Source: Microbacterium murale (GTDB taxonomy: Bacteria > Actinomycetota > Actinomycetes > Actinomycetales > Microbacteriaceae). Taken from it: a stretch of 64,000 nt of DNA. The position numbers and the translations under genes were made by a program. Under the pieces are notes generated by a model. The model had not been told where the DNA came from and made no database searches. It saw only the letters and a program-made list of their open reading frames with translations. Of the stretch, positions 1 through 64,000 are shown piece after piece; positions within the stretch are counted from its first letter, which is position 1, and each line of letters begins with the position of its first letter. The stretch covers positions 186,001 through 250,000 of the forward strand of contig NZ_BMCM01000002.1 in the NCBI RefSeq assembly GCF_014635185.1, given 5' to 3'.

Positions 1-5
1 GTCAC
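1..5 (-). CDS. Start codon of a gene leaving the left edge
   Basis: Only the first codon (GTG, complement 5..3) and two more bases lie in the window. The start is inferred from a TAGGAT box on the minus strand (17..12) followed by six bases and GTG, the leaderless arrangement seen at many genes here. By known synteny in actinobacteria, where the PDZ/Lon protease gene is followed by a large UPF0182-family membrane protein, this may be that gene. The sequence shows only the promoter and start; the identity is inference. Confidence 0.35.
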
Positions 6-17
6 CCGTCTATCCTA
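3..17 (-). promoter_or_regulatory. Leaderless promoter, left-edge gene
   Basis: TAGGAT at complement 17..12, six bases, then GTG at 5..3. No Shine-Dalgarno fits between them. Confidence 0.45.
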
Positions 18-86
18 GGCGCGGCATTTTGTGTGCGGGCTGTAACAACGGTGACGGAGAGGTCACAGTCCGCTCTCAGCGCAACG

Positions 87-1181
87 TCACGCCGCGGATG
101 CCGTGCACGTGGGCAGCGCGTCGACGTCGCCGCCGTTCGCGATGACCTCGAGCGCGTCGAGCGACTCCTCGAGCGTCGAGGTACTGATCACCTGCAGCCC
201 GTCGGGGACGTGCCCGACGACCTCGTCGCAGTTCGACGACGGGGCGAGGAAGTAGTCGGCACCGGCGTCGACGGCTCCGTAGAGCTTCTGGCGGATGCCG
301 CCGATCGGGCCGACCGTGCCGGCGGCGTCGATCGTCCCTGTGCCGGCGATGTCGTTGCCGCCGGTCATCTCCCCCGGCGTGAGCTCATCCACGATGCCGA
401 GCGCGAACATCATGCCGGCGCTGGGACCGCCCACGTTGTCGAGCTGGATCGTCACGTCGATCGGGAAGTCGTACTGCGTGGTCAGAGTGACGCCGATGAG
501 CCAGGTGTCGACGCCGTCGGTGGTGTCGAGCTCCGGAGTGATCTCGACTCCGATCTGCTGATCTCCGTCACGGAGCACCGTGAGCTCGACCGCGTCGCCC
601 TCGGCTGCCTGGATGGCGGCTCGCAGCTCGGCGGCGCTGGTCACCTTCGTGCCGTCGATCTCCGTGATGACGTCGTTCTCTTCGAGCTCGCCGGCTGCGG
701 GCGAATCCTCGAGCGCTTCCACGACTGTGACCTCAGCGCCGGTGTCGTAGCCGAGTTCGTTCAGCGCGGCAGCCGTCGCCTCGTGCTGCGAGTCGACCAT
801 CAGCGCGGCGTTGCGTTCGTCGCGGTCTTCGCTCGTCACGCCCTCGGGGAACACCGCGTCGATCGGGACGACCGCGCGCGACGAATCCATCCAGGCGAGC
901 GCCAGCTCGAACCACGAGGGCGTGCGCTCCCGGTTTCCGACGACCTGCACGGTCAGCAGGTTGAGGCTGCCACCGGTCTCGAATGTCTCCGCGCCGTCGA
1001 TCGCGATGAGCGGCACGTCTTCGCCGTCTTCACCCGCGGCTGTGCCGAGCGTGTCGTAGACGGGACCTGGGCGCTGGATCACATACGGCGTCGGCAGGAA
1101 GGTGAGCACGACGAGCGCGATGAGCGCGACGATCAGCGCCCAGACGCCCAGGCCGACCCTGGGTGTGCGCGTGTGAGCCAA
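87..1181 (-). CDS. Membrane-anchored PDZ and Lon-type (S16) protease
   Basis: A 364-residue protein with one N-terminal membrane helix (about 11-29), an extracytoplasmic PDZ domain (about 141-216) and a Lon-type proteolytic domain (about 240-345). The Ser-Lys dyad is visible as Ser254 in GGPSAG and Lys299 in GGIRQK. There is no ATPase domain, so it is the single-pass secreted-Lon type (YlbL/Rv3194c-like), expected to cut proteins outside the membrane. I chose the TTG start at 1181 because GGAGGA lies five bases before it. A longer TTG start at 1253 has no ribosome binding site. The gene is divergent from the DUF2342 gene. Confidence 0.9.
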   Translation of the reverse strand: MAHTRTPRVGLGVWALIVALIALVVLTFLPTPYVIQRPGPVYDTLGTAAGEDGEDVPLIAIDGAETFETGGSLNLLTVQVVGNRERTPSWFELALAWMDSSRAVVPIDAVFPEGVTSEDRDERNAALMVDSQHEATAAALNELGYDTGAEVTVVEALEDSPAAGELEENDVITEIDGTKVTSAAELRAAIQAAEGDAVELTVLRDGDQQIGVEITPELDTTDGVDTWLIGVTLTTQYDFPIDVTIQLDNVGGPSAGMMFALGIVDELTPGEMTGGNDIAGTGTIDAAGTVGPIGGIRQKLYGAVDAGADYFLAPSSNCDEVVGHVPDGLQVISTSTLEESLDALEVIANGGDVDALPTCTASAA

Positions 1182-1298
1182 GTGGATCCTCCGTCGTTCG
1201 CGACCGGCGTACAGCGATCTGCCCGCGTCGGGGTCGCGTGCAGAATCCTGCAACTAGCGTAGATGTCACGGCTAGCGACGTGCTGAGAGGCGACCGAC

Positions 1299-2756
1299 AT
1301 GGCAGACAACGACCCCAACCCCGAGGACTTCCAGGAGTTCCTCCGGAAGATGATGTCCGGCGCGGGCGGCGGAGACTTCGACCTGAGCGCGCTTCAGAAC
1401 GCCCTCGGCGGCGCGGACGGTTTCGAGATCGATCCCGCGATGATGGCCGGGCTCATGCGACAGCTGCAGGGCGCGTTCGGCGGCGACCCGTGGGAGAACA
1501 CCCTGCGCCAGGCGCTGCACATCGCGAACCGCGAAGGGCAGGGCATCACCGACGGCTCGCGCCACTCCCTCGTGGATTCCTTCGCACTGGCGAATCTCTG
1601 GCTGGGCGAGGCGACGACGATCTCGGAGCTCGCCGAGAATCCGCAGGCGATGACGCGCGGCGAATGGGTCGAGAAGACCCTACCGGTGTGGAAGGAGATC
1701 GCCGGTCCCGTCTCCACCAGCATCGCGGACGCGCTCACCAGCGCGCTCGACACCCAGGTGCCCGACGACATGCGCGAGGCCATCCAGGGCGCCGGCCAGC
1801 TCATGCGCGGACTCGGCTCCTCGGTGTTCGCCGCGCAGTTCGGGCGGGTGCTCGGCAACCTCTCACTCGAGGTGGTCTCCGGAGGCGATGTCGGCATCCC
1901 GGTTCTCCCGGCCGGCACGGCCGCCCTGATCCCCCAGAACATCACCGCGTTCGGTGAGGGTCTGGAGATCCCCGAGGATCAGATCGCGCTGTACCTCGCG
2001 ACCCGCGAGCTGGCGTACGCCCGCCTGTACCGGCACGCGAAGTGGCTGCACCTGCATGTCATGTCGCAGATCACCGACTTCGCCCGCGGCGTGACCGTCG
2101 ATGTCGAGGCGCTCGAAGACGTCGCGAGCCGCCTCGACCCCTCGAACCCCGAAGAGCTGCGTGCGGCGATCGAGGGCGGCGCTCTGCTGCCCGCGCAGAC
2201 CGAGGCGCAGCGCGACGCCCTCGCCCGTCTGGAGAACATCATCGCCATGATCGACGGCTGGGTGGATGTCGTCACCGCCGAGGCCACTTCGCGACTGCCC
2301 GACAGCGTGCGGCTGGCGGAGGCCGCACGACGCCGACGCGCGGTCGGTGGGCCGGCCGAAGACGCGCTCGGTGCGCTCGTGGGGCTCAAGCTGCGCCCGC
2401 GCCGCATGCGCGAAGCATCCGCGATGTGGCGGAAGGTGACGGATGCTGTCGGCATCGCCGCCCGCGACTCGCTCTGGGACTACCCGGATCTTCAGCCGAC
2501 CGCCGCCGACATCGACGACCCGACGGCGCTGATCGAGCGGCTCCAGGCTCGCGCGCGCGGTGAGGCGCCCGTCGCCGACGAATTCGATGAAGCATTGAGC
2601 CGCCTGCTGGCCGGTGACGATTTCTCCGAAGAGGAGAACTCGGACGACGCCGAGCCTGGCGACGCCAAGCGTGACGCTGAGTCGGACGACACCGAGCCGG
2701 GTGACGCCGAATCGGGCGATGACGAGAAGAACCAGGGCGGCGAGACCCCGGTCTGA
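1299..2756 (+). CDS. DUF2342 family protein (annotated zinc-dependent metalloprotease/hydrolase)
   Basis: 485 residues with an ATG start preceded by GAGAGG. The body matches the actinobacterial DUF2342 family usually labelled zinc-dependent metalloprotease. I see no classical HExxH motif, so the enzymatic label rests on family knowledge only. The last 45 or so residues are a low-complexity acidic tail made of repeated D/T-EPGDA-type units, probably disordered. It lies next to the PDZ/Lon protease, as its relative does in Mycobacterium tuberculosis (Rv3194c-Rv3195). No signal peptide or membrane helix is visible, so it is probably cytoplasmic. Confidence 0.8.
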   Translation: MADNDPNPEDFQEFLRKMMSGAGGGDFDLSALQNALGGADGFEIDPAMMAGLMRQLQGAFGGDPWENTLRQALHIANREGQGITDGSRHSLVDSFALANLWLGEATTISELAENPQAMTRGEWVEKTLPVWKEIAGPVSTSIADALTSALDTQVPDDMREAIQGAGQLMRGLGSSVFAAQFGRVLGNLSLEVVSGGDVGIPVLPAGTAALIPQNITAFGEGLEIPEDQIALYLATRELAYARLYRHAKWLHLHVMSQITDFARGVTVDVEALEDVASRLDPSNPEELRAAIEGGALLPAQTEAQRDALARLENIIAMIDGWVDVVTAEATSRLPDSVRLAEAARRRRAVGGPAEDALGALVGLKLRPRRMREASAMWRKVTDAVGIAARDSLWDYPDLQPTAADIDDPTALIERLQARARGEAPVADEFDEALSRLLAGDDFSEEENSDDAEPGDAKRDAESDDTEPGDAESGDDEKNQGGETPV

Positions 2757-2770
2757 GCGCGGGCGCCCTG

Positions 2771-2871
2771 ATTCTGGCGGTCCTGAGCAACTCTGGCGGC
2801 CAGACGGGCGATCTGCGACCGCCAGAGTTACGGCTGGCCGCCAGAATTGCCCGCGAGTACGGCCAGAATTA
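2771..2871. repeat. Nested inverted repeat
   Basis: Two perfect inverted repeats are nested in one intergenic region. The outer arms are ATTCTGGCGG (2771-2780) and CCGCCAGAAT (2838-2847). The inner arms are AACTCTGGCGG (2789-2799) and CCGCCAGAGTT (2819-2829). A third half-copy, GGCCAGAATTA, sits at 2861-2871. All arms share CTGGCGG. There is no T-run, so this is not a simple terminator. It lies between two genes on the same strand. Confidence 0.8.
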
Positions 2872-2989
2872 CACGCGAGCACGGCAACAGTCGCGCCCAC
2901 TCGCACTGCACATCGGCCGCAGGCACGGTTTTCTCCACTGATCAGCCTTCGCCGCCCCACGGGGAACGGCCGGTGGGCAGAATCGGTGC

Positions 2990-3856
2990 ATGTCGCCCAT
3001 CACACCGCCCACGCTCACGCGTCTCGATCCTGCGTACCCCCTGCTGTGGCGCGACGTCGACACCGTGCAGTTCGGGATGGAGGGCAGCGTGCGGGTGTCG
3101 GTCTCCGAGCCGTGGGTCGACCGGCTGCTGCAGTCGCTGCGGGATGGATTCCGCCCGAGCGCATTCGACGTGATCGCGCACGGTGCCGGCGCCCCGCGAG
3201 ACGCCGCCCGCGACTTGCTCACCGCCCTCAAGCCCGTGCTGCGCACGGACCCGCCTCCGCTGCCGCCCATCTGGATCGAGAGCCTCGACATGACCGATTC
3301 GCGGATCGCGGCGCGTACCGAGATCGCCATGGTCGACGAGGGCTTCCGCACGACCGTGCGCGGGCACCCCGGCGCTGTGGCCGTCGTGCTGGTGGAGGGT
3401 GCGGCATCCGCCCGCCAGTTCGCGAATCACCTGCGCGACGACCTCACCCACCTCCCGATCGCGTTCGAGGCGGGCGGCACGACCATCGGTCCGCTCGTGG
3501 TCCCCGGCCGCACGCCGTGCCTGTCGTGCCGTGACGCGCACGAGCGCGAGCGCGACGCGGCGTGGCCGACGTTGCACGCGCAGCTGGTGGGCACGGCATC
3601 CGGCCGCATCACCGCCGCACGCACAGCCGAGGCCGCCGCGCTCGCCGCGCGCATCCTCGCCGAGCCGGGCCGCACGAGCAGGTCGGTGCGGATCAGCCCC
3701 GACGGCCGCCGCGTCTGGCGTTCGGTGCGCTTTCACGCAGAATGCCGGTGCCGCGAGCAGTCGTTCCGATCTCCTGAAGGAAGCGAGACGGCTGACGCTC
3801 CCCTCGCCCTGCGGAATGCGACCACGACAGTGCGAGAGTTCGAGCGGCGCGCGTGA
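2990..3856 (+). CDS. ThiF/cyclodehydratase-like protein, orphan
   Basis: 288 residues resembling the ThiF-like/TOMM leader-binding (cyclodehydratase) proteins of actinobacteria. A CxxC pair (Cys177, Cys180) and a C-terminal CxC pair (Cys252, Cys254) look like a structural zinc site. No glycine-rich adenylation loop and no YcaO, dehydrogenase or precursor peptide gene is nearby, so a role in peptide heterocyclisation is doubtful; the true function is unknown. CAGAAT lies six bases before the ATG, a weak leaderless promoter. The gene overlaps the convergent helicase gene by 164 bases; its last 34 residues after Cys254 look like an unconserved read-through tail. Confidence 0.6.
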   Translation: MSPITPPTLTRLDPAYPLLWRDVDTVQFGMEGSVRVSVSEPWVDRLLQSLRDGFRPSAFDVIAHGAGAPRDAARDLLTALKPVLRTDPPPLPPIWIESLDMTDSRIAARTEIAMVDEGFRTTVRGHPGAVAVVLVEGAASARQFANHLRDDLTHLPIAFEAGGTTIGPLVVPGRTPCLSCRDAHERERDAAWPTLHAQLVGTASGRITAARTAEAAALAARILAEPGRTSRSVRISPDGRRVWRSVRFHAECRCREQSFRSPEGSETADAPLALRNATTTVREFERRA

Positions 3857-5414
3857 TGCCGACGTAGGCGAGTCGCCGTTCCTCGTCGATGGCATCGAAA
3901 CCGGTCGCATACGAGATCGGCAGCGCACCCTCCGTCCACCCCGCCAGATGCACGTGCGGCCATTCCAGGCCCTTCGCCGCATGCAGCGTCGACAGTGTCA
4001 CGTTCTCGACGGTCGGCTCATGCTGGTCCTTCGCCCGTGCCATCAGCGTCTCGCTGAAGGACCGGAGCGTGGTCTCGCTCGGCGCCTCCTCCGCGAGGCG
4101 CAGGATGGCGCGCCGCGCCTCCCAACCGTCGCGCTGGGCGCCTCCCGCGGCAGGGGGTTCATCGCTGAGGCCGAGCTCGCGCAGCACCTTCTGCACGTTC
4201 GAGAGGAAGCCGCGTTCCGTCGGCGCGACGGAGGCGCCTCGAAGCGCGAGCACGGCCTGACGCACCTCCGGCATGTCGAAGAATCGCTTGCCGCCGAGCA
4301 CGCGCGATGCGATACCCGCCTCGCCGAGAGCCTGCTGGATCACGCCGGATTGCGAGTGCGCCCGGTACAGCACGGCGATCTCGGACGGCGAGGCGCCGGC
4401 AGCGATCCGGGCGGCGATCGAGGCAGCGATACCGGCGGCCTCTTCCGTCTCATTTCCGTAGGCCGTGACGGTCGGCGTCTCTGCAGTGAGCGACTCGCGG
4501 GCCGCGACGAGTTCGAGCGCGCCGGCGCGGCCCTTCATCAGCGCGTTGGCAGCGGCGAGGATCGGGGGCTGAGAGCGGTAGTTCGTCTCCAGGCGCACGA
4601 CCGTGGCATCCGGGTAGCGGCGTCCGAACTCGAGCAGATACTTCTGATCGGCACCCGCGAACGAGTAGATCGTCTGACTGGCGTCGCCGACGACGCAGAT
4701 GTCGCTGCGGTCGCCGAGCCACATCTCCAGCAGGCGGTTCTGAAGCGGCGAGACGTCCTGATACTCGTCGACGGTGAAGTGCCGGTACTGCTCGTGCACG
4801 GACGCCGCGACGCGCGGCTCCGCCTCCAGCATTCCCGCGCATGCCAGCAGCACGTCTTCGAAGTCGAGCTGACGACGGTCATCTTTGAGGGTCTCGTAGC
4901 CCTGCTGCAGTGCGGCGAGCTGCTCGGTGCTGATCCGCCCGACAGAGCGTCCGAGCGCGGCGTGCTGCTCGATCGAGAGCATCGAGACCTTGCGCCATTC
5001 GATCTCGCTGGCGACGTCGCGGAGCGTCGCCGTGTCCGGACGGAGACGCAGCTGCTCGGCGGCCTGGCCGAGCACACGCACCTTGTTGTCGATGATGCTC
5101 GGTGCGGGGGATCCGGCGAGGGTCGGCCAGAAGAAATTCAATTGCGCGAGGGCGGCCGCGTGGAAGGTGCGGGCGACGACCCCCTCGATGCCGAGGCCGC
5201 GCAGGCGTCCACGAAGCTCACCCGCTGCCTTCGCCGTGAATGTGACGGCCATGACACGACTCGGCGAGTACGCTCCGGTGTCCACACCGTGCGCGATGCG
5301 ATGCGTGATGACACGGGTCTTGCCCGTACCGGCACCGGCGAGCACGGCGACGGGACCGCGCAGCACGGATGCCGCTTCCCGCTGCCGTTCGTCGAGCGCG
5401 TCGAGCGCACTCAC
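3693..5414 (-). CDS. UvrD/Rep-family ATP-dependent DNA helicase (UvrD2-like)
   Basis: 573 residues of an SF1A 3'-5' helicase. Walker A GAGTGKT is at 27-33, DEYQD near 215, the AAKGLEW segment near 475 and motif VI (YVGITRA) near 518. It is shorter than mycobacterial UvrD2 because no HRDC domain follows the helicase core. Position beside nudC matches uvrD2-nudC order in mycobacteria. The start is GTG; the Shine-Dalgarno is weak. Conserved sequence ends near residue 550 (base 3764); the last 24 residues are antisense to the tail of the convergent ThiF-like gene. Probable role: DNA unwinding in repair. Confidence 0.9.
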   Translation of the reverse strand: MSALDALDERQREAASVLRGPVAVLAGAGTGKTRVITHRIAHGVDTGAYSPSRVMAVTFTAKAAGELRGRLRGLGIEGVVARTFHAAALAQLNFFWPTLAGSPAPSIIDNKVRVLGQAAEQLRLRPDTATLRDVASEIEWRKVSMLSIEQHAALGRSVGRISTEQLAALQQGYETLKDDRRQLDFEDVLLACAGMLEAEPRVAASVHEQYRHFTVDEYQDVSPLQNRLLEMWLGDRSDICVVGDASQTIYSFAGADQKYLLEFGRRYPDATVVRLETNYRSQPPILAAANALMKGRAGALELVAARESLTAETPTVTAYGNETEEAAGIAASIAARIAAGASPSEIAVLYRAHSQSGVIQQALGEAGIASRVLGGKRFFDMPEVRQAVLALRGASVAPTERGFLSNVQKVLRELGLSDEPPAAGGAQRDGWEARRAILRLAEEAPSETTLRSFSETLMARAKDQHEPTVENVTLSTLHAAKGLEWPHVHLAGWTEGALPISYATGFDAIDEERRLAYVGITRAARTLALSWSHSAGRGERQPSRFLQEIGTTARGTGILRESAPNARRGGRRG

Positions 5415-5442
5415 TTCGACTCTGCGTTCTGACTCGCCGCGC

Positions 5443-6354
5443 TCACTCGGCGACCCGCTCGTTCATTGCACCCGGCGCCCGATCCTCGTACCAGCCCTGG
5501 ATGAGAGCTCTCGCGATGGACGCCGGCCCTGGCAGGCCCACCGGGCCCCCGCCATCGAGCGCGCTGCCGATCTCATCGCGCGTGAACCAGCGCACGTCGA
5601 TGATCTCCTCGCCATCGGGGCGTGCGCGGCGTTCGTCGGATGCTGTCGCGCGGAATCCGACCATCAGGGAACGCGGGTACGGCCACGGCTGCGACCCGAT
5701 GTAGCGGACCGAGTCCAGCCGAACGCCGGCCTCCTCCTCGATCTCGCGGTGCACCGTCAGCTCGAGCGATTCGCCCGCCTCGACGAAGCCCGCGAAGCAG
5801 GAGTACATCCGACCATGCCAGTTCGCGTTCGCACCGAGCAGCAGCTTCTCGCCGTCCTCGCTCTCGACCGCGACGATCACCGCGGGGTCCGTGCGCGGGA
5901 AGATGTCGTGCTGGCAAGCGCTGCACCTGCGCGACCATCCGCCCTGACGGAGTTCGGTGTCTGACCCGCACTTCGCGCAGAAGCTCGCATCACTCAGCCA
6001 GCCGGCGAGCGCGATCGCTTCGACGAGGAGCTCGGTGTTCTCCGGGTCGAGGAGACCACCGGTGTCGCGGAGGCCGAGCCATGTCTCGGCCGGTGCCGCA
6101 TCGATGGATTCTGCGGAAACGGCCTCAACAGCGAGGAGGAGGGGTCCGGTGTCGCTGTGCCTGCCGAGCAGTGCCCATTGAGCGTCTGCGACCTCGTCAG
6201 CGGCGACGGTGACCAGCACGCCGTCGGCGATGCGGACGCGGCCGTCGCGCACGACGACAACGCGGACATCCCCGGATGCGCGCAGCGCCTCGAGGATCCC
6301 CGGCTCATCGCGCAGATGCGCGGCGCGGTCGAACAAGGCACGGCGGACAGTCAT
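5443..6354 (-). CDS. nudC: NAD(+) diphosphatase / RNA deNADding Nudix hydrolase
   Basis: 303 residues with the complete NudC signature: zinc ribbon Cys126, Cys129, Cys144, Cys147; a full Nudix box from Gly189 to Val211 with REIEEE; and the NudC-specific SQPWPYPRS motif at 221-229. The enzyme hydrolyses NAD(H) to NMN(H) and AMP and removes NAD caps from RNA. The ATG start has GAGAGAGGGAG just upstream. It is 28 bases upstream of the UvrD-like helicase gene on the same strand, likely one transcript. The zinc and Nudix residues are intact, so activity is expected. Confidence 0.95.
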   Translation of the reverse strand: MTVRRALFDRAAHLRDEPGILEALRASGDVRVVVVRDGRVRIADGVLVTVAADEVADAQWALLGRHSDTGPLLLAVEAVSAESIDAAPAETWLGLRDTGGLLDPENTELLVEAIALAGWLSDASFCAKCGSDTELRQGGWSRRCSACQHDIFPRTDPAVIVAVESEDGEKLLLGANANWHGRMYSCFAGFVEAGESLELTVHREIEEEAGVRLDSVRYIGSQPWPYPRSLMVGFRATASDERRARPDGEEIIDVRWFTRDEIGSALDGGGPVGLPGPASIARALIQGWYEDRAPGAMNERVAE

Positions 6355-6406
6355 CGACTCCCTCTCTCGCAGGCGTGGCGTAGGCGCAACAGCACCCGAG
6401 CGGACC

Positions 6407-6421
6407 TAACCTGGGGGCATG
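6407..6421 (+). promoter_or_regulatory. Leaderless promoter, phosphotransferase-like gene
   Basis: TAACCT at 6407-6412, six bases (GGGGGC), then ATG at 6419. Confidence 0.6.
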
Positions 6422-7765
6422 GCACGGTCTCCCTTTACTCTAGCGGCGGCGGTCACGGCCGCACTGTCCGGGGCGGAGGTCGTCGGGGCGCGAACTCTGA
6501 CAGCCGACGGCGACGGTCGGTTCGACTCAGCGGTCGTGACACTCGCCGACGGGCGCGAACTCGCGATCCGTGTCGGCGATGACGATGAGACGGCGCGCGA
6601 ACTCGCCTCAGAGTCGCTCGCGCTGCGCGCGCTGACCGCAGGTGCACGCGCCATGCTCCCCTTCCGAGCACCCGAGTACGTCGGCGAGACGCGTCTCGCC
6701 GACGGTCGCGCACTCGTGACCGAACTGCTGCCCGGATTCCAGATCGAAGCGTCCCATGTGCCGGCAGGTCGCGGAGCGGCAGAGTCGATGGGGGCATCGA
6801 TCGCTGCAGTGCACGCGCTGCCTGCATCCGTGGTGCGCAGTGCCGGACTCACCGCCCGCAGTGCGGAGGAAGCCAGGGAAGAAGTCCGCCAACTCGTCGA
6901 TCGCGCCGCGGCGACCGGGCGCGTCCCCGCACGCCTGACTGTGCGCTGGCGCGAGGCCGTGGAGGACGACGATCTCTGGCGCTTCGAATCCGCAGTGACG
7001 CTGGGCGGCGTGCAGGCGACGTCGTTCCTGTTCGAAGACGACCCCGACGCCGGCCCGTCCGTGATCGGCCTCGTGCACTGGCACGGCCTCGCACTCGGGG
7101 ATCCCGCAGTGGATCTCGCCTGGCTCTCGTCCGCAACGGATGCTGCCGGTGACGTGCACGCCGCATACGCGCAGGCGTCTGACCGGACGCCGGATGGCGC
7201 GCTGGCGATGCGGGCGCGGCTGCTGGCCGAACTCGAGTTCGCACGCTGGCTGGTGCACGGCGATGCGCTGCACCGCACGGACATCATGGACGATGCCGCC
7301 GCGCTGCTCACGGCCCTGGCCGAAGGGCTCCGCGAGAACGACCTGTCCGTCATCGCGCAGCGCAGCGAGGGCGTCGACTCCGCCATGGACGCGCTGGGAC
7401 GAGTGCCCGAGACAGCTTCGACGCGAGTGAACATCGCCATGGAGACCGACGCGTACAACCCTCGGGACCTGCTGCCAGGCGAGGACGATGCGGTCGCAGA
7501 CGAACCCGGGGGCGGTCGCGCCCCTGGGGGTGACGCCGTAGGCGGCGACGTGTACGTCGGCGATTCCACCGAGGATCTCAGTGACCTCGCGGATTCTGAC
7601 CTGCTGCCTCGGGACGAGTCAGCCCAGAGTGATGACTCGATATTCCCCGTCGCCCAGCCTGTCGACGCGTCCCCGGCCGGGAGCGACGACGCCGACCCCG
7701 CGGATGAGGCTCAGCGCGCCGCGCGCGCCGCGCTCCAGCGCTGGACCAACTCCTCCTCCGAATAG
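6419..7765 (+). CDS. Phosphotransferase (APH/kinase-fold) protein with degenerate catalytic loop
   Basis: 448 residues. The first 320 follow the aminoglycoside/macrolide phosphotransferase fold: an N-lobe strand around 45-52 and a GDPAVDLAWL segment at 227-236 that matches the metal-binding region of the family. The catalytic HGDxxxxN loop that should precede it is replaced by VTLGGVQATSFLF (193-205), with no His-Gly-Asp and no Asn. The remaining 110 residues are acidic, Gly/Pro/Ser-rich and probably disordered. It may be a pseudokinase or a substrate-binding relative. It overlaps the convergent adnB gene by 55 bases. Resistance function should not be assumed. Confidence 0.75.
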   Translation: MARSPFTLAAAVTAALSGAEVVGARTLTADGDGRFDSAVVTLADGRELAIRVGDDDETARELASESLALRALTAGARAMLPFRAPEYVGETRLADGRALVTELLPGFQIEASHVPAGRGAAESMGASIAAVHALPASVVRSAGLTARSAEEAREEVRQLVDRAAATGRVPARLTVRWREAVEDDDLWRFESAVTLGGVQATSFLFEDDPDAGPSVIGLVHWHGLALGDPAVDLAWLSSATDAAGDVHAAYAQASDRTPDGALAMRARLLAELEFARWLVHGDALHRTDIMDDAAALLTALAEGLRENDLSVIAQRSEGVDSAMDALGRVPETASTRVNIAMETDAYNPRDLLPGEDDAVADEPGGGRAPGGDAVGGDVYVGDSTEDLSDLADSDLLPRDESAQSDDSIFPVAQPVDASPAGSDDADPADEAQRAARAALQRWTNSSSE

Positions 7766-10700
7766 ACCCGGTCGCCACGGATGACGAGATCGTCAGCGAC
7801 GTAGTACAGCGCGACGTCGATCTCGTCGAGCGGCACTGCGAAGCGGCGGTGATAGGCGAGGCGATACAGCGCGAGCTGCAGCATCCGCTCTTCGCGTTCC
7901 GAGGCGTTGCGCGGTGCCTTGCCGGTCTTCCAGTCGACGATCTCGATACGTCCGCCGCGATCCTCGCGGCGGTACACGGCATCCAGCTTGCAGATGACGA
8001 TGTGGCCCTCGCCCGCACTGCCGGTCGCGCCCGCCGCGGTGCCCCCGCCCAGCGCGAAGTCGATCTCGATCTCGACGGCGATGGGCTGGCGCGTCGCCCA
8101 TTCGCTCCCCTCGAAGATCTCGCGCAGGCGCTCGAGGTCGGCCTCATCGGCTGCTGACACACTCCACTGGTCGGGCTGCTCCTCATCGGAGTCCCACAGT
8201 GCGCTCTCGGGGCCGGCACCGGCCCCGACGAGCCCGGACCGATGCTCCACCCAGGCGTGGAAGAGCGTGCCGAGGCGGGTCTGCCGGTACGGCCGCTCTG
8301 GCATGGGCCTGCTGAGTGCACGCACCGTGCCGTCGAAGTCGGTCACGTAGTCCTTGAACTTCGATGCGGGCACGCGCGCAGGCGGTTCCGCACGTATGCC
8401 GCGCTGACGTTCGGCACGCTCGGCGAGCAGTCGTCCCAGCTGCGCAGTGGGAACCGGCTCTCCCTCGACAGCACGCACGCGCGCGGCAGCGGACTCGACC
8501 ACCGCACGCCGGCCCCCCAGAGGGTCGAGCGGCCACACACTGGTCTTCCCCTCCCCGGCGTAGGGATTCTCGTCGTCGTCGACCGCTGCGATCGCTTCGA
8601 GCCCCAGCGCGTCGATGGCCTCGCGCAGGTACGGGCTCGCTTCACGAGGACTCTTCTGCCCCGCCCAATGCGCTCCGGTCAGGAGCAGATCGGTGCGCGC
8701 ACGGGTGATCGCCACGTAGGCGAGCCGGCGCTCCTCCTGCTGCTGATAGTCACGGTAGGCGTCCTTGAAGACCGTGAGGGCGCCAGGTGCGGCCTTGCTC
8801 CTGCTCGTCAGAGAGGCCACGCCCGCCTTGAGCCACTTCTGCGGATCGAGGGCGGCATCCGCCGGCGGCTCCCACAGGAAATGCGGCAGTGCTGCGCTGT
8901 CGCCACGCAGCGCGAACGGCAGCACACCGAATCCGAACCACCCGGACGTGTCGGTCGGACGAGAGGGAAGTTCCCCCTCCACGAGCCGCACCACGGCGAC
9001 GGCATCCCACTCGAGCCCCTTGGATCCGTGGATCGTGAGCAGTTGGACGACGCCGGGCTCGGGCGGCTCCGGCCTGGGCATCAGCTCATCCGTGCTCTCA
9101 GCCTTGTCGAGCCACGCCAGCAGCGACCCGATCGTGCCGCGATCATCGGCGGTGAGAAACGCACGCACCTCGTCCGCGAAGGCGCGCAGTTGCGTCGCCG
9201 CCACGCGTGCGGGTCCTCGGGTCTCGTTGGAGGCGAGTTCGATGTCGAGTCGGAGTTCGATCTCGATCAGGCGGATGAGCTCGGGAATGGGCTGACCGGA
9301 CGCTCGCCGCAGGCGTTCGAGCATCTCCCCCGCCGCACGTATCCGCGCCCGGCCCTCTTCGGTGATGCGTTCGATGAGTCGATAGTCGTCGCGGAGCCCG
9401 CGCACCACATCGACGGCATCCACGATCGACACGGCTTCGTCGGCGCCCCGTGAGGAGCGGATGCGCGCGCGCAGCTCGTCGGGCAGCGGCAGCAGTCCGC
9501 TGTCACGTCTGGACAGTTCCGAGGCGAGGTCGTACAGCGCACCCATGTCGGCGAGGCCGACGCCGAACCTCGGCCCTACGAGCAGTCGGATGAGCGCGGA
9601 GCCCGCGTTCGGATCGTGGAGGACACGCAGCGTGGACACCACATCGACCACCTCCGGCGTGGTCAGTAGACCGCCGAGGCCGAGGATGCGGTGCGGGATG
9701 CCCCGCGCCGCGAGCGCCTCGGCGAAGGTCTGCATGTGACGCTTGGATCGGAACAGGACAGCCCCCGTGTGGGGTGACGCCCCCGCGCGCGCCGATGTCG
9801 CGTATACCGCTCGCCGCTCGGCGAACCACTCCGCCACCTCAGCCGCCTCGTCATGCACAGTGAGCGGGTACCGGATGCCGACCGCGCCGGTCCCCGCGCC
9901 GGGGCGCGGCTCGAGCGGCGGGACGTCGAGTCCGGGGCGTCGAAGCGGCTCGAGCACCCGATTGGCCACGTCGAGAATGGTGCTGTCGTTGCGCCAGCTC
10001 GTCATGAGGCTGAAGTCCGCAGGCGCCGTATCGCGGGCGAAAGTGCGCGCGAACGCGTAGAGGTTGTCGGCGCTCGCACCGCGCCAGCCGTAGATCGACT
10101 GATGCGGGTCGCCGACCGCCATGACGGCCGAGTCCCGGAACACTTCGGCGAGGAACTGCGTCTGGATCACCGAGGTGTCCTGATATTCGTCCAGCAGCAC
10201 CACCCGATGCTGCTCGCGCAGGTCGGCGCGCACATCGGGTGATGCTTCCACGATGTCGTAGGCGCCGCTCACCTGATCTGCGAAGTCGAGCACACCCCTG
10301 CGTTGTTTCTCGGCGATGTACGACCGCACGAGCGCGGTGAGCGTGGGCAGCGCGAGCAGATTGTCGGCGACCTTCGCGATGTCGGCGTTGCTGCGATACG
10401 GCGCGAAAGCGACCGCATGCTCGCGCGCGATCCGCTCCGCCCTCTCCAGATCGGCTCGGTGGTCGAGCGCGTCGCCGGCGAGCCGCTGCACCGCGTCGAC
10501 GACTGTGCCGACGGCGTACTCGATGCCCTCCAGCTCCGGCAGGTCGGCCCGCAGCACGACCTCGCGCGCCAGCATCCAGGACCCGGCCTGGCTCAGCATG
10601 GCGACGTCTGGGTCACGGCCGATCCGCGGCGCATGCTCGCGCACGATCGAGTCGGCGAACGCGTTGTACGTCGAGACGCGGGGGCGGATCATCAGATCCT

Positions 10701-11169
10701 CCGCCGTCCGCGGCGAGGTCGGATCCCATCCGGTGTCGAAGTGCTCGGCGAGCTCGCCCAGAACCTGCGAGCGCACCAGCGAACGCTGTGCGCCAGGAGA
10801 TGCCTCGTCGACGCGTCTCAGCATCCCGGCGGCGATGATCTCCGGGACATGCGGGAGCAGGCCGCGCTGACCGTATTCGTCGATCACCGCGAGCCGCGCG
10901 GCGATGCGTTCGGCCAGTTCGCCTGCGGCCTTGCGGGTGAAGGTCAGCCCGAGGATCTCGTCGCGACGCACATGCCCGTTCGCGACGAGCCAGACGACGC
11001 GGCCCGACATGGTCTCGGTCTTCCCACTGCCCGCACCGGCGACGACGAGCGCAGGCGTGGGTGGTGCCTCGATGACGCGCTGCTGCGCCGTCGTGGGTGG
11101 CGGCTGTCCGAGTGCCGCTGCCACCTCGAGCGCCGAGAGGCCTCGGCCCCGTTCATTCCACGACGTCAT
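7711..11169 (-). CDS. adnB: AdnB-type helicase-nuclease subunit
   Basis: 1152 residues. An SF1A helicase module (Walker A AGAGSGKT at 44-51, DEYQDTS in motif II, GSKGLEWDAV late in the core) is followed by a RecB-like nuclease domain with DWKTGK at Asp1079-Lys1081. The ATG at 11169 overlaps the stop of the upstream helicase gene as ATGA, indicating translational coupling; an upstream in-frame start at 11217 is less likely. The pair matches AdnAB, the actinobacterial double-strand-break resecting helicase-nuclease. This subunit carries the strong helicase motor and one nuclease site. Confidence 0.88.
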   Translation of the reverse strand: MTSWNERGRGLSALEVAAALGQPPPTTAQQRVIEAPPTPALVVAGAGSGKTETMSGRVVWLVANGHVRRDEILGLTFTRKAAGELAERIAARLAVIDEYGQRGLLPHVPEIIAAGMLRRVDEASPGAQRSLVRSQVLGELAEHFDTGWDPTSPRTAEDLMIRPRVSTYNAFADSIVREHAPRIGRDPDVAMLSQAGSWMLAREVVLRADLPELEGIEYAVGTVVDAVQRLAGDALDHRADLERAERIAREHAVAFAPYRSNADIAKVADNLLALPTLTALVRSYIAEKQRRGVLDFADQVSGAYDIVEASPDVRADLREQHRVVLLDEYQDTSVIQTQFLAEVFRDSAVMAVGDPHQSIYGWRGASADNLYAFARTFARDTAPADFSLMTSWRNDSTILDVANRVLEPLRRPGLDVPPLEPRPGAGTGAVGIRYPLTVHDEAAEVAEWFAERRAVYATSARAGASPHTGAVLFRSKRHMQTFAEALAARGIPHRILGLGGLLTTPEVVDVVSTLRVLHDPNAGSALIRLLVGPRFGVGLADMGALYDLASELSRRDSGLLPLPDELRARIRSSRGADEAVSIVDAVDVVRGLRDDYRLIERITEEGRARIRAAGEMLERLRRASGQPIPELIRLIEIELRLDIELASNETRGPARVAATQLRAFADEVRAFLTADDRGTIGSLLAWLDKAESTDELMPRPEPPEPGVVQLLTIHGSKGLEWDAVAVVRLVEGELPSRPTDTSGWFGFGVLPFALRGDSAALPHFLWEPPADAALDPQKWLKAGVASLTSRSKAAPGALTVFKDAYRDYQQQEERRLAYVAITRARTDLLLTGAHWAGQKSPREASPYLREAIDALGLEAIAAVDDDENPYAGEGKTSVWPLDPLGGRRAVVESAAARVRAVEGEPVPTAQLGRLLAERAERQRGIRAEPPARVPASKFKDYVTDFDGTVRALSRPMPERPYRQTRLGTLFHAWVEHRSGLVGAGAGPESALWDSDEEQPDQWSVSAADEADLERLREIFEGSEWATRQPIAVEIEIDFALGGGTAAGATGSAGEGHIVICKLDAVYRREDRGGRIEIVDWKTGKAPRNASEREERMLQLALYRLAYHRRFAVPLDEIDVALYYVADDLVIRGDRVYSEEELVQRWSAARAAR

Positions 11170-14100
11170 GCACTGACCGCCGGCACTGTGTGGATGCGGC
11201 ACGGGTGCACACGCCACTGCACGTCGGCGCAGTGCGCCTCGACGTGAGCGGTGAAGCTGTCTCCCGACATCCCCCTGGCCGCCGATGCGAGCCGGTTCAG
11301 GAATCGGGTGCGCGCATCACCCATCAACGTGTGCTGATGGGCCACACGGTAATCGCTGCCGGCCAGCGTGTTGGCGACGAGCAGCAGCCGGGCACCCGCG
11401 AGCGCGCCGGCATCAGCACCGTCGATCAGACCATGGTCGACCGCGACCTGATAGGCCGCGAGCTGCGCGTGCTCCTCGACCTTGGCATCCGTGGTCGGCT
11501 CGTTCTTGCCGGTCTTCAGATCCACGACGACGACTCGTTCTCCGTTCATTCCTTCAGCCATGTCGGTCCAGCCGCGACCCCGCGCGGCAGCATGCTCTCC
11601 CGCGCCGGTCGGGTACGCCTCGACCCGATCGATGAAACCGTGCACGACCGCCCTGTTCGGGCCGTCGGCATCCTCGCCCACGTGCACGGCCGGCGCCGCG
11701 ACGAGGTCATCGTCCACGCCCGGCCCCTCGACGGCTGCCACGTCCACGGCGAAACGGAACTCCACCTCGCTCGCGAGCACGCGTCCGCGATCGCCCTCCA
11801 CCTCACCGAGGTAGGAGTGCAGGCGTTCGACGTACAGATCGGCGCGGCGGCGCTCCTTGCGCCCGATCCACTCCGTCTCGAAGTCGAGCTCCGGCCAGTG
11901 CTCGGCGAGGACAGCCCGCAGCTTCTCGAGATCCCCGTCGGGCACCGTCTCCATCGCCTCATGGATGATCGTGCCCATCCCGGCCGACGGCGGCAGCACC
12001 GTATCGCCGCCGAGCGCCGAGATCGCCCAGTTCAGTTCGCATTCCTCGAACGATTCCATCTTCGAGGGTGAGACGCGCGCGGCCTCGATCGACAGATCGT
12101 GCAGTGGGGCGGACGTCGACACCGGGGCGATGCCGTACCACTCCCGCGGGTCGGCGCCGGGCACGCCTTCACGCGCCAGCACCGAAAGCTGACCCGCTGC
12201 ATCCGCGCGCGTGTCGGCGTCAGCGGAACTCGTCAGCGTGCGCCGATGACGCGCGACGAGGCCGCGCAGGGTGAGCGGATGCTCGGCTGCCGGATGGGCG
12301 GAGGCGGGAGGCGGCTCAGGCAGGAACCCGAAGAACGCGCTGGGTCCTGTGGCATCATCATCCACCGCTGTGACGACGATGCGTGAGCGCGCCCGCGACA
12401 GCGCCCGAACGAAGAGGCGCAATTCGTCATGCAGGGCATCACGGCGCCGATCCAGTACGCCGGGCGCCGTCTCGGGCTCACCGGAGCGAGCGGCGGTGAC
12501 GGCATCGGCCAGGCGCCACGTCTCGAGTAGACCTCCGCGCAGCCGGACGTTCGGCCACACGCCGTCCTGCACTCCTGCAACGATGACGGCGTCGAACTGC
12601 GTGCCCAGCGCGGTGGCCGGTGTCAGCAGCGTCACGAGCCCCGGCCGGTCGGGTGTGGAGAGCGTGTCCTCCGGCACTTCGCTGTCGAGGATGTCTCGCA
12701 CGAACACTTCAGGACGCTCGTTCGGAGTGCGCTCGACGAAGCGTTTGGCCGCGTCGAAAAGCGCGACGAGCGCGTCGAGCGCCCTGGCGGTCTCTCCCCC
12801 ACCTGGCTGCTCCGACGCGGCTCGCCAGTACTGCTGCAGCTTGGAACCGTCAAGAGCCCGAGCGCCATCCCAGATACGCCAGAGCAGCTCGTGGATCGTC
12901 TCCCCCGCATCGGCCGCGGCGGCCGTCTCGGCCAGCGTCGTGGCGAAGCGGGAGGCGACTCTGGCCTCCGGCGCGTCGACGAATGTGAAGTGCGCTGGAA
13001 AGGCCATGGCCTGGCGCAGCAGCTCGGAAGCCGGCGTCGATCCCCCGTCGGCGAGCTCGACGTGGCGCAGCCGTGCGCGCAGGCGACGGAGGCCGACGGC
13101 ATCCATCCCTCCGAACGGCGAACGCAGCGCGTCGATGAGCATCTCGGGTTCGCGAGCCTCGACCGGGGTGAGCGCCAACCGCACGATGCCGACGATGTCG
13201 CGCACGACGCCCTCGCTGCCGAGTGGCCGCTGCACACCGGCTGCCCGCGTCGGCACTTCGCGTGCCGCGAGTTCGGTCTCGAGCGACGTCACCTGCCTGG
13301 TGTCGTGCGCGATCACTGCCATGTCGCTCCATGCGATCCCATGCGTGAGATGCCAATCGCGGAGCGTGCCGGCGATGCGGTCGGCCTCTTCGTACGGCGA
13401 TGGGGCGAGGAACGCCTGCACAGGGACGTCGACAGAGGACGGCTCGTCGGGGGTCTGCGGTGCGGGGCCCGGTGCGCGACGGTGCTCGACTCGTCCGGCG
13501 ACGCCGATCGCCTGAGTGACGGTGCGGGTCAGATCGGTGAGCGCCGGCCTCTGACGATGCGGCGTCTCCAGTACGAAAAGGCGCTCGAGCACCCCGGAGA
13601 GCTCGTGGAACAGCTGCGGGCTCGCCCCGCGGAACGCCCCGGAGGAGATGTCGGGATCGCCGAACGCGAGGACCGCGATGCCCCGTGCGCGCAACGCGCG
13701 CACCATGGTGATGCCGCCTCTGGTGATCTCCTGCGCGTCATCGATCAGCACGACTCGCAGCGGCGCGAGCGGGCCGAGGATCGCAGCATCGGCATCGCGG
13801 AGGATCGCCGCCGCCTCACTGAGCAGATCCGCCGCGTCGCGGTACGCGGTGCGCATGCCGGCGAGCACGGCGCGGTACTCGTCGACGAACGCGCCGACCG
13901 CACCCCAGACCGGCCGCTGCGAAGCCTGCAACTCGTGCGGCTGCACTCCCAGTTCGGTGCACTCCGCGAGGAAGGCGCGCAGCTCGGAGCGGAACCCTTT
14001 CGAGGCGCGCACGTTCGCGCTCAGAGACTCGGGCCATCGCGACGGGTGCCCCGCGGTCTCATCGTCGAGGTCGCCGGCGAGCAGATCGGCGATGATGCGG

Positions 14101-14438
14101 TCCTGGTCGGCGCCCGTCAGGAGTGCCGGCGGCTCTTCACCCGCGTTGACCATCGCACCGCGGACGAGCTGGAAGGCGAATGATCCGAGGGATCGGGCCA
14201 GCGGGCCAGGAGTCGCCTGACCGATGCGCACGCCGATGCGGTCGCGCAGCACGGTCGCCGCCTGGCGGTTCGGGGTCAGCACCAGCACCTCTTCGGGCGC
14301 GAGCGCGTGATGGCCGAGAAGCGCGGCGACCCGGTCGATCAGGGTCTGCGTCTTGCCTGTTCCTGGAGCGCCGATGATGACTCCGGATGCATCGACAGCC
14401 GCGCCCACGACGGCTCGCTGCCCGGCATCCTCTGTCAT
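11166..14438 (-). CDS. adnA: AdnA-type helicase-nuclease subunit
   Basis: 1090 residues. An N-terminal UvrD-like ATPase (Walker A GAPGTGKT at 23-30) is followed by a divergent helicase core and a C-terminal PD-(D/E)XK nuclease domain that begins at the SKMESFEECELNW segment and includes VDLKTGK (Asp973, Lys975). It is transcribed first and coupled to adnB by ATGA, as in mycobacterial AdnAB. Both nuclease sites look intact. I chose ATG at 14438 because TAGCGT lies seven bases before it, a leaderless promoter; the reading frame continues upstream to 14597 but that part does not resemble the family. Confidence 0.85.
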   Translation of the reverse strand: MTEDAGQRAVVGAAVDASGVIIGAPGTGKTQTLIDRVAALLGHHALAPEEVLVLTPNRQAATVLRDRIGVRIGQATPGPLARSLGSFAFQLVRGAMVNAGEEPPALLTGADQDRIIADLLAGDLDDETAGHPSRWPESLSANVRASKGFRSELRAFLAECTELGVQPHELQASQRPVWGAVGAFVDEYRAVLAGMRTAYRDAADLLSEAAAILRDADAAILGPLAPLRVVLIDDAQEITRGGITMVRALRARGIAVLAFGDPDISSGAFRGASPQLFHELSGVLERLFVLETPHRQRPALTDLTRTVTQAIGVAGRVEHRRAPGPAPQTPDEPSSVDVPVQAFLAPSPYEEADRIAGTLRDWHLTHGIAWSDMAVIAHDTRQVTSLETELAAREVPTRAAGVQRPLGSEGVVRDIVGIVRLALTPVEAREPEMLIDALRSPFGGMDAVGLRRLRARLRHVELADGGSTPASELLRQAMAFPAHFTFVDAPEARVASRFATTLAETAAAADAGETIHELLWRIWDGARALDGSKLQQYWRAASEQPGGGETARALDALVALFDAAKRFVERTPNERPEVFVRDILDSEVPEDTLSTPDRPGLVTLLTPATALGTQFDAVIVAGVQDGVWPNVRLRGGLLETWRLADAVTAARSGEPETAPGVLDRRRDALHDELRLFVRALSRARSRIVVTAVDDDATGPSAFFGFLPEPPPASAHPAAEHPLTLRGLVARHRRTLTSSADADTRADAAGQLSVLAREGVPGADPREWYGIAPVSTSAPLHDLSIEAARVSPSKMESFEECELNWAISALGGDTVLPPSAGMGTIIHEAMETVPDGDLEKLRAVLAEHWPELDFETEWIGRKERRRADLYVERLHSYLGEVEGDRGRVLASEVEFRFAVDVAAVEGPGVDDDLVAAPAVHVGEDADGPNRAVVHGFIDRVEAYPTGAGEHAAARGRGWTDMAEGMNGERVVVVDLKTGKNEPTTDAKVEEHAQLAAYQVAVDHGLIDGADAGALAGARLLLVANTLAGSDYRVAHQHTLMGDARTRFLNRLASAARGMSGDSFTAHVEAHCADVQWRVHPCRIHTVPAVSA

Positions 14439-14451
14439 GGCATCCACGCTA
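14436..14451 (-). promoter_or_regulatory. Leaderless promoter, adnAB operon
   Basis: Minus-strand TAGCGT (14451..14446), seven bases, ATG at 14438..14436. This supports the shorter start of adnA. Confidence 0.6.
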
Positions 14452-14599
14452 GCCCGAGCTCCGGACACTGCCGAACCGCGTCGCGGAGCAACCGCACCCC
14501 CGCTTGTGCGCCCAGGGCGAAACCGGACGCCACGCCCGATCCGGCTCGACACCACCGGGGTAGAGTTGGGCGCAGTCCCCGAATCTTCAAGGAGCACGA

Positions 14600-14824
14600 G
14601 TGGAAATCCGCATCGGCATCATCAACACCGGCCGCGAACTGAACTTCGAGACGTCCACCAGCCCGGACGATGTCCGCGCCCAGGTGACCGCGGCCCTCGA
14701 GCAGAACGCCGCGCAGGTGAGCTTCACCGATGTGAAGGGCAACTCCTACATCGTGCCGACCGCGAACCTCGCCTTCATCGAACTCGGCACCGAAGAATCG
14801 CGTCGCGTCGGCTTCGTCGCCTGA
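14600..14824 (+). CDS. DUF3107 family protein
   Basis: 74 residues, GTG start with AAGGAG seven bases upstream. The sequence matches the short actinobacterial DUF3107 family (VEIRIGI at the start, VTAALEQ in the middle, IELGTEESRRVGF near the end). No function is established; the fold appears to be a small alpha/beta protein with no membrane segment. It is divergent from adnA and seven bases upstream of a small membrane protein gene, so the two may be cotranscribed. Confidence 0.85.
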   Translation: MEIRIGIINTGRELNFETSTSPDDVRAQVTAALEQNAAQVSFTDVKGNSYIVPTANLAFIELGTEESRRVGFVA

Positions 14825-14830
14825 CCCGCG

Positions 14831-15118
14831 ATGTACATCCTTCTCGCACTCATCTCCGCGTGCGCTCTGGGCATCGCCGTGCACTTCGTGCTGCCGCACC
14901 GCTCGCTGCGGGGCGTCGTCGTCGTGCCTGCGATCGCGGCCGCCGTCGCGGCCGTCGTGTACACGCTCATGCAGTGGTCGGGCATCGGCGAGGACAACGG
15001 CTGGGTGTGGCTGGCGAGCATCGGTGGCGCCGTCATTGTCTCGGCCCTCGTCGGATATGTGCTCACCGTCATGCGCCATCGTGCGGATGCCGAGCAGAAG
15101 GTCGCGCTCGGGATCTGA
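14831..15118 (+). CDS. Small membrane protein, function unknown
   Basis: 95 residues with three predicted membrane helices (about 2-19, 27-46, 60-82) and a short charged C-terminus (MRHRADAEQK). I do not recognise a named family. It starts seven bases after the DUF3107 stop and is likely in the same transcript. Codon use is like the neighbours. Confidence 0.7.
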   Translation: MYILLALISACALGIAVHFVLPHRSLRGVVVVPAIAAAVAAVVYTLMQWSGIGEDNGWVWLASIGGAVIVSALVGYVLTVMRHRADAEQKVALGI

Positions 15119-15142
15119 GCCGCCTCGTGAGCGACGCAGGAG

Positions 15143-15853
15143 TTACGCGGCGAGGCCCATCGCATCCATGCGGCGCGCGTGCGCACCCATGAGTTCGGTG
15201 TAGACCGGCTCGACCCTGTCCTCGTCCTCGGCCAGGCGCTCCGGCCGCAGCGCCTGACGTGCCACGAGCACGGTGTCGCCGACGAGCCTGCGCGCCCACA
15301 TCGACAGCAGTGAGCGCCACTCCTGGTCGGACTCGATGGTGCGCTTGAGGATCTCGACGATCTCGCCGGTGTCATCGTCCTCGCGCAGGATGTCGGCGAT
15401 CCGGCGCCCTGTGTCGCCGTAGCTGGAAGCGAGCGCGAGATAGAAGTCGTCCAGCATCCCGGCCGTGATGTACACCGCGAGCAGTGTCTCGCGCGGCCTG
15501 GCGCCGATCGTCTTGCGGCGGAAGGCATCGAGGTGCTCGCGGAACGGCAGCATCAGCTCGGTCGCGTCCTCGCCCTGCTCGCGGATCACATCGACGATGC
15601 CACGGTGCTTGCTGAGCGCGGCGCCGGCCGCACGCGTGATCGCGGCCTTCTCCTCGAGTTCGGGCGTCGCCCTGATCAGCCGCGTGAGCGTCTCGAAGTA
15701 TCCGAGCTGCAGATACGCGGCCTGGCCGAGGAACCGGTTCAGCTCCGGCGCGAGTTCCGCGAAGTCGACTCGCATCGCCCCGCCGACGTCTCCACGAGCG
15801 CGGAGCGTCAGAGTACGCCTGGGGGCATCACGTTGCCAGAACCACTTCACCAC
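15143..15853 (-). CDS. Ferritin-like fold protein (MiaE-like)
   Basis: 236 residues, mostly helical, resembling the actinobacterial ferritin-like proteins related to tRNA-(ms2io6A) hydroxylase MiaE. The expected di-iron ligands are only partly apparent (EEKAA, KHRG and DDFYL segments lie in helices), so catalytic activity is uncertain. The GTG start is supported by TAGTCT six bases upstream on the minus strand. It is convergent with the small membrane protein gene and divergent from the DEAD-box helicase. Confidence 0.75.
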   Translation of the reverse strand: MVKWFWQRDAPRRTLTLRARGDVGGAMRVDFAELAPELNRFLGQAAYLQLGYFETLTRLIRATPELEEKAAITRAAGAALSKHRGIVDVIREQGEDATELMLPFREHLDAFRRKTIGARPRETLLAVYITAGMLDDFYLALASSYGDTGRRIADILREDDDTGEIVEILKRTIESDQEWRSLLSMWARRLVGDTVLVARQALRPERLAEDEDRVEPVYTELMGAHARRMDAMGLAA

Positions 15854-15865
15854 GGGTTCAGACTA
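15851..15865 (-). promoter_or_regulatory. Leaderless promoter, ferritin-like gene
   Basis: Minus-strand TAGTCT (15865..15860), GAACCC, then GTG at 15853..15851. Confidence 0.6.
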
Positions 15866-15917
15866 CCGGCGCCGCGACGGGGAGAACGGGTCTTCCGGCC
15901 GATTCGCTCTGCTCGGG

Positions 15918-16039
15918 TACTCTGGAAGCAACCCTGCCGTAGGAGCAGGGGCCCGCGCCTGTGGCACAAGAGACGGCGTGGATCCGTAACGTGGCGCTCT
16001 CTTCCTTCCCGAAGGCCCGCCGGACAGGCAATAGAACAA
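15918..16039 (+). promoter_or_regulatory. Promoter and leader of DEAD-box helicase gene
   Basis: TACTCT at 15918-15923 is a candidate -10 box, giving a leader of roughly 110 bases before the GTG at 16040. The leader contains a short stem (CCCTG and CAGGG around 15941-15960). No strong Shine-Dalgarno precedes the start codon. Confidence 0.4.
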
Positions 16040-17554
16040 GTGACAACATTCGCTGATCTCGGTATCGATCAGGACATCGTCGACGCAATCGCTGCCAAGG
16101 GCATCATCGACGCGTTCCCCATCCAGGAGCAGACCATCCCCCTCGGGCTCCCAGGCCAGGACATCATCGGCCAGGCGAAGACGGGTACCGGAAAGACCTT
16201 CGGTTTCGGCGTCCCCGTCGTGCAGCGCCTCGGCAAGAACCCGGAGCCCGGCGTCAAGGCGCTTATCGTCGTCCCGACCCGTGAGCTCGCAGTGCAGGTG
16301 TACGAAGACATCGACCTGCTCACCAGCAACCGCTCCACCAGTGTCGTCGCCATCTACGGCGGCAAGGCCTACGAGGGCCAGATCGACCAGTTGAAGGCCG
16401 GCGCGCAGATCGTCGTCGGCACGCCTGGTCGCCTCATCGACCTCGCCGGCCAGCGTCTGCTCGATCTGTCGAACGCGACTGAGGTCGTGCTCGACGAGGC
16501 GGACAAGATGCTCGATCTCGGCTTCCTCGCCGACATCGAGAAGATCTTCCAGAAGGTGCCTGCCGTCCGGCACACCCAGCTGTTCTCCGCGACCATGCCA
16601 GGCCCGATCGTGGCACTCGCACGTCGCTTCATGAACAACCCGATCCACATCCGCGCGAACGACCCGGACGAGGGGCTCACGCAGGCGAACATCGAACACC
16701 TGGTGTACCGCGCGCACTCCCTCGACAAGGACGAGATCATCGCCCGGATCCTGCAGTCCGAGGGTCGCGGCAAGACCGTGGTCTTCACCCGCACGAAGCG
16801 CGCGGCCCAGCGGCTCAACGACGAACTCGGCGACCGCGGGTTCAACGTCGGCACCGTGCACGGCGACATGGGTCAGGAGCAGCGCGAGCGCTCGATGGCC
16901 GCGTTCAAGGCCGGCAAGCGCGATGTGCTGATCGCCACGGACGTCGCCGCCCGAGGCATCGATGTCAACGACGTCACGCACGTCATCAACCACACGATCC
17001 CCGACGACGAGAAGACCTATCTGCACCGCGTCGGCCGCACGGGCCGTGCGGGCAAGACCGGCATCGCCGTCACGTTCGTCGACTGGGAGGACCTGCACAA
17101 GTGGGCCCTCATCAACCGCGCCCTCGACTTCGGTAAGCCCGAACCCGTCGAGACGTATTCGTCGAGCCCGCACCTGTACGCGGAGCTGAACATCCCCGAG
17201 GGAACCAAGGGCCGACTGACGACGGCGCCCAAGACGCAGTCCGTCAAGACGCAGCGCACCCCGCGCCCTGAGCGCGCGGCTGACGCTGCTGCCGAGCAGG
17301 GTTCGGGCGACGGCACCACACGCCGTCGCCGTCGCCGTCGTGGCGGCTCTGACGACAAGGTCGGTTCGACGTTCGCCGAAGGCGTTGCACCGAGCGAGTC
17401 GGCGACGTCGGATGCTGCACCCGCCGTCGATCGTGACGCCGAAGGTGCCGGCACGCACGACGGCAAGGGCGGCGAGCACCACGACGGCAAGTCCGCTCCG
17501 CAGCGTCGCCGCCGTCGCCGCCGTTCGGGTGGCGCTGCGCCGGCCGGCGCGTAA
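16040..17554 (+). CDS. DEAD-box RNA helicase
   Basis: 504 residues. The Q motif is at the N-terminus (Phe4 to Gln29), Walker A AKTGTGKT at 46-53, DEAD near 152, SAT in LFSATMP, and HRVGRTGRAG in the second RecA domain. Residues from about 400 on form a low-complexity tail with an arginine tract (RRRRRRRGG) and Asp/Gly-rich stretches, a likely RNA-binding disordered region. I chose GTG at 16040 because family members begin with TTFADLGI; the open frame upstream does not resemble the family. Expected role: RNA remodelling in ribosome assembly or RNA decay. Confidence 0.93.
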   Translation: MTTFADLGIDQDIVDAIAAKGIIDAFPIQEQTIPLGLPGQDIIGQAKTGTGKTFGFGVPVVQRLGKNPEPGVKALIVVPTRELAVQVYEDIDLLTSNRSTSVVAIYGGKAYEGQIDQLKAGAQIVVGTPGRLIDLAGQRLLDLSNATEVVLDEADKMLDLGFLADIEKIFQKVPAVRHTQLFSATMPGPIVALARRFMNNPIHIRANDPDEGLTQANIEHLVYRAHSLDKDEIIARILQSEGRGKTVVFTRTKRAAQRLNDELGDRGFNVGTVHGDMGQEQRERSMAAFKAGKRDVLIATDVAARGIDVNDVTHVINHTIPDDEKTYLHRVGRTGRAGKTGIAVTFVDWEDLHKWALINRALDFGKPEPVETYSSSPHLYAELNIPEGTKGRLTTAPKTQSVKTQRTPRPERAADAAAEQGSGDGTTRRRRRRRGGSDDKVGSTFAEGVAPSESATSDAAPAVDRDAEGAGTHDGKGGEHHDGKSAPQRRRRRRRSGGAAPAGA

Positions 17555-17565
17555 GTTCTTACTCC

Positions 17566-17597
17566 AGTGGGGCGGATGCTGCGGCATCCGCCCCACT
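17566..17597. terminator. Bidirectional terminator hairpin
   Basis: A perfect 14-bp stem (17566-17579 with 17584-17597) and a 4-base TGCG loop between two convergent genes. No long T-run follows on either side. Confidence 0.75.
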
Positions 17598-17616
17598 GTC
17601 GCATGCAGACGGTCCC

Positions 17617-18507
17617 TCAGGCGTACCGCGGCTCGGAGCCTGTCGCACGCTCGATGATGCGCGTGACCATCACGTCTGACGTGGTGTTCTCACCGGGCAG
17701 GTTGGGCTTGCCGGCACCGTGGTAGTCGCTGGATCCCGTCACGATCAGGTCGCGCTTCACCGCCAGTTCGCGCAGGATCTTCTTGCCCTGCTCGGTGTTC
17801 TCGCGGTGATCGATCTCGAACCCGCCGAGGCCTGCATCGATGAGTCGCTCGATGAACGGGATCGGCATCATCCGGTCGCGGCCCGAGGTGACCGGGTGCG
17901 CGATCACGGCCACTCCCCCTGCGCCGGTGATGAGGTTCACGGCGGTGAGCGGATCGGGGGCGTAGTGCGGTTCGTAGTAGCCCTCGCGCGGATGCAGGAT
18001 GCCGTCGAAGGCCGCGCTGCGATCGCTGACGATGCCTCGTGCGACGAGAGCATCGGCGATGTGCGGGCGTCCGACCGTGGCATCCCCTGCCGTCTGCGCG
18101 AGCACATCCGCCCATACGAGGTCGTAGTCGCGACCGATGTTGCGCACGATCCGCTCGGCCCGGCCGATGCGGTCCCCTCGGATGCGATCGGTCTCTGCGC
18201 GCAGCGCACCGTCGTCGGGGTCGAACAGGTATCCCAGAACGTGCACGCTGCGCCACTCGTACTTCGCGGACAGCTCCATTCCGGGGAGGAATGTCATGCC
18301 GAGGGATGCCGCGGCCTCTGCAGCCTCGTCCCACCCCGTGCTGCGGTCATGGTCGGTCAGGGCGAGTGTGCGGATGCCGTAGGCGTGCGCCTGCCGCACG
18401 ACTTCAGCCGGAGCCTGAGTGCCGTCGGAGTGATTGGAATGCAGATGCAGGTCATTCGGCCCCGAGAACCTGTTCGCACCGGCGCCCGGCACCGCGTCAT
18501 CCGTCAT
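17617..18507 (-). CDS. PHP-domain metal-dependent phosphoesterase
   Basis: 296 residues of the PHP family (TrpH/YciV-like). Metal-binding motifs are visible: DLHLHSNHSDGT at 19-30, TDHD at 51-54, a HPVTSGR segment in the middle and SSDYHG near the end. The likely reaction is phosphoester hydrolysis, possibly 3',5'-nucleotide bisphosphate or short RNA 5'-end processing as in TrpH-like members; the substrate is inferred only. The ATG at 18507 is chosen because TACGCT lies six bases before it. An ATG eight codons upstream has no signal. Confidence 0.88.
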   Translation of the reverse strand: MTDDAVPGAGANRFSGPNDLHLHSNHSDGTQAPAEVVRQAHAYGIRTLALTDHDRSTGWDEAAEAAASLGMTFLPGMELSAKYEWRSVHVLGYLFDPDDGALRAETDRIRGDRIGRAERIVRNIGRDYDLVWADVLAQTAGDATVGRPHIADALVARGIVSDRSAAFDGILHPREGYYEPHYAPDPLTAVNLITGAGGVAVIAHPVTSGRDRMMPIPFIERLIDAGLGGFEIDHRENTEQGKKILRELAVKRDLIVTGSSDYHGAGKPNLPGENTTSDVMVTRIIERATGSEPRYA

Positions 18508-18519
18508 CCTCTGAGCGTA
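18505..18519 (-). promoter_or_regulatory. Leaderless promoter, PHP gene
   Basis: Minus-strand TACGCT (18519..18514), CAGAGG, then ATG at 18507..18505. Confidence 0.6.
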
Positions 18520-18618
18520 TCGCGGCGCCATACGGCAGGGCGGTGCCGCGGCACCGTGCTGCCGCGCCCGGCCGCGACGCGCAGGTCATCGGACCAGACG
18601 ATTCACAGTGTGCGGCCG

Positions 18619-18634
18619 TAGGCTCGAGGGGATG
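18619..18634 (+). promoter_or_regulatory. Leaderless promoter, EEP-family gene
   Basis: TAGGCT at 18619-18624, seven bases, ATG at 18632. Confidence 0.6.
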
Positions 18635-19648
18635 TTTCGACTCCTGGGGATCCTGCTGACGGTACTGTTCGCGATCGCGACCGCGATCGTCGTCTGGCCG
18701 CAGTTCTTCCAGCTCGAGCAGACCTTCCCGTTCGCACAGCTCGTCGCCGTGCGCGGCGCGGTGCTGGTCGGCCTGCTCGCGATCGCCGTGCTGTCGCTGC
18801 TGCTGCTGTTCGCCAGGCCGCTGCGCGGATTCGCGGCGTCCATCCTCATCGTCGCCCTGCTCGGGTCTGCGGCGATCGGCGGGATCGGCGCTCTGCGAGG
18901 TTTCGGCACGGGTGAGCTTCCCGCGAAGGCCGAGGCGAGTGTCCGCGTGCTCACCTGGAACACGGCGGGAGAGGCTGTTTCGGCCGAGACGGTCGCCGAC
19001 GCGATCCTGACGCAGGAGGTCGACGTCGTCACTCTCCCTGAGACCGCGGAATCCGTCGGCGAACGCATCGCGGTCATGCTGCGCGAGCAGGGGCGCCCGA
19101 TGTGGGTGCACCACGTGCAGTTCGGCGATGTGCCGAACGGACCGCAGGCGTGGGAGACCACCATCCTCATCTCGCCCGAACTGGGCGATTACTCGGTGAT
19201 CGGATCATCGGAGGACGGCACCAGCAACACGAGCTCAGTGCCGAGTGCCGTCGTGATGCCGGTCAACGGCAGCGGACCTACGATCGTGGCTGTGCACGCG
19301 GTCGCGCCGCGCGTCGAGGCGATGGAGCGCTGGCAGTCCGATCTGGAGTGGATCGCGGATCAGTGCCCCGCGGGCGATTTCATCCTCGCCGGTGATTTCA
19401 ACGCGACGATCGATCACATGGCCTCGCTCGGGCTTGACGGCGGCGACATGGGCTACTGCCGGGATGCCGCGAGCCGCACCGGCACCGGAGTCACCGGAAC
19501 CTGGCCGGAGTCGTTCCCCGAGCTGCTCGGCGCCCCGATCGACCACGTGATGGCCAGCCAGAACTGGGAGCCGACCGGGTCCCTCGTGCTGGACGCGGCC
19601 GGCAGCGACCACCGCGCACTGGTCGTACAGCTCGATCCCGCCGGCTGA
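18632..19648 (+). CDS. Membrane-anchored endonuclease/exonuclease/phosphatase family protein
   Basis: 338 residues. Three hydrophobic N-terminal helices (about 3-21, 33-56, 62-88) are followed by an EEP domain. Family motifs are visible as LTWNTAG, VTLPET, a LAGDFNATIDH segment and a terminal SDHRALVV. These fit a metal-dependent phosphodiesterase or phosphatase facing the outside of the membrane; the substrate is unknown. ATG at 18632 is placed seven bases after TAGGCT. The stop is eight bases from the convergent DUF3054 gene. Confidence 0.85.
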   Translation: MFRLLGILLTVLFAIATAIVVWPQFFQLEQTFPFAQLVAVRGAVLVGLLAIAVLSLLLLFARPLRGFAASILIVALLGSAAIGGIGALRGFGTGELPAKAEASVRVLTWNTAGEAVSAETVADAILTQEVDVVTLPETAESVGERIAVMLREQGRPMWVHHVQFGDVPNGPQAWETTILISPELGDYSVIGSSEDGTSNTSSVPSAVVMPVNGSGPTIVAVHAVAPRVEAMERWQSDLEWIADQCPAGDFILAGDFNATIDHMASLGLDGGDMGYCRDAASRTGTGVTGTWPESFPELLGAPIDHVMASQNWEPTGSLVLDAAGSDHRALVVQLDPAG

Positions 19649-19656
19649 GTCCGCCC

Positions 19657-20046
19657 TCACGCGAGCCTACGACGCCGCATCCACCGCGTGAGCGCCACGA
19701 CGGCGCGCCATCCGATCAGGAACAACGCCAGTGTCAGCGTCGCGACGATCATGAAAGCGATCGCGGTCCCCTGCCCGCTCAGTGCACGCAGCACCAGCCC
19801 CACGACCACCGTGACGGCCCAGATCACGACGCCAGGCAGCATCCGATCCGCCGGGGTACGGCGGATGAGCATGACGGCGTGCGCGGCGAGCACGGCGACC
19901 AGGAACGGCCATGTCGTGCCCAGCAGCCCCGGAATGTCGCTGAAGACTCCTTCGGCGTGCGAGAGCCGACCGATCACGCAGAACACCGCCACGAGGATCA
20001 CGTCGATGACGATGATGAGGGCGATGGGCATGCGAGACGCAGTCAT
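19657..20046 (-). CDS. DUF3054 family membrane protein
   Basis: 129 residues with four membrane helices and a basic C-terminus (TRWMRRRRLA). It matches the DUF3054 family of small actinobacterial and archaeal membrane proteins; no function is known. The ATG at 20046 lies seven bases after TAGGCT on the minus strand. It is divergent from pepP with 36 bases between the start codons, so their promoters lie back to back. Confidence 0.8.
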   Translation of the reverse strand: MTASRMPIALIIVIDVILVAVFCVIGRLSHAEGVFSDIPGLLGTTWPFLVAVLAAHAVMLIRRTPADRMLPGVVIWAVTVVVGLVLRALSGQGTAIAFMIVATLTLALFLIGWRAVVALTRWMRRRRLA

Positions 20047-20059
20047 GTTCCCCAGCCTA
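20044..20059 (-). promoter_or_regulatory. Leaderless promoter, DUF3054 gene
   Basis: Minus-strand TAGGCT (20059..20054), seven bases, ATG at 20046..20044. Confidence 0.6.
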
Positions 20060-20082
20060 AGTCGGAGTGAGAGACTGGATGC

Positions 20083-21495
20083 ATGAACACCGGAGAGAGC
20101 GACACGATCGCCGAGGCCCCCGTCACGAACCGCAAGCAGCCCTTCCCCCGCGGATTCCTGGACACGATCTCGACCGGCTGGGCAGAGCGCCCCGAGTCGA
20201 TTCCTGCTGCGCGCCCGCAGGCCGCGTATGCCGCCGCCCGGCGCGCAAAGGTGTCCGCGGCGTTCCCCGGCAAGCGCCTCGTCATCGCGGCAGGCTCGCT
20301 CATGCAGCGCAGCAACGACACGGACTACGTGTTCCGCGCGCACTCCGCATTCGCGCACCTCACCGGGTGGGCCGCCGACACCGAGCCGGACTCCGTGCTC
20401 GTCTTCGAGCCGCGTTCTTCGGGGGCAGAGGATGCCGGTCACGATGTCACCCTGTACTTCCGCGAGCGCGCGGACCGCACCACGACCGAGTTCTACGCTG
20501 ACGCCACGGTCGGCGAGTTCTGGATCGGTCCTCGCCCGTCGCTCGCCGGCGTCGCCGCGGATCTGGATGTCGCGACCGATCACCTCGCCGCCTTCGAGGC
20601 CGGCGCGGACGATGTCGCGCTCGGTGATGCCGAACTCGATCGGGTCGTATCCGAACTGCGTCTCGTGAAGGACGAGTACGAGGTCGCCGAGATGCGCCAT
20701 GCCGTCGACGCCACCGCGCGGGGGTTCGACGACATCATCCAGGCGCTACCGGATGCCGCGAAGCACGCTCGCGGCGAGCGCGTCGTGGAGGGCGTCTTCC
20801 ACCGTCGAGCGCGCGAGGACGGCAACGGCGAGGGGTACGACACGATCTCAGCATCCGGTCCGCACGCCTGTTATCTGCACTGGACGCGCAACGACGGCGC
20901 GGTGGTGCCAGGCGATCTGATCCTCGTGGATGCCGGAGTCGAGGCCGACAGCCTCTACACCGCCGACATCACGCGCACGCTGCCCGTGAATGGAACGTTC
21001 AACGACGTGCAGCGCAAGGTCTACGAGACGGTGCTGGAGGCTGCGGATGCCGCGTTCGCCGTGGCACGCGTCGGCGTGAAGTTCCGTGAGGTTCACGAGG
21101 CGGCGATGAAGGTCATCGCGACGCGCGTGGCCGAGTGGGGCGTGCTGCCGGTCAGCGCCGAGGAGGCGCTCGATGCGGATGCCGGTGGCCAGCACCGCCG
21201 CTACATGGTGCACGGCACTTCACATCATCTGGGCATCGACGTGCACGACTGCGCACAGGCGCGCCGCGAGATGTACTACGAGGGCGTGCTCGAAGCGGGC
21301 ATGGTCTTCACGATCGAGCCCGGTCTGTACTTCCAGATCGACGACCTCACCGTTCCGGAGGAGCTGCGCGGCATCGGCGTGCGGATCGAAGACGACATCC
21401 TCATGACCGAGGACGGTCCTGTGAACCTGTCGGCCGACATCCCGCGCGCCGCGGATGACGTCGAGGCGTGGATCGCGCGGGTGCAGCAGGCTTGA
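20083..21495 (+). CDS. pepP: Aminopeptidase P family protein (Xaa-Pro aminopeptidase)
   Basis: 470 residues. An N-terminal creatinase-like domain is followed by a pita-bread metallopeptidase domain. The dinuclear metal ligands are visible in LVDAGVEADSLYTADITRT, the HGTSHHLGIDVHD segment, TIEPGLY and GVRIEDDIL. The enzyme removes N-terminal residues preceding proline; it is cytoplasmic. GAGACT six bases before the ATG is a weak leaderless -10. The stop codon overlaps the next gene as TTGA. Confidence 0.92.
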   Translation: MNTGESDTIAEAPVTNRKQPFPRGFLDTISTGWAERPESIPAARPQAAYAAARRAKVSAAFPGKRLVIAAGSLMQRSNDTDYVFRAHSAFAHLTGWAADTEPDSVLVFEPRSSGAEDAGHDVTLYFRERADRTTTEFYADATVGEFWIGPRPSLAGVAADLDVATDHLAAFEAGADDVALGDAELDRVVSELRLVKDEYEVAEMRHAVDATARGFDDIIQALPDAAKHARGERVVEGVFHRRAREDGNGEGYDTISASGPHACYLHWTRNDGAVVPGDLILVDAGVEADSLYTADITRTLPVNGTFNDVQRKVYETVLEAADAAFAVARVGVKFREVHEAAMKVIATRVAEWGVLPVSAEEALDADAGGQHRRYMVHGTSHHLGIDVHDCAQARREMYYEGVLEAGMVFTIEPGLYFQIDDLTVPEELRGIGVRIEDDILMTEDGPVNLSADIPRAADDVEAWIARVQQA

Positions 21496-22109
21496 GCGGA
21501 CAGCGCGGCCACTTTCGCCGGCTGTTCTGGGCGGGATTCGCAACATACACGGCGTTCGCGGTGTGGGCCGATTTCGTGCACTGGCGTTCCAGCCGACGGA
21601 TGCTGGGCACCGCACCGGGTGCGGCTGAGCTGACGAGCCGGACCGGCACGGAGGCCGTGGTCGTGCTCGGCTACGGCAACCGCGGCGAGCGCGCGAACTT
21701 CGTGAACCGCTACCGCGTCCGCGCCGGCATCCGCTCGATCGATCGCACGGCCGACAGCGTGCTCGTGCTGTGCGGCGGAACGGTCGAAGGCGACACGTCG
21801 GAGGCGGTGATCATGCAGCGCTACGCGCGCGAAGAGCTCGAGTACACCGGACGCATCGTGCTGGAGACGGAGAGCCGCTCGACATGGGAGAACATCGAGA
21901 ACGCGATCCCGCTCATCGAGCACGCCGACATCATCAAGATCGTCTCGAACTCCCCGCACGCCGAGGTGGCTCGAGAGTATCTGTGGCAGCAGCGTCCGGA
22001 TCTCGCCGAGCGGCTGGTCCGTGCGGACGAGCACCGTTTCGGCGAGATCGTGCCGATGAAGATCGGTGCGGCCCTGCGGCTCGTCCTTTTCCGCTGGCAG
22101 CACCGCTGA
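21492..22109 (+). CDS. YdcF/SanA/ElyC family protein
   Basis: 205 residues with one N-terminal membrane helix (about 10-28) and a DUF218 domain: VVVLGYG, LCGGTVEGDTSEA, ESRSTWENIENA and SNSPHAEVAREY. Members act in envelope or peptidoglycan-precursor processes in other bacteria, but the biochemical role is unsettled. The TTG start overlaps the pepP stop by four bases (TTGA), so translation is probably coupled; upstream in-frame starts would lie inside pepP. Confidence 0.82.
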   Translation: MSGQRGHFRRLFWAGFATYTAFAVWADFVHWRSSRRMLGTAPGAAELTSRTGTEAVVVLGYGNRGERANFVNRYRVRAGIRSIDRTADSVLVLCGGTVEGDTSEAVIMQRYAREELEYTGRIVLETESRSTWENIENAIPLIEHADIIKIVSNSPHAEVAREYLWQQRPDLAERLVRADEHRFGEIVPMKIGAALRLVLFRWQHR

Positions 22110-22153
22110 CGGGCCGCCGACGCGCCGGACGTGCGATGTGGGCGACCGCGCCG

Positions 22154-22819
22154 TCAGTAGCGCGCCGAGAAGCCACCGTCGGCGTGCAGCAGCTGCCCGG
22201 ATACCCAACGGCCCTCATCCGACAGAAGGAACGACACGAACGCGGCGATGTCGCCCGGAGTGCCCAGGCGGCCGAGTGGGTGCGCCGGGATCAGCTCCTG
22301 CGCGAAGCCCTCGTCCATCCATCCGGTGTCGATCGGACCGGGGTTGAGAACGTTCGCCGAGATACCGAGTGATCCGAGCTCTCGTGCTGCGGAGATCACG
22401 ACGCGGTCCAGCGCCCCTTTGGAGGCACCGTATGGAAGATTGCCGGTGGTGTGGTCGCTCGTGAGTGCGACGACAGCGCCACCGCTTGCAGGAATCTGCC
22501 GTGCGAACGCCGCGACCAACAAGAGGCTTGCGCGCGCGTTGACGGCCACATGTGCGTCGAAGCTCTCTGCGGTCGTGTCCAGGATGCCGGAGTCAACATC
22601 ATGCGCGTGACTCAGCACGAGAGCGCTGATCTGGCCGCGATCGCGGGTGACGGCGGCGATGAGTTCATCCGGCCCGGTGCGGGTGGAGAGATCGCACGGG
22701 AAATCGGCGTCGGAAAGGTCACTCGTCGCGACCTCCCACCCGTCGGAGGTCAGTCGAGGGACGATGCCTGCGGCGATGCTGTCGGCGCGCGCCGCACCAG
22801 TGACGAGTGCAAGGGCCAT
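22154..22819 (-). CDS. Short-chain dehydrogenase/reductase (SDR)
   Basis: 221 residues of the classical SDR fold. Catalytic Asn94, Ser121, Tyr130 and Lys134 (YGASK) are present, followed by NPGPIDTGW and a C-terminal LHADGG. The cofactor motif is TGAARADSIAAGI instead of the usual TGxxxGIG, so the first glycine-rich turn is altered and cofactor binding may be unusual. Substrate unknown. The ATG start follows TAGCAT by six bases. Confidence 0.88.
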   Translation of the reverse strand: MALALVTGAARADSIAAGIVPRLTSDGWEVATSDLSDADFPCDLSTRTGPDELIAAVTRDRGQISALVLSHAHDVDSGILDTTAESFDAHVAVNARASLLLVAAFARQIPASGGAVVALTSDHTTGNLPYGASKGALDRVVISAARELGSLGISANVLNPGPIDTGWMDEGFAQELIPAHPLGRLGTPGDIAAFVSFLLSDEGRWVSGQLLHADGGFSARY

Positions 22820-22831
22820 GACGCCATGCTA
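22817..22831 (-). promoter_or_regulatory. Leaderless promoter, SDR gene
   Basis: Minus-strand TAGCAT (22831..22826), GGCGTC, ATG at 22819..22817. Confidence 0.6.
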
Positions 22832-22838
22832 CGAGACC

Positions 22839-23486
22839 TCAGTCCGCGGTGAACTCCGTCACGAGCGACGCCAGAGACGCGCCCACGACCTCGGGTGCGC
22901 GCTTGTTGCCCTTGACCTCGAACGAGTGACCGCCGCCCTCGATCCACACGATGCGGGCAACCTGGCAGGTCGCGACGGCCTGCTCGAACTGCGACAGCGG
23001 CTGGATGAACGGGTCATTCGACCCTTCGACGAAGAGCTGGGGCACCGTGATCGCCGGCAGATGCTCGGTGCGCGGCTTCTCCGGCTTGCCAGGCGGATGC
23101 AGCGGATAACCGAGGTAGATCAGTCCGTCGACGCTCATCCCCTCGGCGACCGCCATCGACGCCATCCGGCCGCCGTATGACTTCCCAGCGGCCCACAAGC
23201 CGTTGCCAGGGGCGAGCGAACGCGCATGCGCCACCGCGGCCCGCCACGTCGCGATCGCGTGCGATGCGGGCCCCGGCATCCGTCTGCCCTGCTCCCGGTA
23301 CGGGAAGTTGAACCGCAGGGTCGAGTAGCCGGCCGCGTTCAGCGCGCCCGTGAAGCCGGCCAGGAACGGATGCTCCATACCGGCCCCCGCGCCATGCGCC
23401 ACGACGACTGTTCCGCGCCCCGCTGCCGGAGCCCACAGCGCCGAGACGGTCGTCGTGCCGTTCGGCAGCTCGACCTCGAAGTTCAC
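22839..23486 (-). CDS. Alpha/beta hydrolase of the KANL3/Tex30-like type
   Basis: 215 residues. The oxyanion segment HGAGAGMEHPF (31-41), nucleophile Ser103 in GKSYGGRM, acid Asp158 (GSNDPF) and His187 (GGGHSF) form a complete triad. The family includes bacterial dienelactone-hydrolase-like proteins of unknown substrate. The GTG start overlaps the stop of the upstream DUF4870 gene as GTGA, so the two are translationally coupled. Cytoplasmic; no signal peptide. Confidence 0.87.
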   Translation of the reverse strand: MNFEVELPNGTTTVSALWAPAAGRGTVVVAHGAGAGMEHPFLAGFTGALNAAGYSTLRFNFPYREQGRRMPGPASHAIATWRAAVAHARSLAPGNGLWAAGKSYGGRMASMAVAEGMSVDGLIYLGYPLHPPGKPEKPRTEHLPAITVPQLFVEGSNDPFIQPLSQFEQAVATCQVARIVWIEGGGHSFEVKGNKRAPEVVGASLASLVTEFTAD

Positions 23487-24115
23487 GACCGGATGTACGG
23501 GATGGCGAAGGGCACCTGAAGCACCTTGCCGCCCGATGCCTTCACCGTGCCGATGATGACCAGTACGACGTGCAGGATCGAGACGGCGAAATAGAGCGTG
23601 ATCGGGATGCCGAGAGGGAAGAATCCCGTCATCCCCCGATCACCTGAGAATGCGACGAGCACGATGATGTGCACGATGATCAGCACGATCGAGACCGTCA
23701 GATACGTCAGTGCCCAGTTCGCCGCGGATCGCGCGTTCTGCCGTGCGATCTCGCCCTTGCGCGCGACGGAGCGGTAGACGGATGCCATCACCACCGCCGA
23801 CACGATTCCGCTCAGGAACGGGATGCCGATGAAGATCAGGAAGCCGAGCGCCCAGGAGAGCGTGCCTGTCGACGGCTTCGCCTGCGGCATCGGATACCCG
23901 TATGCGCCCGGAGCACCGTACTGCGGCGCACCGTATTGCGGAGCGGCGGGATACTGCGGAGCGGCGGGATACTGCGGGCCGCCCTGCGGCGGTTGCGCTA
24001 CCGGATACTGCGGAGCCGGGGCTCCATACGGCGGCTGCGCCGGAGAACCATAAGGAGGCTGTGCAGGAGTTGCTCCCTGCGGCGGATGCGGGTTCGAGTC
24101 GTCAGGCGTGCTCAT
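23483..24115 (-). CDS. DUF4870-type membrane protein with Pro/Tyr/Gln-rich N-terminus
   Basis: 210 residues. The first 80 are a low-complexity segment of repeated PQYPAAPQY and PQYGAPG units, probably disordered and cytoplasmic. Three or four membrane helices follow (about 90-120, 137-160, 172-198), matching the DUF4870 pattern, including a NARSAANWALTY helix start. The ATG at 24115 has AAGGGAG upstream. It is coupled by GTGA to the hydrolase gene. The direct repeats in DNA near 23938-23976 are coding repeats of this segment. Confidence 0.8.
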   Translation of the reverse strand: MSTPDDSNPHPPQGATPAQPPYGSPAQPPYGAPAPQYPVAQPPQGGPQYPAAPQYPAAPQYGAPQYGAPGAYGYPMPQAKPSTGTLSWALGFLIFIGIPFLSGIVSAVVMASVYRSVARKGEIARQNARSAANWALTYLTVSIVLIIVHIIVLVAFSGDRGMTGFFPLGIPITLYFAVSILHVVLVIIGTVKASGGKVLQVPFAIPYIRS

Positions 24116-24148
24116 GTGTTCTTCTCCCTTGTGCACCCGGGTCGCCGG

Positions 24149-24937
24149 TCAGGCTGTGCCGCGGGAACCCTCGTCGTCTGTCTTCGGCTCGGGGGCCGAC
24201 TCGGTATCGTCTGATGCCTCTTGCGGTTCGGCAGACGCAACCGGCGTCGTCGGCTCTACCCGCTCACCGTAACGCGGAGCAGAATCGGCCTGCGATGGGG
24301 TGGAGTGCCCATCCGGCGCCGGGTCAGCCGGACGCGGCGGAACGACGTGCCCGCCGATGCGCTCCCCCTCGGCACCGTCGTGCACTGCGGTCTTCTTCTG
24401 AGACTCCGACTCGACACGCTCCCCGTACCTTGGCGGCTCATCGAGATTCACCGGGGGCCTGACCACGGTCGTACGCTGATCGCCGACGACCTCGCGCGCC
24501 TTCGCCAGTGACGTCGGCAGCACCGTCACCTCGTAGTGGTCTGCCGCGAGCTGCGTGACGCTCGCGAAATCGCGGCGACGGCGCACGATCGCATAGGTGA
24601 TGAGGCTCATGATCATTCCGAGCGCGACGCCGATGAACACGAAGCCGACGAAGAGCTGGATGGGTGCATCGGGGTTGCCGATCACGAGGATCGCCGAGAG
24701 CAGGAGTCCGATGAGCACGCCGTTCACTGCGCCGGAGCGGGCGGCTGCGGCGTATCCGAGCCGACCGGTGATGCGCTCGATCGTGCGCACACCCTGCCCC
24801 ACGATCGCGATGTCGCGTGCGGGCACTTCGCCGGCGATCAGCTTCGACACCGTCTTCTGCGCTGCCTCGTAGTCGCGGACGGACGCGACGGTCTCCCCCA
24901 CGGCTGTACCGGCGGCTGGGCGGTTCAACATGCTCAT
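24149..24937 (-). CDS. General stress protein domain membrane protein
   Basis: 262 residues. The N-terminal half resembles the YflT/general stress protein 17M domain (VASVRDYEAAQKTVSKLI, then RDIAIVGQGVRTIERITGRLGY), followed by two membrane helices (about 70-88 and 92-117). The C-terminal 110 residues are hydrophilic and disordered and contain the same PPRYGERVE/APRYGERVE motif twice (near 168 and 220). AACAAT six bases before ATG is a weak leaderless -10. Confidence 0.75.
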   Translation of the reverse strand: MSMLNRPAAGTAVGETVASVRDYEAAQKTVSKLIAGEVPARDIAIVGQGVRTIERITGRLGYAAAARSGAVNGVLIGLLLSAILVIGNPDAPIQLFVGFVFIGVALGMIMSLITYAIVRRRRDFASVTQLAADHYEVTVLPTSLAKAREVVGDQRTTVVRPPVNLDEPPRYGERVESESQKKTAVHDGAEGERIGGHVVPPRPADPAPDGHSTPSQADSAPRYGERVEPTTPVASAEPQEASDDTESAPEPKTDDEGSRGTA

Positions 24938-24992
24938 ATGCCCATTGTTCCACGCGGTGCCCTCACAAGCCCGCGATCCGCGGGTCGGAGAC

Positions 24993-25007
24993 TACGCTGG
25001 GAGCGTG
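24993..25007 (+). promoter_or_regulatory. Leaderless promoter, MgtE-N/DUF1003/mrp operon
   Basis: TACGCT at 24993-24998, GGGAGC, GTG at 25005. Confidence 0.6.
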
Positions 25008-26273
25008 AGCACACAACGGGTTTTCGTGGCGCGCCTGGCCGGGTGCGCAGTCTTCGACCCCGTCGGCGACCGGCTCGGCAAGGTCCGGGATGTCGTCATC
25101 GTGTACCGAAGTACGGCGTCCCCGCGAGTGATCGGCCTCGTCGTCGAGATCCCCGGCCGCAGACACGTGTTCATGTCGATCGGACGGGTCACATCGATCC
25201 GGTCGGGACAGGTACTCACCACCGGTCTGATCAACGTGCGTCGTTTCCAGCCGCGACCGGGCGAGGTGCGCGTACTCGCCGAGATGCTCGGTCGCCGCGT
25301 CGAACTCGCCGACGGTACCGGCAGCGCAGTCATCGAGGACGTCGCGATCGAGCCGAACCGCCTCGGTGAGTGGAGTGTCAGCCAGCTGTTCCTGCGCAAG
25401 CCGAAGACCAGCGCCTCGCCGTTCGCCAAGGGGCCGACGACCTTCGCGGCATGGAACGAGGTTGCCGAGAAGCGCGCGCCCGGTGAGTCGCAGTCCGCCG
25501 AGCAGCTCGTCGCCTCCTATTCCGAACTGCACGCCGCCGACCTCGCGACGACTCTGCTCGACCTGCCGCAGCAGCGCATGATCGAGGTCGCCGGTGAGTT
25601 GTCCGACGACCGCCTCGCCGATGCACTCGAGGAGATGCCGGAAGACGAGCAGGTGCACATCCTCGACGGCCTCGGCGACGAACGAGCCGCCGACATCCTC
25701 GACCAGATGGAGCCGGACGACGCAGCCGACCTGCTCGCGCAGCTGCCGAAGACACGCCTCGAGCAACTGCTCGGCCTCATGGAGCCCGAAGAGGCGGAGG
25801 ACGTCCGCACTCTGCTGCGCTACGGACCCGACACCGCAGGTGGTCTCATGACGACCGAGCCCATCATCCTGTCCGCGGATGCCACGGTCGCTGAGGCACT
25901 GGCCCTGATCCGTCGACATGAACTGCACCCGGCGCTGGCCGCAGCGGTGTTCGTCACCCTCCCGCCGTTCGAGACTCCGACGGGTCGACTGCTCGGCGTC
26001 GTGCACTTCCAGCGGATGCTGCGCTACCCGCCGCACGAGCGTCTCGGTGCGATCGTGGACGAGACGATGGAGCCGATCTCGGTGACCGCATCCGCCATCG
26101 ACACGGCCCGTCTGCTGGCCAGTTACGACCTCGTCTCACTCCCCGTCGTGGATGCCGCCAACCGACTGGTCGGCGTCGTCAGCATCGACGACGTGCTCGA
26201 TTATCTGCTGCCGGACGACTGGCGCACCCAGGACGCCGATGTCGATGCGGTGCCAGAGGGAGGTGCGCGATGA
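25005..26273 (+). CDS. PRC-barrel, MgtE-N and CBS domain protein without a channel
   Basis: 422 residues. A PRC-barrel-like region (1-110) is followed by an MgtE intracellular N domain (about 160-275, with acidic ADxL/EExxE helices) and a CBS pair (about 280-410). The membrane channel of MgtE magnesium transporters is absent. The protein therefore resembles the cytosolic magnesium sensor alone. The next gene encodes a membrane protein (DUF1003), joined by ATGA, so the two may work together; this is inference. I chose GTG 25005 because TACGCT lies six bases upstream. Confidence 0.85.
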   Translation: MSTQRVFVARLAGCAVFDPVGDRLGKVRDVVIVYRSTASPRVIGLVVEIPGRRHVFMSIGRVTSIRSGQVLTTGLINVRRFQPRPGEVRVLAEMLGRRVELADGTGSAVIEDVAIEPNRLGEWSVSQLFLRKPKTSASPFAKGPTTFAAWNEVAEKRAPGESQSAEQLVASYSELHAADLATTLLDLPQQRMIEVAGELSDDRLADALEEMPEDEQVHILDGLGDERAADILDQMEPDDAADLLAQLPKTRLEQLLGLMEPEEAEDVRTLLRYGPDTAGGLMTTEPIILSADATVAEALALIRRHELHPALAAAVFVTLPPFETPTGRLLGVVHFQRMLRYPPHERLGAIVDETMEPISVTASAIDTARLLASYDLVSLPVVDAANRLVGVVSIDDVLDYLLPDDWRTQDADVDAVPEGGAR

Positions 26274-26830
26274 TGGCCAAGGCAGACCGCTCCGCGCTGG
26301 ATGCCCCGCTCGGACGCGGAAGCACCCGACAGCGCCCCACATCCAGAGACCGCTTCGGCCGGTTCACGGAATGGGTCGCGCGCGCCATGGGCACGCCCGC
26401 GTTCCTCCTGATGCTCACGCTCTTCTGCGTGGCCTGGATCGGGTGGAACACGCTGATGCCTGACGCGTTGCGTTTCGACGCCGCAGCATTGGGCTTCACC
26501 GCTCTGACGCTGATGCTCTCGCTGCAGGCGTCGTACGCCGCGCCCCTGATCCTGCTCGCGCAGAACCGGCAGGATGACCGCGACCGGGTGCAGATCGAGC
26601 AGGACCGACAGCGCGCCGAGCGCAATCTCGCCGACACCGAGTACCTCGCCCGCGAGATCGTCGCGCTGCGGATGGCGCTCGAGGAGCGCAACAATCAGGC
26701 CGTGACGCGTGACGTGCTGCGGCAGGAGCTCAAGTCACTGCTGGCCGATCTCGACGATGAACGCGACGACGATTCCACTGAGCGCGGGAACGGCGCCGCC
26801 CCGACCACGCGGAACAGCCCGCGCACATGA
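26270..26830 (+). CDS. DUF1003 family membrane protein
   Basis: 186 residues with two membrane helices (about 44-63 and 70-95) flanked by a basic N-terminus and a long charged, coiled-coil-like C-terminus (RQDDRDRVQIEQDRQRAERN onwards). This is the usual layout of DUF1003. Start and stop overlap the neighbours as ATGA on both sides (26270 and 26827), placing it in the middle of a three-gene coupled operon with the MgtE-N/CBS sensor and the Mrp ATPase. Confidence 0.87.
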   Translation: MMAKADRSALDAPLGRGSTRQRPTSRDRFGRFTEWVARAMGTPAFLLMLTLFCVAWIGWNTLMPDALRFDAAALGFTALTLMLSLQASYAAPLILLAQNRQDDRDRVQIEQDRQRAERNLADTEYLAREIVALRMALEERNNQAVTRDVLRQELKSLLADLDDERDDDSTERGNGAAPTTRNSPRT

Positions 26831-27966
26831 CTCTCGCAGACCGCGTGCGTGAAGCCGTCGGCGCGGTGACGGATCCTGAGCTGCGCCGCCCGATCGGCGA
26901 TCTCGACATGCTGCGCGAGATCACGGTCGATGGCGAGCATGCCGACGTCGGCATCGCGTTGACTATCGTCGGGTGCCCCGCCGCAGACCGCATCGAGAGC
27001 GATGTGCGCCGTGCCGCGGCATCCGTCGCCGGCATCGCCGAGGTGACCGTCGATGTCGGGGTGATGACGCCCACCGAGCGCAAGGCGCTCACCGAGAAGC
27101 TCCGCGCCGGAAGACCGGCGCGGCAGATGCCCTTCGGACCCGACTCGCTGACCCGCGTCATCCTGGTCTCCAGCGGCAAGGGCGGCGTCGGCAAATCGAC
27201 GGTCACCGCGAACCTCGCAGTCGCACTGGCGGCGCAGGGTCTCGCGGTGGGCCTGGTCGACGCCGACGTGCACGGGTTCTCGATCCCCGGGCTGCTCGGC
27301 ATCCCGGCCGGCACCCAGCCGACCCGCATCGACGATCTGATGCTGCCGCCGGTCGCGCACGGCGTGAAGACGATCTCGATCGGGATGTTCCTCACGGGCG
27401 GCGAAGCGGTCGTCGCCTGGCGCGGTCCGATGCTGCATCGCGCGGTGCAGCAGTTCCTCACCGACGTGTACTTCGGCGACCTCGACGTGCTGCTCATCGA
27501 CATGCCGCCTGGGACCGGCGACATCGCGATCTCGATCGGCCAGATCCTCCCGCACGCCGAGGTCCTCGTCGTCACGACGCCGCAGGCCGCAGCATCCGAT
27601 GTCGCGATCCGCAGCGGACTCGTGGCCAGGCAGACCGGTCAGCGCGTGATCGGCGTGGTCGAGAACATGGCGGCGTTCACTCTTCCCGACGGCACCGTCG
27701 TCGACCTGTTCGGCTCGGGCGGCGGCGCCGAGGTCGCCGCCGCGCTCTCTGTCCCCACGGCCGGCGCCGACCAGGCCGCCGAGGTTCCGCTGCTCGCGTC
27801 GATCCCGCTCAGCCCTGCCCTGCGCACGGGCGGCGACAGCGGTGTTCCGGTCGTTCTCGGGGACCCGGAGGATGCTGCGGCGCAGGCGATCCAGTCCCTG
27901 GCCGACACGCTCGCGCACCAGGGCCGTGGGCTCGCCGGCAGGTCGCTGCCGATGTCACTGTCATGA
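26827..27966 (+). CDS. mrp: Mrp/ApbC-type P-loop ATPase (Fe-S carrier family)
   Basis: 379 residues. An N-terminal MIP18/DUF59 domain (1-90, containing Cys50 in VGCPAAD) precedes a Mrp/NBP35 ATPase with a deviant Walker A GKGGVGKS at 117-124, the VDADVHGFSIP and DMPPGTGD motifs. Family members assemble or carry iron-sulfur clusters. The CxxC pair that bridges the cluster in many Mrp proteins is missing: the NMAAFTLPDGT region has no cysteine. It is coupled to the DUF1003 gene by ATGA. Confidence 0.9.
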   Translation: MTLADRVREAVGAVTDPELRRPIGDLDMLREITVDGEHADVGIALTIVGCPAADRIESDVRRAAASVAGIAEVTVDVGVMTPTERKALTEKLRAGRPARQMPFGPDSLTRVILVSSGKGGVGKSTVTANLAVALAAQGLAVGLVDADVHGFSIPGLLGIPAGTQPTRIDDLMLPPVAHGVKTISIGMFLTGGEAVVAWRGPMLHRAVQQFLTDVYFGDLDVLLIDMPPGTGDIAISIGQILPHAEVLVVTTPQAAASDVAIRSGLVARQTGQRVIGVVENMAAFTLPDGTVVDLFGSGGGAEVAAALSVPTAGADQAAEVPLLASIPLSPALRTGGDSGVPVVLGDPEDAAAQAIQSLADTLAHQGRGLAGRSLPMSLS

Positions 27967-27997
27967 AGAGATGTCGCTGTCGTGAAAGACTCGTGAC

Positions 27998-28501
27998 GTG
28001 ACCAGCGCCGCCTCTCCCCGCTCCATGCCTGTCGATCGGGAGCTGCTCCGGGGCATGTCCGCTGACGCGACCATCTACTCGCTGACCCGCCCGCTCGCGC
28101 TCATCGCATACACCGCGCTGATCGCCGCGTTCGTCCTCAATGCCATCGTGCTCTCGATCGTCGGTGGAGTCGACGAGGAGCAGACGACCACGCTGACCTG
28201 GACCCTCGTGGCGATCGCGGCCTTCGCAGTCGCATCGATCCTGTTCACACGCGCTCAGGTGCGCCGGGCCATCACGACGGCTATGCCGTCCGGCTCGACC
28301 GTGGGGGTGAGTCTCGGTGATGAGACGATCACGCTGTTCGCGAAGAACGGCGTCTCCGACATGGCCTATTCCACATTCCGCGCTGTGCGCGTGGGCCGGC
28401 ATGCGGTGATCCTGCTGCTGCGCGGCGCCTCGATCGTCACCGCTGTGCCACGCGCACTGCTGAGCGATGCGGACATCGCGCAGCTCAAGTCGAAGATCTG
28501 A
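27998..28501 (+). CDS. Two-helix membrane protein, YcxB-like C-terminus
   Basis: 167 residues with two membrane helices (about 33-57 and 66-84) and a hydrophilic C-terminal domain of beta character (VGVSLGDETITLFA, YSTFRAVRVGRHAVILLL), the layout of YcxB-like proteins. Function unknown. AAGACT lies six bases before the GTG start. The stop is one base from the convergent tatB stop. Confidence 0.65.
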   Translation: MTSAASPRSMPVDRELLRGMSADATIYSLTRPLALIAYTALIAAFVLNAIVLSIVGGVDEEQTTTLTWTLVAIAAFAVASILFTRAQVRRAITTAMPSGSTVGVSLGDETITLFAKNGVSDMAYSTFRAVRVGRHAVILLLRGASIVTAVPRALLSDADIAQLKSKI

Positions 28502-28502
28502 G

Positions 28503-28916
28503 TCAGGTCGCCTCGAGGTCGAACGGCGGCGGTGTCTCACTCGTGAACGCCGGGCGCACCATCGGCGAGCGCGGCGTGTCGAGCACAGGCGTCGCGGCAC
28601 TCGCCGCCACCGCAGCCGTGCCCGTCGCCGCAGAAGCGGTGGCTGCCGACGTCGAGGGCGCATCGTCCATCAGCGCGTCGCGGATGATCCTGCGGGGGTC
28701 GTACTGACGCGGATCGAGTTTGCGCCAATCGACGTCATCGATCTCCGGGCCGATCTCGTCGCGCATCCTGCTCTTGGTGTCGCGAAGGTACTCTCCCGCC
28801 TTGCGGACGAAGCCTGCGAAAGTCTCTGCGGCCTTCGGCAAGCGCTCGGGACCGATGATGACCGCAGCGATCACACCGATGAGCAGAAGCTTCTCGAAGG
28901 TGAGACCGAAATCCAT
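28503..28916 (-). CDS. tatB: Twin-arginine translocase subunit TatB
   Basis: 137 residues. One N-terminal membrane helix (about 6-21) ends in the conserved GPERLP hinge, followed by an amphipathic helix (KAAETFAGFVRKAGEYLRD) and an Ala/Thr/Pro-rich tail, as in actinobacterial TatB. The protein is part of the Tat pathway that exports folded proteins. The start is ATG at 28916, six bases after TAGCCT, not the GTG two codons upstream. Its position near mrp and an O-methyltransferase gene is conserved in actinobacteria. Confidence 0.88.
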   Translation of the reverse strand: MDFGLTFEKLLLIGVIAAVIIGPERLPKAAETFAGFVRKAGEYLRDTKSRMRDEIGPEIDDVDWRKLDPRQYDPRRIIRDALMDDAPSTSAATASAATGTAAVAASAATPVLDTPRSPMVRPAFTSETPPPFDLEAT

Positions 28917-28928
28917 GTACACAGGCTA
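28914..28928 (-). promoter_or_regulatory. Leaderless promoter, tatB
   Basis: Minus-strand TAGCCT (28928..28923), GTGTAC, ATG at 28916..28914. Confidence 0.6.
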
Positions 28929-29007
28929 CTACTCGCCGCGCCTGCCTCAGTCTGACAACGCTTGCGAATACTCTGAGCAGAGCAGCAAATCCATTGGGAG
29001 CAGGGTC

Positions 29008-29643
29008 ATGAGCGAGAACGACGCGAACGCACGCTACATCCGCGAGGCCATCATCGAGCCCGCCGCGATCTCGCGCGCTCGATCGCACGCGCTCGAACTG
29101 GGCGCGGCGCCGGTGAGCCCGGCCATCGGCGCTCAGCTGGCGGTGCTCGCCGCTGCCTCCAACGCCCGGTCGATCGTCGAGATCGGCACCGGCGCAGGTG
29201 TCTCCGGCCTCTGGCTGCTGCGCGGCGCACCGCAAGCCGTGCTCACGTCGATCGACAACGAGCCGGAACATCTCGCCGCCGCACGTCGCAGCTTCAGCGA
29301 GGCGAAGATCGCGCCGACCAAGGCACGGTTCATCACCGGCCGCGCCTCCGATGTGCTGCCGCGCATGAACGAGGCCTCGTACGACATCGTCCTCGTCGAC
29401 GCCGACCCGGAGAACGTCATCGAGTACGTGGAACACGGATTGCGCCTTGCGCGCACCGGCGGCATCGTGCTCGTTCCCCGCGTGCTCGCGGGCGGCAAGG
29501 CAGCCGATCCCGTTCAGCGTGACGCCGTCACCAGCGCGTACCGCTCGCTTGTGCAGGAGACCCAGGAGTCCCCCGCGGTGCTGGCGGCGATCTCGACCGT
29601 CGGCGAGGGACTGCTGCAGCTCGTCAGCATCCACAGGGACTGA
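29008..29643 (+). CDS. SAM-dependent O-methyltransferase
   Basis: 211 residues of the class I O-methyltransferase family (PF01596 type). The SAM-binding motif is VEIGTGAGVSGLWLL, followed by SIDNEPEHLAAARRSF and a metal/substrate motif VLVDADPENVIEY. The substrate is unknown; the equivalent in mycobacteria is Rv1220c, beside tatB. The ATG start at 29008 is preceded by GGGAGCAGGG. It is divergent from tatB. Confidence 0.88.
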   Translation: MSENDANARYIREAIIEPAAISRARSHALELGAAPVSPAIGAQLAVLAAASNARSIVEIGTGAGVSGLWLLRGAPQAVLTSIDNEPEHLAAARRSFSEAKIAPTKARFITGRASDVLPRMNEASYDIVLVDADPENVIEYVEHGLRLARTGGIVLVPRVLAGGKAADPVQRDAVTSAYRSLVQETQESPAVLAAISTVGEGLLQLVSIHRD

Positions 29644-29656
29644 CGAGACGAACAAC

Positions 29657-29691
29657 AAAGGGGCGACGGATCGATGATCCGCCGCCCCTTT
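29657..29691. terminator. Bidirectional terminator hairpin
   Basis: Sixteen-base arms with one mismatch (29657-29672 with 29676-29691), three-base loop, A-rich on the left and T on the right, between the convergent O-methyltransferase and DUF3117 genes. Confidence 0.85.
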
Positions 29692-29707
29692 GAAGTGAAA
29701 TCGGAAG

Positions 29708-29875
29708 TCAGCTCACGACGCCTGCCAGCACGTCGTGCAGCTCCTTCGCTTCGGCATCGTTCACGGAGACGACCAGACGGCCGCCACCTTCGAGGGGAAC
29801 GCGCACGATGATGAGTCGCCCCTCCTTCACGGCCTCCATGGGTCCGTCTCCGGTCCTCGGCTTCATCGCTGCCAT
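29708..29875 (-). CDS. DUF3117 family protein
   Basis: 55 residues, exactly the length usual for DUF3117, with the conserved KPRTGDGPMEAVKEGR start and a LVVSVNDAEAKEL segment. Conserved across actinobacteria; function not established. ATG at 29875 has AAGGAG six bases upstream; the frame stays open for 11 more codons but has no second ribosome binding site. Confidence 0.92.
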   Translation of the reverse strand: MAAMKPRTGDGPMEAVKEGRLIIVRVPLEGGGRLVVSVNDAEAKELHDVLAGVVS

Positions 29876-29968
29876 CGTGGCTCCTTTTCCCTCGGTGGTA
29901 TTCATCAAGTTTATCGGTATGCTTCCGCCTCGGTGCGCACGGCGGAAGAATACGTCATGAACGCGAGG

Positions 29969-31171
29969 TCACGGCACCTGCCAGTAAGTGTTCCCGAGCG
30001 CATACATGTGATAGATCCACACCCACTGGCCGAGAAGACACAACGCCAGAACGCCCAGACGATACAACCGTGACCGGGGCACCGCGACGGCTCCCCACAG
30101 CGGTGTGAGCGGCATCAGCAGCCGGAAGGTGCTCGACTGCGGGAAGAAGACCGCGATCAGGTAGAGCAGATAACTCGCACTCCACAGCCGCAGGTCGACG
30201 CCGACCCTGCGCACCTGCGGCGCGAACAGCAGCGCAGCAGCGCTCCCGCCGACGAACAGCAGCAGTGCGACCAGCCCCCACCACGCTGGCATTCCCCACT
30301 GGGCGAACCAGAACTGCGCGGACTGCCACCATCCGTCGAACGGGATGAAGCCCTCGGCGTCGATCCCCCAGTTGCGACGCCAGCTGAGCTCGGTCGCGAG
30401 GTATGCGCCGGGGTCTCCCGTGACGATGCCGGCGATCACCTGCCATGCGAACCCGGTCGCCGTCGCCAACGCACCGAGCGCGATGATGTGCACGACTTCG
30501 CGTGGCGGCAGCGGATCGGTGCGGCGGCGCACCCACCTCAGGATGCCGTAGAGCCCGAGATACAGAGCGAAGGCGAGCACGCCCGGCCGCGTGAACGCCA
30601 TGACCACGACGACGAGGTACAGCCAGCCGAACCTGCGCCGCGCGACGAGATCGAGCGCGATCAACAGCAGCAGCACAAACAGCACTTCGGCGTAGCCCAC
30701 CTGGAACAGCGCCGCCAGCGGCCCCCAAGCGAAGAACGTCGCAGCCCACAACGCCGCCGAGTTGCCGATGCGCCGGTGCAGCAGTCGGTAGAGCATCACG
30801 CACGCGAAGAAGCCGGCCACGAGCGAGATCAGGAGCGCACCCGCGCCCCAGGATCCGAACGGGATGCCGACCACCTGCGCCGCGTATGCGTAGAGCGGCA
30901 TGAACGCCCAGGCATTCTCAGCGACCTGGCCGGACTCCGTCAGCGGCAGGACGGACGGATACCCTTCCCACGCCACGAGCCAGTACCACTGCGCGTCCCA
31001 GCCGAGAACGAAGCTCCCGACGGTGGCGTCAGGACCGAAGCGTGAACCAGGACCGGACAGTTCGGCGGCGATGGCCAGGAATCCCGTGGTCACCAGACGT
31101 CCGAGAACGTAGATGATCGCGATGCGCAGGGTGACCGGGATGTTCGCCCACCGTCGCGCGGCCGTGATCAC
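29969..31171 (-). CDS. PIG-V-like mannosyltransferase family membrane protein
   Basis: 400 residues with about ten membrane helices. GWDAQWYW after the first helix is the catalytic-loop signature of polyprenyl-phosphate-dependent mannosyltransferases related to PIG-V. The acceptor is unknown. GTG at 31171 overlaps the dapE stop as GTGA, so translation is coupled to dapE, although no metabolic link is evident. An upstream GTG at 31186 lies inside dapE. Confidence 0.82.
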   Translation of the reverse strand: MITAARRWANIPVTLRIAIIYVLGRLVTTGFLAIAAELSGPGSRFGPDATVGSFVLGWDAQWYWLVAWEGYPSVLPLTESGQVAENAWAFMPLYAYAAQVVGIPFGSWGAGALLISLVAGFFACVMLYRLLHRRIGNSAALWAATFFAWGPLAALFQVGYAEVLFVLLLLIALDLVARRRFGWLYLVVVVMAFTRPGVLAFALYLGLYGILRWVRRRTDPLPPREVVHIIALGALATATGFAWQVIAGIVTGDPGAYLATELSWRRNWGIDAEGFIPFDGWWQSAQFWFAQWGMPAWWGLVALLLFVGGSAAALLFAPQVRRVGVDLRLWSASYLLYLIAVFFPQSSTFRLLMPLTPLWGAVAVPRSRLYRLGVLALCLLGQWVWIYHMYALGNTYWQVP

Positions 31172-32241
31172 GGCGCGGTGAGCCACGCCCGCAGTCCGTG
31201 CTCCACCGCGTCGATCTGAGCGAGCGGCACGCGCTCCTCATCGTGGTGCGCGAGGTGCGGATCGCCCGGCCCGTAGTTGACGGCAGGGATGCCCAGGGCG
31301 GAGAAGCGCGCGACATCCGTCCAGCCGTACTTGGGCCGAGGCTCGGCGCCGACGGCGGCGACGAACTGCTGTGCGATCGGGGCATCAAGACCGGGCCTGG
31401 CGCCCTCGGCCGAGTCGGTGATCTCCACCTCGAAGCCCTCGAGCACGCCGCGCACGTGCGCCGCGGCGTCTGCCGCGCTCTTGCTCGGTGCAAACCGGTA
31501 GTTGATCTCGACCTCGCAGAGATCGGGGATCACGTTGCCCGCGACGCCGCCGACGATGCGCACGGCGCTGAGGCTCTCGCGGTAGGCGAGGCCTTCCACC
31601 GTGACCTCCTTGGCCCGGTATTCGGAGAGCCGGGAGAGGATGGGCGCGACGCGGTGGATCGCGTTCTCGCCGATCCATGCGCGTGCGCTGTGCGCGCGGA
31701 CCCCGTGGGTGCGCACGATCGCGCGGAGCGTGCCGTTGCATCCGCCCTCGACCTGGCCGTTGGACGGCTCGCCGAGGATCGCGAAGTCGGCAGCGAAGAG
31801 GTCGGGACGATCGGCGGCGAGCAGATTCAGGCCGTTGAGGGATGCCGCGACCTCTTCGTTGTCGTACCACATCCAGGTGATGTCGACCACGGGCGCAGTG
31901 AGCTCTGCGGCGAGCTTGAGCTGAACGGCGACGCCGCCCTTCATGTCGACGGTGCCGCGACCCCAGAGGTACGGCTCATCACCGACCATGATGTCGCGCG
32001 TCGGCATGTTGTCGTTGATCGGCACCGTGTCGATGTGTCCGGCGATCACGACGCGCTGTGCGCGCCCCAGGTTCGTTCGGGCGACGATCGTGTTGCCGTG
32101 CCGGATCACCTCGAGATGCGCCAGCGGTGCCATCGATGCCTCGATGACGTCGGCGAGCGTCGCCTCATCGCCGGAGACGCTCGGAACGTCGCAGATCGCA
32201 CGGGTGAGATCGACGGATGAGGCGGTCAGATCGAGCAGCAT
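31168..32241 (-). CDS. dapE: Succinyl-diaminopimelate desuccinylase
   Basis: 357 residues of the M20 family. Metal ligands: His69 and Asp71 (GHIDTVP), Asp99 (GRGTVDMKGG), and the Glu129-Glu130 pair in YDNEEV. It removes succinate from N-succinyl-LL-diaminopimelate, giving LL-DAP for lysine and peptidoglycan. The ATG start has TACGCT seven bases upstream, and GGAGG also lies before it. It is divergent from dapD, the earlier enzyme of the same pathway, and coupled by GTGA to the mannosyltransferase gene. Confidence 0.95.
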   Translation of the reverse strand: MLLDLTASSVDLTRAICDVPSVSGDEATLADVIEASMAPLAHLEVIRHGNTIVARTNLGRAQRVVIAGHIDTVPINDNMPTRDIMVGDEPYLWGRGTVDMKGGVAVQLKLAAELTAPVVDITWMWYDNEEVAASLNGLNLLAADRPDLFAADFAILGEPSNGQVEGGCNGTLRAIVRTHGVRAHSARAWIGENAIHRVAPILSRLSEYRAKEVTVEGLAYRESLSAVRIVGGVAGNVIPDLCEVEINYRFAPSKSAADAAAHVRGVLEGFEVEITDSAEGARPGLDAPIAQQFVAAVGAEPRPKYGWTDVARFSALGIPAVNYGPGDPHLAHHDEERVPLAQIDAVEHGLRAWLTAP

Positions 32242-32254
32242 GTCCTCCAGCGTA
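32239..32254 (-). promoter_or_regulatory. Leaderless promoter, dapE
   Basis: Minus-strand TACGCT (32254..32249), seven bases GGAGGAC, ATG at 32241..32239. A Shine-Dalgarno-like GGAGG lies in the same interval. Confidence 0.5.
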
Positions 32255-32283
32255 GTCTTCGCGAGAGCGGGTCGTTGAGCGAC

Positions 32284-32360
32284 GCTTCGACTCGCTTCGC
32301 TCGCTCAGCGCGGGTCTCCGCGAGCCGAAACGGGCTGAGCGAGCGCCAGCGAGTCGAAGC
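32284..32360. repeat. Palindromic repeat, TTCGACTCG family, copy 1
   Basis: Long inverted repeat: arm 32284-32309 (begins GCTTCGACTCGCT, ends GCTCGCTCAGC) pairs with arm 32334-32360 (begins GCTGAGCGAGCG, ends AGCGAGTCGAAGC), with a two-to-three-base internal mismatch. A conserved flank CGGGTCGTTGAGCGA lies at 32269-32283. It fills the gap between dapE and dapD. Confidence 0.85.
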
Positions 32361-32376
32361 CGCCGTGCTTCACCGG

Positions 32377-32392
32377 TACCGTTGAACCCATG
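32377..32392 (+). promoter_or_regulatory. Leaderless promoter, dapD
   Basis: TACCGT at 32377-32382, seven bases, ATG at 32390. Confidence 0.6.
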
Positions 32393-33343
32393 AGCAACGC
32401 GCGCACCGTCTGGGGTATCGGCCTGACCACGATCGCCGGCGACGGCACTGTCCTGGACGCCTGGTTCCCCGAGGTCTCCACCGGCGATCTCCACACTGCG
32501 GATGCCGCGGCCGCCGCCGCGACCTTGGGGGCGCTGGCCGACGTCGATGACCGGCGCAACGTGCGCACCGAACTCGTGCAACTGCAGATCGATCTCGACG
32601 TGGCTCCGGCTTCCACTGCGGACGCGTACCTCCGACTGCACGCCCTGTCGCACCTCGTCGTGCGCCCGAACGAGCTCAACATGGACGGCATCTTCGCGCA
32701 TCTGCCGAACGTCGCCTGGACCACGGCCGGACCGATGCTCCCGGCTGATGCGGCGCGATTGCGTCCGCTGCTGCAGCGCCACGGCATCCAGGTGCAGGGT
32801 CTGGACAAGTTCCCGCGCCTCACCGACTACGTCTTGCCCGCCGGTGTTCGCATCGCCGACGCATCCCGCGTACGTCTCGGCGCGCACCTCTCCCCCGGGA
32901 CCACCGTCATGCACGAGGGCTTCGTGAATTTCAACGCCGGCACGCTCGGCGCCTCGATGGTCGAAGGCCGTATCTCCCAGGGCGTCGTGGTCGGCGAAGG
33001 CAGCGACATCGGCGGCGGCGCTTCCATCATGGGCACGCTTTCCGGCGGAGGCACGGTGCGCGTCTCGATCGGTGAGCGCACCCTGCTCGGCGCGAATGCC
33101 GGCCTCGGCATCGCTCTCGGAGATGACTGCATCCTCGAAGCCGGGGTGTACCTCACCGCCGGCTCCAAGGTCGTGCTGATCGATGGCCCGAACACGGCCG
33201 ACGGCGGCAAGCGCATCGTGAAGGCTGCTGAGCTGTCCGGCAAGAACGGCCTGCTGTTCTGGCGTAACTCGGTCTCAGGGGCCATCGAGGCGAAGCAGCG
33301 GACGGGTGTCGGGGTCACGCTGAACGAGGCGCTGCACGCCTGA
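32390..33343 (+). CDS. dapD: Tetrahydrodipicolinate N-succinyltransferase
   Basis: 317 residues of the actinobacterial DapD type. The N-terminal domain is followed by a left-handed beta-helix of hexapeptide repeats (about 160-260: GASMVEGRISQG, GSDIGGGASIMG, ERTLLGANAGLG). It transfers succinyl from succinyl-CoA to tetrahydrodipicolinate in the lysine/DAP pathway. The gene is divergent from dapE; both have leaderless promoters and share a palindromic repeat in the 148-base gap. Confidence 0.95.
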   Translation: MSNARTVWGIGLTTIAGDGTVLDAWFPEVSTGDLHTADAAAAAATLGALADVDDRRNVRTELVQLQIDLDVAPASTADAYLRLHALSHLVVRPNELNMDGIFAHLPNVAWTTAGPMLPADAARLRPLLQRHGIQVQGLDKFPRLTDYVLPAGVRIADASRVRLGAHLSPGTTVMHEGFVNFNAGTLGASMVEGRISQGVVVGEGSDIGGGASIMGTLSGGGTVRVSIGERTLLGANAGLGIALGDDCILEAGVYLTAGSKVVLIDGPNTADGGKRIVKAAELSGKNGLLFWRNSVSGAIEAKQRTGVGVTLNEALHA

Positions 33344-33379
33344 CACGTCGATCGCATCAGGCACCGGCGCGCCAGGACA

Positions 33380-33407
33380 GCGTGCATGCAGCTTCGGGCA
33401 TGCACGC
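33380..33407 (+). terminator. Terminator hairpin after dapD
   Basis: Perfect 10-bp stem (GCGTGCATGC at 33380-33389 with GCATGCACGC at 33398-33407) and an 8-base loop, 36 bases after the dapD stop. No T-run follows. Confidence 0.65.
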
Positions 33408-33411
33408 CTGC

Positions 33412-33601
33412 TAAGGTTGAAGAGTTGTCCAGATCGACTTGAGGCAACTGCGTCGTCGTCACGGGGTCTTCCCAGACCGTAGCGAGCTCAACAGCTCCTC
33501 CACCAGTTGGCGTTTCGAACGGCGAACCTCTGCGCACTTCCTGTGCGCGGTCGCCCATCACACGAATCAAGCGCGCTGACGCGTGCTCACGGAGTACTTC
33601 T
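33412..33601 (+). promoter_or_regulatory. Promoter and long 5' leader of the second DEAD-box helicase gene
   Basis: TAAGGT at 33412-33417 is a candidate -10 box, giving a leader of about 175 bases. The leader holds a five-codon TTG frame (33425-33442) placed seven bases after TAAGGT, a GCGCAC/GTGCGC hairpin (33532-33548), and GGAG eight bases before the ATG at 33602. Long leaders are known for cold-induced RNA helicase genes in other bacteria. Confidence 0.5.
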
Positions 33602-35038
33602 ATGCCTACCTTCCTCGAACTCGGCGTGCCCGCGCCCCTCGCTTCGGTCCTCGCCGCTGACGGCAAGACCGAGGCGTTCGCCATCCAGCGCGACACGCTT
33701 CCCGACTCGCTCGCCGGACACGACCTGCTCGGTCGCGGCCGCACCGGCAGCGGCAAGACCATCGCCTTCGCCATCCCGCTGGTGGCGAGCCTGATCTCAT
33801 CCGGTCGCAAGAGTCGCCCCGGCCACCCTCGCGGCCTGGTGCTCGCACCGACCCGCGAGCTGGCCACCCAGATCGCCGCCGTCGTCGCTCCGCTCGCAGA
33901 GGCCGTCGGCCTGCGCGTGACCACCGTGTTCGGCGGCGTCAGCCAGCGTCCGCAGGAGCAGGCGCTGCGCAGCGGCGTCGACATCGTCGTGGCCTGCCCC
34001 GGCCGCCTCGAAGACCTCATGAAGCAGAAGGTCGTCTCGCTCGACTCGGTCGAGGTGACGGTGCTCGACGAGGCCGACCACATGGCCGACCTCGGCTTCC
34101 TGCCCGGCGTCACCCGCATCCTCACGGCGACTCCCGCCGGCGGCCAGCGTCTGCTCTTCAGCGCGACGCTCGACCGCGGTATCGACTCGCTCGCCAAGCG
34201 CTTCCTCTCCAACGCGGTCAGCCACGAGGTCGACGAGTCCAGCGTCCCCGTCGGCGAGATGACGCACCGCGTACTCGTGACGACCTCCACCGAGCACAAG
34301 ACCGGCCTCGTCCGCGATCTCGCCTCCGGCACCGGTCGTCGCATCCTCTTCACGCGCACCAAGCACCAGGCGAAGAAGCTCGCCAAGCAGCTCACCGCCG
34401 CCGGCATCCCCGCCGTCGACCTGCACGGCAACCTGTCGCAGAACGCGCGTGAGCGCAACCTCAGCGCATTCTCGGCCGACCCCGCAGACGGTGGCGTGCG
34501 CGTGCTCGTCGCCACCGACGTCGCAGCGCGCGGTGTGCACGTCGACAACGTCGACCTGGTCGTTCACGTCGACCCGCCCATGGAGCACAAGGCGTACCTG
34601 CACCGCTCGGGTCGCACCGCACGCGCGGGTGCCGCGGGCACCGTCGTCACCGTCGTGCTGCCAGAGCAGCGCCGCGACGTGAAGGACCTGCTGCGCAAGG
34701 CGCAGATCAACGCCGCACTCGAGGACGTCAACGCGGGCATCGTGACCGAGCTGGTCGGAGAGCGCGCGGCACATGTGCGTCCCGCTCCTCCGCAGCCGGT
34801 GCAGCAGCAGCCGAAGAAGGCCAGGCAACCCCAGCAGAGCGGCGGCCCTGCCTCCGGTTCGCCGGCCCGCCGTCGTCGTCGCCCGCAGGGCCAGGGCGGC
34901 CAGGGCCAGTCCGCGGCTCAGGGCGACAGCCAGCGCTCCGGGCAGCAGGGGCAGCGCTCCCGCGGTCTGCAGGTCGGCCAGCGCGTCGACACGCGAGGCT
35001 CGCGCCGCGCACAGGGCGGCGGATTCCAGGGACGCTGA
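33602..35038 (+). CDS. DEAD-box RNA helicase, RGG-like tail
   Basis: 478 residues. Walker A GRTGSGKT at 46-53, the PTRELA motif, VLDEADHM, SAT in LLFSATLD and HRSGRTARAG complete the helicase core. From about residue 395 the protein is a Gln/Gly/Arg/Pro-rich disordered tail (PARRRRRPQGQ, then GQSAAQG), typical of RNA-binding helicases. It differs in sequence from the first DEAD-box protein of the window (TARAG instead of TGRAG). GGAG eight bases upstream supports the ATG. Confidence 0.93.
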   Translation: MPTFLELGVPAPLASVLAADGKTEAFAIQRDTLPDSLAGHDLLGRGRTGSGKTIAFAIPLVASLISSGRKSRPGHPRGLVLAPTRELATQIAAVVAPLAEAVGLRVTTVFGGVSQRPQEQALRSGVDIVVACPGRLEDLMKQKVVSLDSVEVTVLDEADHMADLGFLPGVTRILTATPAGGQRLLFSATLDRGIDSLAKRFLSNAVSHEVDESSVPVGEMTHRVLVTTSTEHKTGLVRDLASGTGRRILFTRTKHQAKKLAKQLTAAGIPAVDLHGNLSQNARERNLSAFSADPADGGVRVLVATDVAARGVHVDNVDLVVHVDPPMEHKAYLHRSGRTARAGAAGTVVTVVLPEQRRDVKDLLRKAQINAALEDVNAGIVTELVGERAAHVRPAPPQPVQQQPKKARQPQQSGGPASGSPARRRRRPQGQGGQGQSAAQGDSQRSGQQGQRSRGLQVGQRVDTRGSRRAQGGGFQGR

Positions 35039-35071
35039 GTCCCGCGCCGTACCTGCCTCACCGCATACGAA

Positions 35072-35110
35072 GAAGGCCCCGAACTCCTCAAGAGAGGATT
35101 CGGGGCCTTC
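35072..35110. terminator. Bidirectional terminator hairpin
   Basis: Perfect 12-bp outer stem (GAAGGCCCCGAA at 35072-35083 with TTCGGGGCCTTC at 35099-35110) between convergent helicase and citrate synthase genes. Confidence 0.85.
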
Positions 35111-35124
35111 CGCGTTCATCCGCC

Positions 35125-36420
35125 TCAGCGGATCGGGAACTGACGCTCCGGAGATCCGGTGTACAACTGCTGCGGGCGACCGATCTTGGTCTGCGAGTCG
35201 AGATTCAGCTCACGCCACTGGGCCAGCCAGCCCGGGAGACGGCCGATCGCGAACAGCACGGTGAACATCCGCGTCGGGAAGCCCATGGCCTTGTAGATCA
35301 CGCCGGTGTAGAAGTCGACGTTCGGGTACAGACGACGTTCCTTGAAGTAGTCGTCCGCGAGGGCGAGCTCTTCCAGCTCCTTGGCGACGTCGAGCAGCGG
35401 GTCTGTGACGCCGAGCTCGCGGAGCACCTCGTCGGCTGCTTCCTTGACGAGCTTGGCGCGCGGGTCGTAGTTCTTGTAGACGCGGTGCCCGAAGCCCATC
35501 AGCTTCACGCCGTCTTCCTTGTTCTTCACGCTCTCCACGAAGCGCGAGACGCTCTGGCCCGAGTCGCGGATCTCTCCGAGCATCGTGAGGACGGCTTCGT
35601 TCGCACCGCCGTGCAGGGGCCCTGAGAGCGCCTGGATGCCGGCGGAGATCGACGCGAACTGGTTAGCCCCGGTCGAGCCGACGAGACGCACGGTCGAGGT
35701 GGAGGCGTTCTGCTCGTGATCCTCGTGCAGGATCAGCAGCAGCTCGAGCGCCTTCGACATGACGGGATTGACCTCATAGGGCTCCGAGTGCACGCCGAAG
35801 TTGAGCTTGAGGAAGTTGTCGACGAAGCTCAGCGAGTTGTCCGGGTAGAGGAACGCCTGTCCGACACTCTTCTTGTGTGCGTACGCCGCGATGACCGGCA
35901 GCTTGGCGAGCATGCGCACCATGTTGAGTTCGACGTGCTCGGGGTTGTTCGGGTCGGTCTGGCCCTCGTAGTACGTGGAGAGCGCGGCGACGGCCGAGGA
36001 GAGCACCGACATCGGGTGAGCCGTGTGCGGCAGTGCCGAGAAGAAGTGCTTCAGATCCTCATGCAGGAGAGTGTGACGACGGATGCGGTCATCGAAGTTC
36101 GCCAGCTCGTCGGCCGACGGCAGCTCTCCGTAGATGAGCAGCCAGGCGACTTCGAGATAGCTGCAGTTCTTCGCGATCTGCTCGATCGGGTAACCGCGGT
36201 AGCGCAGGATGCCCTTGTCGCCGTCGATGAACGTGATCTCGGACTTGGTGGATGCCGTGTTCACGAAGCCGTAGTCGAGGCCGGTGTATCCGGTCTGCTT
36301 CGTCAGCGTCGAGAAGTCGATGCTGTCGTTGCCCGCCGTGCCACGAAGTACTGGGAATTCCGCTGTGGTTCCACCGATCGTGAGAGTCGCCTTCGCCTGC
36401 TGATCTCCCGCTGCACTCAC
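35125..36420 (-). CDS. gltA: Citrate synthase
   Basis: 431 residues of the hexameric (type II) citrate synthase family. Catalytic residues are visible: His270 in LHGGANE, His312 in MGFGHRVY and Asp369 in NVDFYTG. It condenses acetyl-CoA and oxaloacetate at the entry to the TCA cycle. The GTG start is set by AAGGAGG upstream. A candidate -10 TAGGCT (36541..36536) gives a leader of about 108 bases. It is not cotranscribed with dapC, whose stop is 181 bases upstream. Confidence 0.96.
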   Translation of the reverse strand: MSAAGDQQAKATLTIGGTTAEFPVLRGTAGNDSIDFSTLTKQTGYTGLDYGFVNTASTKSEITFIDGDKGILRYRGYPIEQIAKNCSYLEVAWLLIYGELPSADELANFDDRIRRHTLLHEDLKHFFSALPHTAHPMSVLSSAVAALSTYYEGQTDPNNPEHVELNMVRMLAKLPVIAAYAHKKSVGQAFLYPDNSLSFVDNFLKLNFGVHSEPYEVNPVMSKALELLLILHEDHEQNASTSTVRLVGSTGANQFASISAGIQALSGPLHGGANEAVLTMLGEIRDSGQSVSRFVESVKNKEDGVKLMGFGHRVYKNYDPRAKLVKEAADEVLRELGVTDPLLDVAKELEELALADDYFKERRLYPNVDFYTGVIYKAMGFPTRMFTVLFAIGRLPGWLAQWRELNLDSQTKIGRPQQLYTGSPERQFPIR

Positions 36421-36541
36421 GCGGTCCTCCTTGTACGTTGACTCGACCTGTCGATCTGATTCGCCGTTGGTCGAACTGTCGAAGGCGATGCATGGCGCTG
36501 AGCGCCTGGTCGGATCTCGACCGAATCGCCTTTACAGCCTA
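36421..36541 (-). promoter_or_regulatory. Promoter and leader of gltA
   Basis: Minus-strand TAGGCT (36541..36536) is the best -10 box in the gap between dapC and gltA. AAGGAGG lies just before the GTG. I see no strong hairpin in the leader. Confidence 0.45.
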
Positions 36542-36601
36542 GTCGCCGTATCGGCCTACTGTGACATCCGCCAAGAGATGGCGACGGGGCACCGTGGGAA
36601 C

Positions 36602-37714
36602 CTACAGAGAAGCTCCGCGTAACCGTCGTGCCCCTGCTGCGACCCGCTCGAGCGGCGCCGTCAGCGACAGCCGCACGTGCTGGCCGGAATCGGCGCCGTA
36701 GAACGGCCCCGGTCCCGCCAGGATGCCGAGGTCGGCGAGGCGCCCCATCGACTCCCATGCGTCCTTGCCCTCGGTCGCCCACAGGTACAGTCCCGCCTCA
36801 GAGCCGTCGATCCGGAACCCGGCCGCCTGCAGCGCAGGGCGGAGCAGATCGCGCCGTGCTCGATAGAGTTCCTTCTGCGCGGCGACGTGCGCGTCATCTC
36901 CGAGCGCCGCGGTCATGGCCTGCTGCACCGGCGCCGGCGGCATGAGTCCGAGGTGCTTGCGCGCGGTGAGCAGGTCGCCGACGATGCGCGCGCATCCGGC
37001 CACGAAGGCGGCACGGTAGCCGGCGAGGTTCGATTGCTTGCTGAGCGAGTAGACGCTGAGCAGGTTCATGCGCGAACCGTCCGTCACGCGGGGATCGAGC
37101 ACCGACGGCACCGGTTCTTCGGCCCACTGGCCGTCCCACCCGAGTTCGGCGTAGCATTCATCGCTCGCGAGCACGGCGCCCAGCTCACGGGCGCGGCGCA
37201 CAGCGACGGAGAGCTCTTCGACCGTCCAGGTGCGCCCGTCCGGGTTGCCAGGGGTGTTGATCCAGATGAGCCGTGCACCCTCGGGCCACTGAGCAGGATC
37301 GTCTTCTGCGACCGGCGTCGCACCCGCGACGCGCGCTCCCACCTCATAGGTCGGGTATGCCACCCGTGGAAACACGACGATGTCGCCCTCGCCGAGTCCG
37401 AGCAGGGTGGGAAGCAGTGCGACCAGCTCCTTCGAGCCGATCGTGGGCATCACGTTGGCGACTGTCAGATCGGGCACTCCGCGGCGCCGCGCGTACCAGT
37501 CGACGATCGCCTCGCGCAGTGCGGGAGTGCCGACGGTCTGCGGGTACGCATGCGCGTCGGTCGCGTCGGCGAGCGCCCGGCGGATGATCTCGGGCGTCGG
37601 GTCGACGGGAGAGCCGATCGAGAGGTCGACGAGACCTTCCGGATGCTGAGCGGCGCGCTCACGGTAGGGGACGACCGCGTCCCAGGGGTATTCGGCCAGG
37701 TCGTGGACACCCAC
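36602..37714 (-). CDS. dapC: Succinyldiaminopimelate transaminase
   Basis: 370 residues of the class I PLP aminotransferase fold. Lys226 (SLSKQSNLAGYR) is the PLP lysine; Asn157 and Asp185 (NTPGNPDG, SDECYAE) fit the cofactor site. Its position directly after the 7Fe ferredoxin gene (6 bases apart) matches the actinobacterial fdxC-dapC pair (Rv1177-Rv1178). It makes N-succinyl-diaminopimelate in the lysine pathway with dapD and dapE in this window. GGGAGAG lies before the GTG start. Confidence 0.92.
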   Translation of the reverse strand: MGVHDLAEYPWDAVVPYRERAAQHPEGLVDLSIGSPVDPTPEIIRRALADATDAHAYPQTVGTPALREAIVDWYARRRGVPDLTVANVMPTIGSKELVALLPTLLGLGEGDIVVFPRVAYPTYEVGARVAGATPVAEDDPAQWPEGARLIWINTPGNPDGRTWTVEELSVAVRRARELGAVLASDECYAELGWDGQWAEEPVPSVLDPRVTDGSRMNLLSVYSLSKQSNLAGYRAAFVAGCARIVGDLLTARKHLGLMPPAPVQQAMTAALGDDAHVAAQKELYRARRDLLRPALQAAGFRIDGSEAGLYLWATEGKDAWESMGRLADLGILAGPGPFYGADSGQHVRLSLTAPLERVAAGARRLRGASL

Positions 37715-37720
37715 CGCCCG

Positions 37721-38041
37721 TTACTCTCCCTGCGGGGGAAGAGCGGCGATGATCGGGTGGTCGTACTTGATGACGCCGACCTTGGCCGCGCCTCCAGGAG
37801 ACCCGACCTCATCGAAGAACTCGACGTTCGCCTTGTAGTAGTCCGCCCATTCCTCGGGCAGGTCGTCCTCGTAGTAGATCGCCTCGACAGGGCAGACCGG
37901 CTCGCACGCGCCGCAGTCCACGCATTCGTCGGGGTGGATGTACAGCGAGCGCTCGCCCTCGTAGATGCAGTCAACGGGGCATTCGTCGATGCAGGCACGA
38001 TCCTTGACATCGACGCAGGGAAGAGCGATCACATACGTCAC
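37721..38041 (-). CDS. fdxA: 7Fe ferredoxin (3Fe-4S/4Fe-4S)
   Basis: 106 residues. Eight cysteines are visible: Cys9, 17, 21, 25 and Cys40, 43, 46, 50, in the spacing of actinobacterial FdxA/FdxC (Asp13 lies in the CVDVKD segment). It transfers electrons in the cytoplasm. The GTG start follows TAGACT by six bases. It is cotranscribed with dapC in most relatives, which may reflect shared expression more than shared chemistry. Confidence 0.95.
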
Positions 38042-38053
38042 GCCTTCAGTCTA
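38039..38053 (-). promoter_or_regulatory. Leaderless promoter, fdxA-dapC
   Basis: Minus-strand TAGACT (38053..38048), GAAGGC, GTG at 38041..38039. Confidence 0.6.
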
Positions 38054-38434
38054 CGACCCGTCAGCTGTGGTCTGCCTCGGCAGGCGCTTCAGGTTCGGCC
38101 ACGCGATCACGAGCAGCGCAATCCCGGCGACGAGATAGATCCAGATCTGCCCTATCGGCGTGTTCGGCACGATGACGGAGCCCCCCGGACCCGGCCCGGA
38201 GATGATCATCACCATCCCCAGCATCCCGAGCGCAGTGGCGACGGTCGCTCCGCGATCGTGTGTCAGGGCCCGCACCGCGATGAGCAGTGCCGCGCATGCG
38301 ATGGCCGCCACGATCATGCCGACCGGGATCACGCCCCACATGAGGCTGTGGGCGATGGTTCCCGCGGTCCCGTACACGACGCCCACGAGCGCGGCGGCGA
38401 GCCAGGACAGTCCTCGGGAGATCCAGTTCGGCAC
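38051..38434 (-). CDS. DUF6113-like membrane protein
   Basis: 127 residues with four membrane helices (about 8-30, 33-53, 66-80, 95-113) and short hydrophilic loops. It resembles DUF6113 proteins often found beside fdxA-dapC in Microbacteriaceae; no function is known. GTG at 38434 follows TAAAGT by six bases. Confidence 0.75.
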   Translation of the reverse strand: MPNWISRGLSWLAAALVGVVYGTAGTIAHSLMWGVIPVGMIVAAIACAALLIAVRALTHDRGATVATALGMLGMVMIISGPGPGGSVIVPNTPIGQIWIYLVAGIALLVIAWPNLKRLPRQTTADGS

Positions 38435-38446
38435 TCCCCCACTTTA
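38432..38446 (-). promoter_or_regulatory. Leaderless promoter, DUF6113 gene
   Basis: Minus-strand TAAAGT (38446..38441), GGGGGA, GTG at 38434..38432. Confidence 0.6.
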
Positions 38447-38511
38447 CGCGTACCCGCGTCCGCTGCTGCGCGGTGGGCGCGCGGTCGCCGCCGCGTCACC
38501 CGCCGGTGCGG

Positions 38512-38826
38512 TCAGGCGGCCCAGCCGACCAGACGCAGCAGTGCCGCGACGGCCGCCGCAGCGATCACCACCACCAGGAATGATTGACGCAGGTACAGCA
38601 GCCCCGCGGCGACGAGCACGGCGGGGATCCGGGCGTCGACAACGACCGCCTGACCACTCCCCAGCGTCTGCACGGCGACGAGTGCGGCGAGCAGCGCGAC
38701 CGTCAGCAGGTCGGAGATTCGGGCAGGGCGAGGCGCCTCGAGCAAGTGCGAGGGGATCAGATAGCCGAACGCCTTCAGCGCGACGCAGATGCAGGCCGCG
38801 AGCAGCACCGCGCTCCAGACGCTCAC
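38512..38826 (-). CDS. azlD: AzlD-family branched-chain amino acid transporter subunit
   Basis: 104 residues with three or four membrane helices, matching the small AzlD partner of AzlC exporters. The GTG start overlaps the azlC stop as GTGA. The pair is expected to export branched-chain or related hydrophobic amino acids. Substrate is inferred from the family. Confidence 0.9.
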   Translation of the reverse strand: MSVWSAVLLAACICVALKAFGYLIPSHLLEAPRPARISDLLTVALLAALVAVQTLGSGQAVVVDARIPAVLVAAGLLYLRQSFLVVVIAAAAVAALLRLVGWAA

Positions 38827-39536
38827 GTACTCACCTCCGTCGCCGGACCGGATGATCGGACGTCGTCACGCCCCAGCCAGTTGAACCAGCCGACCACGAT
38901 CGCGACGACAGCCGCCACCAGCACCGGCAGCCCTGGCATCATGACGGGCGTGAGGGATGCTGCGATCACCGCTGCGGCGACGCCGACGGCGATCGCCTGC
39001 CGCTGCTTCAGCCGCGGCCAGAGCAGCGCGAGGAAGGCGGCCGCGGCTGCGGCATCCAGTCCCCAGGACTTGGGGTCGCCCAGCACGTCGCCGAGGAGCG
39101 CACCGAGGAGCGTCGTGATGTTCCATCCGATGAAGACTCCGAGTCCGGTGACCCAGAAACCCAGCCGAGAGAGCGACGGCGTGGCCTGTGAGATCGCGAC
39201 TGCCGTGGATTCATCGATCGTCACCTGCGCGGCGGCGGTGCGGCGCCAAAAGCCGCGTCCGATGGTGGACGACATGCGCATTCCGTAGGCGAGGTTGCGC
39301 ACGCCGAGCAAGGCGGCGGAAGCGATCGCCGACGGCAGGGCCGCCATGCCGCCCGCACCGAACACGCCGATGAACGCGAACTGCGATCCGCCCGTGAACA
39401 TGAGAAGGCTCAGCACGCAGGTCTGCCAGATATCCAGTCCGGATGCCACTGCGAGAGCGCCGAACGAGATGCCGTAGGCGCTCGTGGCGACGGCGACGCC
39501 GAGCCCCTCGCGCCAGACTTCGCGCCGCTGTGACAT
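38823..39536 (-). CDS. azlC: AzlC-family amino acid exporter subunit
   Basis: 237 residues with five to six membrane helices and the conserved AzlC segments (SYGISFGALAVASGLD, FTGGSQFAFIGV, DESTAVAI). It works with AzlD as an exporter. The gene is divergent from an XRE-cupin regulator; inverted GTTCGCTT/AAGCGAAC half-sites lie in the gap between them, so this regulator probably controls azlCD. ATG start; no clear leaderless box. Confidence 0.92.
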   Translation of the reverse strand: MSQRREVWREGLGVAVATSAYGISFGALAVASGLDIWQTCVLSLLMFTGGSQFAFIGVFGAGGMAALPSAIASAALLGVRNLAYGMRMSSTIGRGFWRRTAAAQVTIDESTAVAISQATPSLSRLGFWVTGLGVFIGWNITTLLGALLGDVLGDPKSWGLDAAAAAAFLALLWPRLKQRQAIAVGVAAAVIAASLTPVMMPGLPVLVAAVVAIVVGWFNWLGRDDVRSSGPATEVST

Positions 39537-39547
39537 GGATGCATCCC

Positions 39548-39626
39548 GTTCGCTTCAGTGAACACCTGACGACCATTGTGAACGCCGCGGGCGCGCTAGT
39601 CAAAGCGAACAATCGTTTGACATACT
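39548..39626. promoter_or_regulatory. Candidate operators and promoter between azlC and the XRE-cupin gene
   Basis: GTTCGCTT at 39548-39555 is repeated in inverse as AAGCGAAC at 39603-39610. The second copy lies inside GTCAAA...TTTGAC, an inverted repeat of six bases per arm spanning 39599-39621. The first lies in an imperfect palindrome TTCGCTTCAGTGAA. CATACT at 39621-39626, six bases before the regulator ATG, is the likely -10 box of the regulator, so the second site would cover its core promoter. Confidence 0.5.
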
Positions 39627-39632
39627 GAACGG

Positions 39633-40181
39633 ATGGAAGATCTGGGATCGCGCATCGGACGAGCGCTTCGCCGCGAGCGCGAATCCGCCGGCATCAGCAT
39701 CTCCGAGCTGGCGCGGCGCGCAGGCATCTCGAAGGCGACGGTCTCGCAACTGGAGAACGGCACAGGCAACCCCAGCGTCGAAACCCTGTGGGCCCTCGGC
39801 GATGCGCTCAGCATCCCGTTCGCCGTGCTGGTCGACCAGCAGGCGCACGCGCCGACGCTGATCCGCGCCGACGAACTCGATGGCGTCCCGTCAGCGGCTG
39901 CGCCGTACAGCGCGACGCTTCTCTCCGCGAGCCCACCGGGTGCCAGGCGCGACCTCTACGTGATCCGGTCGGAGCCGGGCGAACCGCGACGCTCGATGCC
40001 GCACCACAACGGCACGACCGAGCACGTCATCCTGATGACCGGCGCCGCCCATATCGGCCCTGCCGACTCGCCGGTCAAGCTCTCCCCCGGTGACTACCTG
40101 TCGTATGCGGGCGATGCCCCGCACGTGTTCGAGGCTCTCGAGCCCGGCACGAGCGCCGTGCTCATCTCTGAACTTCGCTGA
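39633..40181 (+). CDS. XRE-type regulator with cupin domain
   Basis: 182 residues. An XRE helix-turn-helix (about 6-62: ISISELARRAGISKATVSQLE, then NPSVETLWALGDALSI) is followed by a cupin sensor domain (about 105-180, with HHNGTTEHV and PGDYLSYAGDAPHVFE). Such regulators control divergent transporter genes; here the target is probably azlCD. The effector may be an amino acid. Convergent with the MFS gene, 18 bases apart. Confidence 0.9.
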   Translation: MEDLGSRIGRALRRERESAGISISELARRAGISKATVSQLENGTGNPSVETLWALGDALSIPFAVLVDQQAHAPTLIRADELDGVPSAAAPYSATLLSASPPGARRDLYVIRSEPGEPRRSMPHHNGTTEHVILMTGAAHIGPADSPVKLSPGDYLSYAGDAPHVFEALEPGTSAVLISELR

Positions 40182-40199
40182 GCAGTCGGCACGACGCCT

Positions 40200-41837
40200 C
40201 TACTCAGACGCAGCCACGGGAGCAGGATCAGGGATCTCGTCCGGACGGTAGCGCGGCAGGCGCGATGCCGGCAGGATCGCGAGTGCGCTGATGCCCGCGA
40301 GGATCAGCAACCCCAGCCGCAACGTGCCCAGTCGGGCCTCCTCATTCAATGTCACTGCCGCCTCGACCTGTTCCGGCGTGGCATCCGTGTCCTCGAGCAC
40401 AGAGCGCAACTCGTCGTTGCTGACGAAGTTGATGTTGTCCATGTTCACCTGCGCGACCAGCGTCGGCGGAAGCTCGGGGTGCTCCATCACCGCACGACCG
40501 ACACCCAGACCGAGCAACGACACCAGCAGGGCTCCCGCCACCGCGGTGCCGACTGCCCCGGCGAGATTCTGCGTCGTCCCGCGAAGCGACCCGACGTCAC
40601 CGGCGAGCGTGGCCGGCGCGGCCGTGACGAGCACATTGAAGACGAGGGTGACCAGCGCACCCTGCCCGACACCGAAGACGAAGAGGCCGAGGATCGTCGG
40701 TAGGGTCTCCCAGTTGTTGTTCACGACGATGGACAGCCAGATCAGCGCCACGGTCGTGAGGATGAATCCGAAGACGCCGATCGTCCGCGGCGGGTAGCGC
40801 TTGTAGAAGCGCACCACGAGGGTCGCGGTGATGAAGACGGTCAGGTTGAACGGCATCATCGCCAGCGATGTGTCGAACGGCGTGCGGCCCTGCACGATCT
40901 GGATGTACAGCGGGATCGAGAAGTTCACGCAGGCTTCGAGCGCGACCACGATGAACATCGCGTACACCGCTGCGCGCTCGCGCGGTGAGTCGACGACGCT
41001 CAGGTCGATCAGCGGCACCTTCCCGCTCGCCATCCGCCGCCTGGTCCAGACGAAGAAGAACTGGCCGCACACGACGCCGAGCAGGATCAGGACTGGAGCG
41101 GGCGAAAGCCCGAACACGCTGAACGGCGCGTCTTCCGTCGCCGCCAGTGCACCCCAGCCGTTGAGGTTGTTGAAGCCGAGCGTCAGCATGACTATTCCGG
41201 CGCCGATCAGCAGCGCCGCGACCAGGTCGATCCTGATCGCGGCATTGCCTCGGTCGGAACGCAGGGTGAAGCTCAGCAGGAAGACGGCGATCGCGAATGC
41301 GAGCACCACGTAGAAGATCGGTCGCCAGCCGACGAGCGTACCGAGGGTGCCGCCGATCAGAAAGGCGCTGACCCCCGAGATCGCGCGGGCGGATCCCAGG
41401 GCGCCGATCGCCGTCGCCTGTTGGGCGCCGCGATAGTTCTCGGCGATGAGCGCCACGAGCGACGGCACGATGATCGCGGCCGCTGCGCCCGCCGTCGCCT
41501 GGCCTGCGATGGCCCACCCCACAGTCGGAGAGAAGATCATCATCAGGGCCGAGCCGGCGAAAAGCACCACGACGACGCGGAAGATGACGACCCAGCCGAT
41601 GCGCTGTCCGAGCTTGGCGCCGGTCATCACAAGGGCGGCGACCGAGAGCCCGTACACGACGATCGTGGAACTCGCGACGGTTGGCGGCACGCCGAAATCC
41701 TCCACCATGCCGCCGAGCGAGATCGGGAGCGCCGCGACGTTGAACGACATGAGCACCTGGGCGAGGAACAGGCAGACCATCGGCAGCCAGGACGTCTTCT
41801 TCGCGGTGCTCGGCGATTCAGTGGTACTCACGTTCAT
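40200..41837 (-). CDS. MFS transporter, DHA2-like (14 helices)
   Basis: 545 residues with about 14 membrane helices, as in the DHA2 drug/proton antiporters, and an extra loop near the C-terminus (VNMDNINFVSNDELRS). ATG at 41837 overlaps the glutaminase stop as ATGA; a GTG two codons later has GGAAGG at the ideal distance and may be the real start. Cotranscription with glutaminase suggests export of a metabolite or organic acid rather than a drug, but the substrate is unknown. Confidence 0.85.
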   Translation of the reverse strand: MNVSTTESPSTAKKTSWLPMVCLFLAQVLMSFNVAALPISLGGMVEDFGVPPTVASSTIVVYGLSVAALVMTGAKLGQRIGWVVIFRVVVVLFAGSALMMIFSPTVGWAIAGQATAGAAAAIIVPSLVALIAENYRGAQQATAIGALGSARAISGVSAFLIGGTLGTLVGWRPIFYVVLAFAIAVFLLSFTLRSDRGNAAIRIDLVAALLIGAGIVMLTLGFNNLNGWGALAATEDAPFSVFGLSPAPVLILLGVVCGQFFFVWTRRRMASGKVPLIDLSVVDSPRERAAVYAMFIVVALEACVNFSIPLYIQIVQGRTPFDTSLAMMPFNLTVFITATLVVRFYKRYPPRTIGVFGFILTTVALIWLSIVVNNNWETLPTILGLFVFGVGQGALVTLVFNVLVTAAPATLAGDVGSLRGTTQNLAGAVGTAVAGALLVSLLGLGVGRAVMEHPELPPTLVAQVNMDNINFVSNDELRSVLEDTDATPEQVEAAVTLNEEARLGTLRLGLLILAGISALAILPASRLPRYRPDEIPDPAPVAASE

Positions 41838-42847
41838 CCTTCCGTTGCGACGCCGCTGCGCGGCGCAGATGCGAACAGGTTCAGTCCGAGGGCCCTCGAA
41901 AGGTAGCCGATCGCCAGCTGCGAACGAACTGAGTTGCCGGCGCTGTCGAGCGGGGGCGAGAAGGCGCCGGCGGCGCCCTTCCCCGGTGAGACCGCCACGA
42001 TCCCTCCGGAGACGCCCGACTTCGCCGGGATGCCGATCTCGAAGAGCCATTCGCCTGATCGCTCATACAGCCCGGACGCCGCCACGACCGCGAGCGTGTC
42101 GCGGCAGACGTCAGCTGAGACGACCTGCTCACCCGTGACCGGGTTGACGCCGCCGTCTGCGAGCGTCGCGCCCATCACCGCGAGATCGTGCGCCGTGACG
42201 TTCAGTGCGCACTGGCGGGTGTAGATGTCCACGATCGCATCCGAATCGCCCTCCAGACGTCCGTAACTGCTGAGGAGGCTGCCGAGCCCCTCGTTGCGCT
42301 GGTTCGTCTCGGCTTCGGAGTGATAGACCTCGTCATCGAGCGTCAGTTCACGTCCGGCGAAGGCAGACAGTCCCGTGCGGATGCGCTCCCACTTCTCCTC
42401 CGGGGTGGTGCCGGGCATGAGCGCGGTGGTGGCGATCGCTCCGGCATTCACCATGGGATTCATCGGATGCCCGGCGTTGAGTTCCAGTGCCACCACGGAG
42501 TTGAATGGCAGGCCGGTGTTGTTGACTCCGACGATGTCGCGGACGCGTTCGTGTCCGTGCTCCTGGATCGCGAGCGCATACACGAACATCTTCGAGATCG
42601 ACTGGATCGAGAATGGGTGCAGCGCATCACCGGCGTCGTGCACACCGCCGGTGACATCGACGACCGCGAGCCCGAAGAGTGCGGGATCGGCAGCGCCGAG
42701 GATCGGGATGTAATCGGCGACCGTGCCCGATTGATCAGCCATGTGACGATGGTGAGCCTCGTGCACCAGCTCATCGACGCGGTCCCAGCCCGGGAGCGCA
42801 CCGGTGGAAACCTGCTGCACAACACCGACAAGATCGGTCGGAATCAC
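41834..42847 (-). CDS. glsA: Glutaminase (serine-dependent, GlsA type)
   Basis: 337 residues of the beta-lactamase-like glutaminase family. The SxxK motif is Ser83-Lys86 (SIQSISK). NPMVNAGAIATT, NTGLPFNSV and KSGVSGGIVA are further family motifs. It converts glutamine to glutamate and ammonia and may support acid resistance. I chose GTG at 42847, preceded by GAGGGGGG; a GTG at 42862 is possible. It is coupled by ATGA to the downstream MFS gene. Confidence 0.92.
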   Translation of the reverse strand: MIPTDLVGVVQQVSTGALPGWDRVDELVHEAHHRHMADQSGTVADYIPILGAADPALFGLAVVDVTGGVHDAGDALHPFSIQSISKMFVYALAIQEHGHERVRDIVGVNNTGLPFNSVVALELNAGHPMNPMVNAGAIATTALMPGTTPEEKWERIRTGLSAFAGRELTLDDEVYHSEAETNQRNEGLGSLLSSYGRLEGDSDAIVDIYTRQCALNVTAHDLAVMGATLADGGVNPVTGEQVVSADVCRDTLAVVAASGLYERSGEWLFEIGIPAKSGVSGGIVAVSPGKGAAGAFSPPLDSAGNSVRSQLAIGYLSRALGLNLFASAPRSGVATEG

Positions 42848-42942
42848 TGGCCCCCCTCGCACCGTCGGTTCTCCGTCACACCGTAGACCTTGACGGCGCC
42901 CGCTGTACAGGTTCGCTCCTTTGTTACCTCACGGCCGTACGA

Positions 42943-42989
42943 CAAGAGGGCCTCGCCATCCGGTTTGCACCGGCGGCGAGGCCCTCTTG
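42943..42989 (-). terminator. Terminator hairpin after typA
   Basis: Perfect 15-bp stem (42943-42957 with 42975-42989) starting 11 bases after the typA stop; 17-base loop. No T-run follows on the minus strand. Confidence 0.75.
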
Positions 42990-42999
42990 AACACTGCCG

Positions 43000-44913
<1,914 letters not shown>

Positions 44914-45012
44914 GCAAGTTTCCTAAAAGGGAGGGGAAATGCCGGGATGCCGACGGTCCAGGATATCGCACGATCGCTGATCGCTCTCTGAGCGCGCATA
45001 AGAACGCTCCCG

Positions 45013-45027
45013 TAGCATCAGGCTGTG
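45013..45027 (+). promoter_or_regulatory. Leaderless promoter, CPBP protease gene
   Basis: TAGCAT at 45013-45018, CAGGCT, GTG at 45025. Confidence 0.6.
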
Positions 45028-45789
45028 CACTCCTCCGATCCCACCGCCGCACCCTCGCGTGCACGAATCTGGTGGGAGATCGCCATCGTCCTGGCGCTCG
45101 GGCTCGGCGAATCGGCCGTGTACTCGATCGTGCAGCTCGCCTACCGGCTGACCGATTCGACGCCGCTCGCCGATCAGACCACCGCACTCAATCCCTCGCG
45201 CAGCGATCGCGAGATCTTCGATCTCATCTACCAGGTGCTCGGGGTGGCCTTCTCGATCGTGCCGGTGCTGCTGGTCTGCTTCCTGCTGTGGCAGGCCTCG
45301 CGCCCGCACCTCGGCAGGCTCGGGCTGGACGGAACCCGTGTCGGCCGCGACATCGGCCGCGGCATCCTGCTCGTTCTGGCCATCGGCATCCCCGGTATCG
45401 CGCTCTACGTCGGCGGGCGGATGCTTGGGCTCTTCGTCGCCGTGAACGCGGGCAGTCTCGACAACTACTGGTGGACGGTACCCGTCCTGCTCCTCTCCGC
45501 CGCCCGCGCGGCGCTCATGGAGGAGTTCGTGGTGCTCGGCTACCTGTTCACCAGGCTCAAGCAGCTCGGCTGGGGCATCTGGCCGATCATCATCGCCACT
45601 TCCGTGCTGCGCGCGAGCTATCACCTGTACCAGGGTCCGGGCGCATTCATCGGCAATCTCGCGATGGGGTTGCTGTTCGGATGGCTCTTCGCCCGCACCG
45701 GCCGCTTGATGCCGTTCCTGGTGGCGCATTTCCTCATCGACGCCGTCGCGTTCGTCGGCTACCCCCTGGTTGCTCCCTTCCTTCCGTAG
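45025..45789 (+). CDS. CPBP-family intramembrane metalloprotease
   Basis: 254 residues with about seven membrane helices. The active-site glutamates are Glu166-Glu167 (MEEFVVLGYLFTRL); His200 and His235/Asp239 (HFLID) complete the expected metal site. The usual arginine of EExxxR is replaced by leucine in this subgroup. Possible roles are prenyl-protein or bacteriocin-related proteolysis; substrate unknown. GTG start follows TAGCAT by six bases. A palindromic repeat begins 11 bases after the stop. Confidence 0.87.
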   Translation: MHSSDPTAAPSRARIWWEIAIVLALGLGESAVYSIVQLAYRLTDSTPLADQTTALNPSRSDREIFDLIYQVLGVAFSIVPVLLVCFLLWQASRPHLGRLGLDGTRVGRDIGRGILLVLAIGIPGIALYVGGRMLGLFVAVNAGSLDNYWWTVPVLLLSAARAALMEEFVVLGYLFTRLKQLGWGIWPIIIATSVLRASYHLYQGPGAFIGNLAMGLLFGWLFARTGRLMPFLVAHFLIDAVAFVGYPLVAPFLP

Positions 45790-45799
45790 CTCCGCCGTC

Positions 45800-45872
45800 C
45801 CTCGAATCAACAACACCACGCCGAGACGTACGCAGTTCGCCGCGCATTCGGCGTGGTGTTGTTGATTCGAGG
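45800..45872. repeat. Palindromic element with conserved loop, copy A
   Basis: A perfect 25-bp inverted repeat: arm 45800-45824 pairs with arm 45848-45872, around a 23-base loop. The core arm sequence is GGCGTGGTGTTGTTGATTCG. The loop, read here as GACGTACGCAGTTCGCCGCG, matches the loop of copy B in the opposite orientation, so the two copies share a whole element and not only a stem. Confidence 0.9.
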
Positions 45873-45965
45873 AGCTGCAACTGTGCGTCCGCCACTTGTC
45901 CTGCACATTGCCGATGAAGCGGGAAGCCTGTGGAGCACGACCATGGATGTCGATCGTGGATCACC

Positions 45966-46913
45966 ATGGGCCGTATGCGGATCCTGCCGAGCCCCCTGCC
46001 ACTGATCCTCTCCCGTGACGAGAGCGCCGGCCACACCGACCGCCGCTGGCGCAGCGGAACTCTGAACAGGCTGTTCCGTGGTGTCTACGTCGAGACCAGC
46101 ACGTGGAATCCGCTCCCACCATGGCAGAAGTACCTCGTCCGCATCCACGGTGCCCTCGCGGCCGAGCCAAACCGTGTGCTCTTCGGCGAATCTGCCGCGG
46201 CGGCGGTCGGGGTGCTCATCCCCCATGCCGTTCGCCCCGTCCACATCCTCAGCCCGGGTGCTTCCTCGCGCGAGTACCGCGGGATTCGCAGTCATGTCTC
46301 GGTCGATGCGCGCGAGATCGTCGTCGTCGACGGCGTCCGATTGACCGCTTCGGCACACACCGCCGTCGATATTGCACGTTCGCGTCCACCTGCGGAGGCG
46401 CTCGCATACGCCGACGCGTTACTCCGCATCGACCCGGATGCGACGAGAGAGCAGTTCGTCGCGTTGAACCAGGCCCTGGTCTCCGGACGTGGGCGGCGAC
46501 AGGCACGATGGGCGCTGAATCGAGCGACCGGCCTACCGGAGAGTCCACTTGAGTCTGCGAGTGTCGCAGTGATCGAGTGGCTCGGATATGCATCACCCAC
46601 GCTGCAGCATCCGTTCTTCATCGAGGGCAGGACGTACAAGTCCGATTTCTTCTGGGAACACGAACGCGTCGTCGGCGAAGCCGATGGCAATGGGAAGTAC
46701 TCGACGGAGACGGGCAATCCGACCGAGGCGATCATCGGCGAGAAGCGGCGGGAGAACCTGCTCCGCCGCCACACGTCAGGCATGGCGCGGTGGGGATGGG
46801 AAGACGTGGCTGAAATCGAGCCGCTCGACGTGGCCCTCCGCGCGACAGGCTTGCGCCCGATACGCGCACGCGACACGATGAACCTCGCCACGATGCGACC
46901 GTTCGGGCGTTAG
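45966..46913 (+). CDS. AbiEi-like/DUF559 two-domain protein
   Basis: 315 residues. The N-terminal part (about 1-60: LSRDESAGHTDRRWRSGTLN, then RLFRGVYV) resembles the AbiEi winged-helix domain of type IV toxin-antitoxin antitoxins. The C-terminal part (about 190-285) resembles DUF559/Vsr-like PD-(D/E)XK nucleases, with Glu195, Asp227, Glu238 and Lys244 (KSDFFW, VVGEADGNGKY) in plausible catalytic positions. No partner toxin lies beside it. Two inverted copies of one palindromic element flank it. The start may be 45966 or 45975; neither has a clear ribosome binding site. Confidence 0.7.
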   Translation: MGRMRILPSPLPLILSRDESAGHTDRRWRSGTLNRLFRGVYVETSTWNPLPPWQKYLVRIHGALAAEPNRVLFGESAAAAVGVLIPHAVRPVHILSPGASSREYRGIRSHVSVDAREIVVVDGVRLTASAHTAVDIARSRPPAEALAYADALLRIDPDATREQFVALNQALVSGRGRRQARWALNRATGLPESPLESASVAVIEWLGYASPTLQHPFFIEGRTYKSDFFWEHERVVGEADGNGKYSTETGNPTEAIIGEKRRENLLRRHTSGMARWGWEDVAEIEPLDVALRATGLRPIRARDTMNLATMRPFGR

Positions 46914-46932
46914 CCGCGCCAGTCCGCTCCAA

Positions 46933-46999
46933 CGAATCGACAACACCACGCCCAACGTGCGGCGAACCGCGTACGTCTCGGCGTGGTGTTGTCGATTCG
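46933..46999. repeat. Palindromic element with conserved loop, copy B
   Basis: A perfect 20-bp inverted repeat: arm 46933-46952 with arm 46980-46999, 27-base loop. Arms match copy A at all but one position (GTCGATTCG in place of GTTGATTCG). The loop reversed is GACGTACGCGGTTCGCCGCA, nearly identical to the loop of copy A, so this copy is inverted relative to A. It ends five bases before the dppDF stop. Confidence 0.9.
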
Positions 47000-47004
47000 A
47001 CGAG

Positions 47005-48743
<1,739 letters not shown>

Positions 48744-48747
<4 letters not shown>

Positions 48748-49697
48748 CGCAGTGCCCTCGCCTTCGGGTCGAGGGCGTCGCGCACCGTCTCTCCCAGCAT
48801 GATGAACGACAGCACGGTCAGCGACAGCGCGATCGACGGATAGATGAGCGGCATGGGATCTGTGCGCAGACGGATCTGCGCCTGTGAGATGTCACTGCCC
48901 CACGAGACCACGTCACTCGGCAAGCCGACGCCGAGGAAGGACAGCGTCGCCTCCGCGGTGATGGCTGCGGCGAGACCGATCGTGCTCACCACGATCACGG
49001 GTGCGATCGAGTTGGGCAATACGTGCGTGAACATCGTGCGGACGCGTGAGACCCCGAGCGCTTCGGATGCCATCACGAAGTCGCTCGAGCGGACCCGCAG
49101 GATCTCCGAGCGGAGGATGCGCGCGAGCGATGGCCAGCCGAAGAAGCCGATCGCGAGCGAGATCACCAGGATGTTCCGGTTGGCCAGGAACATCGACATG
49201 ATGACCACGGCAGCGAGAACGTAAGGGATCGCGAAGAACATGTCGCCGATGCGCATGAGCAGCGAGTCGACCCAGCCGCCGAAAAACCCTGCGAACGCAC
49301 CGATGACGATGCCCATCACAGCGATGATGATCGTGACGATCACGCCCACCGAGAGCGACGTGCTCGTCCCGTGGATGACACGGGAGTAGACGTCGCACCC
49401 CTGGAAGTCGAAACCGAGCGGATGCCCCGCCCGAGGATCGGCGTTGGAGTTCGCCAACTCGCACGCGTGGGGCGAGACCTGGACGAACAGCCCGGGGAAC
49501 AGCGCCACCACGATGAGAAGGAACACGAACACCGCGGAGACCCAGAACATCCAGCGGCCCCGCAGATCGCGCCAGGCGTCGAGCCAGAGGTTGCTCTTGC
49601 GCTCGTTCACGCGCACCGCATCGACGGCGCCGAGTCCTCCTTCGTCGAGTTCGGCGACGTAGTGCGCCATCCGGCGCACGGGGATCTCATTTGACAT
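48744..49697 (-). CDS. dppC: Peptide ABC transporter permease (DppC-like)
   Basis: 317 residues with an N-terminal cytoplasmic segment and six membrane helices. The EAA-type loop (SEALGVSRVRTMFTHVLPN) contacts the ATPase. It overlaps dppB by 11 bases and is coupled to the fused ATPase gene by ATGA. Confidence 0.92.
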
Positions 49698-50616
49698 AGC
49701 GAATCCTCGGGTCCAGCACGCCGTACAGAAGGTCGATCAACAGGTTGACCAGCACGTAGATGACGACGAGCACGGTGACGATCGAGACGATCTCCGGAGC
49801 ATCGTGTCTTTGGATCGCACCGAACAGCTCATTGCCGACCCCCGGGACGTTGAAGATGCCCTCCGTGACCGTGGCACCGACGATCAGGATCCCGAAGTCG
49901 GCGGCGAGATTCGTGGTCACCGGGATCAACGAGTTGCGCAGCACATGCACGGGGATCACGCGCCGAGTGGGGAGCCCCTTGCCGAATGCCATGCGCACGA
50001 AGTCCTGTTGGCGGGTCTCGATGACCGACGCCCGCGTGAGACGCACGACGTAGGCGAAGTTCAACGCCGCGAGAACTATCGCCGGGAGTAAGAGGTCTTC
50101 CCATGGCACGCCCCTGCTGACGGTGGGCCGGAAGATCCCCAGTTGGATGCCGAGGAAGAACTGCGCGATGAACGCGAGCACGAACACGGGAAGAGAGATG
50201 AGGACCAGGCTGATCAGCATCGAGACGTGGTCGAAGGCACTGTTCTTGCGAAGGCCGGCGATGAGGCCGACCGCGACGCCGAACACGAGCTGCAGTACAA
50301 TCGCGAGAAGCGCGAGCCGCAGCGTCACCGGGAAGGTTCGCAGCAGGATGTCGTTCACTTCTTGACCGCGGAACGTGGTGCCCAGGTCGCCCCGGAAGAG
50401 GTCGCCGAGGTAGATCAGGTAGCGGGTGAAGAAGGGCTGATCGAGGTGGTACTCGGCCTGCAGGGCCGCGTACTGCGCGTCAGTCGGCGTCTTGTCGCCG
50501 AACAGGGCGAGGATCGGATCGCCGGGTAGCAGGAAGACCATCGAGAAGATCAGGAAGGTCGCCCCGAGGAACACGGGTATCGCCTGAAGCAGGCGTCGAA
50601 GGATGTATCCAGTCAT
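49687..50616 (-). CDS. dppB: Peptide ABC transporter permease (DppB-like)
   Basis: 309 residues with six membrane helices, the first at 8-28, and the EAA-type loop (MAFGKGLPTRRVIPVHVLRN). The ATG at 50616 is chosen because family members begin with a short basic segment before the first helix; the open frame to 50655 is upstream of it. The gene overlaps dppC by 11 bases. Between dppA and dppB lies a GC-rich hairpin. Confidence 0.9.
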   Translation of the reverse strand: MTGYILRRLLQAIPVFLGATFLIFSMVFLLPGDPILALFGDKTPTDAQYAALQAEYHLDQPFFTRYLIYLGDLFRGDLGTTFRGQEVNDILLRTFPVTLRLALLAIVLQLVFGVAVGLIAGLRKNSAFDHVSMLISLVLISLPVFVLAFIAQFFLGIQLGIFRPTVSRGVPWEDLLLPAIVLAALNFAYVVRLTRASVIETRQQDFVRMAFGKGLPTRRVIPVHVLRNSLIPVTTNLAADFGILIVGATVTEGIFNVPGVGNELFGAIQRHDAPEIVSIVTVLVVIYVLVNLLIDLLYGVLDPRIRYVK

Positions 50617-50630
50617 AGCGTGCACCCGAC

Positions 50631-50663
50631 CGCGCGGTGCGGAGCATCGCCCCACACCGCGCG
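50631..50663 (-). promoter_or_regulatory. Intercistronic hairpin between dppA and dppB
   Basis: A perfect 9-bp GC stem (CGCGCGGTG at 50631-50639 with CACCGCGCG at 50655-50663), 15-base loop, in the 67-base gap after the binding-protein gene. Such stems often protect or partly terminate the transcript, giving more binding protein than permease. Confidence 0.55.
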
Positions 50664-50683
50664 TTCAGGACATTGCCTACGAG

Positions 50684-52309
50684 TTATTCGGCCTTCGTGA
50701 TCTGGTACACGATCGGCCAGCTGTCCCAGCCGTACTCGACGTTGTCGACCAGGGTGGAGAAACCGGCGTTCGTGGAGCGGTACCAGAGCGGGAGGACGGG
50801 AAGGTCTGCGAACAGGACTTCCTGCGCCTGGTCGAAGAGCTTCTGGCCTTCTTCGACCGACGGCGCCGTTGCGCCCTCCTGCACGAGCTTGTCGTACTCG
50901 GGGTCCGAGTAGTCGCCGTCGTTGGAGCCTGCACCTGTGATGAACAGCGCGCCCAGGATGTTGTAGGCACCCGGGTAGTCGAACTGCCACCCAGAACGCG
51001 TCGCGGCATTCAGCGTGCGGTTCTTGATCTCTTCACGAAGCGTGGCGAGGTCAGGGAAAGACTGACCTGCAGCATCGATGCCGAGCGTGTTCTTCAACTG
51101 GTTGGAGACTGCGTCGACCCACGGCTGGTGGCCGCCGTCGGCGTTGTACGCGATCGTGAACGTGCCGCTCCACGGCGAGATGGCGTCGGCCTGTGCCCAC
51201 AGGTCCTTGGCCTTCGCAGCATCCGCGTGCGTGACCTCGGAACCGGCGAGGGAGTCGTTCCATCCTTCGATGACCGGCGACGTGTAGTCGACGGCCGGTG
51301 TCCTGGTGCCCTCGAAGATCACGTCGGTGATCTCTTCGCGGTCGATCGCGTAGGAGATCGCCTGGCGACGCAGGAGACCTTCTTCGTCGTTCGCGAAGTG
51401 ATCGAGGCGGGCCGGAATCGTCAGGCCTTCCCAGATCGCGGCGGGCTGGTCGACAGCGTTCTCGCCCAGGTCGTCCTTGTACGTGGCCAGTGCCGACGGC
51501 GGAACGCCGGGGTTGATCACGTCGAGGTTGTCGGAGAGCAGGTCGGCGTACGCCGCCTCGCCCGTGCCGTAGCTGACGAGGTCGACCCCGCCGTTCTGCG
51601 CGGCGCGAGGACCGTCATAGGACTCGTTGGGGACGAGCGAGATGACCTGGTCGTGCTCCCAGTTGTCGAGCTTGTACGGGCCGTTGCCGACCGGGGCCGC
51701 ACCGAACGCCTCCGGGTCGTCGAAGAACGACTCGGGCAGCGGCGAGAACACCTGGTATCCGAGCGAGATCGGGAAGTCCGACTGCGGAGCCGCGAGCTGG
51801 ACCGTGAAGGTCGTGTCGTCGACGACCTCGAGGCTGAGGGAATCCTCGGCGACCGCATCGGCGCTGTAGCCCTCGAAGTTCGCGAACCACCACTGGTTCT
51901 CGAAAGCGGGGTCGGATGCCGCGTACTGCCAGGAGTTGACGAACGACTCGGCGGTGACAGGGGTGTCATCGCTGAAGGTCGTGCCTTCCTTGATCTTGAT
52001 CGTCCAGAGCTGGTTGTCGTCGGATTCGATCGACTCGGCGACATCCATCGCCATGGCGCCGTCGGCTTCGTAGTAGACGAGCCCGGCGAAGATGTTCTGC
52101 AGTACGAGGCCGCCTCCGACCTCGTTCGTCACCGCCGGGATGAGCGGGTTCTGCGGCTCGTTACTCTGAACCGTGACGATTCCGGTGGATGCACCCGCGT
52201 CGCCACCGCCACTGCCGTCGCCACCGCCACCAGATGCGCAGCCTGCGAGGGCGATGACGCCCGCCGCCAGCATCCCCACGCCCGCGAGGGCGATCCTGTT
52301 TCGCTTCAC
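50684..52309 (-). CDS. dppA: Peptide-binding lipoprotein of ABC transporter (DppA/OppA-like)
   Basis: 541 residues of the family 5 solute-binding proteins. The lipoprotein signal ends in LAGC with Cys24, followed by a Gly/Ser linker. GTG at 52309 is set by AGGAGGA upstream. The protein binds oligopeptides outside the membrane and delivers them to DppBC. First gene of the operon dppA-B-C-DF. Confidence 0.93.
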   Translation of the reverse strand: MKRNRIALAGVGMLAAGVIALAGCASGGGGDGSGGGDAGASTGIVTVQSNEPQNPLIPAVTNEVGGGLVLQNIFAGLVYYEADGAMAMDVAESIESDDNQLWTIKIKEGTTFSDDTPVTAESFVNSWQYAASDPAFENQWWFANFEGYSADAVAEDSLSLEVVDDTTFTVQLAAPQSDFPISLGYQVFSPLPESFFDDPEAFGAAPVGNGPYKLDNWEHDQVISLVPNESYDGPRAAQNGGVDLVSYGTGEAAYADLLSDNLDVINPGVPPSALATYKDDLGENAVDQPAAIWEGLTIPARLDHFANDEEGLLRRQAISYAIDREEITDVIFEGTRTPAVDYTSPVIEGWNDSLAGSEVTHADAAKAKDLWAQADAISPWSGTFTIAYNADGGHQPWVDAVSNQLKNTLGIDAAGQSFPDLATLREEIKNRTLNAATRSGWQFDYPGAYNILGALFITGAGSNDGDYSDPEYDKLVQEGATAPSVEEGQKLFDQAQEVLFADLPVLPLWYRSTNAGFSTLVDNVEYGWDSWPIVYQITKAE

Positions 52310-52373
52310 GTTGTCCTCCTGTGGACATGTAGAAGTGCAAACCCGTGTTCGGGTCGCAGATGTGTCGAGAATA
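52310..52373 (-). promoter_or_regulatory. Promoter and leader of the dpp operon
   Basis: Minus-strand TATTCT (52373..52368) is a good -10 box; no consensus -35 is seen. The leader is about 50 bases and contains AGGAGGA before the start. Confidence 0.5.
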
Positions 52374-52451
52374 ACCCGGACGGACTCCGATTGACGCCGT
52401 GTGTTAATCAACCGTTACTGAGTGGTGACCTTCGTGAAACACGGATTTCTG

Positions 52452-55391
<2,940 letters not shown>

Positions 55392-55398
55392 TGCGGAA

Positions 55399-55776
55399 TC
55401 AACCCTCCGTCAGCGCGACGTACGCGGCACGGTCGAGAAGGCCGTCGGCCGCGTCATCCGCGATCGAGACCTTGATGAGCCAGCCGCCCTCGAAGGGGGC
55501 TGCGTTGACGAGCGAGGGGTCATCGACCACGGCGTCGTTGATCTCGACTACGGTTCCGGCGACGGGAGCGTACAACTCACCCACCGACTTCGTCGACTCG
55601 ATCTCGCCGACGACCGTGCCGGCGGCGATCTCCGTGCCGACTTCTGGGAGTTCGACGAACACGACGTCACCGAGCTTCTCGGCGGCGAAGTCGGTGATGC
55701 CGATCGTCGCGACGCCGTCGGCGATGTCGAGCCACTCGTGCTCTTCGGTGTACGAGAGTGCGTTCAGATCAGTCAT
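55399..55776 (-). CDS. gcvH: Glycine cleavage H protein
   Basis: 125 residues, the usual length. Lys63 in [12 protein letters not shown] is the lipoylation site. The protein shuttles the aminomethyl group between P, T and L proteins. ATG overlaps the gcvT stop as ATGA, with GGAGGAAGAA upstream. gcvP starts seven bases after its stop. Confidence 0.96.
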
Positions 55777-56957
55777 TTCTTCCTCCGGTAGAAAGGCAGT
55801 GCGGTCACGGTCGCGGGGATTTTCGTGCCCCGCACATCAAGGAATACGGCTGTCCCGGTTTCCGCGGAATCAGGATCGATGTAGGCCATCGCGATCGGAT
55901 GGCCGAGTGTTGGGCTGAGTGCTCCGCTGGTGATCTCACCCAGCGCTGTGCCGTCCTCGGCGACGACGGCGTAACCGGCACGTCCGGCCCGCTTGCCCTC
56001 GGCTGCGAGTCCGACGAGCACTGGTGCGTCCTCGGTAGGCGCCACGGCATCCTTGCCGATGAAGTCGGCCTTGTCGGATGCCACGACCCGGCCGAGACCG
56101 GCCTGCGCGGGTTTGATCTCCCGCGACAGTTCATGGCCGTACAGCGGCATGCCCGCTTCGAGTCGCAGCGTGTCTCGCGCCGCGAGGCCCGCGGCAACGA
56201 TGCCGTGCGTCTCACCTGCCGCGAGGACCTCGTCCCAGAGCGCGACGGCGTCCTCACTGCGCACGAGCAGCTCGAAGCCGTCCTCACCGGTGTACCCGGT
56301 ACGTGCGATCAGCAGCGGTGCGCCGAGGAAGAAGGCGTCGGTCCACGCGTAGTACTTCTGATCCGACCACGGGATGCTGACATCGGTGATGCCGGCGGTC
56401 GCCGCCGCGATGGCCTCGGAGGCCGGCCCCTGAACGGCGAGCAGTGCGTAGGAATCGGAGACGTCCTCCACGTCGACGCCCCGGTCGCCGAGGAAGCCGG
56501 CGAAGCTGCGGTCCTCCCCCTCGGCGCGCGGGGGAAGCTCCCGCTCGATCCGCGAGGGGAAGGATCTCACGCGGGAGGCGAACGCCGCATCGACGAAACC
56601 CCGGTTGCCGGCATTCGCGATAACCAGGAACCGGTCCTCCGCGAGCCGGTAGACGATGACGTCATCGATGATGCCGCCGTCTTCGGCGAGCACGAGCGAG
56701 TACTTCGCCTTGCCGATCGCCATCGTGGAGAGGCGCCCTGCGAGCGAGTAATCGAGGAACTCGGCGGCGAAATCTCCGGTGACGAGGAACTCCGCCATGT
56801 GCGAGATGTCGAAGAGACCTGCGGCCTGGCGCACGGCGTGATGCTCGGCGAGGTCGGATGTGTAGCGCACCGGCATCTGCCAGCCGCCGAAGTCGGTGAA
56901 GGACGCGCCGAGCGACTCGTGTCGCTCACGCAGCGGGGTGAAGCGGGCCTCGGTCAT
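55773..56957 (-). CDS. gcvT: Aminomethyltransferase (T protein)
   Basis: 394 residues of the GcvT family ([33 protein letters not shown]). It transfers the methylene group from the H protein to tetrahydrofolate and releases ammonia. ATG at 56957 has GGGAGA six bases upstream. First gene of gcvT-H-P; its start codon lies 71 bases after the second glycine aptamer. Confidence 0.95.
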
Positions 56958-57017
56958 GGAGTTCTCCCGGATGGATCGGAAGGATGCCGTACGGAATGCA
57001 CGGTATCCGAGAACTCC
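56958..57017 (-). promoter_or_regulatory. Candidate expression platform of the glycine riboswitch
   Basis: GAGAACTCC (56966..56958), which includes half of the gcvT Shine-Dalgarno, can pair perfectly with GGAGTTCTC (57017..57009) directly after aptamer II. This helix would hide the ribosome binding site when aptamer II is not folded. The role is inferred. Confidence 0.6.
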
Positions 57018-57027
57018 CCCTCTGTCA

Positions 57028-57107
57028 TGGGCCTGAGAGTTTCGCCCGTGCGCATGACACAGAGCTTTCACCGTCGGCGGATATCTCGCGGAGGTCGTCT
57101 CACCAGG
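57028..57107 (-). promoter_or_regulatory. Glycine riboswitch, aptamer II
   Basis: Minus-strand sequence contains GGTGAGACG, GACGGTGAAAGCTC, and GAAACTCTCAGGCCCA followed by the conserved TGACAGAG, the actinobacterial form of the second glycine aptamer upstream of gcvT. Confidence 0.85.
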
Positions 57108-57170
57108 TTTCGACTCGGGGCTGCTGCGCAGCGCCTCGCTCAACCCGATTTCTTGCTTCGCTCGAAATCG
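57106..57170. repeat. Repeat-like insertion in the riboswitch linker
   Basis: GGTTTCGACTCG (57106-57117) and CTCGCTCAACC (57135-57145) bracket a GC-rich core, resembling the ends of the palindromic repeats elsewhere in the window. A hairpin CGATTTC (57146-57152) with GAAATCG (57164-57170) follows. It lies between the two aptamers. Confidence 0.65.
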
Positions 57171-57202
57171 CTTTTCAGAGTGGCCTGACCGGCGCGGTAC
57201 GC

Positions 57203-57272
57203 GGTACCTGAGAGATTGGCGGGGAGGCTTGCTCCTTCGGTGCCCGGCTGTGATCACCGGGGCTCTCCCGCA
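57203..57272 (-). promoter_or_regulatory. Glycine riboswitch, aptamer I
   Basis: Minus strand reads GCGGGAGAGCCCCGGTGATC, then CACCGAAGGAGCAAGCC, then AATCTCTCAGGTACC, the canonical first glycine aptamer. It senses glycine and controls the glycine cleavage operon. Confidence 0.95.
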
Positions 57273-57305
57273 CGGGTCGTGGGGCCTGTCTTCAGTTATG
57301 CGTTC

Positions 57306-57311
57306 AGCTTA
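57306..57311 (-). promoter_or_regulatory. Promoter of the gcvTHP operon
   Basis: TAAGCT on the minus strand (57311..57306), overlapping the stop codon of oppF, is the nearest -10-like box to aptamer I. The leader would be about 340 bases long. Confidence 0.4.
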
Positions 57312-58142
57312 GCGTGCAAGCTCGGCCCGCACCTCGTCGCGCAGCCTCCCGAAGTTCTCCGGCTCTGGTGCCGCAGCCAGCAGCGTCTTCGTGTACTCGT
57401 GCTGCGGGTTCCGGATGACCTCATCCGCCGGCCCGCGTTCGACGATGTCACCCCGATACATAACGAGGATCTCGTCGCTGAAGTGCCGCGCCGTCGCCAG
57501 ATCGTGCGTGATGTAGAGCACGCCGAGCTGCTCTTCGCGCTGCAGCTCTGCGAGCAGATTCAGCACGCCGAGGCGTATCGAGACATCGAGCATCGACACC
57601 GGCTCATCGGCCACGATGAATCGAGCGCCAGGGGCCAGCGCTCGAGCGATGGCAACGCGCTGGCGCTGGCCGCCAGACAGCTCATGCGGCCGGCGCTCGG
57701 CGAAGCTCTCAGCCGGCGACAAGCGGACGCGCTCCAGCAGTTCCAGCGCCTTCCCCCGTACCTCACCGGCCGAGAGCCCGCGATTGTGGATCCGCAACGG
57801 CCGCTCCAGGTGATGGATGATCGTGTGGAACGGATTGAGCGAGGCGAACGGATCCTGGAACACCATCTGCACATCCGAGCGGTACCGCTCCAGCGCCCGA
57901 CCGGCGTCTCCGCTGCGTGTGCCGTCGAGGAGGATCTCCCCCGATGTGGGGGTCTCGAGCTTCATCAGCATCCGAGCGATCGTCGATTTGCCGCTGCCCG
58001 ATTCCCCGACGAGGGCCACGGTCTTACCGGGCTCGAGCGTGAATGAGACGTCCTTCACCGCGTGCAGGATCGTTGTCTTCAGACCGGACCTCAGCCGGAA
58101 GTCCTTGACGAGGCTCCGCGCCTCGAGAGTGCGTACGCTCAT
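57309..58142 (-). CDS. oppF: Peptide ABC transporter ATPase (OppF-like)
   Basis: 277 residues. Walker A GESGSGKST at 46-54, Q-loop VFQDPFASL, signature LSGGQRQRV, Walker B ADEP. ATG overlaps the oppD stop as ATGA. With OppD it powers the second peptide uptake system of the window. The gcv promoter overlaps its stop codon. Confidence 0.93.
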   Translation of the reverse strand: MSVRTLEARSLVKDFRLRSGLKTTILHAVKDVSFTLEPGKTVALVGESGSGKSTIARMLMKLETPTSGEILLDGTRSGDAGRALERYRSDVQMVFQDPFASLNPFHTIIHHLERPLRIHNRGLSAGEVRGKALELLERVRLSPAESFAERRPHELSGGQRQRVAIARALAPGARFIVADEPVSMLDVSIRLGVLNLLAELQREEQLGVLYITHDLATARHFSDEILVMYRGDIVERGPADEVIRNPQHEYTKTLLAAAPEPENFGRLRDEVRAELAR

Positions 58143-59011
58143 CGCTGCTCCTCCGTGACACCGGATCGTACGAATCCTCCGCGTTCACCGTGCAGACTCG
58201 GGAAGCTCGACAGCAGCTTCCTCGTGTACGCGTGCTGCGGAGTGCGGTAGATCTCCTCCGCCGTCCCCTGCTCGACGATCTCACCCTGCAGCATCACCGC
58301 GATGCGGTCGCTGATCTCGATCAGCATCGGCAGGTCGTGCGTGATGAAGATGACGGCGAAACCAAGGCGCTCGCGCAGCCGCATGATCTCCCGGATGATG
58401 CCGCGCTGCACGACCACGTCGAGCGCTGTGGTCGGCTCATCCATGATCATCACCTGCGGGTCGAGGGCGAGCGCCATCGCGATCATGACCCTCTGCCGCA
58501 TGCCGCCGGAGAGCTCGTGCGGGAAGCTCGACAGGCGTGCCGGATCGACCCCGACAAGGCCCAGCAGCTCCTCAGCGCGCTCGGTCTTGGCGCGCCTGCT
58601 CATTCCAGGGCGATGCGTGTCGAAGACATCGAAGATCTGCGCCTTCACGCTGATCACCGGGTTCAGCGAGTTCATCGCGCCCTGGAACACCATCGAGATC
58701 TTGTCCCAGCGGAAAGCGCGCAGCTGATCATTCCGCAAACCGATGATGTCGATGTCGTCACCGCCGCGGTCATGGAACGTGATCTCGCCCGAGGTCATCA
58801 GCGCTGGCGCCTTGAGCAGGCGGTTGAGTCCGTATGCGAGCGTCGTCTTCCCACATCCGGACTCTCCCGCGAGCCCGAGGATCTCGCCGCGGTGCAGGGT
58901 GAGCGAGACGTTGCGCACGGCCTTAACAGGTGGATCCACCTCGTACTCGATCGACACGTCGCGTGCGGTCAGCACTGCTTCTGATGTGTGCACGGCATCG
59001 GGGGCGATCAC
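58139..59011 (-). CDS. oppD: Peptide ABC transporter ATPase (OppD-like)
   Basis: 290 residues. Walker A AGESGCGKTT at 48-57, signature LSGGMRQRV, Walker B MDEP. GTG at 59011 overlaps the oppC stop as GTGA; the frame is open further upstream inside oppC but is not family-like. Partner of OppF. Confidence 0.92.
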   Translation of the reverse strand: MIAPDAVHTSEAVLTARDVSIEYEVDPPVKAVRNVSLTLHRGEILGLAGESGCGKTTLAYGLNRLLKAPALMTSGEITFHDRGGDDIDIIGLRNDQLRAFRWDKISMVFQGAMNSLNPVISVKAQIFDVFDTHRPGMSRRAKTERAEELLGLVGVDPARLSSFPHELSGGMRQRVMIAMALALDPQVMIMDEPTTALDVVVQRGIIREIMRLRERLGFAVIFITHDLPMLIEISDRIAVMLQGEIVEQGTAEEIYRTPQHAYTRKLLSSFPSLHGERGGFVRSGVTEEQR

Positions 59012-60003
59012 GCGATGACTCCCTTCGTCTTGGCGGCTTTGCGCACGCGGCGCGCGGCTTCCGGCACGCCCCGCAGCTTGGGGTTGATGATCTCGTCGAT
59101 CGAGAAGTTGATCAAGGACAGGCCGCAGCCCAGCAGCGCGATCAGCACGCCGGGCGGCACGAACCACCACCACGCACCGGTCCCGAGAGCCTGACCCGAT
59201 TGGGCGTCATTGAGGATCGTGCCCCAGGTGATGGAGTCGGTCGCACCGAGACCGAGGTACGACAGCCCCGCCTCACCGAGGATCGCGAAGATGATCGCGA
59301 ACAGGAACTGTGCGGCCAGCAGCGGCAGAAGGTTGGGCATGATCTCGACGAGGATGACGCGGAACGACTTCTCGCCCGCGACCTTCGCCGCGTACACGTA
59401 ATCCCGGCTGCGCAGCGACCGCGCCTGCGTGCGCAGCACGACAGCGGAACCCGCCCAGGAGGTGATGCCGAGCACGATCGCGACCAGCATCCAACTGCGG
59501 CTGCTGAAGTACGTCGCGATCACCATCGCGAGTGGGAGCCCCGGAATGACGAGCATGATGTTCGTCACGAGAGAGAGGATCTCATCGCGCCAACCACCGA
59601 CGTAGCCGGCGAGGATGCCGAAGAAGAGCGACAGCACGACAGCGATGCCGCCGGCCGTGATGCCGACGAGGAGTGACCCCTGCGTGCCATGCGCCAACTG
59701 CGCGAACACGTCGTAGCCGAGTTTGCTCGTGCCGAGCAGATGCTCGAGGCTCGGGGGCTCGAGCGCGGGATTCTGCGAGTTGCGCGGGTTCTGGGTGAAG
59801 AGCGGACCGAGGATGCCGAACAGCACGATCGCACCGACCAGCACGAGTCCGACGACGAGCTTGGCCGACATCCTCGGCAGGATCGAGCGGAATCCGCCCC
59901 TGCTCCGCCTCTGCGTGACGAGGGCGACGGTGTCCGGTGGGATCGGCGTCGGCCCGGTGCGCGGGAGCTCGGACTTCTCGGAGGTCACGGTGGTCTCAGA
60001 CAT
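59008..60003 (-). CDS. oppC: Peptide ABC transporter permease (OppC-like)
   Basis: 331 residues: a 45-residue cytoplasmic N-terminus and six membrane helices, with the EAA-type loop (VAGEKSFRVILVEIMPN). It overlaps oppB by eight bases and is coupled to oppD by GTGA. Confidence 0.92.
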   Translation of the reverse strand: MSETTVTSEKSELPRTGPTPIPPDTVALVTQRRSRGGFRSILPRMSAKLVVGLVLVGAIVLFGILGPLFTQNPRNSQNPALEPPSLEHLLGTSKLGYDVFAQLAHGTQGSLLVGITAGGIAVVLSLFFGILAGYVGGWRDEILSLVTNIMLVIPGLPLAMVIATYFSSRSWMLVAIVLGITSWAGSAVVLRTQARSLRSRDYVYAAKVAGEKSFRVILVEIMPNLLPLLAAQFLFAIIFAILGEAGLSYLGLGATDSITWGTILNDAQSGQALGTGAWWWFVPPGVLIALLGCGLSLINFSIDEIINPKLRGVPEAARRVRKAAKTKGVIA

Positions 60004-60991
60004 TGTGGCGCGCTCTCGGGTCGATGTAGCCGTACACGAGATCCATGACGAAGTTCGCCGCGAGCACAGTGATCGTGATCACCAGGAACACGCCCTGCAT
60101 CAGCGCGTAGTCGCTGTTCTGCACTGCCTGGAACATGAGTTTTCCGATCCCGGGATAGGTGAACACCTGCTCCATCACGATCGAACCCGCGACAACGAAT
60201 CCGAGCGTGATCGCGAAACCCGCGATCGAGGGGATCGCCGCATTGCGCGCGGCGTACATGGTGAGGATGCGACGCGGCCGCAGGCCTTTGGCCTCTGCCG
60301 TGGTGACGTAGTCCTCGGCCATCGTGGAGACCATCATGTTGCGCATCCCGAACAGCCAGCCGCCGACCGAGCTCAGCACGATGGTGAGCGCGGGGAGGAA
60401 GGCATGGGTGACAGCATCCGTGAAGAACGCCCACGTCCACTCGGGCCCGCGCGGGAAATCGAACACGCTGTACCCGCCGATGATCGGGAACGCTCCGAGG
60501 CCCACAGCGAACACGGCGACGAGCACGAGAGCCAGCCAGAAGTACGGGATGGACTGCAGGATCGTCGTCGCCGGGATGAGGTGATCGACCCACGTGCCGC
60601 GCTTCCATCCGGCCCAGGCCCCCAGCGCGATGCCGAGGATGAACGAGATGACCGTCGCGACGCCGACGAGGATGATCGTCCACGGCAGCGCCTGGCTGAT
60701 CAGCTCGGCCACCGGGGTCGGATACTTGGTGACCGAGATTCCCAGGTCGCCTTGCAGCATCCGCCCCCAGTAGCCGAGGTACTGCTCCCACATCGACGAG
60801 TCATCAGAGCCGAGCAGCAGTTTGATGTTGCGGATCGTCGTCTCCGAGATCTCGCCGCCATTGCGCTGCAGTTTGGCGATCATGATGTCGGCGGGGTCAC
60901 CGGGCATCAACCGAGGAAGCAGGAAGTTGAGAGATATCGTCGCCCACAGCGTGATGATGTAGAAACCGATCCTGCGGCCGTAGAACTTCAT
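59996..60991 (-). CDS. oppB: Peptide ABC transporter permease (OppB-like)
   Basis: 331 residues with six membrane helices, the first at 8-26, a large periplasmic-side loop (DIMIAKLQRNGGEISE) and an EAA-type loop (TAEAKGLRPRRILTMYAARN). It begins 38 bases after the oppA stop in the same operon. Confidence 0.92.
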   Translation of the reverse strand: MKFYGRRIGFYIITLWATISLNFLLPRLMPGDPADIMIAKLQRNGGEISETTIRNIKLLLGSDDSSMWEQYLGYWGRMLQGDLGISVTKYPTPVAELISQALPWTIILVGVATVISFILGIALGAWAGWKRGTWVDHLIPATTILQSIPYFWLALVLVAVFAVGLGAFPIIGGYSVFDFPRGPEWTWAFFTDAVTHAFLPALTIVLSSVGGWLFGMRNMMVSTMAEDYVTTAEAKGLRPRRILTMYAARNAAIPSIAGFAITLGFVVAGSIVMEQVFTYPGIGKLMFQAVQNSDYALMQGVFLVITITVLAANFVMDLVYGYIDPRARHNV

Positions 60992-61029
60992 GTCCTCAAC
61001 TTCCTGCTCCCTCTAGTACCGGTCGGCGA

Positions 61030-62721
61030 TCAGTTCGCCGGCTTCAGATGCTGCAGGATGTATCCCGCTGCCACCGACCCCCAGGAGGGCGGGAAGGCGT
61101 ACAGGTCCTCCTCCGTCGGCCACCCGGTGAAGTCCTTCGCGTTGTAGAAGGTCTGCGTGGCGTTGATGACCAGCGGGATGTACGGCAGATCACGCACGAT
61201 CTCGGTCTGGATGGTGGCATAGGCCACCATCTTCGCGGCTTCGTCGTTCGTTCCCTCTGCGGCGGCGATGGCCGCGTCGACGGTCGGGTTGTTGTAGCGG
61301 CTGAAGTTCCAGCGACCTGCGGGGACCTCTTCGCCGACGGGACTCGTGGACTGCGTCGCCGTGCCGCCCACCCAGTCACGGTAGATCTGGAACGGGTCGG
61401 CCACGGAGGTGCCGACCATGCCACCCATGATCAGCTCGTACTGACCGGTCTGTCTGGAGTCCGAGAATTCCTGCCACTGGACGGTCGACGGGTTGACCTT
61501 GATGCCGGCCTCCGCCGCCTGCTCGGCGATCAGCTTCGCGGCGTCGTTGTAGTCGGTCCAGCCGTCCACCGAGGTGAGGTCGAGCTCGATCGGGGTCCCG
61601 TCTTTGCCGTAGAACCCGTCAGCGTCCTTGGTGTAGCCGGCAGCTTCCAGGATCTCGCCCGCTGCTGCAGCATCCGCACTCTGCGGGCTGACCTCATTGG
61701 CCGCGTCCGCGACCCACTTCTCATCGCGCGGCAGCAGTGCGTACGTCGGCGAGATGTCGCCGGTGAGACCGACGAATGCCTTCTCCTTGATCGTCGATCG
61801 GTCGATCGCGACGTTCAGCGCCTGTCGCACGGCGACATCGGTCTGCTCGCCGGTGCAGCCGAGGTCCGCGTTCGCGCAGGTGTACAGCACCGTGGGATCC
61901 TGCGGGGTGTTCACCCAATCGATCTGACCGTTCGATGTGACGGAATCCGGATTCGGAATGAACATACCCGTCCAGTCCAGCTCCCCAGCGGCCAGCAGGT
62001 CCTGTGCGGACTGGTTGGCGTCGATCGCGATGTACTGCACGGTCTTGATGGCCGGCACGTCGGCATCGCGGAAGTTCTCGTTCGCGACGAGTGTGTACGA
62101 CTCGCTCGTGACGCTGTCGACCACGTACGGGCCCGATCCCACGGGCTCCTCATTCGTGAAGTTCGCGAAATCGTCGACCTCGCTCCAGACATGCATCGGC
62201 AGGATCCAGGTTCCACCCATTCGCTGCCACTCGGTGGTGAACTGCGGGCTGGCGTAGGTCAGCACCACCGTGGTGTCGTCGGTGGCCTCAGCGGAGACGA
62301 GCCCCTGGCCCTCTGGATTGTTGCCCTCGTAGCTGAAGGTGAATGCGACGTCTTCGGCCGTCAGCGGCTCGCCGTCACTCCAGGTGAGGTCGGGCTTGAT
62401 CTTGATCGTGATGACGGTGCCGTCTTCGTTGAATTCGTACGACTCACCGATCATCCCGTCCGCCGGTTCATCTGCCAGCTTGTTGAAGAAGAACAGCGGT
62501 TCGAGGATCGGGCCGAGCGCGCCATGGAGCACGGTCGGGGCGAAGGGGTTGAAGTTCGCCGTGATAGGTGTCTGGCTTCCGGCCCACACCCGCAGCGAGC
62601 TCGCTGCGTCGTCGCCGTCGCCCTCTCCTCCCCCACTGGAACAAGCGGTGAGGCCCAGTACGAGGACGGATGCCCCCGCGATCGCCGTGACTGATGCACG
62701 GCGTCTGCCATTGCGAATCAT
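61030..62721 (-). CDS. oppA: Peptide-binding lipoprotein (OppA-like)
   Basis: 563 residues of the family 5 binding proteins. A lipoprotein signal (LGLTAC, Cys27) is followed by a Ser/Gly/Asp linker. ATG at 62721 is chosen because it starts directly before the signal peptide (MIRNGRRRAS), with GAGGAAG upstream; the open frame continues 64 codons further without similarity. First gene of oppA-B-C-D-F. Substrate spectrum unknown; it differs clearly in sequence from the dpp protein. Confidence 0.92.
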   Translation of the reverse strand: MIRNGRRRASVTAIAGASVLVLGLTACSSGGGEGDGDDAASSLRVWAGSQTPITANFNPFAPTVLHGALGPILEPLFFFNKLADEPADGMIGESYEFNEDGTVITIKIKPDLTWSDGEPLTAEDVAFTFSYEGNNPEGQGLVSAEATDDTTVVLTYASPQFTTEWQRMGGTWILPMHVWSEVDDFANFTNEEPVGSGPYVVDSVTSESYTLVANENFRDADVPAIKTVQYIAIDANQSAQDLLAAGELDWTGMFIPNPDSVTSNGQIDWVNTPQDPTVLYTCANADLGCTGEQTDVAVRQALNVAIDRSTIKEKAFVGLTGDISPTYALLPRDEKWVADAANEVSPQSADAAAAGEILEAAGYTKDADGFYGKDGTPIELDLTSVDGWTDYNDAAKLIAEQAAEAGIKVNPSTVQWQEFSDSRQTGQYELIMGGMVGTSVADPFQIYRDWVGGTATQSTSPVGEEVPAGRWNFSRYNNPTVDAAIAAAEGTNDEAAKMVAYATIQTEIVRDLPYIPLVINATQTFYNAKDFTGWPTEEDLYAFPPSWGSVAAGYILQHLKPAN

Positions 62722-62787
62722 GTGTTTGTCTTCCTCTCGGTGCTGCGTTGCATGAGGGATGTTGCTCATCATTGAGGACCCCCGAGG

Positions 62788-62833
62788 GGGTTTGTTAGGA
62801 CAGTAACCTAACAAACCCTTTCCGTACAGACAA
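62788..62833 (-). promoter_or_regulatory. opp promoter with overlapping palindromic operator
   Basis: Minus-strand TTGTCT (62833..62828), 17 bases, TAGGTT (62810..62805) form a promoter. A perfect 12-bp inverted repeat, GGGTTTGTTAGG (62788-62799) and CCTAACAAACCC (62807-62818) with a 7-base spacer, covers the -10 box and the expected start of transcription. It is suited to a dimeric repressor. Confidence 0.65.
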
Positions 62834-62939
62834 GAGGCGGGATCTGTGTGATGAGATCTGCCATAGCGCGTCATGTGACGATCACCGCATTGCACTTCGG
62901 GTCGATCTGACACTAAGATCGATTCCGGAGGTTATAGTC

Positions 62940-63680
62940 ATGGTGACCAGAACCAGTGAACCCGAGATCCGCGTCGCGGTGTCCACGGTGATCCTGACGC
63001 TTCGGCGCGCACGCGACGTCGATCAGCCGTCGCTCGCCCTGCCGCTGGTACTCCGCACACGCGACCCTCATCAGGGCGACTGGGCCTTGCCGGGTGGCTG
63101 GTTGGAGCCGGACGAGAGCCTCGAGGATGCCGCGGCACGCACCCTGCACGAGACCACGGGCCTCTCCCCCAGTTACCTCGAGCAGCTCTACGCCTTCGGC
63201 GCCGTCGATCGTTCCCCGAGCCGCGTCGTCTCGATCGTGTACTGGGCGCTGCTGCGCTCGGACGAGGTCGACGCGCAGAGCGCCGCGCACGTGGCATCCG
63301 GTCTGGCGCCGGAGAACGTGCAGTGGTTCGACGCCGCCGGGCTACCCTCGCTGGCGTTCGACCACAATCAGATCATCGACTACGCCCTGTGGCGGCTGCG
63401 CAACAAGGTCGGCTACAGCCGGGTCGCCCACGGCTTCCTTCCGCCCACCTTCACTCTCGCCGACCTGCGCGAGGCGTACGAGGCGATCCTGGGCAAGCGT
63501 CTGGATCCGGCGAACTTCCGCCGTCAGGTCGAGACCTCCGCCGCGCTGCTGCCGACCGATGAGTTCCGCACCGGTAGTCACCGGCCCGCCCGTCTGTACC
63601 GATACGACGACGACGTCGAGCTGGCCGACCGCGGCCCGCTCGCCCCTGAGAAAGATGTCAAGGAGAAGAGGACCCGATGA
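62940..63680 (+). CDS. nrtR: NrtR-type Nudix transcriptional regulator of NAD synthesis
   Basis: 246 residues. The N-terminal Nudix domain carries a degenerate box (53-75: GWLEPDESLEDAAARTLHET), where the catalytic REUxEE became RTLHET, so it should bind but not hydrolyse its ligand, as known for NrtR. A winged-helix DNA-binding domain follows (about 150-230). It is upstream of and overlaps nadA (ATGA), its expected target; ADP-ribose is the known effector of the family. GGAGG lies eight bases before the ATG. Confidence 0.9.
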   Translation: MVTRTSEPEIRVAVSTVILTLRRARDVDQPSLALPLVLRTRDPHQGDWALPGGWLEPDESLEDAAARTLHETTGLSPSYLEQLYAFGAVDRSPSRVVSIVYWALLRSDEVDAQSAAHVASGLAPENVQWFDAAGLPSLAFDHNQIIDYALWRLRNKVGYSRVAHGFLPPTFTLADLREAYEAILGKRLDPANFRRQVETSAALLPTDEFRTGSHRPARLYRYDDDVELADRGPLAPEKDVKEKRTR

Positions 63681-64000
63681 CCCTCCTGCCGTTCCCCGAA
63701 CTCACCGACCCCCGCAACACCGACCCCTCTGTCGATCACGCCATCCAGGCGATCGTCGGCGGTGCGTCGACGGATGCCACCTGCAGCACCGACCTCGCGG
63801 CGGGTCCGTGGGATTTCGACGCGCGCCCGGGCTACGGACCCGGATCCTCGATGGGTGACGTCATCCCCACCGGCGCTCCGCGCCAGGGTGAGCTGCCCGT
63901 CGAGTACCGCGAAGCCGATGAGGACGACCTCGACGCGCGTATCCGCGCGGCGAAGGCGACACTCGGCGACCGCGTCGTCGTGCTCGGACACTTCTACCAG
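63677..64000 (+). CDS. nadA: Quinolinate synthase, 5' part
   Basis: The first 108 residues lie in the window; the gene continues past the right edge. RIRAAKATLGDRVVVLGHFYQ-like sequence at the end is the conserved start of the NadA domain. NadA condenses iminoaspartate with dihydroxyacetone phosphate using a 4Fe-4S cluster. ATG overlaps the nrtR stop as ATGA, so regulator and enzyme are translated together. Confidence 0.92.
   Translation, partial: MTLLPFPELTDPRNTDPSVDHAIQAIVGGASTDATCSTDLAAGPWDFDARPGYGPGSSMGDVIPTGAPRQGELPVEYREADEDDLDARIRAAKATLGDRVVVLGHFYQ

Follow-up and report, generated by a model that had tools for sequence, protein, structure and literature searches.

Are the two hairpins that stand around a single gene in Microbacterium murale ordinary terminators, or do they belong with that gene to one dispersed element? 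The window, meaning the whole 64,000-nt stretch of DNA that was analyzed (G000:C2:186001-250000, G000 being the M. murale genome), contained two 73-bp hairpins that were inverted copies of each other, with 91% identity across 68 nt.

Geometry of the two hairpins

The first-pass annotation had described two palindromic elements with perfect stems of 25 and 20 bp and near-identical arms, and both were confirmed. The arms of the left element (45800-45824 and 45848-45872) were separated by 23 nt, and those of the right element (46933-46952 and 46980-46999) by 27 nt. RNA folding gave z values of about -11.0 (left) and -7.8 (right), and none of 200 shuffles equaled them on either strand. The elements and their motif copies were as follows.

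45800..45872, plus strand: left hairpin element, 10 bases past the stop of the CAAX-protease gene (25-bp arms, fold and model match)
45803..45808, plus strand: outer motif copy of the 5' arm, CGAATC (sequence reading)
45822..45827, plus strand: inner motif copy of the 5' arm, CGAGAC, 19 bp past the outer copy
45845..45850, minus strand: inner motif copy of the 3' arm, degenerate, CGAATG on the minus strand (sequence reading)
45864..45869, minus strand: outer motif copy of the 3' arm, CGAATC on the minus strand (sequence reading)
46930..47002, minus strand: right hairpin element, reversed, with the 3' end of the ABC-transporter gene 2 bases away (arms, fold and model match)

The loop was reversed in the second copy, as had been noted. 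Its description as conserved held in part: it was close between the framing pair, whereas the other ten copies in the genome kept its length and only some of its sequence. No T-run was found beside either stem when both strands were inspected.

The framed gene and its predicted product

A single ORF of about 315 aa was found between the hairpins, in agreement with the annotation. The gene, the predicted parts of its product and its neighbors were placed as follows.

45025..45789, plus strand: left neighbor, CAAX prenyl endopeptidase-like (PF02517, E 2.9e-18), outside the unit
45966..46913, plus strand: putative nuclease gene, with alternative starts GTG 45930 and ATG 45975 and the stop at 46911-46913
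45993..46529, plus strand: AbiEi-antitoxin-like part, model residues 9-187 (residue 1 is base 45969)
46536..46859, plus strand: Vsr/EDxHD homing-endonuclease-like nuclease domain, model residues 190-297
46644..46697, plus strand: D226 ... E237-x-D239-G-x-x-K243, invariant in the 48-sequence alignment
47005..48747, minus strand: right neighbor, oligo/dipeptide-type ABC transporter ATPase (PF00005, PF08352), outside the unit

In the structure model (mean pLDDT 94), the N-terminal part resembled the AbiEi antitoxin, and it was followed by a nuclease domain that resembled Vsr and homing endonucleases. The AbiEi-like N-terminus, proposed earlier from the sequence, was weak by Pfam (E 0.094, below the cut-off) and clearer by PADLOC (E 4e-6) and by fold. 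The C-terminus had been called DUF559/Vsr-like. The Vsr half of this label stood, as the predicted structure matched the Vsr-like catalytic fold; on the other hand, Pfam DUF559 gave no match for the window protein. The E-x-D-G-x-x-K motif is one that we take to resemble DUF559.

Foldseek alone gave a best hit of 1.6e-3, to Rv2827c, and nothing at E 0.001. A sequence search of solved structures found none at E 1, a search of NCBIfam with the protein found none, and PF01797 matched neither the window protein nor the other 47 aligned members.

The D, E and K residues were invariant in 48 aligned sequences, comprising the window protein and 47 of 80 homologue loci. D226, E237, D239 and K243 are, judging from this alignment, probably the active site, and the product is probably a DNA-cutting protein. 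The NG86 dN/dS was 0.13-0.21 among three orthologues, calculated on stop-to-stop frames that overran the likely starts and with saturated dS. By such sequence comparison the protein is under constraint.

A defence role had also been suggested, and nothing beyond the AbiEi label was found in its favor. Phage cargo was rejected, with no match in a phage collection at E 1e-5. Plasmid cargo was rejected as well, with 4 matches among 72,556 'plasmid' records, each large and typed as non-mobilizable.

Dispersed copies in the M. murale genome

A DNA search of the genome gave 11 matches, and further copies came from reading stem words in the fetched loci. The 12 copies were aligned and built into a covariance model, which gave 24 matches, or 12 places read on both strands, in the 3.9-Mb genome; their scores follow by construction, as the model came from the same copies. 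These were the framing pair and 10 solo hairpins. The model searches scored 129 or 150 candidates per genome, and the copy numbers are therefore lower bounds.

All 12 copies shared one geometry, with 17 nt between the stems and a stem-word offset of 31. Over the 12 sequences 86.3% of the cells paired, and 8 pairs had changed on both sides; of 500 shuffles, 0 and 10 reached these two values, respectively. No conserved GT(A/G)G head was seen in the 12 copies with their flanks.

The outer arms read CGAATC in both framing copies and in none of the ten solo copies, of which eight had CGAGAC in the outer 3' arm. The framing pair therefore seems to have changed together.

The same genome held a second homologue (L335, G000:C1:37469-38386), flanked on both sides by GTGAGACACC-type compound hairpins, and a third at G000:C3:439422.

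Matched hairpin pairs around the nuclease gene family

Of 38 genomes, 25 contained homologues, that of M. murale among them, and 80 named loci, the best 80 of 111, were fetched. The locus counts are not independent, as the set takes in near relatives (three of them M. oleivorans) and genomes that also belonged to the 38.

At a distance of up to 400 bp, hairpins with a palindrome score of at least 16 stood to the left in 58 of 74 loci and to the right in 54 of 77, and 40 of 71 loci had one on each side. By the same criterion, the gene match contained none in its first 400 bp (0/80), and 2 of 296 distant windows had one. The density was 1.81 hairpins per kb in the gene flanks versus 0.063 per kb outside.

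Matched pairs, defined by a similarity score of at least 26 and a distance of 600-1700 bp, framed the nuclease gene in 38 of the 80 loci, and no such pair stood around anything else in 525 kb of surrounding sequence. The other 42 loci had no matched pair under these criteria; some of these had flanks truncated at contig ends and were counted as misses. The hairpins are a dispersed and sequence-specific family, linked across species to the nuclease genes, and this supported the earlier view of a REP-like element that is more than a terminator.

In the 46 loci with a score of at least 14 on both sides, the similarity of a left hairpin to its own right partner had a median of 42.5, versus 10 for the partners of other loci. 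The own partner ranked first in 29 of these loci and lay at or above the 95th percentile of the cross pairs in 37. The hairpins of one locus match each other and differ from those of other loci. The orientation of the pair was variable, the inverted alignment being better in 25 of the 46 and the direct one in 18.

Hairpin similarity also rose with protein identity, with a Spearman coefficient of 0.337 that none of 999 permutations reached. Different units of one genome kept different hairpins: G214 carried one GAGAAACC-type and one CGAGACTCCAAC-type unit.

In G213 a homologue (L341, G213:C28:66923-67842) was matched as two pieces, with GAGAAACC-type hairpins on each side. Six further loci (L126, L133, L135, L165, L170 and L175) had CAAX-like gene ends on the left, read by eye, and a glycine dehydrogenase gene to the right, identified by Pfam GDC-P in L126 and by eye in the other five. 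The hairpins of these six differed by species and were alike within each locus.

Seven loci came from other families of the order. At a score of at least 16, hairpins were on both sides in L098, L105 and L106, on one side in L109 and L110, and on neither in L103 and L108. A Tsukamurella gene annotated as DUF559 (L349) was bounded on either end by a hairpin (1773-1836 and 2724-2787) whose outer stem was perfect over 20 bp, and this hairpin occurred at 18 places, both strands counted, in 7 Tsukamurella records. A Collinsella homologue lay amid hairpin arrays, with 11 places in its record. The hairpin pair was absent at the homologues L101, L103 and L108 and at Tsukamurella L348 and L350. In the Collinsella locus L351 (1457-1762 and 2872-2993), four hairpins stood in a row upstream and more downstream.

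A word repeated at 19 bp

The same hexamer occurred twice per arm exactly 19 bp apart in 85 of 216 arms, where shuffled arms gave an expectation of 1.2. There were no hexamer repeats at 18, 20 or 21 bp. Lesser excesses were seen at 16 bp (11 versus 1.1 expected) and 8 bp (9 versus 2.7 expected). As the two arms of one element are not independent, the 19-bp repeat was also counted per element (60 of 108) and per locus (46 of 70); any other spacing occurred in at most 7 loci. In the left element of the window, the step from CGAATC (45803) to CGAGAC (45822) was 19 bp too.

The word itself varied by lineage (CGAGACT, CGAGAAT, CGACAAT, CATAAAC, CGAGAAA and CGAACCC). A four-site fit was obtained for 58 elements in 42 loci, with a span of 65, 67 or 69 bp in 35 of the 58; the fit was forced and includes false ones, such as a G-run (L129).

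These results bore on the reading of the hairpins as bidirectional intrinsic terminators or insulators that were spread by recombination, with the nuclease gene incidental. The hairpins are strong and copies lie near gene ends, with convergent genes at 13 of 35 and 14 of 40 sites by crude gene calls, which also put 6 of the 35 and 5 of the 40 inside an ORF and are not trusted there. On the other hand, no T-run follows either window stem, the geometry and the 19-bp spacing are fixed, matched pairs were restricted to the nuclease gene family in the loci examined, and such hairpins were rare in the distant windows. We consider this reading very unlikely, and an ordinary terminator as the main reading was rejected on the matched-pair framing and the missing T-run. 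The first-pass annotation had named copies at many convergent gene ends, variable loops and no link to the gene family as marks of an ordinary terminator. Copies were indeed at gene ends and the loop sequences varied, but the link to the nuclease gene family was strong.

Copy number in relatives

In the close relative G197, the only two places found flanked the orthologous gene, at the site that corresponds to the one in the window. In G162 there were four, a pair framing the ortholog at the same site and two solo. G188 had 7 places and G093 had 2, and G111 and G114 had none at E 0.001, with 150 candidates scored in each genome.

A search with the M. azadirachtae hairpin (L120) yielded 58 matches, or at least 29 places, in its own genome and at least 29 places in the genome of L118; these are lower bounds, as 29 of 48 and 29 of 52 candidates were scored. 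The copies were 87-100% identical on the better strand. In each of the two genomes, two of the hairpin places framed the gene. The L120 search covered 31 genomes, of which 23 gave no match and 4 gave 1 to 5 matches; in three genomes the DNA search scored 29 candidates. In G243 a related hairpin of lower identity gave 51 matches, and the framed unit (L322) was of the CGAGAC type.

Microbacterium sp. 8M (G241, the genome of L186) gave 32 matches of an L120-like hairpin at lower identity, and its framed unit (L327) was of another type. In G188 and G241 no framed unit matching the dispersed hairpin type was seen, the framed units bearing other hairpins. Possible reasons are loss of the units or a protein that works with more than one type of hairpin.

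Empty sites and turnover

For six solo sites, the two flanks were joined and searched for in 12 relatives. Empty sites, about which the annotation had asked, did exist: three of the six had uninterrupted counterparts, and the other three gave one-sided matches. The empty counterpart of L060 in G111 and G197 had convergent stop codons that nearly touched, and that of L061 was found in G111, G181 and G197. The empty counterpart of L055 in G111 rested on a continuous match, with a poor site alignment. No target-site duplication was visible at the three sites, the empty sites coming from diverged species. Presence or absence at single sites could reflect loss instead of gain.

At the window site, the unit was present in 3 of the 30 loci examined (G000, G197 and G162). 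The CAAX-ABC gap was 611-686 bp, too short for the unit, in 19 of the 30; it was larger in 7, and 1 was unusable, with L231 omitted from the gap count as its right match was too weak. Translation of 13 CAAX-ABC gaps gave the unit in 2 and a small membrane gene in 11, with a Pfam bPH_6 match in the two tested. A bPH_6-type membrane gene was absent from 45789-47005 of the window (best match E 0.76).

In G188, a solo hairpin (L259, G188:C2:267156-267228) stood directly beside the 3' end of the CAAX gene, the position of the left hairpin of the window. The CAAX-ABC gap there was 659 bp, too short for the unit. This solo hairpin is possibly the state before insertion or after loss.

When 20 solo sites from M. 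azadirachtae were compared with 26 hairpin loci of the L118 genome, 12 had both flanks there, 2 had one and 6 had none. This suggested that turnover is slow.

Such stability would suit a domesticated host system, in which the protein binds scattered hairpins for a chromosomal job (repair, organization, transcript ends or defence), nothing is mobile, and pairing and covariation come from co-evolution of binder and site. The constraint on the protein and the AbiEi label from PADLOC are also in line with this. However, the copies found differed strongly in near relatives (12, 2 and 4 in G000, G197 and G162), the unit was at the window site in few of the loci, and the hairpins framed the nuclease gene itself far above anything else. 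We regard a host system as unlikely.

Comparison with known systems

To our knowledge, HUH transposases are the only dedicated enzymes known for REP-like repeats. A RAYT-like gene beside the hairpins had been raised as a possibility and was not borne out. The Y1 (RAYT) transposase family PF01797 was absent from all 12 hairpin-bearing genomes, while control genomes gave matches, and a RAYT-driven REP was rejected on this result.

The layout nevertheless resembled that of the REPtron (RAYT/TnpA-REP), in which a gene is framed by two palindromes and cognate repeats are dispersed and co-evolve with the protein. Repeat and protein are reported to co-evolve there, and repeat abundance to follow gene presence (PMC2817692; PMC8266576). 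The present protein differs in not being of the Y1/HUH type. The hairpin differs as well: it is about 67-73 bp long with words spaced by 19 bp, shows no GT(A/G)G head, and is not always in an inverted pair as it is in the window. In PMC2817692, RAYTs fitting its criteria were found only in gammaproteobacteria, whereas the present system is in Actinomycetota.

The Vsr-like catalytic fold is shared with I-Bth0305I, an EDxHD/Vsr-like homing endonuclease. That enzyme is described in PMC3943268 as dimerizing on a site of nearly 60 bp, which is close to the 67-bp hairpin. Homing endonucleases of this kind differ from the present system in its AbiEi-like N-terminal part, its free-standing gene and its many solo sites per genome.

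The AbiEi-like part has the antitoxin fold of the AbiE type IV toxin-antitoxin system, whose AbiEi binds inverted repeats at the abiE promoter (PMC3985639). In the present system, unlike in AbiE, a nuclease domain is in the same protein and the hairpins are dispersed. No adjacent AbiEii nucleotidyltransferase toxin was found in the window unit, its neighbors being the CAAX protease and the ABC ATPase.

The hairpins might by this analogy be autoregulatory operators, bound by the AbiEi-like part beside its own gene and kept alike by gene conversion. The AbiEi-like fold and the hairpin upstream of the gene would be expected then. The downstream copy, the distant solo copies and the nuclease domain are left unexplained by it, and we find operators quite unlikely to be the answer.

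Short dispersed palindromes together with a gene-bearing version also recall MITEs, from which the hairpins differ in the lack of a visible target-site duplication. CGTC-type REPs are described in PMC3733652 as lacking any association with transposase genes, so that REP families with no known enzyme had been recorded before. No description of AbiEi/DUF559/Vsr genes joined to palindromic repeats was found among the open PMC papers listed. The system was therefore rated as new in its parts and REPtron-like in its layout, which it shares with the REPtron while failing the defining enzyme test.

A proposed mechanism and its meaning

We think it fairly probable that the locus is a REPtron-like element of unrelated parts, in which a nuclease recognizes its cognate hairpins and spreads or maintains them. 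The unit would consist of one protein, with its AbiEi-like part and Vsr/EDxHD-type nuclease, and the cognate hairpin. The protein most likely recognizes a lineage-specific word of about 6-8 bp, which would often occur twice in an arm, 19 bp apart, and in the opposite orientation in the other arm. Reading of this word may fall to the AbiEi-like part, by analogy with AbiEi on inverted repeats.

We infer that the protein recognizes and cleaves the hairpin, nicking or cutting the DNA at the word. The copying route would then be cutting followed by host repair or replication, by which solo hairpins could spread into intergenic sites, largely gene ends. The same activity might keep the two framing hairpins alike.

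A broader proposal is put forward more tentatively, as a possibility: a second, independently evolved REP-like route in Actinomycetota. An AbiEi/Vsr-type nuclease would home on hairpins with up to four words at the 19-bp spacing, copy them into gene junctions genome-wide and change its word in step with them. Many distinct gene-hairpin pairs could thus coexist, even in one genome.

The layout was repeated in many related bacteria, each with its own gene and hairpin, which points to a little-noticed small repeat-spreading element. If this is true, an unrelated nuclease with the layout of a REPtron would be a convergent solution, and a group of hypothetical 'AbiEi/DUF559-like' proteins would gain a role. 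The dozens of natural protein-hairpin sets might also allow a DNA recognition code to be worked out.
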